Below, one piece after another: positions 1 to 24,017 of a DNA stretch of 24,017 nucleotides. Below the pieces are notes generated by a model that was given only the letters and a program-made list of their open reading frames with translations, searched no databases and was not told where the DNA came from. The stretch is taken from the IMG/VR virus record IMGVR_UViG_3300042445_001050, positions 1 through 24,017 of that record, one strand, 5' to 3'. The stretch's first letter is position 1, and each line of letters starts with the position of its first letter. The DNA is from a virus. The translations under genes and the position numbers were made by a program.

Positions 1-12
1 CCAAATAATTAT

Positions 13-31
13 AAAAAAACTAGTTTTTTTT
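13..31 (+). terminator. AT-only palindrome, weak terminator candidate
   Basis: A perfect palindrome, A7-CTAG-T7 (13-30) followed by one more T, would form a hairpin ending in a U-run. It lies 12 nt before an ATATTTAT element, the same order seen at stronger unit boundaries further on. It has only two G:C pairs, so it may simply be AT-rich background. The gene it would terminate is outside the window. Confidence 0.3.
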
Positions 32-42
32 AATATTGTATA

Positions 43-54
43 ATATTTATATTA
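43..54 (+). promoter_or_regulatory. ATATTTAT-type promoter element
   Basis: ATATTTATATTA matches the core of the element found before 799, 3279, 6265, 11529, 12871 and, on the minus strand, 21283. Here it is 52 nt upstream of the ATG at 107, not the usual 6-11 nt, so the assignment is weaker. Confidence 0.35.
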
Positions 55-106
55 CACATGAACTATAATATAAATTATCAGTAGTTTGTGTTAAATATGC
101 GCATAT

Positions 107-736
107 ATGAGTAAAGAAATGATGACTATGATAACAACTATTGTTGTTGCTATCATAACAGCTATTGTAGGTCCTATCCTATTGGAATGGTTTAGAAATA
201 AATTCAATAAAAAGAAACCAAAAGCTGTTCATGAAGCTATAACCTTTAATGCTATGGTTGATGAACAATTAAGTCAATTAATGGATGATTTAAATTGTAA
301 TAACATATGGATAGCACAATTTCACAATGGTGGTAATTTTTACCCAACAAAAAAATCAATTCAAAAGTTTTCAGTTTTTTACGAGAAAGTAAGTTATAAC
401 ACATTTGGTATCTCACCAATTTTACAAAATATACCAGCTTCATTATTCCCTAAAGCATTAGATAAGGTAAATACAGAATCTTATTTAGAAATTTTAGATA
501 TTGAAGCTTCGAATGAATTTTATGGGTTAGAAACAATTATATCCCAATTAAAAGCTAAATCATTATATTTATTTGGTATTTATAGTTTAAATGATGTATT
601 AATTGGTGTTCTAGGTATTTCATACAATGACAAGGTAGTTGAATTAACAGATGAAGACCATAGTTATATATCACAAAAATTGGGTGCTGTTGGTACATTA
701 TTAACTAATTATCTCTATAAATTAAATGAAAAATAA
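107..736 (+). CDS. Membrane-anchored GAF-like phage protein
   Basis: A 209-aa protein. Residues about 8-27 form one hydrophobic segment followed by a basic stretch (RNKFNKKKPK), which suggests an N-terminal inner-membrane anchor with a cytoplasmic C-terminal domain. The soluble part has the QFHNGG motif (71-76) and an alternating strand/helix pattern like GAF-type sensor domains seen in various phage proteins; the role of such phage proteins is unknown to me. Nearby ATGs at codons 5, 6 and 8 are alternative starts, but the first keeps the anchor intact. The gene is followed at once by a strong hairpin terminator, so it is the end of its own transcription unit. The GAF-like call is by resemblance only. 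Confidence 0.75.
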   Translation: MSKEMMTMITTIVVAIITAIVGPILLEWFRNKFNKKKPKAVHEAITFNAMVDEQLSQLMDDLNCNNIWIAQFHNGGNFYPTKKSIQKFSVFYEKVSYNTFGISPILQNIPASLFPKALDKVNTESYLEILDIEASNEFYGLETIISQLKAKSLYLFGIYSLNDVLIGVLGISYNDKVVELTDEDHSYISQKLGAVGTLLTNYLYKLNEK

Positions 737-741
737 ATATT

Positions 742-768
742 AAGCCTTAATATTAAGGCTTTTTTTAT
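742..768 (+). terminator. Rho-independent terminator
   Basis: A perfect 20-nt inverted repeat with arms AAGCCTTAAT / ATTAAGGCTT (742-761) runs into a T-tract (760-766). It lies 5 nt after the stop codon of the preceding gene, and a promoter-like element begins at 777. Confidence 0.85.
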
Positions 769-776
769 TTTAACTT

Positions 777-790
777 ATATTTATATATAA
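777..790 (+). promoter_or_regulatory. ATATTTATATATAA promoter element
   Basis: ATATTTATATATAA lies 8 nt before the ATG at 799 and 15 nt after the terminator stem. The identical 14-mer occurs at 12847 before the protease gene and on the minus strand at 21304-21291, in each case just before a gene start and in the gene's orientation. Confidence 0.6.
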
Positions 791-798
791 AAAATATT

Positions 799-1044
799 AT
801 GGCTAAAATTTATGACGTACATAGTGTTATTGTAGCTGCTGGTGATGCAGATTTTACTTCACATGCTTATACTGAAATATATGGTGGTTCTACAGGTTGT
901 TCTATAACTATCAATGGTACTCCAATATCTATGGGGCCTAGTTCTAGTTTATTTATAGCTGTTAGAAGCGTTTCAGGTGGTAGTGGTTGTTATTTACTTG
1001 GTTCACACAAACATGTATTTAACGGTAACGATAATTTATTTTAA
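799..1044 (+). CDS. Small beta-rich hypothetical protein
   Basis: An 81-aa protein rich in Gly, Ser and Thr and with few charged residues. Its pattern of short strands (SITINGTPISMG, SLFIAV) suggests a compact beta-sandwich. No signal peptide or membrane segment is seen. In T4-like genomes such small proteins near head genes are sometimes capsid decoration or neck parts, but nothing here proves that. Its own promoter-like element is directly upstream and the A/T-only leader fits the other genes. It ends with a HKHVFNGNDN tail. Function unknown. Confidence 0.7.
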   Translation: MAKIYDVHSVIVAAGDADFTSHAYTEIYGGSTGCSITINGTPISMGPSSSLFIAVRSVSGGSGCYLLGSHKHVFNGNDNLF

Positions 1045-1069
1045 TAAGAAAGTAATTAAATAATAAAAA

Positions 1070-1831
1070 ATGAAAAATTTACAGGGTAAAGAAGCAGTTA
1101 ATAGAATGTTAGAACTAATGGGAAAAACACCTATTAACGAAAATAAAACAAGCTCAGTTGTTGAGTTAACAAAAATGGGACCAGATGGTAAAGTATATGG
1201 TATAGTTAGAGAAAATCATGAATATTACATTAAAGTGGCTAACACTAATGATAATTTAATGGTTGAAAATTTCAATTATATCGGAGGTTTGATGAATAAA
1301 AAAGATAAATCATACCCATCATACGCTAAAGCATTAAAACAATTAAATTTGAAATTTATGAGTCTTAATGAGTCTATTGGTAAGGCTGGTCAAGTTAATG
1401 TATTTCTTAATGATAATTTAATTAATGAACACCATGGTATGAAAGCTGAGGCTTCTTTAAGTGCTACTAAAGGTGTTGGTGATAATGAAGAATATATTGT
1501 TAATAAAAAAGGTAAAGATTTATCTTATGATACTAAAGAAGGTAAAGAGAAAGGTCAATTTGGTGATAATTTAGCAACAAAAGATACTGACGATGAGTTT
1601 GAAAAAGTTAAATTATCTGAAAATGAAACATTAATTGATTCTATGATTACTGGTGAAGAAATTGAAACTATCGAATCTAAAAGAAAAGGGTTTTCAATTG
1701 AAAAAGCTATTAATGAGATGGACGAAGTTATTGATTCAGTAACTACTAAAAGTAAAATTGATAGGATTTTAGAAGGTTTGTCAATTGAAGAAATGGCTGA
1801 ATTAACAGATTCATTAAAAAAAAAAATCTAA
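1070..1831 (+). CDS. Hypothetical protein, possible upstream half of a frameshifted product
   Basis: A 253-aa hydrophilic protein that I do not recognise. The N-terminal third (to about residue 100) has a mixed strand/helix pattern; the rest is charged and likely helical or disordered. It ends DSLKKKI, with the three Lys codons inside a run of 11 A (1816-1826), then TAA at 1829-1831. In the -1 frame the sequence stays open past this stop and joins the next ORF without a break. The stop may therefore be bypassed by slippage, or may be an artefact of a miscounted homopolymer. No promoter element is seen between it and the gene at 799, so the two are probably co-transcribed. Confidence 0.7.
   Translation: MKNLQGKEAVNRMLELMGKTPINENKTSSVVELTKMGPDGKVYGIVRENHEYYIKVANTNDNLMVENFNYIGGLMNKKDKSYPSYAKALKQLNLKFMSLNESIGKAGQVNVFLNDNLINEHHGMKAEASLSATKGVGDNEEYIVNKKGKDLSYDTKEGKEKGQFGDNLATKDTDDEFEKVKLSENETLIDSMITGEEIETIESKRKGFSIEKAINEMDEVIDSVTTKSKIDRILEGLSIEEMAELTDSLKKKI
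1816..1826 (+). other. A11 run, candidate -1 frameshift site
   Basis: Eleven consecutive A residues read as Lys-Lys-Lys at the end of the ORF at 1070. A -1 shift here gives ...KKK-NLNNNNKISTG..., entering a frame that stays open through to 3273. A runs are known transcriptional and ribosomal slippage sites, and also known sites of sequencing length error. A hairpin with arms AAAGCTGG / CCAGCTTT (1929-1961) lies about 100 nt downstream, too far to act as a classical stimulator. Confidence 0.5.
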
Positions 1832-1977
1832 ATAATAATAATAAAATATCTACAGGTTTATTTTCTGAAGAAGAAGATGGTTATAACATTGTAGATGAGA
1901 CTATTTCTGAAGATACAAAATATAAAATAAAGCTGGCTACCCCTAAAAAGGAACCAGCTTTTCCTGTTTCTGAACCT

Positions 1978-2082
1978 ATGGATGATGAACCTATGGATGA
2001 TGAACCTATGGATGATGAACCTATGAGTGATGAACCTATGGGTGGTGATACTATGGATAATAAACCTATGAGTGATGAACCA
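1978..2082 (+). repeat. Seven tandem 15-bp units
   Basis: Units of the type ATGGATGATGAACCT start at 1978, 1993, 2008, 2023, 2038, 2053 and 2068. The first three are identical; the others differ by a few bases. They encode M-D-D-E-P pentapeptides and sit in the disordered acidic N-terminal region of the 1978 ORF. Unit number may vary between relatives. Confidence 0.9.
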
Positions 2083-3273
2083 TCAGGTGATGCACCTTTT
2101 GATAAAACACCATTTAATGCTGGTGTCGAAGCTGATGAAGATGAAGACCCAAAGAAATTTATAGAGCAATTAACTGGTAAATTAGGTACAACATTAAGAA
2201 GTTACACTAAAAAAGAAGGTGGACCAGACTTTGATTTGGAAAAATATATCATTAATTCGGTTATTTCAGCAACACATACCGCTGAAATGGAAGAAGAAGA
2301 TAGAAAAGATATTATTAAGAAAATAAATGACGCTGGTGAAGATGCTGAACCAAAGGATGAAACTCCAAATGAGGATATACCAGAAGATAAACCATCAGAA
2401 GATTCTGAATCTATGGATGATAATAAAGATGAATTAAATGAGTATTTTGATGAATCTGAATTTAGTGATAATCAAGAATATGAAAATTTAAAATTTAAAA
2501 ATCCTAATGAATTAATTAATTTTTTAAGAAATAACATATTCCCATCACTAACTGATGAAGAAATAGATTCATATATATTAGAATTAATAACAGCGTTTGA
2601 CATTAAAAATAGATTATCTGAAAATGATAAATATTTTGAAGCTGATAGTAGATTTGCATATGAAGAAACTAAATCAGTATGGGAAGCAAGTGATTTATTA
2701 GGTGAGGGTGGAAATGAAGAAGGTAATCCAACTAGATATATGTTCTTCAGTAATTTAGAGCAAATGAGAAGACAAGCTGGTTTATTATTAGATTTAGATG
2801 AAGGTAAAATTGAAGCTATATTAAATAGTGGTCACGATTGGGCTGCTGACCATATTGCAACAGCAAAAGAAAGTTTTGACCAAGTATTTGATTTCTTAAT
2901 GAACGAAACTAAAAGTGGTGATATGTGGAAATCTGTTGATATTGAAGACCATAACGATGAAGAAGATTATGATTATTCTGAATGGTCTAAACCAATGGAA
3001 TTAAAGCAAGATGTTCAAATTTCTGAAGGATTGAAATATCACTTGGATAATAAATTAGCGTTAGGTGAATCAGTTTTTAGATATGGTTCTGATAAATTCT
3101 TTGAATTAATTAAAGAAGTAAAAAGTTTATATGGTAAAGACTTGATTAATCTTAATGAGAATGATACATTTATTGTTAATGATTTTGATGCTTCAAAAAA
3201 ATTATCGGTTGATAGGAGTGTAATTAGATATAGATTAAAATCTAAAAATTTTTTAACTTATATTTATATATGA
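1978..3273 (+). CDS. Acidic low-complexity protein, start uncertain (frame open from the A11 run)
   Basis: From the first ATG this is 431 aa; the frame is open upstream to the A11 run at 1816-1826, adding about 50 residues (for example LFSEEEDGYNIVDETISED) that read like protein. The ATG at 1978 is a poor start: it lies inside a 15-bp repeat (MDDEP units) and lacks the A/T-only leader seen before other genes. I therefore favour fusion with the 1070 product by frameshift or base-count error. The N-terminus is Pro/Asp/Glu-rich and probably disordered; from about residue 160 it looks folded and helical, with segments such as NPNELINFLRNN and EQMRRQAGLLLDLDEGK. No known domain is recognised. Its last codons overlap the promoter-like element of the next gene. 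Confidence 0.65.
   Translation: MDDEPMDDEPMDDEPMSDEPMGGDTMDNKPMSDEPSGDAPFDKTPFNAGVEADEDEDPKKFIEQLTGKLGTTLRSYTKKEGGPDFDLEKYIINSVISATHTAEMEEEDRKDIIKKINDAGEDAEPKDETPNEDIPEDKPSEDSESMDDNKDELNEYFDESEFSDNQEYENLKFKNPNELINFLRNNIFPSLTDEEIDSYILELITAFDIKNRLSENDKYFEADSRFAYEETKSVWEASDLLGEGGNEEGNPTRYMFFSNLEQMRRQAGLLLDLDEGKIEAILNSGHDWAADHIATAKESFDQVFDFLMNETKSGDMWKSVDIEDHNDEEDYDYSEWSKPMELKQDVQISEGLKYHLDNKLALGESVFRYGSDKFFELIKEVKSLYGKDLINLNENDTFIVNDFDASKKLSVDRSVIRYRLKSKNFLTYIYI
3259..3272 (+). promoter_or_regulatory. ATATTTATATATGA promoter element
   Basis: It matches the 14-mer at 777 and 12847 at 13 of 14 positions and lies 6 nt before the ATG at 3279. It overlaps the last codons and stop of the preceding ORF. 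No hairpin precedes it, so it may add transcription inside a longer unit. Confidence 0.5.
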
Positions 3274-3278
3274 TTAAT

Positions 3279-3872
3279 ATGGAAAATTTTAAATGTAAAG
3301 GAAAAAATTGTGGACATGAGTGGGTGACTGAAGAAAAAGATAGTCACCCATATCTATGTCATGATTGTGGATACGATAGTAAAACACATAAATATAATTT
3401 TAAAGCGTTAAATGATTGGAAAATGAGTCAGAAACCTTATACTGAAGAAAAAAATAATAATGTTATTAAAAGAACATTTTCTAATAGCGTTAATGAATCT
3501 GAATTAGTATGGCATAGAGATAAAAAGGATAGGGTAGTTAAACTTTTATCTGAAACAGATTGGATGATACAGTTTGATAACGAGTTACCAAGAAAGATGA
3601 GTATTGATGAAGCTATCACAATACCTAAGAACGTTTATCATAGAGTAATTAAAGGAAGTGGTGATTTAATGGTTGAAATAACTGAAACTGACGATGTTAA
3701 TGAAGAAGAGATAATTGATGAGATGAAATGTTGGGATGGTTATCATAAAGAAGGTACAAAAATATCAGATAAGACTGGTAAACGTGTAAACAATTGTGTT
3801 AAAACTAAAAAGAAGAAAAAATCTTTAAAAGAATCAATATGGAATATTAATCCAAAAGTTTTAAAAAATTAA
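3279..3872 (+). CDS. Zinc-ribbon / cupin-like phage protein with C-terminal CWDGY motif
   Basis: 197 aa from the ATG at 3279. An in-frame ATG at 3270 also exists but overlaps the previous stop and the promoter-like element, so 3279 is preferred. Residues 6-30 hold Cys6, Cys11, Cys27 and Cys30 (C-x4-C-x15-C-x2-C), a plausible zinc ribbon. Residues about 95-145 contain IPKNVYHRVIKGSGDLMVEI, which resembles a small cupin-like beta barrel. Near the end, CWDGYHKEGTKI...VNNC matches a Cys/Gly signature I associate with phage structural ORFs. The tail is Lys-rich. It may be a modular virion or assembly protein; the function is not established. Confidence 0.75.
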   Translation: MENFKCKGKNCGHEWVTEEKDSHPYLCHDCGYDSKTHKYNFKALNDWKMSQKPYTEEKNNNVIKRTFSNSVNESELVWHRDKKDRVVKLLSETDWMIQFDNELPRKMSIDEAITIPKNVYHRVIKGSGDLMVEITETDDVNEEEIIDEMKCWDGYHKEGTKISDKTGKRVNNCVKTKKKKKSLKESIWNINPKVLKN

Positions 3873-3876
3873 TAAT

Positions 3877-4275
3877 ATGGAAAAGTTATATTTAATTTAT
3901 ATTAATAGTATAGGTAAAGACTGGAAGGGTAATTACTTGTATGAGTTTTTGTATGGTGATAATATTGATGGTGTTGATGGTGAAGAATGGGATTCTGTAC
4001 CAGCATCTGGTAGACCAGAACCACCACATGAAGAATTTGTAAAAAAAGTTGGTAGATTAACGACCGAACTTAAATTATCTTTAATACAAGAAAGTAATAC
4101 ATTTTGTATTTGGGATGCCGTTGATGGTATAATAGCATTAGGATGGGAAGATATTGATGAATATGATGAATACCCAGAGAATAGATTATGGTTTAAATTT
4201 GGCGAGGAATTATCATCAGTTAATGATAAATTATACGAAAAAGATATTGTATTGGATTATGAAAAAAATAAATAA
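3877..4275 (+). CDS. Conserved phage protein of unknown function
   Basis: A 132-aa acidic protein starting 4 nt after the previous stop. The segments YLIYINSIGKDWKGNYLYEF, PASGRPEPP and DAVDGIIALGWED look strongly conserved in character and give the impression of a known family of phage hypothetical proteins, but I cannot name a function. The acidic C-terminus (DIDEYDEYPEN) is followed by LWFKFGEEL. It overlaps the start of the next gene by 17 nt, which suggests translational coupling in one operon. Confidence 0.8.
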   Translation: MEKLYLIYINSIGKDWKGNYLYEFLYGDNIDGVDGEEWDSVPASGRPEPPHEEFVKKVGRLTTELKLSLIQESNTFCIWDAVDGIIALGWEDIDEYDEYPENRLWFKFGEELSSVNDKLYEKDIVLDYEKNK

Positions 4276-6190
4276 AAAAATATTAAAAGAAGCTGAAGAA
4301 ATAAAGAAAAATGTAAATCATGATGGTGTAAGACTTGAAATGTTTAATTATTTAAAAAGCTTAAATTTTAATAAATCAGATAAAAAAGGTTTAGCTGATG
4401 TAAACAAAGATGGTATTGATGATACTGAAATATTTACATTTTTTTCAAGTGATAAAACGTTAAGAATTATTTGTGGTATATCATCATTTTCTAGTGGTGA
4501 TGTTAAAATAATTATATTAATCGATGGCGATAAAGGTAATGTTATTTTAAAAAGTACAATGTTTGATGATGTTAATGATGTTAAGAAAAAAATTAATTCA
4601 TTTGTAACTAATGAGTTAGAAAATAGTAGATTAACTAATTTAGGTGTTAATGTTAATAAACAACACGAATTATCAAAAAGAGAAAAAGATGAAATAACAA
4701 ATAAAATTATAGATACTTTTAAAACTAAAGGTAAAGATGCGGCTGATGAATTATTTAAAAAATATAAACATCTATTAGAGGAGCAAGATTGTATTAAATT
4801 AACTAATCTATTAAATGAAGCTGTTGTTAAACCTGAATCAACTAAAAACCCAGAAGGTGATAAAAATAATGATACAACTGAATTAGATGATACATCTAAA
4901 AAAGCTAAAGAAACTAAAGATGAGTTGAATTATATAAAAAAATGTTTAGATGATATAAAAAAAACAGGTGAAGAGGTTTTTGGTACAAATGAAAGTATTA
5001 ATAATGTTAAGACTATTATTAAAATATCTGATTTAAACAATAGAATTAATGAGAATAAAGACTGGAGAAAAAATAAAACTAGAGATAATTTATATTCATC
5101 TGGAATTAAAGAAAGAATGAATTATGAAATAGAAGAAGCATTAATTAATGGTAATCATCCATTAAGCGAGTCTAATATATTTCCAGATTCTCATGATATA
5201 TCTAGTGATGCAGCTTTGATGGTTAAAGAATTTGAGTATTCAGTTAAAAAATGTCATGAAGCATTTGGTATTAATGAAATTAACAATATTCAATTATATG
5301 AAGATATGGGTTCATTGTTGAAAGAAATTAAAGAATTGGAAGAACCTAATAGAAAGAAATTAGTGGAATTAGCAAAAAAGATAATAGTAGACGAATTTAA
5401 TATACCCGAAGGTGCTATAAATTTTGAATGTGAATTGGTTGATTCATTGAAACCAAAAAGTAAAAAAACTAAAAAGAAAGAAAGTGAGGTTGTATTTGAA
5501 AGTAGTGAGCAAATTACTGAAGCGATATATGCTTTAGATAAAAAGAAAGGTATATACGCATTTGCTGAAGGCGCTGTTGATAATGCAACTAACTTATATA
5601 GAAGTATTGATGAACTTGTGGATATTAATCCTCAATTATCAAATAACTATAATAAAATAATGTATGGTGCTAAATATCTAAACTATGTTACAAATAGTGA
5701 TGATGATAAAGTATATGGTGGTGATTATTCTTGTGAATACAAAAAAAACTCAAACGATACTATAACACCAACAATTAAAGTTAAAGCGATAGCATTCCCT
5801 ATTTTGGTTCAAGAAATGTACAGAGGTGTTATGGATGTTTTATCTACACATGGTATACATGATAATGATACAATTGCTGAGTATGTTCAAGATAATGATG
5901 ATTATGCTGAATGCCAACCATGGTATTCTAAGTTTGGTCCTAGAATATGGAAGAAATTCTGTGGAAACATTTCTAAAGATGATAATAAATTAAAATATGA
6001 AGTGTATGCTAAATTAATAAAAAAAGAACCTAAACAATTTTTAGATTCAGTAAAAGAAATAATTGCAAACACAAGAAAAGCTAAAGTAATAATTGATGAA
6101 ATCATAAACGAAATAAAAACAGAAAAATTAACTGAAAAATATAATTCAACTGTTAGTAACACTTATTTCGATAAAGATGAACTAATCTAA
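4259..6190 (+). CDS. Large hypothetical phage protein with EF-hand-like calcium loop
   Basis: 643 aa from the ATG at 4259. A longer reading from 4154 is possible, but its first 35 codons would lie wholly inside the preceding gene. MKKINKKILKEAEEIKK makes a natural start. DVNKDGIDD (residues 47-55) fits the DxNxDGxxD loop of EF-hand or dockerin-like calcium sites. Two folded-looking regions flank a Lys/Asp/Glu-rich linker (about 190-230). The C-terminal region (ILVQEMYRGVMDVLSTHGI, ECQPWYSKFGPRIWKKFCG) is mostly helical. I do not recognise the family. It ends the first cluster, a strong terminator following 3 nt after its stop. A structural or core role is a guess from position next to the terminase. 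Confidence 0.75.
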   Translation: MKKINKKILKEAEEIKKNVNHDGVRLEMFNYLKSLNFNKSDKKGLADVNKDGIDDTEIFTFFSSDKTLRIICGISSFSSGDVKIIILIDGDKGNVILKSTMFDDVNDVKKKINSFVTNELENSRLTNLGVNVNKQHELSKREKDEITNKIIDTFKTKGKDAADELFKKYKHLLEEQDCIKLTNLLNEAVVKPESTKNPEGDKNNDTTELDDTSKKAKETKDELNYIKKCLDDIKKTGEEVFGTNESINNVKTIIKISDLNNRINENKDWRKNKTRDNLYSSGIKERMNYEIEEALINGNHPLSESNIFPDSHDISSDAALMVKEFEYSVKKCHEAFGINEINNIQLYEDMGSLLKEIKELEEPNRKKLVELAKKIIVDEFNIPEGAINFECELVDSLKPKSKKTKKKESEVVFESSEQITEAIYALDKKKGIYAFAEGAVDNATNLYRSIDELVDINPQLSNNYNKIMYGAKYLNYVTNSDDDKVYGGDYSCEYKKNSNDTITPTIKVKAIAFPILVQEMYRGVMDVLSTHGIHDNDTIAEYVQDNDDYAECQPWYSKFGPRIWKKFCGNISKDDNKLKYEVYAKLIKKEPKQFLDSVKEIIANTRKAKVIIDEIINEIKTEKLTEKYNSTVSNTYFDKDELI

Positions 6191-6193
6191 AGT

Positions 6194-6221
6194 AAAAACC
6201 TATCAATTGATAGGTTTTTTT
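6194..6221 (+). terminator. Rho-independent terminator
   Basis: A perfect 26-nt palindrome with arms AAAAACCTATCAA / TTGATAGGTTTTT (6194-6219) ends in a T-run (6215-6221). It closes the 1070-6190 cluster and is followed 21 nt later by the terminase promoter element. Confidence 0.85.
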
Positions 6222-6240
6222 GTTTTTAAGAAGGTTTGAC

Positions 6241-6258
6241 ATATTTATTAATATATAA
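6241..6258 (+). promoter_or_regulatory. ATATTTATT-type promoter of the terminase unit
   Basis: ATATTTATTAATATATAA begins 24 nt before the ATG at 6265 and directly follows TTTGAC (6235-6240). It is a slightly longer variant of the 14-mer at 777, and the TTGAC just before it resembles a -35 box. Confidence 0.5.
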
Positions 6259-6264
6259 AATAAT

Positions 6265-9192
6265 ATGTTAACAGCAAGTGAAATATTTGAGGAATATGTT
6301 AAATGTATAAATGACCCAGCTTACGCTATTGAAAGTTATTTAAAAACATTTGATAAAACTCAAGAAGGTTTTGTTCCATTTAAATTATTTGTTAGACAAA
6401 AGCAAATAATAAAGTCGTATGAGAAAGAAAGATTTAATTTAGTTACCAAACCTAGACAGGCTGGTATATCTACCGTTACGCAAGCTTATTTAAGTATTAA
6501 AATAGGTTTTGCTGACCCAAATAACCCTGAGACTATTATAGTTATTGCCAATAAATTAAATTTGGCTAAGAAATTCTTAAAAGGTATAAAGGATTATGTT
6601 ATACAATTACCTAGATGGGTTTGGGGTAATGAATATTATGGTAGTAAAGATAAAGAACAAGTAAATATATTTGTTAAAGATTCTCAAATTGAAATAGAAT
6701 TACCAAATGGTTCTAAAGTTATTGCTGTTGCAACGTCAGTGGATGCATTAAGGGGATATACACCAACTTATCTAGTATTTGATGAGGCAGCCTTCATTGA
6801 TAAAGGTTCTGATTTATACGCAGCTGCTGTGACTTCGCTTGGTACAGGGGGTAAATGCACCTTAATATCCTGTGTTACAAAGGATTCATTTGTATTTACT
6901 GATGAAGGTATTAAACAAGTTAATCAATTTATAAGTGATGAAAATATAAGTGGTGGTTATAATGTACCTCACTATAATATATTGGGTTTAGATAAACCTA
7001 GACAATCAAATATATTTTTTAATAATGGATTTCATGATACAATAAAAATTAAATCTACTTCAGCTGAATTAGAAGGTACTTTCACGCATAAAGTATGGGC
7101 TTATTCATTTAAACATAATAGATATGATTGGTATCAAATGTCTGATTTAAGTGTTGGTGATTATATCAATATACAATACGGTTTTAATTTATGGGGTTCT
7201 GATAATAGTTTAAATTGTGAATATAAAACAAAAAATAAACTAAATGAAATAACAAATGATTTAGCATATTTATTAGGTTTGCATATATCAGATAATAAAT
7301 TAGCTCAAAATACATTTTATGATATATCAAATGATTATTTCGATAAAATATTATTATCAATCGGATTTGATTTAAATAATAAAAAACAAGATAAAATAAT
7401 ACCAGATAAATCATTAGCTTTACCTAAAGATATTATGATATCATTGGTTCAAGGTTTAATGGATGGTAACGCGGTTGTAGATGTTAGATTAAACAAAATA
7501 ACATTTAATTGTGAATCTGAATTGTTATCAAAACAATTAAGAATGATATTATTAAACTTAGGTATATTAACAGAATTAAAAATAAAAGATAATTTTCAAT
7601 TAATAATATCTAATCATAATGTTAAATTATATTATGATTTAGTTGGTTTCAGATTTTCATCTAAACAAAGTAAAAAATATATAAGTGATAATGTATCTGA
7701 AATTATTGAGTTTATACCTGATGGTAAGAAAATAATAAGAGATATTATTGACGAATATTCATTAACCAATAGGTTAAGAAATACTGGTTTAAAAGTAAGT
7801 GATGTTAAATTGAATAAAATTAATAAATCTGATGATTTAAATAAACCTACATTCATTAAGTTTATTGATTATTTTACAAATATATTAAAAATAAATTTAT
7901 CTAATTACAATATAGATAAAGTATTATTAAATAATAGTAAATGGGAAAAAATAAAATCTATAGATTATTCTAAAAATGAAACATATGATTTTTCTTTACC
8001 AAATGATGATAATGATTTTTGGTGTCATTCAGTAGTTTATAACGGTATATTAGGTCATCAAACACCAAACGGTTATGATGATTTATATTATAAAACTTAT
8101 GAACAAGCAATAAGAAAAGAAAATACATACAATATTATAGAATTAAAATGGTATGAAGACCCACGATATAATAAAGATTTAAGATGGATTAAAGGTGATG
8201 ATGTCATTATTGAAACAGAATTCACATTAGAATCATTTAAAAAGAAATATTCTGAAGGCTATAAACCCACATCTAGTTGGTATGAGAACATGTGTAAAAA
8301 CATGAACCAAGATAAAAAGAAAATAGCACAAGAATTAGATGTGTCTTTCCTAGGTTCAGGGGGTAACGTAATAGATGATGAATATATTTTATTTCATGAA
8401 AAACATAATGTGACTGAACCTAAATTTGTTGATAAAACATATTATGATGGTAATAGTGGTTTGATATGGATTTGGTCTGAACCTATTGAAGGTCATGAAT
8501 ACATTTGCGCAGCGGATGTGTCTAGAGGTGATGGTTCTGATTATTCTGCTATGCAAATAATTGATTTTACAACAATGGAACAGGTTGTTGAATATCAAGG
8601 TAAAATACCACCTGATTTATTTGCTGAATTATTGGATATATACGGTAGAAAATATAACGCATTTTTAGTTGTCGATAATATTGGTGTTGGTCATACTACA
8701 ACAAGTAAATTAGAAGAGTTAAAATACCCAGATTTATATTATGAAGAAAAATCAAAAGGAAATAAAGCGGTTGGTTTTAATATAAATGGTGTCCGTTTAC
8801 AATTAATATCACATTTAGAAGGTATGATTAGAACAAACGAAATTAAAATAAGGTCTTTACGATTAATACATGAAATGAAAACTTTCATTTATAAGAATGG
8901 TAGACCTGACCATATTGAAGGGTATCATGATGATTGTATTATGGCTTTGGGAATGGGTTTATGGGTTTTGCAATCATCATTTAAAAGTTTAAAAAAATCA
9001 AATGAACAAACTAAAGCAATATTATCATCTTGGAAAGTTGGTGGGGCTGAAGATAGCATGTCATCAACAATAGATGTTTATGACCCAAATAAAAATAAAA
9101 AGGTAACTAAAATAAATCCTAGTCATTCAGCATACAGAAATGTTCAAGACCCTAATGGTGATTATTTATGGTTATTTTCTGGATTAAAATAA
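6265..9192 (+). CDS. terL: Terminase large subunit (T4 gp17-like) with intein
   Basis: DNA-packaging motor: an N-terminal ATPase drives DNA through the portal and a C-terminal RNase H-fold nuclease cuts concatemers. The precursor is 975 aa; removing the intein (203-599) leaves 578 aa, near the roughly 610 aa of T4 gp17. Visible motifs are Walker A-like KPRQAGIST (62-70), Walker B YLVFDEAAF (169-177, D173/E174), and the coupling motif TLIS-TPNG rebuilt by splicing. The nuclease domain shows DVSRGDGSD (D751 onward), VVDNIGVG and HDDCIMALG with its acidic residues. The start at 6265 follows a promoter-like element and an A/T-only leader. The portal gene follows after one small ORF. No small terminase gene is recognised here. 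Confidence 0.95.
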   Translation: MLTASEIFEEYVKCINDPAYAIESYLKTFDKTQEGFVPFKLFVRQKQIIKSYEKERFNLVTKPRQAGISTVTQAYLSIKIGFADPNNPETIIVIANKLNLAKKFLKGIKDYVIQLPRWVWGNEYYGSKDKEQVNIFVKDSQIEIELPNGSKVIAVATSVDALRGYTPTYLVFDEAAFIDKGSDLYAAAVTSLGTGGKCTLISCVTKDSFVFTDEGIKQVNQFISDENISGGYNVPHYNILGLDKPRQSNIFFNNGFHDTIKIKSTSAELEGTFTHKVWAYSFKHNRYDWYQMSDLSVGDYINIQYGFNLWGSDNSLNCEYKTKNKLNEITNDLAYLLGLHISDNKLAQNTFYDISNDYFDKILLSIGFDLNNKKQDKIIPDKSLALPKDIMISLVQGLMDGNAVVDVRLNKITFNCESELLSKQLRMILLNLGILTELKIKDNFQLIISNHNVKLYYDLVGFRFSSKQSKKYISDNVSEIIEFIPDGKKIIRDIIDEYSLTNRLRNTGLKVSDVKLNKINKSDDLNKPTFIKFIDYFTNILKINLSNYNIDKVLLNNSKWEKIKSIDYSKNETYDFSLPNDDNDFWCHSVVYNGILGHQTPNGYDDLYYKTYEQAIRKENTYNIIELKWYEDPRYNKDLRWIKGDDVIIETEFTLESFKKKYSEGYKPTSSWYENMCKNMNQDKKKIAQELDVSFLGSGGNVIDDEYILFHEKHNVTEPKFVDKTYYDGNSGLIWIWSEPIEGHEYICAADVSRGDGSDYSAMQIIDFTTMEQVVEYQGKIPPDLFAELLDIYGRKYNAFLVVDNIGVGHTTTSKLEELKYPDLYYEEKSKGNKAVGFNINGVRLQLISHLEGMIRTNEIKIRSLRLIHEMKTFIYKNGRPDHIEGYHDDCIMALGMGLWVLQSSFKSLKKSNEQTKAILSSWKVGGAEDSMSSTIDVYDPNKNKKVTKINPSHSAYRNVQDPNGDYLWLFSGLK
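6871..8061 (+). mobile_element. Intein in terminase with degenerate LAGLIDADG domain and C-terminal Gln
   Basis: Residues 203-599 of the terminase precursor (397 aa) interrupt the ATPase between LIS and TPNG. The intein begins with Cys203 (CVTKDSFVFTDEG, block A); block B is T272-F-T-H275. The C-terminal block ends VVYNGILGHQ, followed by extein Thr600. The last residue is Gln599 rather than the usual Asn; terminal Gln is known in some inteins and can still cyclise. A two-motif LAGLIDADG endonuclease is present: LLGLHISDN (Asp343 kept) and VQGLMDGNA, where Asn402 replaces the second catalytic acid. Splicing looks feasible, while DNA cutting is probably lost. Boundaries are set by comparison with the terminase family sequence. 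Confidence 0.9.
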
Positions 9193-9198
9193 ATAATT

Positions 9199-9438
9199 AT
9201 GGCTAATATTTTATATAGAAAAACATCAAATAGTAAGTCAGTTCAAGCTTCGTATAGTTGGACTCATACTAATGATTTAACTAAAACTAACTTAAATCTA
9301 AATGCAATAGAAACTACAACAATTAGTGGTAAATGTTTTAGAGATGAAGATTATGTAACAACTTATTCATATGAATTAAGTTATGTTAATGGTGATGAAA
9401 AACATCTTTCATATGTCTATTGTGGATATGTTGAATAA
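9199..9438 (+). CDS. Small hypothetical protein
   Basis: A 79-aa protein rich in Thr, Ser, Tyr and Asn, with a likely all-beta pattern (TTTISGKCFRDEDYVTTYSY, HLSYVYCGYV). It has no signal peptide or membrane segment. It begins 6 nt after the terminase stop and shares its transcript, between terminase and portal. The position suggests a minor virion or head protein, but I recognise no family. Confidence 0.7.
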   Translation: MANILYRKTSNSKSVQASYSWTHTNDLTKTNLNLNAIETTTISGKCFRDEDYVTTYSYELSYVNGDEKHLSYVYCGYVE

Positions 9439-9492
9439 CTATTGATTTTTAACAATAAAACAGTAAATTATAATAATTATAAATAAAACAAT

Positions 9493-11499
9493 ATGGCAAA
9501 TAATAAAACGATATTTCAAAGATTAAATTCAATATTTGATGCTAGTGGTGTTGATTTAACAAAAGTTAATAATCAAACTAAAAATAGTTCAAATACATAT
9601 TCACTTAATAACGATATATTACTTAAAACACCTTCTAAAGAAGAATACGAGTTAGCAAAATTACAAGCGCAACAAGGTAAATTCTTAAGTGGTTTATGGA
9701 AAAAATCTGAAAATGAATTATTGCAACATTCATTACATTATGAAACAACTAGAATAGGTTCTTATGCTGATTTCGAAAGTATGGAGTTTTATCCTGAAAT
9801 TGCGGCAGCTTTGGATATTTTTATGGAAGAAGCAACCACAGTCAATGCTAAAGGTAGAGTTTTGAATATTTATTCTGAAAGTAAAAGAATACAAGGTGTT
9901 CTTGAAGATTTATTTTTTAATAGATTAGATATACATTTATCATTACCAATGTGGACAAGAAATATTTGTAAATATGGTGATAATTTTTTACTATTAAATA
10001 TTGATGATAAAAATGGTATTGTAGGTACTAGACAGTTGCCTAATTTTGAAATAGAAAGAAAAGAAGGTGATGTTGTTTATAATCAATATAGTAATGAATA
10101 CAAAATAAATAATGAGGGTGAAAACGCTAAAGTTAAATTCTTTTGGAGAGGTAGAGATTTTGAGTTTAATTCATGGCAAATAGCTCACTTTAGATTATTA
10201 GGTGATGATAGAAGACTTCCGTATGGTACTAGTTTGTTAGAAAAAGCTAGAAGTATTTGGAAGAGATTACAATTAGCTGAAGATGCTATGTTGGTGTATA
10301 GAATAACAAGAGCACCTGAAAGACGTATTTATAAAATATTTGTTGGTAACTTAGATGATAAAGATGTTCCAGCATACGTTGATGAAATAGCAAATAGATT
10401 TAAAAGAAGGCCAGTTATAGACCCACAAACAGGTCAAATTGACTTAAGATATAATCAATTAGCTAATGACCAAGATTATTTTATACCAGTAAGGGATGAG
10501 AATGCAGCAACACCAATTGATACATTACAAGGAGCGTCAAATTTGGATGCGATTGGAGATATTCAGTACCTTCAGCGTAAATTATTTACAGCTTTAAGAG
10601 TACCAAAAACGTTTTTAGGTTTTGAAGAAGCTGTCGGTGATGGTAAGAATTTAGCATTACAAGATATTAGATTTTCAAGAACAATTAATAGAATACAACA
10701 AGCAATTATTTCTGAATTAAATAAAATTGCTATTATACATTTATATATGCTTGGTTTTGAGGATGAATTAAATAATTTTAACTTATCATTAAATAACCCT
10801 TCAACTCAAGCTGAAATGTTAAAAATTGAACAACTACAAGCTAAAATGTCAGTATATAAAGATGCTATATCTGAAGCTGGAAATGGTTTCATGGGTATGT
10901 CTATGACTAGAGCTAGACGTGAAATATTAGGTTGGTCAGATGAAGAAATTAGAAAAGATTTACTAGAACAAAGACTTGAAAAAGCAGCAGCAGCTGAGAT
11001 TGAACAAACTTCTTCAGTTATTAAAACTACTGGAATGTTTGATGAAGTTGATAGTATATATGGTGATATGTCAGCGGTAGGTGCTGGTTCTCCAGAGGGA
11101 CAAGAAGGTGATAGTGGAATGTCTGGTGGAGGTGGCTTCGGTGGTGGAGGTGGTGGATTACCACCGTTAGATACAGGTTCACCATCAGAAGAAGGTGGTT
11201 TAGAACCAGTTGAAACTCCAGAAGGTGGTGCTCCAGAAGGTGGTGCTCCAGATAGTGAAGCGCCAACTGAATTATCGGAGAGATTTAATAAACGTAAAAA
11301 TTTAATTAAAGAAAATGTAGTTAAACATAAAAATTTAATAACAGAAAAACAAAATTATGTTAATAAATTACTAGATGTTATTGATAGTAATGAAAAACCA
11401 TTAATCAATGAAAGAGTGGTGGTTTATGATAAGAATTTAAAAATTAATGAACATATTAATTCAATTATTAAAGATATTGATGATATGTTAAAGGATTAA
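9493..11499 (+). CDS. Portal vertex protein (T4 gp20-like)
   Basis: A dodecameric ring at the capsid vertex that initiates prohead assembly and is the DNA entry channel and motor dock. The sequence has the gp20 signature stretches: RIGSYADFESMEFYPEIAAA, then DRRLPYGTSLLEKARSIWKR, AEDAMLVYRITRAPERRIYK, and LGFEEAVGDGKNLALQDIRF. It is 668 aa against about 524 in T4. The excess is C-terminal: a Gly/Pro/Glu-rich linker around residues 543-590 (runs of four and six Gly, repeated EGGAP), then a Lys/Asn-rich helical tail. The leader is A/T-only; no clear ATATTTAT element is present, so it is probably transcribed with the terminase. Confidence 0.95.
   Translation: MANNKTIFQRLNSIFDASGVDLTKVNNQTKNSSNTYSLNNDILLKTPSKEEYELAKLQAQQGKFLSGLWKKSENELLQHSLHYETTRIGSYADFESMEFYPEIAAALDIFMEEATTVNAKGRVLNIYSESKRIQGVLEDLFFNRLDIHLSLPMWTRNICKYGDNFLLLNIDDKNGIVGTRQLPNFEIERKEGDVVYNQYSNEYKINNEGENAKVKFFWRGRDFEFNSWQIAHFRLLGDDRRLPYGTSLLEKARSIWKRLQLAEDAMLVYRITRAPERRIYKIFVGNLDDKDVPAYVDEIANRFKRRPVIDPQTGQIDLRYNQLANDQDYFIPVRDENAATPIDTLQGASNLDAIGDIQYLQRKLFTALRVPKTFLGFEEAVGDGKNLALQDIRFSRTINRIQQAIISELNKIAIIHLYMLGFEDELNNFNLSLNNPSTQAEMLKIEQLQAKMSVYKDAISEAGNGFMGMSMTRARREILGWSDEEIRKDLLEQRLEKAAAAEIEQTSSVIKTTGMFDEVDSIYGDMSAVGAGSPEGQEGDSGMSGGGGFGGGGGGLPPLDTGSPSEEGGLEPVETPEGGAPEGGAPDSEAPTELSERFNKRKNLIKENVVKHKNLITEKQNYVNKLLDVIDSNEKPLINERVVVYDKNLKINEHINSIIKDIDDMLKD
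11221..11250 (+). repeat. Two tandem 15-bp units in the portal tail
   Basis: GAAGGTGGTGCTCCA occurs twice in a row (11221-11235, 11236-11250), encoding EGGAP-EGGAP in the flexible C-terminal linker of the portal protein. Confidence 0.85.
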
Positions 11500-11502
11500 G
11501 AT

Positions 11503-11517
11503 ATATTTATTTAATAA
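11503..11517 (+). promoter_or_regulatory. ATATTTATT-type promoter element
   Basis: ATATTTATTTAATAA lies 11 nt before the ATG at 11529, just after the portal stop codon. It shares the ATATTTAT core and the spacing of the other elements. No hairpin precedes it. Confidence 0.45.
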
Positions 11518-11528
11518 AATATAATATT

Positions 11529-12302
11529 ATGAATAAAAATTTAAAGAATTTTGGTAAAATTAAGAATGTATATAATACAATCTTAGTTGAGTCTATTTCA
11601 TCAAAAGATAATAATAAATCTACGTTTAAGAATTATATTAAAACAATTAAAAATGATGAAATACTTAAAGAACAATTTTTAATATATACAAATATTGAAA
11701 ATAAAATAGAAAGTGATAGATTTAAGGCAACTGAATATGTTAAAGAATCTATAGGGTTATTATCAAAATACCCTAAACAAGCTATCATAGAATCAAACAC
11801 TAAATTAATCGGTGATATTGCATTTGAATTTGATACTGATTATGATAAAAAGGAATTACATGAAGCTATATCTACATTAATTTTTACTGATAAGAAAGCA
11901 AATACATTAGATACAATTATGGAAGCTACTGATGTTGTTGTTAATTATATTACCAATAATAAAGGTAAAGAAGTTAATGAAGATTTAAATGTACCTAATA
12001 GTTTATTATTATCATTATCTGTTGATAAATTTAATGAGGAATATTCTAATATTGATGAAAATGAAAAAAAATTATTACAAGTAATTTTAAATGACGATTC
12101 ATCAGAAAAAGAAACTTTATATAAAAATTATATTGAAGAATGTATTACTTCTATTAATGATAAATTAGTGAATGAAAGTGATTTAGATATTAAAAATAAA
12201 TTATTAAATGCTAAAGATAAATTATTGAAGTTTAGTTTTAATAATGATACATTCAATAATGACATAACAAAAATATTAACTTTAAGAAAATCTTTAATTT
12301 GA
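11529..12302 (+). CDS. Hypothetical protein at the gp67 position
   Basis: A 257-aa protein, largely helical and charged, with many Lys, Asp and Asn. Helical segments with periodic hydrophobics, such as NSLLLSLSVDKFNEEY and NDITKILTLRKSLI, suggest coiled-coil or core packing. It lies between portal and prohead protease, where T4 carries the small prohead core genes 67 and 68, so a prohead core or assembly role is possible by synteny only; it is much longer than T4 gp67. No known domain is recognised. The downstream gene has its own TTGAC/TATATT element overlapping this gene's last codon. Confidence 0.7.
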   Translation: MNKNLKNFGKIKNVYNTILVESISSKDNNKSTFKNYIKTIKNDEILKEQFLIYTNIENKIESDRFKATEYVKESIGLLSKYPKQAIIESNTKLIGDIAFEFDTDYDKKELHEAISTLIFTDKKANTLDTIMEATDVVVNYITNNKGKEVNEDLNVPNSLLLSLSVDKFNEEYSNIDENEKKLLQVILNDDSSEKETLYKNYIEECITSINDKLVNESDLDIKNKLLNAKDKLLKFSFNNDTFNNDITKILTLRKSLI

Positions 12303-12326
12303 CTTTTTAACTATTGATATTATATT
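12299..12326 (+). promoter_or_regulatory. TTGAC-N16-TATATT promoter
   Basis: TTGACT (12299-12304) and TATATT (12321-12326) are spaced by 16 nt and end 18 nt before the ATG at 12345. The sequence resembles the duplicated elements on the minus strand at 18670-18699 and 19506-19535, particularly in the shared ATATTATATTAATA stretch also found at 19502-19515. Confidence 0.45.
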
Positions 12327-12344
12327 AATAAAAAGATATATATT

Positions 12345-12782
12345 ATGATAGTTAAAAAAGGAAAGCAAATTAAAATTAATGATATTAAAGAATTTAATAT
12401 TATACTAGGTACTGTAGATAATAAGTCATCAAAGAGTTTATATTTTAATATAACTGGTTGGGCTGAACCTTTGGATATGGAAGCTGATAATAATTCAGCA
12501 ATTAAAGAATTAAATAGAACTATTAGAAAGAAAACATACGAATTTTTAAATAAAAAATTATTTAATTCAAATAGATTTTTAATTGATTTTGAAATAAAAG
12601 AATCTGGTTTATCTGCTAATAGACGTAGTTATATGAGTTGTGAGATTACATTATTTAAAATAAACGATTTTAAAATACAAAATGATATTATAAATGATAG
12701 TTTAATGAATTTAATAAGTGATTTGATAGAAAACGTTTTTAAAAATAATAAAAATTTTAAATTCCATAAAACAAAAAAATAA
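12345..12782 (+). CDS. Hypothetical protein at the gp68 position
   Basis: A 145-aa basic protein with mixed alpha/beta character: N-terminal strands (KINDIKEFNIILGTV, SLYFNITGWAEPL), a central helix with NRTIRKKTYEFLNKKLF, and a Lys/Asn-rich end. No motif I recognise. It follows the 11529 gene and precedes a strong terminator, so it ends a unit; its own TTGAC/TATATT element is upstream. A role in prohead assembly is suggested only by position between the portal and protease genes. Confidence 0.7.
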   Translation: MIVKKGKQIKINDIKEFNIILGTVDNKSSKSLYFNITGWAEPLDMEADNNSAIKELNRTIRKKTYEFLNKKLFNSNRFLIDFEIKESGLSANRRSYMSCEITLFKINDFKIQNDIINDSLMNLISDLIENVFKNNKNFKFHKTKK

Positions 12783-12803
12783 TAGTTATTAGTTTTTTTT
12801 TGG

Positions 12804-12836
12804 AAGCCTCTATATATAAATATAGAGGCTTTTTTA
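12804..12836 (+). terminator. Rho-independent terminator
   Basis: An 11-bp stem, AAGCCTCTATA (12804-12814) with TATAGAGGCTT (12821-12831), and a 6-nt loop are followed by Ts to 12835. It separates the 12345 gene from the protease unit; the next promoter element starts at 12847. Confidence 0.85.
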
Positions 12837-12846
12837 TTTATACCAC

Positions 12847-12860
12847 ATATTTATATATAA
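12847..12860 (+). promoter_or_regulatory. ATATTTATATATAA promoter of the protease unit
   Basis: Identical to the 14-mer at 777-790. It lies 15 nt after the terminator stem and 10 nt before the ATG at 12871. It probably drives protease and perhaps the scaffold and MCP genes. Confidence 0.6.
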
Positions 12861-12870
12861 ATAAAAAAAT

Positions 12871-14697
12871 ATGTATACTGAATACCCTATTAATAATAAT
12901 AACACGCAAAATAAAAAGATGCTTTTAATTGAGCGTGATTCTGGATATATTTCAATTGATGATGATAGAAATAAAAAGTCCATTAATGAAATAACAAAAA
13001 TAAATAACGATATTGAAATAAAAGAAAATCAACCATTGATTGTTTATGTTGTATTACAAAAGTGGGGTGTTAAAAACAAAAATGGTAGGATTTACCCTAA
13101 ACATATATTAGAAAGGGAAAATGATAAATATCAAGATTTAATAAGAGAGAGAAGAGCTATAGGAGAATGTGTACCAGCTGGTACTGAAATTTTAACCAAA
13201 AATGGATGGGTTGATATTAAATACGTTAATGTAGGTGATGAGGTATTCACTTTAAATTTAGAAAATAATGAGATTCAAATTCAATCAGTTTTTAATACCA
13301 TTAATAAACCATATAATGATGATTTAGTTCATATCTATAATCACGGTACTTTAGATATGAAATTAACTAAAAACCATAAAATGGTATTATGGGATAGAAA
13401 TAATAATCCATATGAAATGACAGCTATCGATTTTCATGATGCTATGTTAAGGGGTGATTCAAGAGTTTCTCATTCTAAAATAAACTATGGTGGTGTTTGG
13501 AATGGTGTTAATGATGAATATTTTATATTACCAAATACAGATATAAAAATAAATATTCATGATTGGGCCGCGTTTTTAGGTATATTCATTTCTGAAGGTC
13601 ATACTAGTGGTAGTAATGGTGGTAAAGTAGTAAATAAAGTAACAATAACACAAACTAAAGAAAATCAAAAAAAATTACTAATAGAATTATTAGATAGACT
13701 ACCATTTAAATATTATATATCAGATGATAGACAATTTAATATTTATGATAAAGATTTACATGAACATTTATCAGTATTAGGTAATTCATATCAAAAACAT
13801 ATACCTGATTATGCTAAACAATGGTCAAAAGAAGTTTTAACAACATTATTAAATTGGTTATTAATAGGTGATGGTAAAAATCGTCATAACCCAAAAGGTG
13901 AATTGTTAAGAGAGTACTACACTACATCACCTAAATTATCTGAAGATGTTTATGAGTTATTTTTAAAGTTAGGTAGTGGAGCGTCAATTAATATTAGAAA
14001 ACAAAAAGATAGATATATCACAGACATTAAAACAGAAGTTAGTGAAGTTGATAATGGTGATGGTACAATTTCTTTGATTAAAAATAAAATAAAAAGAAAA
14101 AGATTAATTAAAGAAGAAAATTCAAAATTATTATATACCATATCTGAAAAAAAATCAGCTTCAGTTTATTTAGATAAAAGATATGTTAAAGTTGAATTAG
14201 AAAAATTTAATGATAATGTTTATTGTGTTTCGGTACCAAATAAAACTTGGTTAATGAGATACAATAATAAAACTGCTTGGACACATAATTGTGACCACCC
14301 AGAGACATCCATAATTTCAGCTGATAGAGTGTCTCACACAATACTTGAAACATGGTGGGAAGGAAAAACTTTAATGGGTAAAATGGAGATTTTAATGTCA
14401 CCAGGTTTCCTTAAATTCGGTATAGTTTCCACTAAAGGTGATGAAGTCGCAAATCTACTTAGAAATAAAATTATGATTGGTGTTTCATCAAGAGGTGTTG
14501 GTTCATTAAGAGAAGTTAACGGTGAACAAGTTGTACAAGAAGATTTTGAAATAATTTGTTGGGATGTTGTAACATCACCAAGTACGCCTGGTTCGTGGAT
14601 TTTTAATGAAAAAGAATCAGCTAAACCTTTTACCGAATCTGTTGAAAATAAGAAAAATTTATTAAACGATTCTTTAGATAATTTTTTATTGGATTAA
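12871..14697 (+). CDS. Prohead maturation protease (T4 gp21-like) with intein
   Basis: Serine protease that sits in the prohead core, cleaves scaffold and capsid proteins and then itself, making room for DNA. The precursor is 608 aa; without the intein (100-473) it is 234 aa, close to T4 gp21 (about 212). The extein carries QKWGVKNKNGRIYPKHIL, the rebuilt GE-CDHPE motif with the likely catalytic His476, and GVSSRGVG with the likely nucleophile at Ser539 or Ser540. VVTSPSTPGSWI follows. The intein splits the protein two residues before the catalytic His, so protease activity should depend on splicing. It is followed by the scaffold and MCP genes, its substrates. Confidence 0.93.
   Translation: MYTEYPINNNNTQNKKMLLIERDSGYISIDDDRNKKSINEITKINNDIEIKENQPLIVYVVLQKWGVKNKNGRIYPKHILERENDKYQDLIRERRAIGECVPAGTEILTKNGWVDIKYVNVGDEVFTLNLENNEIQIQSVFNTINKPYNDDLVHIYNHGTLDMKLTKNHKMVLWDRNNNPYEMTAIDFHDAMLRGDSRVSHSKINYGGVWNGVNDEYFILPNTDIKINIHDWAAFLGIFISEGHTSGSNGGKVVNKVTITQTKENQKKLLIELLDRLPFKYYISDDRQFNIYDKDLHEHLSVLGNSYQKHIPDYAKQWSKEVLTTLLNWLLIGDGKNRHNPKGELLREYYTTSPKLSEDVYELFLKLGSGASINIRKQKDRYITDIKTEVSEVDNGDGTISLIKNKIKRKRLIKEENSKLLYTISEKKSASVYLDKRYVKVELEKFNDNVYCVSVPNKTWLMRYNNKTAWTHNCDHPETSIISADRVSHTILETWWEGKTLMGKMEILMSPGFLKFGIVSTKGDEVANLLRNKIMIGVSSRGVGSLREVNGEQVVQEDFEIICWDVVTSPSTPGSWIFNEKESAKPFTESVENKKNLLNDSLDNFLLD
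13168..14289 (+). mobile_element. Intein in prohead protease with intact LAGLIDADG endonuclease
   Basis: Residues 100-473 of the precursor (374 aa). It begins CVPAGTEILTKNGWVDIKYV (Cys100, block A), with block B T166-K-N-H169, and ends TAWTHN (His472-Asn473) before extein Cys474: the canonical HN/C splice junction. The homing endonuclease has two LAGLIDADG motifs with their acids kept: FLGIFISEG (Glu242) and WLLIGDG (Asp334). It therefore looks competent for both splicing and homing, unlike the terminase intein. Sequence differences show the two inteins are not recent copies of each other. Confidence 0.93.
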
Positions 14698-14735
14698 TTT
14701 TTTTTCAATAAAAATGTCTTTTTCATAAATATTAC

Positions 14736-14746
14736 ATATTTATTAA
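14736..14746 (+). promoter_or_regulatory. ATATTTATTAA element before the scaffold gene
   Basis: The ATATTTATT core lies 64 nt before the scaffold ATG in the 113-nt gap 14698-14810. It is embedded in an AT inverted repeat (ATAAATAT-TAC-ATATTTAT, 14725-14743). The rest of the leader is almost only A and T. A six-codon ORF (MELSHY) begins at 14750 directly after the element. Confidence 0.4.
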
Positions 14747-14810
14747 GAAATGGAATTATCCCATTATTAATAATATTAATAAAAAATAATAAATAAATAA
14801 TAATAACAAA

Positions 14811-16082
14811 ATGGCTGATAAAGAAAAATCAATTATTGAACGCGCTTTGTTGGATGTTAAAAGAATCCAAGAGACGTTGAATGCCAACACAAAAGAAATA
14901 CTTCGTAGCGTAGCTAAAGAAGAAATTGATGGTATTGTGAAAGAATCCTTAATGGATGAAGACTACATGGAAGAGGATGTTGATGCTAATTTGACTGAAG
15001 ATGAAAATTTAGAAGAGGTTGAATTAGAAGACGAATCTGAAGATGAAGAAAATGAAGAAGAATTTGAAATCGAAGATGAGGATGAGTCTGAAGAAGATGA
15101 GTCTGAAGAAGAAGGTGAAGAATTCGGAGGTGAAGAAGAGGATGAAGAAGAGGACGAAATCGGAATGGCACCAGTAGGTGACGAATTAGATACGGATTCT
15201 GACGAGGAAGATGGTTTCTCAGATGATGATGATGATTTTGAAATTGATATGACAACCGCTTCTGATGATGAAGTTATTGCTGTTTACAAAAAATTGACAG
15301 GTGATGATGAAATCAAAATCGTTTTTGATAAAGATGAAGATACTTTAGAAATCGATGTTGAGGAACCAGGTCAATTTATTGTTAAAAATGTTTCAAAAAC
15401 TGATGGTTCTGAAGAAATGGAATCTGATGTTGATGATGTTGATTCTTTGGAAGAATCTGATTTAATGTATGAAATCGAAATCGATGAGGATTACATGGAA
15501 GAAGAAACTATGGAAGAAGAAGAAACTATGGATGAGGTTGCTAGAACTAAAGGTGCTTTTGCATTACCTAAAGCTATGGGTGCTAAAAATCCAGTGGCTG
15601 ACAAGTATAACCCAGCTGGTGAACACATTCAAGAATCTAAACAAACTAAACAAGCATTAACTGAAGCTGAAAATAAGTATAAAACTTTGTTAGCGGAGTC
15701 TAAAGAACTTAAGACAAAAAATGAAGAATATAAAGAAGCTCTTAAGAATTTCAGAACTATGTTAGCTGAGACAGTTGTTTTCAATTCCAACTTAACTTAT
15801 GTAACTAAGTTGTTCATGGAACATTCTACTACTAAAGAAGAAAAACAAAATATCTTAAAAAGATTTGATGAAGAAGTAACTACAATTAAAGAATCTAAGA
15901 GACTTTATAAAACTATCGCTAATGAGTTATCATCAAAAACTCCAATTAAAGAGTCAGTTGAGAAAACATTAGTTAAAGAAGCTGCTTCTGGAACATCAAA
16001 ACAAATTCACGAATCTACAGCATATGTAGATAAAGAGACTCAAAGAATCATGGATTTAATGAAAAGAGTCGAAAATAGATAA
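14811..16082 (+). CDS. Prohead core scaffold protein (T4 gp22-like)
   Basis: Internal scaffold around which the capsid assembles; it is later degraded by the prohead protease. 423 aa. Residues about 45-160 are extremely acidic (long Glu/Asp runs), probably disordered. Residues 290-400 form a helical/coiled-coil region (ALTEAENKYKTLLAESKELK and the following stretch), typical of gp22-like cores. It lies directly between protease and MCP genes, as in T4. It is longer than T4 gp22 (about 269 aa), mainly because of the acidic insertion. The A/T-only leader suits strong expression. Confidence 0.85.
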   Translation: MADKEKSIIERALLDVKRIQETLNANTKEILRSVAKEEIDGIVKESLMDEDYMEEDVDANLTEDENLEEVELEDESEDEENEEEFEIEDEDESEEDESEEEGEEFGGEEEDEEEDEIGMAPVGDELDTDSDEEDGFSDDDDDFEIDMTTASDDEVIAVYKKLTGDDEIKIVFDKDEDTLEIDVEEPGQFIVKNVSKTDGSEEMESDVDDVDSLEESDLMYEIEIDEDYMEEETMEEEETMDEVARTKGAFALPKAMGAKNPVADKYNPAGEHIQESKQTKQALTEAENKYKTLLAESKELKTKNEEYKEALKNFRTMLAETVVFNSNLTYVTKLFMEHSTTKEEKQNILKRFDEEVTTIKESKRLYKTIANELSSKTPIKESVEKTLVKEAASGTSKQIHESTAYVDKETQRIMDLMKRVENR

Positions 16083-16116
16083 TAAATAATAATAAATAAA
16101 AATAAAATAATAAATT

Positions 16117-17919
16117 ATGTCACAATTATTAAACTCAGGATTGGTTGGAAATATCGGTTTGAACCATATGAAAGCTATCCGTCAACAAGTACAATCTAAA
16201 TGGGAATCTTTAGGATTCTTAGAAGGATTAAAAGGACACGTTAAAGAAAACGTTGCTCAGTTATTCGAAAACCAAGCTGGTACATTATTAACTGAATCTA
16301 CAACTACTACTTCTTCTGGTTCTTTCGAAACAGTAGTATTCCCTATCGTTAGACGTGTATTCTCTAAATTATTAGCTAATGACGTTGTTTCTGTACAAGC
16401 AATGAATATGCCAATTGGTAAATTATTCTTCTTCGTACCTCAAACATCTTCAAGAGTTGATTCTGCTGGTAATGCTGGTGACCCATATGCTAACCCAATT
16501 TATTCTGCACACACTGGTATGGCTGCTCAAGGTCTTCCTTCATGTGTAGTTGGTGTTAACTGTGTTGTTACTCCATACTTAGCTAAAAACTTATATGATA
16601 TCTATTACAATGATGGTTTATTTGATAACTCTAAAGGAGAAATCACTATCAGCGTTGGAACTGGATTCTTTACAACTTTAGGAACTAACGGTGCTTATAC
16701 TGATTTAGCTTCTAACACTAAAATTTCTGCTTTAGCTACTGCTACTGATGGTTCTTTAAGAAGTGCTATCGTTAAAATGTCAGGATTCTCTTCTGTTAAT
16801 CCAGGTAAATTAACTGGTCCAGATGGAAACGAACAAGATACTGAAGCTTTCTTAGCGTCTTTAAAAATCGTTAACGGTGCTACTGCATTAATCGACCAAG
16901 ATAATGATACTGTAATCGCTGCTAACGCTGAAGTACCTTTCAGATTAGTAACTCAACGTTACGGAAAAGGAATTGTAGATAAAAACTCTGTATCTGATGC
17001 AAACGGTGTTATCTACTTAGAATTAGATTTAACTCACCCAATCAAACAAGGTGGTACTGCTACTTATGATGGTTATGTTGGTGTTGATGCTGCTGATGCT
17101 GCAATGTCTGCTTTAACTGTATCTAACTTCTCTTTCTCTTGGGCTTCTTATGCTTCTTTAGAATTAGAAACTGAATTAGGTGAAGTATCTTTCAAAATGG
17201 ACGAAGTTGTTGTTTCTGTTGAAGAAAGAAAATTAAGAGCTACTTGGTCTCCAGAATTAGCACAAGATGTTAGTGCATTCCACAATATCGATGCTGAAGC
17301 TGAATTAACAGCTATGTTATCTGAGCAAGTTGCTGCTGAAATTGACCGTGAAATCTTAAGAGACTTACGTAAAGGTGCTGCTTGGCAATTACGTTGGGAC
17401 TTCAACGGATGGAGAAAAATTACTTCTGTTGCTGTACCTTATACTCAAAAAGACTGGAATCAAACTTTGATTACTAAAATCAACCAAATTTCAGCTCAAA
17501 TCCACAAATCTACTTTAAGAGGTGGTGCTAACTTTATCGTGGTTTCTTCTGAAATCTCTGCTATCTTTGATGATTTAGAATACTTCCACGTATCTGATGC
17601 TAACCCAGAGCAAGACCAATACAACATGGGTATTGAAAGAATCGGTTCTTTAAGCGGACGTTACCAAGTGTACCGTGACCCTTATGCACCAGCTTACTCT
17701 ATCATCATTGGTCACAAAGGAAAATCATTGTTAGACACTGGTTATATCTACGCACCTTACGTGCCAATGCAATTAACCCCTACAATGTACAATCCGTTCA
17801 ACTTCGCACCTGTTAAGGGAATTATGACGAGATACGCTAAAAAGCTTGTGAATAATCGCTTCTATGGAGCTGTTAGAGTTGATGGTGTTCAAACATTTAA
17901 CATTTCTGAATTAAGATAA
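16117..17919 (+). CDS. Major capsid protein (T4 gp23-like)
   Basis: Forms the icosahedral shell. 600 aa, longer than T4 gp23 (521). The gp23-type core is clear: MPIGKLFFFVPQ (98-109), LGEVSFKMDEVVVSVEERKL (354-373), LAQDVSAFHNIDAEAELTAM (381-400), and a C-terminus with YIYAPYVPMQLTPTMYNPF and GIMTRYAKKLVNNRFYG. The N-terminal 60 residues are probably removed by the prohead protease: ...LLTE60-STTTT fits the T4 rule of cutting after Glu two residues past a Leu or Ile. The region about 165-330 is probably the inserted domain. Codon use differs from neighbours, with many TTC, AAC and ATC codons, consistent with very high expression. A strong terminator follows. Confidence 0.96.
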   Translation: MSQLLNSGLVGNIGLNHMKAIRQQVQSKWESLGFLEGLKGHVKENVAQLFENQAGTLLTESTTTTSSGSFETVVFPIVRRVFSKLLANDVVSVQAMNMPIGKLFFFVPQTSSRVDSAGNAGDPYANPIYSAHTGMAAQGLPSCVVGVNCVVTPYLAKNLYDIYYNDGLFDNSKGEITISVGTGFFTTLGTNGAYTDLASNTKISALATATDGSLRSAIVKMSGFSSVNPGKLTGPDGNEQDTEAFLASLKIVNGATALIDQDNDTVIAANAEVPFRLVTQRYGKGIVDKNSVSDANGVIYLELDLTHPIKQGGTATYDGYVGVDAADAAMSALTVSNFSFSWASYASLELETELGEVSFKMDEVVVSVEERKLRATWSPELAQDVSAFHNIDAEAELTAMLSEQVAAEIDREILRDLRKGAAWQLRWDFNGWRKITSVAVPYTQKDWNQTLITKINQISAQIHKSTLRGGANFIVVSSEISAIFDDLEYFHVSDANPEQDQYNMGIERIGSLSGRYQVYRDPYAPAYSIIIGHKGKSLLDTGYIYAPYVPMQLTPTMYNPFNFAPVKGIMTRYAKKLVNNRFYGAVRVDGVQTFNISELR

Positions 17920-17940
17920 TATCTTAAATATGAATAACTT

Positions 17941-17970
17941 AAAAGGCTAGATTAATTTCTAGCCTTTTTT
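17941..17970 (+). terminator. Rho-independent terminator after MCP
   Basis: An 11-bp stem, AAAAGGCTAGA (17941-17951) with TCTAGCCTTTT (17958-17968), and a T-run to 17970. It closes the protease-scaffold-MCP unit. A degenerate ATATTATT element follows at 17981. Confidence 0.88.
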
Positions 17971-17990
17971 GTTTTTATACATATTATTAA

Positions 17991-18446
17991 ATTTTATGTA
18001 TAAGATTAGGTTTGTTTCATAATGATATTTTGGTTGGTGTAATGACGTTTTCAAAACCTAGGAAATCTTTGGGTTATAATAAAACGGATGATAATTCATA
18101 TGAATTGGTTAGATTTGCTTCTGATAATGTAATAGGTGGGGCTGATAAATTATTAAAATATTTTATAAAGAAACATAAACCAAATAAAATAATTAGTTAT
18201 GCTGATAGAAGATGGAGTCAAGGTGATTTATATCAAAAGTTAGGATTTGATTTCATGGGGACGACAAAACCTAATTATTGGTATACTAAAGATTATAGAA
18301 CAAGGGAACATAGATTTAATTATAGGAAAGATGTTTTGGTTTCAAAGGGGTATAATTCGGATAAAACAGAATTTGAAATAATGAATGAGCTTGGATATGA
18401 AAGAATATGGGATTGCGGTTCATTCAAATTTGAAATGATATTATAA
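17991..18446 (+). pseudogene. Truncated homing-endonuclease-associated protein
   Basis: The frame is open from 17991 to 18446, with translation LCIRLGLFHNDILVGVMTFS..., but has no ATG before Met at 18042; TTG at 18012 is the only usual alternative start. The ATG at 17996 is in another frame and ends after eight codons. From memory of phage proteins, RLGLFHNDILVGVMTF, YELVRFASD, IISYADRRWSQGDLYQKLGF, TKPNYWY and FRKDVL-like blocks with a final MNELGYERIWDCGSFKFE form the GNAT-like C-terminal part of phage homing endonucleases. The nuclease part is missing, so this is probably a remnant of a mobile gene beside the MCP gene. A short functional protein from TTG cannot be excluded. Confidence 0.6.
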
Positions 18447-18452
18447 TAATAT

Positions 18453-18474
18453 GGGATTAATTATTATTAATCCC
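18453..18474. terminator. Hairpin between convergent units
   Basis: GGGATTAAT (18453-18461) and ATTAATCCC (18466-18474) pair over a 4-nt loop. It lies 6 nt past the + strand stop at 18446 and contains the last codons and stop of the minus-strand gene ending at 18467. It may stop transcription from both sides, though neither strand has a clear U-run. Confidence 0.55.
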
Positions 18475-18652
18475 AACTAGTTAATGGTGTGTCTAAATTA
18501 TCTGTTTTTAATTTATCTAATTCAGAATTTAATTCTTCTTGTTCTCTGATATAATTTCTAATTATTCTACCTAAATCCATATCATTTGGATTTTCTTCAG
18601 TTAATTTTTTAATATCTAAATAAGTTTGACTTACTAAATTTTTAATACGCAT
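18467..18652 (-). CDS. Small helical hypothetical protein
   Basis: 61 aa from the ATG at 18652, which follows an A/T-rich leader and the promoter at 18668-18699. A TTG at 18670 is in frame but lies inside the -10 region and is unlikely. The protein is charged and almost entirely helical (RIIRNYIREQEELNSELDKL), a likely short coiled coil that could dimerise. No family is recognised. It is the last minus-strand gene, downstream of the methyltransferase but with its own promoter, so it looks like an independently expressed accessory gene. Confidence 0.65.
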   Translation of the reverse strand: MRIKNLVSQTYLDIKKLTEENPNDMDLGRIIRNYIREQEELNSELDKLKTDNLDTPLTSWD

Positions 18653-18667
18653 AATATTATTTTTTAA

Positions 18668-18699
18668 CAAATATAATATTAATTTATAATAAAGTCAAG
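18668..18699 (-). promoter_or_regulatory. TTGAC-N17-TATATTTG promoter (copy 1)
   Basis: On the minus strand, TTGACT and TATATT are spaced by 17 nt. The downstream box reads TATATTTG (18675-18668), a full match to the Bacteroidota TAnnTTTG -7 element, with TTG upstream at a plausible -33 distance. It matches the element at 19506-19535 at 29 of 30 positions. The ATG is 15 nt downstream of the TATATTTG box. Confidence 0.65.
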
Positions 18700-18716
18700 A
18701 TAGTGTGTGATGTATA

Positions 18717-19499
18717 TTATATATTCTTCCACCATGAATCACTTGAATTTATTTTCATTAATTTTAATTGTAAATTACGTTCTTTTGGTATACAAATTAA
18801 ATTCACACTAACAAATTTATCTTCAAATATGTCTATAGGGTTATGTTTGAAGTTGTTAATATTGAATAACAGGGTTATGTGCCAATAACAATTATAATCG
18901 TTATTTAAAATAAATTCAATCAATGGTTTTGATGATTTTTGTTTATCGTTTTCAACATATAAAATAGGTCTAAATTTTTCAATTGTATTCGTAGCACCAT
19001 TAAGTACGTTTAATTCCATACCTTCAACATCTATTTTTATTAGATTAACATTAATTAATTCTAAATCATCAATTTTTTTTTGTTCTATCCTAATATCACC
19101 TATATTTGATAGTGACACACCACCAAAATTATTAATAGTTTTATAGTCAATATTAGGTAAAAATAAATCATCATTACTTTGACCTAATGCTATATTTTTA
19201 CATTCTACATTAGTTAAATTATTTATAGCAACATTACCACATAATATGTGATATATGTTTGATTGTGGTTCGAATGATAAGACTTTACCATTTGGTCCGA
19301 CTATTTTACTAAATGGTATTGTCATTAAACCTATATTAGCACCGACATCTAATATAGTATCATTTTTAGATATTAAACTATTAATTAATTTTATTTCATC
19401 ATCACAATATTCACCATATTGTGAAATGCTATTACCAATATAATAATCATTTATATTATATATTATTTTACCATATTTAAATTCTGATATTGTATTCAT
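18717..19499 (-). CDS. FkbM-family SAM-dependent methyltransferase
   Basis: 260 aa, a full-length Rossmann-fold methyltransferase of the FkbM (Methyltransf_21) type, usually transferring methyl from SAM to a hydroxyl of a sugar or small molecule. Visible: the lead-in ISQYGEYCDDEIKLI (25-39), SAM motif DVGANIG (51-57), acidic FEPQ (76-79), and the family hallmark IKIDVEGMELNVLNGA (154-169). The C-terminal third is less conserved and would bind the acceptor. It has no signal peptide, so it acts in the cytoplasm. It lies between head and tail genes with its own host-like promoter, suggesting an accessory cargo gene, perhaps modifying host or virion glycans. The substrate cannot be read from the sequence. 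Confidence 0.9.
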   Translation of the reverse strand: MNTISEFKYGKIIYNINDYYIGNSISQYGEYCDDEIKLINSLISKNDTILDVGANIGLMTIPFSKIVGPNGKVLSFEPQSNIYHILCGNVAINNLTNVECKNIALGQSNDDLFLPNIDYKTINNFGGVSLSNIGDIRIEQKKIDDLELINVNLIKIDVEGMELNVLNGATNTIEKFRPILYVENDKQKSSKPLIEFILNNDYNCYWHITLLFNINNFKHNPIDIFEDKFVSVNLICIPKERNLQLKLMKINSSDSWWKNI

Positions 19500-19505
19500 G
19501 CTATT

Positions 19506-19535
19506 AATATAATATTAATTTATAATAAAATCAAG
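19506..19535 (-). promoter_or_regulatory. TTGAT-N17-TATATT promoter (copy 2)
   Basis: Minus-strand TTGATT and TATATT are spaced by 17 nt. The 30-nt stretch differs from the copy at 18670-18699 at one base. Only 6 nt separate TATATT from the methyltransferase ATG, so a usual start point would give a leaderless or nearly leaderless mRNA. Confidence 0.6.
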
Positions 19536-19566
19536 ATTATTTGCAAAACGCATTTTGTATTCCATG

Positions 19567-19734
19567 CTACCATGAATCTGATTCATCTACTTCAGAATCA
19601 CCAGTCATACCTTCACCCAATTCACTTCTAATTTGTTTTGTGGCTGTAATCCACATTTCTAAAGGTTTTTGTATTTTATTCCAATCTTCTGGGTTTTGAG
19701 TTTTTGTACCTAACGCTTTATTTAATAATTCCAT
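19567..19734 (-). CDS. Small acidic hypothetical protein (55 aa)
   Basis: Minus-strand frame from the ATG at 19734 to TAG at 19569-19567. The protein contains MELLNKALGTKTQNPEDW, EMWITATKQIRSELGEG and an acidic end (DSEVDESDSW). It has a clear helix-plus-acidic-tail composition and normal codon use. The frame is open seven codons further up and reads I-N-N-Y-E-Q-G-M, with an ATT (19755-19753) where an ATG would complete a natural start, so translation may begin there or at 19734. It is the last gene of the baseplate-type run before the methyltransferase promoter. Function unknown. Confidence 0.65.
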   Translation of the reverse strand: MELLNKALGTKTQNPEDWNKIQKPLEMWITATKQIRSELGEGMTGDSEVDESDSW

Positions 19735-19761
19735 ACCTTGTTCATAGTTATTAATATTTAT

Positions 19762-19878
19762 TTAGTTGCAGATACATTCTTGTTTAAGATTATCATTATA
19801 TGGATTATTAAGGTTATAATCAACTTGTTGATTAACCATTAAAGTGTTATGTAACTTATTTTTTATAAAATCTCTCAT
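19762..19878 (-). CDS. Very small hypothetical protein (38 aa)
   Basis: Minus-strand ATG at 19878, 4 nt after the stop of the 466-aa gene, to TAA at 19764-19762. The protein starts MRDFIKNKLHNTLM and ends with a Cys-containing tail (ECICN). The tight spacing, the amphipathic N-terminal helix and its place in a packed run of genes favour a real gene, but at this length chance is possible. No family is recognised. Confidence 0.5.
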   Translation of the reverse strand: MRDFIKNKLHNTLMVNQQVDYNLNNPYNDNLKQECICN

Positions 19879-19882
19879 AATA

Positions 19883-21283
19883 CTATCTTAATTCAACTTG
19901 CGATACAATTTCAAAACTAACGGTTTCTTTAATTGTGCTAACTTCTAAATTAGAAACAACTTGTATATCTAAATAATATATATTAGGTATTAAACTTTCT
20001 GTATCTAATAAGAAATAGTTAATATTATTTGCTATTTCTACTTGATGGTAATCTATTACAGTATATTCGTTTCTACCTTCTTTAACGTATAATCTATATT
20101 TAATAGTATCTAACAATTGTTTTTGTTCAATAGTATAAGGTATTCTAGCTGATACTAATACTTTTCTAACATCACCTCTTTTAATTTTTTCATCTCTTTT
20201 TATACCACTAACAGATATAGCGAATGGTTTTGGAGTGTTATCAGAATCATTTAAATTATAATATCTATCAGAATCTTTCATAACGAAAGTTAATTCTATA
20301 TCAGGCCTATTAATACCATTAATCTTTAGATTTTTCCATTTATCATAAAATTGAACATCTTCAAATATATCACTAGTTGTTGGTATATTGATATTAATGG
20401 CGTATACACCTTTTGTTATGTGAATGATTTGGTTTTGATTATAACTTTCAAATACATTTTCATTATTATCAATAATATCAACAGTAGGTAATTCATCTAG
20501 ATTTGTTGGTTGACCACCTACATTAACATAAAGGTATAATTGATTATCTTTATCTAGGAAGAAATTATGTCTATCATCTTTAATATGATTTGAATAAACA
20601 GTTTCAATAAATGGTTCGTAGAATGTATTAGTATATTTTGTAAAGAATCCCACATATTGGTGGTCAAATACTATAGTTTCTTCCAATTCTCTACTATAAG
20701 CAATACCTAACCCATGACTAGTGTTACCAGTTAAAATGCCATTAATATATGAAGTAATATCAATTTCTATATTTTCATTACCATTATCAAAGTGTTGAGT
20801 TCCAATTACAATTGATGTTGGTGAACCTGAGTATACACCATTCCCATTTGTCCATTTAATACCAGTTCTAGCATATATCCAATTAGATGGGTTTGTACTG
20901 TAATTATAATCACCAAAAACTAATATTGGTTCTTCATATTCATAACCAGTACCTTCATCCCATGGCTCATCTATTTTGAATAATACTAAATCGAATGATG
21001 AAGTTCTTTGTTTTGAACCTTGAGTTGTATTTAATAAATCCTTATCAAATGCACCAGTATTTGTCATTCTTAAGGTATGTTTAAGTTTTGATAAATCTGT
21101 GAATGTACCACCATTATATAATGATTTCAATCTATTATAATCGAATGAGAATATAAATCTACTATACGCATTTCTAGTATCATAACCACCATAAAATAAT
21201 TCAGTTATTTCATTTTTAGCAGTATTTATATCGCTATTATATATTAATGTATTGTTCTTGTCGAAATAAGTTCTAATTACCAT
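19883..21283 (-). CDS. Putative tail/baseplate structural protein with DNRLRE-like N-terminal domain
   Basis: 466 aa. Residues about 1-215 resemble the DNRLRE/CBM96-like beta-sandwich found in extracellular and phage adhesion proteins: an opening with NEITELFYGG, SRFIFSFDY in the place of the usual R-x-L-L-K-F strand, FDLVLFKIDEPWDEGTGYEY, and a closing strand with IEIDITSYINGIL. Residues 215-466 look like two or more further beta domains (IPTTSDIFEDVQFYDKWKNL, VSARIPYTIEQKQLL). It is probably a virion surface or baseplate protein. It has its own ATATTTATATATAA element 7 nt upstream. The function is inferred from fold resemblance and from neighbours. Confidence 0.7.
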   Translation of the reverse strand: MVIRTYFDKNNTLIYNSDINTAKNEITELFYGGYDTRNAYSRFIFSFDYNRLKSLYNGGTFTDLSKLKHTLRMTNTGAFDKDLLNTTQGSKQRTSSFDLVLFKIDEPWDEGTGYEYEEPILVFGDYNYSTNPSNWIYARTGIKWTNGNGVYSGSPTSIVIGTQHFDNGNENIEIDITSYINGILTGNTSHGLGIAYSRELEETIVFDHQYVGFFTKYTNTFYEPFIETVYSNHIKDDRHNFFLDKDNQLYLYVNVGGQPTNLDELPTVDIIDNNENVFESYNQNQIIHITKGVYAININIPTTSDIFEDVQFYDKWKNLKINGINRPDIELTFVMKDSDRYYNLNDSDNTPKPFAISVSGIKRDEKIKRGDVRKVLVSARIPYTIEQKQLLDTIKYRLYVKEGRNEYTVIDYHQVEIANNINYFLLDTESLIPNIYYLDIQVVSNLEVSTIKETVSFEIVSQVELR

Positions 21284-21290
21284 TTGCTTT

Positions 21291-21304
21291 TTATATATAA
21301 ATAT
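21291..21304 (-). promoter_or_regulatory. ATATTTATATATAA promoter (minus strand)
   Basis: Read on the minus strand this is the same 14-mer as at 777 and 12847, 7 nt before the ATG at 21283. Finding it in the gene's orientation on the other strand supports a directional function. Confidence 0.6.
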
Positions 21305-21328
21305 TATTAAAGTTAATTAACTTTAATA
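21305..21328 (-). terminator. AT-rich palindrome, possible terminator
   Basis: A perfect 24-nt palindrome centred on GTTAATTAAC, which overlaps the stop codon of the 346-aa gene and abuts the promoter element at 21304. It contains only two G:C pairs and has no T-run after it, so terminator function is doubtful; it may be a binding site. Confidence 0.35.
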
Positions 21329-22353
21329 TTTTGTGATAACATTTCTTTTTTTAATGATTCTTTTTGTGTTATAAATGGTTTTATTAGTTCATTTTCAAGA
21401 ATTGGTGTTGATATACCAAAGTCATTATGATTGTGGCTTAGAAAGGCTGTTTCTAACAATTTAAGATATTGTAATAATATATCACCAAAAACAACTGGAT
21501 GAGCTTCATTTAGTATTCTATTTAATTCTTCATCATCGATGTATGGTGCGGTATTTTCTTTATTGTTAATTTTTGTAAGTGAGAATAATTTCGCTTTTGA
21601 ATTAATACCATTATCATAAGTAATTAAATTTATTTTATTGGCTACAATATTATTAACACTTATTTCTTTTGTGGTTGTTGAACCATTTTCATTACTTATA
21701 TTAAATTTAAAACCATGTTTAATTTGAATATATGCTGGGTTAACATTATTAAATTCTTTAGGGTTATTTTTAACAAATTTACCACCTCTAATTAAAACTT
21801 CAGAAGATTTAAATACAATATCCGCATTATCTCTACCTTTTATTGCGTAATCATAATTATTATCATATTCAGCGTAAACACCTTTTGCTTCTGGTATTTT
21901 TTTTATATCTTCAGATAAAGCTGTAAATGATGTTTTTAATAGTGAATCACTACCAGTAAATAATAAAGGATTTTTTATTGTTAATTCTGAATCACTTAAT
22001 GGTCCAATATAGAATCTATCAGCATAATATGATTCATCATACCCATTAAGTAGGATTAAAACTCTTTGACCTTTTTTAGGTATAATATTATTATTTCTAG
22101 GTAATAATGGTATACAGTTTGGTAATTCTTGTTTTGTGACTTTAAGTCTATCATAATCACTACCGATAATTTTACATTTAATTACATGTGGGTCATTATT
22201 AAATTTTCGTGTTAATGTATCTACAGTTTCATCACCAATATATGATAATGTATCTACAGCTTCAACAGTAGCTATTAATACACCACTTTTAGGTGTTGTA
22301 CCTTTGTTAAAAAACGATGGTAAATTAGTAGAATAATTATTGTTAAAGTACAT
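21313..22353 (-). CDS. Putative baseplate spike/hub protein with OB-fold
   Basis: 346 aa. Residues about 22-125 look like an OB-fold of the gp5/VgrG/gpV kind: GVLIATVEAVDTL, HVIKCKIIGSD, NCIPLLPRNNNIIPKKGQRV, LILLNGYD, FYIGPLSDSE. The C-terminal part has HPVVFGDILLQYLKLLETAF followed by SHNHND, like the segment around the HxH motif in phage baseplate spike proteins. Residues between form beta-rich repeats. It would act in the baseplate centre. It is packed 3 nt from the preceding gene on the minus strand. The assignment rests on motif-level resemblance; T4 gp5-type lysozyme is absent. Confidence 0.65.
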   Translation of the reverse strand: MYFNNNYSTNLPSFFNKGTTPKSGVLIATVEAVDTLSYIGDETVDTLTRKFNNDPHVIKCKIIGSDYDRLKVTKQELPNCIPLLPRNNNIIPKKGQRVLILLNGYDESYYADRFYIGPLSDSELTIKNPLLFTGSDSLLKTSFTALSEDIKKIPEAKGVYAEYDNNYDYAIKGRDNADIVFKSSEVLIRGGKFVKNNPKEFNNVNPAYIQIKHGFKFNISNENGSTTTKEISVNNIVANKINLITYDNGINSKAKLFSLTKINNKENTAPYIDDEELNRILNEAHPVVFGDILLQYLKLLETAFLSHNHNDFGISTPILENELIKPFITQKESLKKEMLSQNIKVN

Positions 22354-22356
22354 TAT

Positions 22357-22533
22357 TTATTTTTTTAATCTTTTATTAATAACATCATGAGCATCTTTAA
22401 ATTTTTGCTCAATTAAAACTAAAGCATCAAAATCTTTTAACATTTTTGTTTTTAATGCTTCATAATCAAATTCCATTTGTTTTATTTCAATTAGAATTTC
22501 GTTTGTTGATTTATCTTCCCAATTAGTTTCCAT
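22357..22533 (-). CDS. Small coiled-coil hypothetical protein (58 aa)
   Basis: Minus-strand ATG at 22533 to TAA at 22359-22357. The protein begins METNWEDKSTNEILIEIKQM and continues as a single charged helix with regular hydrophobic spacing (LVLIEQKFKDAHDVI), a likely coiled coil. It fits exactly between its neighbours, 4 nt after one stop and 3 nt before the next start, which is strong support for a real gene. It may be a small baseplate or tail assembly factor; no family is recognised. Confidence 0.75.
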   Translation of the reverse strand: METNWEDKSTNEILIEIKQMEFDYEALKTKMLKDFDALVLIEQKFKDAHDVINKRLKK

Positions 22534-22537
22534 AATA

Positions 22538-22999
22538 TTAAATTACTGCTGAACTAACGCCTGTTGGTGTTGTGTTAGTACCTTGTGCTACTAAAGGTCC
22601 ACCAGCATTTGCTCCAGTTACTGTTACGTTTATTGATGCTGGTGCTATTGCTCCTTGCACGCTAGCATTATCTTGTATATGTTCTATCGTAGTTTTAGAT
22701 GTAGCTACAAACGCTGCTGCTACGTTATTTCTTTGACCATGAGTTGCATCATTATTCATTGGTATGCCTAGGTCTGATTCTAACATTGTTAATGTATCGG
22801 CAGCTAAATTTCTTGGACTCATCCCAGGTTTTAATTTAGCACCTATCATTAATAAAGCTGGTGGTATTTTTGTGGCTGGTTTTTTAACCAGATTAAATAC
22901 ACCTAATACTAAATCTAAGATTTGAGTTAATTGTGTTAAGTCTTTACCTTTTAAATCTGGTGATTTCTCATCCGATTTACAATCTTTATCAATACTCAT
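22538..22999 (-). CDS. Hypothetical structural protein
   Basis: 153 aa. It opens with a charged segment, then a hydrophobic helical region (LTQILDLVLGVFNLVKK) and PPALLMIGAKLKPGMSPRNL, and ends in an Ala/Gly/Thr/Val-rich tail (INVTVTGANAGGPLVAQGT) that looks beta-structured and low in charge. A virion part with a membrane-active or hydrophobic surface is possible. It starts 3 nt after the stop of the larger gene upstream and belongs to the same run. I do not recognise the family. Confidence 0.7.
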   Translation of the reverse strand: MSIDKDCKSDEKSPDLKGKDLTQLTQILDLVLGVFNLVKKPATKIPPALLMIGAKLKPGMSPRNLAADTLTMLESDLGIPMNNDATHGQRNNVAAAFVATSKTTIEHIQDNASVQGAIAPASINVTVTGANAGGPLVAQGTNTTPTGVSSAVI

Positions 23000-23002
23000 A
23001 AT

Positions 23003-24017
23003 TTACATTTTTAACATATTTAATATATCTGTAGGTAATAATTTACCAGCAGCCCCCATCATATTTTTTAATTGTTTTACAATTGTTTTATTATGTTCAA
23101 TAACATCATCAGTTATTTTTTTTGTTAATTTAGCTATTAATTTTGCCATTATCAATGTTAATATAACTTTTATAACAATAGTGGCGATAGTTTTACATAT
23201 TTGTTTAAACATGTTTCTATTTTTCTTAATAAAATCAATAGGGTCTGAATAAGAAGTACCTTTACCATATATTAATTGATGGTTAATAGAATATAATGCA
23301 ATTAATTTAGGTGAAATTAAAAAACTAATTAAAGTAAGTGGTAATTGTTTAAATAATTCTAGAATAAAATTAATTTTAACATTTTTAATATCAATTGGGT
23401 CTATTACTAATGTTGTTGCGTTTTCTGATAACGCATCTAAAGACTTAGCGGTTGCTTCTCTTTTTGATGTCTCTTTATTTAAAATACCTTGTGGGTTTTC
23501 AAAACTATCTTTAATGTTATTTTGTTCAGTTAACAATACATTAGTATCTAACTTTAAAACATTTTTTTGACAGCAGTCTAGAACTCTGACACCTTTTTTC
23601 TTTTTCTTGATATCACGTTCCATTTCATTAATTTCTTCATTTGTAAAACTAAAAAAACTATCATCAACTTCATTCTCAGCATGTATGATACATTCAACAC
23701 TTTTGTTAAACTTTTCCTCTTCCATTAATTTAGCATTAGGGAGTTTAACCATGTTTTTTAGACTACCAAATAAATTATCCATTAGTTTAGTCATAACTTT
23801 ATCAGTACCTACATCACCAAAAATTTTAATACTATCAACAAATTTCTCATTAAATTGTGTTAGTGTCATTGATGCAGCGCTTGCTGTTGGTCTAAAATTT
23901 AAAACATTAGGTTCGTTTTTATTATTAATAGTACCTAAAGGGCTAAATCTAACTTCTAAAAAATCAGTTCCTAGTGTTGAACTTCCCCATGGGTAATATG
24001 TACCACCATTAACCGTT
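23003..24017 (-). CDS. Putative baseplate/tail protein, 5' end outside the window
   Basis: The minus-strand frame is open from 23003 to the right edge, giving at least 337 aa. The internal ATG at 23869 is probably not the start, because the 49 codons before it read as continuous protein (VRFSPLGTINNKNEPNVLNF, RPTASAAS) without a stop. Counted from that Met: helical region 1-60, a charged stretch 80-95 with five Lys in a row, a Cys pair (99-100), and two strongly hydrophobic segments (about 165-195 and 224-248) that could be membrane-inserting or buried helices. A membrane-contacting baseplate or tape-associated role is possible. No family is recognised. Confidence 0.7.
   Translation of the reverse strand, partial: TVNGGTYYPWGSSTLGTDFLEVRFSPLGTINNKNEPNVLNFRPTASAASMTLTQFNEKFVDSIKIFGDVGTDKVMTKLMDNLFGSLKNMVKLPNAKLMEEEKFNKSVECIIHAENEVDDSFFSFTNEEINEMERDIKKKKKGVRVLDCCQKNVLKLDTNVLLTEQNNIKDSFENPQGILNKETSKREATAKSLDALSENATTLVIDPIDIKNVKINFILELFKQLPLTLISFLISPKLIALYSINHQLIYGKGTSYSDPIDFIKKNRNMFKQICKTIATIVIKVILTLIMAKLIAKLTKKITDDVIEHNKTIVKQLKNMMGAAGKLLPTDILNMLKM

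Follow-up and report, generated by a model that had tools for sequence, protein, structure and literature searches.

A conserved -1 split at a run of A's, with a downstream hairpin, in a gene of T4-like phages

Several bacterial genes are known to yield products of two lengths by slippage on a run of A's, among them tssM, dnaX, type III genes of Shigella and insertion sequences (PMC4256274, PMC3711429, PMC5009743). In tssM1 of Citrobacter rodentium, a run of 11 A's stands before a stop codon, transcriptional slippage takes place at about 20–25%, and both protein lengths are required; the Yersinia tssM orthologue makes its short form by slippage (PMC4256274). Among phages, T4 is named in a review as an exception to the frameshifting of the tail chaperone genes G/GT (PMC5009743). 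Our searches of open-access papers turned up no report of A-run slippage being conserved in a phage lineage. Here we describe a split gene with such a run in a large, uncultured group of T4-like phages, and conclude that each phage of the group almost certainly produces one protein in two lengths, short and long. If true, frameshifting at an A-run would be deeply conserved in this lineage of T4-like phages, of which the collection searched yielded no isolate bearing the gene.

The split gene and its surroundings

The window, by which we mean the whole stretch of DNA that was analysed (24,017 nucleotides), is a 24-kb virus record of a T4-like phage. The split gene sits upstream of the terminase gene, in a region of packaging, portal and capsid genes. 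The features are as follows (window positions).

1070–1831, plus strand: ORF1, the short product of 253 aa, ending LKKKI-stop; a conserved N-terminal domain (about residues 1–115) and a variable acidic part, with invariant residues over 32 relatives
1816–1826, plus strand: putative slippery run, A11; A9–A12 in all -1 relatives
1829–1831, plus strand: TAA stop of the unshifted frame
1801–3273, plus strand: ORF2, the open -1 frame, which has 482 codons counted from 1825 and no start codon near the conserved beginning
1918–1935, plus strand: KYKIKL block (KYKLKL in relatives), the earliest conserved block in the -1 frame, lying ahead of the first ATG
1929–1961, plus strand: RNA hairpin AAAGCUGG ... 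CCAGCUUU, conserved, within coding sequence
1971–2081, plus strand: 15-bp tandem repeat, 7.4 copies, encoding an acidic PMDDE-like repeat and holding the ATG at 1978
2113–2337, plus strand: conserved core domain of ORF2, DPKKFIEQLTGKLG...INSVISATHTAEM...DIIKKI, predicted to be helical
3270–3872: next gene after ORF2, zinc-ribbon-like
6265–9192: T4-type terminase gene
9493–11499: portal gene
12871–14697: prohead protease gene
16117–17919: major capsid protein gene

A recheck of the sequence agreed with the preliminary description on the A11 run, on ORF1 ending in KKKI-stop and on a -1 frame open to 3273. The run is the longest of A or T in the window. The ATG at 1978, which had been placed inside a 15-bp repeat, does fall within the tandem repeat located at 1971–2081; it is the first ATG of ORF2, and the first TTG lies about 409 nt from the run. 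The long product, put earlier at about 730 aa by slippage, was computed as 252 + 482 = 734 aa, with a junction reading ...SLKKKNLNNNNK; one extra A or a -1 ribosomal shift would give the identical protein. Where the window has A11-TCTAA, its nearest relatives have A10-GTCTAA or A10-GTCTAG, so that the 11th A is most simply, and probably, a G-to-A substitution that left the frame relation unchanged.

Searches of Pfam and PHROGs gave no informative match for ORF1 or ORF2, and the PHROG matches in relatives were nearly all of unknown function. No relative of ORF1 was found among 50,697 public phage records, and none of the named phages among them carries it; matches to Flavobacterium phage immuto and to an uncultured phage of 642 kb came from C-terminal modules only. 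Structures predicted with AlphaFold had low confidence (mean pLDDT 60), and fold searches with them returned no informative match, the best being uncharacterised phage proteins. Compared with the window, some relatives (L007, L016, L010, L012–L015) have the C-terminal modules of ORF2 in changed order or in duplicate, residues 305–360 and 387–454 of the window's ORF2 being matched out of order or twice.

Just behind the run (1825–1860 in the window, and in relatives), the -1 frame often reads [LI]xE (SLNE, TLSE, SLTE, INE), a pattern similar to the T4 prohead protease consensus; cleavage of the long form close to the junction is conceivable. LAGLIDADG-bearing, intein-like insertions were seen inside the terminase (6265–9192) and prohead protease (12871–14697) genes. 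No second A-run frameshift gene was found in the same loci, and two candidates look like ordinary gene boundaries.

Frame relation and probable mechanism of the transition

Relatives were collected by IMG/VR scans with ORF1, with an ORF1 alignment and with distant members, and by one scan of GTDB genomes. This gave 96 distinct loci, window included, in which both conserved domains could be placed. The second domain lies in the -1 frame in 85 of the 96, in frame in 10 and in the +1 frame in one (L063). Between the two domains, the longest run of A's in each of these 85 -1 loci has 9–12 residues (A9 in 7, A10 in 74, A11 in 3 and A12 in 1). Both codon phase and length of the run vary (A10 in phases 0, 1 and 2; A9; A11; A12), and the -1 relation is constant. 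The +1 frame is shut within 1–9 codons in all loci checked except L063. ORF1 identities span 34–89% (median 51%; 56 representatives). In a set thinned to 63 lineages of less than 90% similarity, three AAA codons stand at the site in 60, versus 41 of 54 with both codons AAA at a conserved KK pair in the N-terminal domain. Judged from these sequences, the -1 split is ancient and conserved beyond chance. The earlier proposal that A10 or A12 in relatives would disprove programmed slippage was mistaken, as the frame relation is kept while run length and phase vary. The sole locus with ORF2 in the +1 frame, L063, has A9 (positions 2975–2983 of that locus) and its close relative L065 has A10; L063 may be a real variant or carry a one-base contig error.

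An uninterrupted gene, which the preliminary description had suggested looking for in relatives, does exist in nature. L083 and its kin encode a single continuous protein with no run of at least nine A's, and make up one side of the tree, with full support; none of the seven loci of this in-frame sister clade has such a run. Inside the frameshifting part of the tree, L119, L120 and L121 read straight through an A11 whose flanking sequence is preserved, and L082 reads straight through A10; three of the in-frame loci (L119, L120 and L082) keep the run. Since continuous versions exist, the two halves make up one polypeptide, and since L119–L121 and L082 retain the run, a run can outlive the need for it. 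By analogy with the tssM orthologues (PMC4256274), the run retained in in-frame relatives could make a short form by slippage. The split and in-frame versions allow a direct comparison that bears on why a phage would retain a protein in two lengths. The only match in GTDB genomes, L083 (QCKH01000009.1), carries the in-frame version on a contig of a Prochlorococcus single-cell genome; this hints at the host range of the sister clade.

We are highly confident that a product of frame transition is made, by whichever mechanism. The likeliest mechanism, and in our judgement a fairly probable one, would be RNA polymerase slippage on the A-run. Transcriptional slippage is favoured because at least nine A's are always present, the codon phase varies, the usual ribosomal stimulators are absent, A_AAA_AAA_AAG does not occur and the run is kept in some in-frame relatives. 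The A9–A12 found at the frame transition in 85/85 -1 loci is of the length usual for polymerase slippage (at least nine A's or T's). Most transcripts would then carry the genomic run, and their translation would end at the adjacent stop to give the short form of 253 aa. Through slippage, a fraction of transcripts would gain one extra A and be read into the -1 frame, giving 734 aa with the acidic linker, the conserved helical core and the C-terminal modules. Selection would retain the -1 arrangement so that both forms, which we infer to be needed, arise at a set ratio. A stem-loop upstream of the run was considered as a stimulator of slippage and rejected, since no folding signal was found there.

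Programmed -1 ribosomal frameshifting, in which the ribosome slips on A_AAA_AAA within the run of a faithful mRNA, is the main rival, though clearly less probable. In its favour, A_AAA_AAA, a heptamer of the form X_XXY_YYZ, stands in register at every site, in every codon phase seen, and the shift is -1 in 85 of the 86 shifted loci (+1 in L063); Antonov et al. read a constant direction as pointing to ribosomal, not transcriptional, shifting (PMC3711429). In addition, weak extra structure was found between +11 and +62 in the loci of group B, to which the window belongs. However, seven A's would suffice for a ribosomal slip, yet none of the 85 loci has fewer than nine, and the form A_AAA_AAA_AAG is absent even though about 21% of lysine codons are AAG. 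No structure signal lies close behind the run in group A (z about -0.3 at +2 to +44), and no stimulatory structure was found about 5–9 nt past the run, where a ribosomal site would have one; the hairpin lies at 22–55 or about 85–170 nt. Nor is there a clear internal Shine-Dalgarno signal, such sequences being weakly enriched (10 of 63, or 16%, versus 8.6% in controls).

The hairpin behind the run

Folding was compared with that of randomised synonymous codons. A sharp structure signal was found at the KYKLKL linker, with a mean z of -4.1 versus about -0.4 at most other places, and z fell below -2 in 90% of 61 loci versus 15% at a control place (best of three offsets). In the window, the hairpin at 1929–1961 scored -5.2 against synonymous codons and -2.95 against dinucleotide shuffles. 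It is present (z < -2.5) in 77 of the 85 testable frameshifting loci and in none of the 10 in-frame loci, and in frameshifting loci it is under selection beyond the protein code. Of the eight frameshifting loci that do not pass this threshold, five (L012–L014, L027 and L153) form a clade with the in-frame L082, which implies that the hairpin is not strictly required. The comparison of frameshifting and in-frame loci comprises two to three phylogenetically independent contrasts, so the link between hairpin and frameshift is suggestive and not statistically secure. The hairpin had no match in Rfam 15 at the gathering threshold. An alignment for covariation misplaced the arms, whose loop lengths differ, and synonymous-codon randomisation was relied on instead; covariation seen by eye between L108 and L112 is anecdotal.

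In group A the 5' base of the hairpin lies 22–55 nt behind the run, mostly 32–37 nt, and never less than 15 nt from the unshifted stop. In group B, whose loci have an additional STGLF block that shows weaker structure itself, it lies about 85–170 nt behind the run (102 nt in the window), with an outlier, L046, at 267. Such spacing is too wide for a classical ribosomal stimulator, and since the polymerase transcribes the hairpin only once it has passed the run, the hairpin cannot make it slip there. The 15-nt floor suggests that it must stay folded while a ribosome terminates.

Rather than causing the slip, the hairpin may protect or insulate the mRNA past the stop, where ribosomes would be few. 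We tentatively propose that run and distant hairpin form an undescribed two-part expression element, in which the run would set the short-to-long ratio, and the hairpin, at least 15 nt past the unshifted stop and left folded by the terminating ribosome, would determine what becomes of the mRNA further downstream, which would be sparsely translated, by blocking nucleases or Rho, for instance; the hairpin would be lost once the gene is continuous. As an addition to either slip mechanism, the hairpin could instead be part of the shift signal, raising -1 slippage remotely, whether by way of a bound protein, by long-range contact or by the queuing of ribosomes. The counts of 77/85 versus 0/10 and the spacing in group A agree with such a role, whereas the wider spacing in group B (window included), the clade that shifts without a hairpin and the small number of independent contrasts speak against it, and we regard it as rather unlikely. 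Taken as a whole, and going by sequence evidence, we think it reasonably likely that the locus has a programmed frame transition by RNA polymerase slippage, with two products at a set ratio and the hairpin guarding the mRNA. Being confined to the split versions, the hairpin is a testable lead on how mRNA is handled behind a frequently used stop.

A second strong hairpin, GGGTGACT...AGTCACCC, was observed at 3317–3361 of the window, near the start of the zinc-ribbon-like gene (3270–3872), and also at 7358–7402 of L004 (z of -5.3 in the window and -7.0 in L004, synonymous-codon control).

Coding continuity and comparison with described systems

The codons ahead of the ATG at 1978 had been described as reading like real protein, and the region does evolve as -1-frame coding sequence: between the run and the first ATG, 11 close pairs have 52, 40 and 119 substitutions at -1-frame codon positions 1, 2 and 3, a third-position excess of 119 out of 211. 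In many loci the first ATG lies 340–460 nt behind the run, past the conserved KYKLKL block, which initiation at an ATG therefore cannot produce in those loci. The downstream frame is under coding selection and is joined to the upstream frame, as expected of recoding. That ORF2 is a separate gene with its own internal start (1978 in the window) is very improbable. An in-frame ATG is indeed present there, and predicted genomic frameshifts often prove to be adjacent, translationally coupled genes (PMC3711429). Nevertheless, we rejected internal initiation given the conservation and coding selection ahead of the ATG, the unfixed position of the ATG itself and the single protein encoded by in-frame relatives. 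Gene callers split the gene, and likely annotate its second half from a wrong ATG across the group.

Long A-runs are error-prone in sequencing, but an assembly error or a decaying gene has virtually no chance of accounting for an identical A9–A12 -1 split at 85 distinct loci from independent metagenomes, for a -1 frame under coding selection and for natural in-frame versions, and was rejected. Of the two readings offered in the preliminary description, slippage to a short and a long product is strongly supported, and a wrong A-run length is excluded by the 85 loci from many independent metagenomes.

The phage protein is unrelated to that of dnaX, and its long form is the shifted one, whereas in dnaX of Thermus thermophilus the long form is the unshifted one. 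What dnaX of T. thermophilus and Chlorobi shares with the phage gene is an A-run within the coding region (A9/A10), where slippage leads to two products (PMC3711429). The likeness to tssM1 of C. rodentium, a type VI secretion gene, extends to A11 before a stop, a short and a long product and an orthologue with the opposite default product (PMC4256274); however, tssM1 is a bacterial gene whose site occurs in few orthologues, whereas the phage site occurs in 85 distinct loci and has a downstream hairpin. With the G/GT tail chaperone of lambda (PMC5009743) the locus shares a phage structural-region gene, a minor -1 C-terminal extension and a conserved place. In contrast to G/GT, which lies just upstream of the tape measure gene, it adjoins terminase, portal, protease and capsid genes, its run is A9–A12 and its extension exceeds the first part. 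IS1447 and the Roseiflexus IS630 element likewise combine transcriptional slippage at a run with an RNA stem-loop (PMC6211511). There the stem-loop adjoins or precedes the run, where it can affect the polymerase, whereas the phage hairpin lies far downstream. This distant hairpin sets the phage case apart from the other A-run slippage genes.
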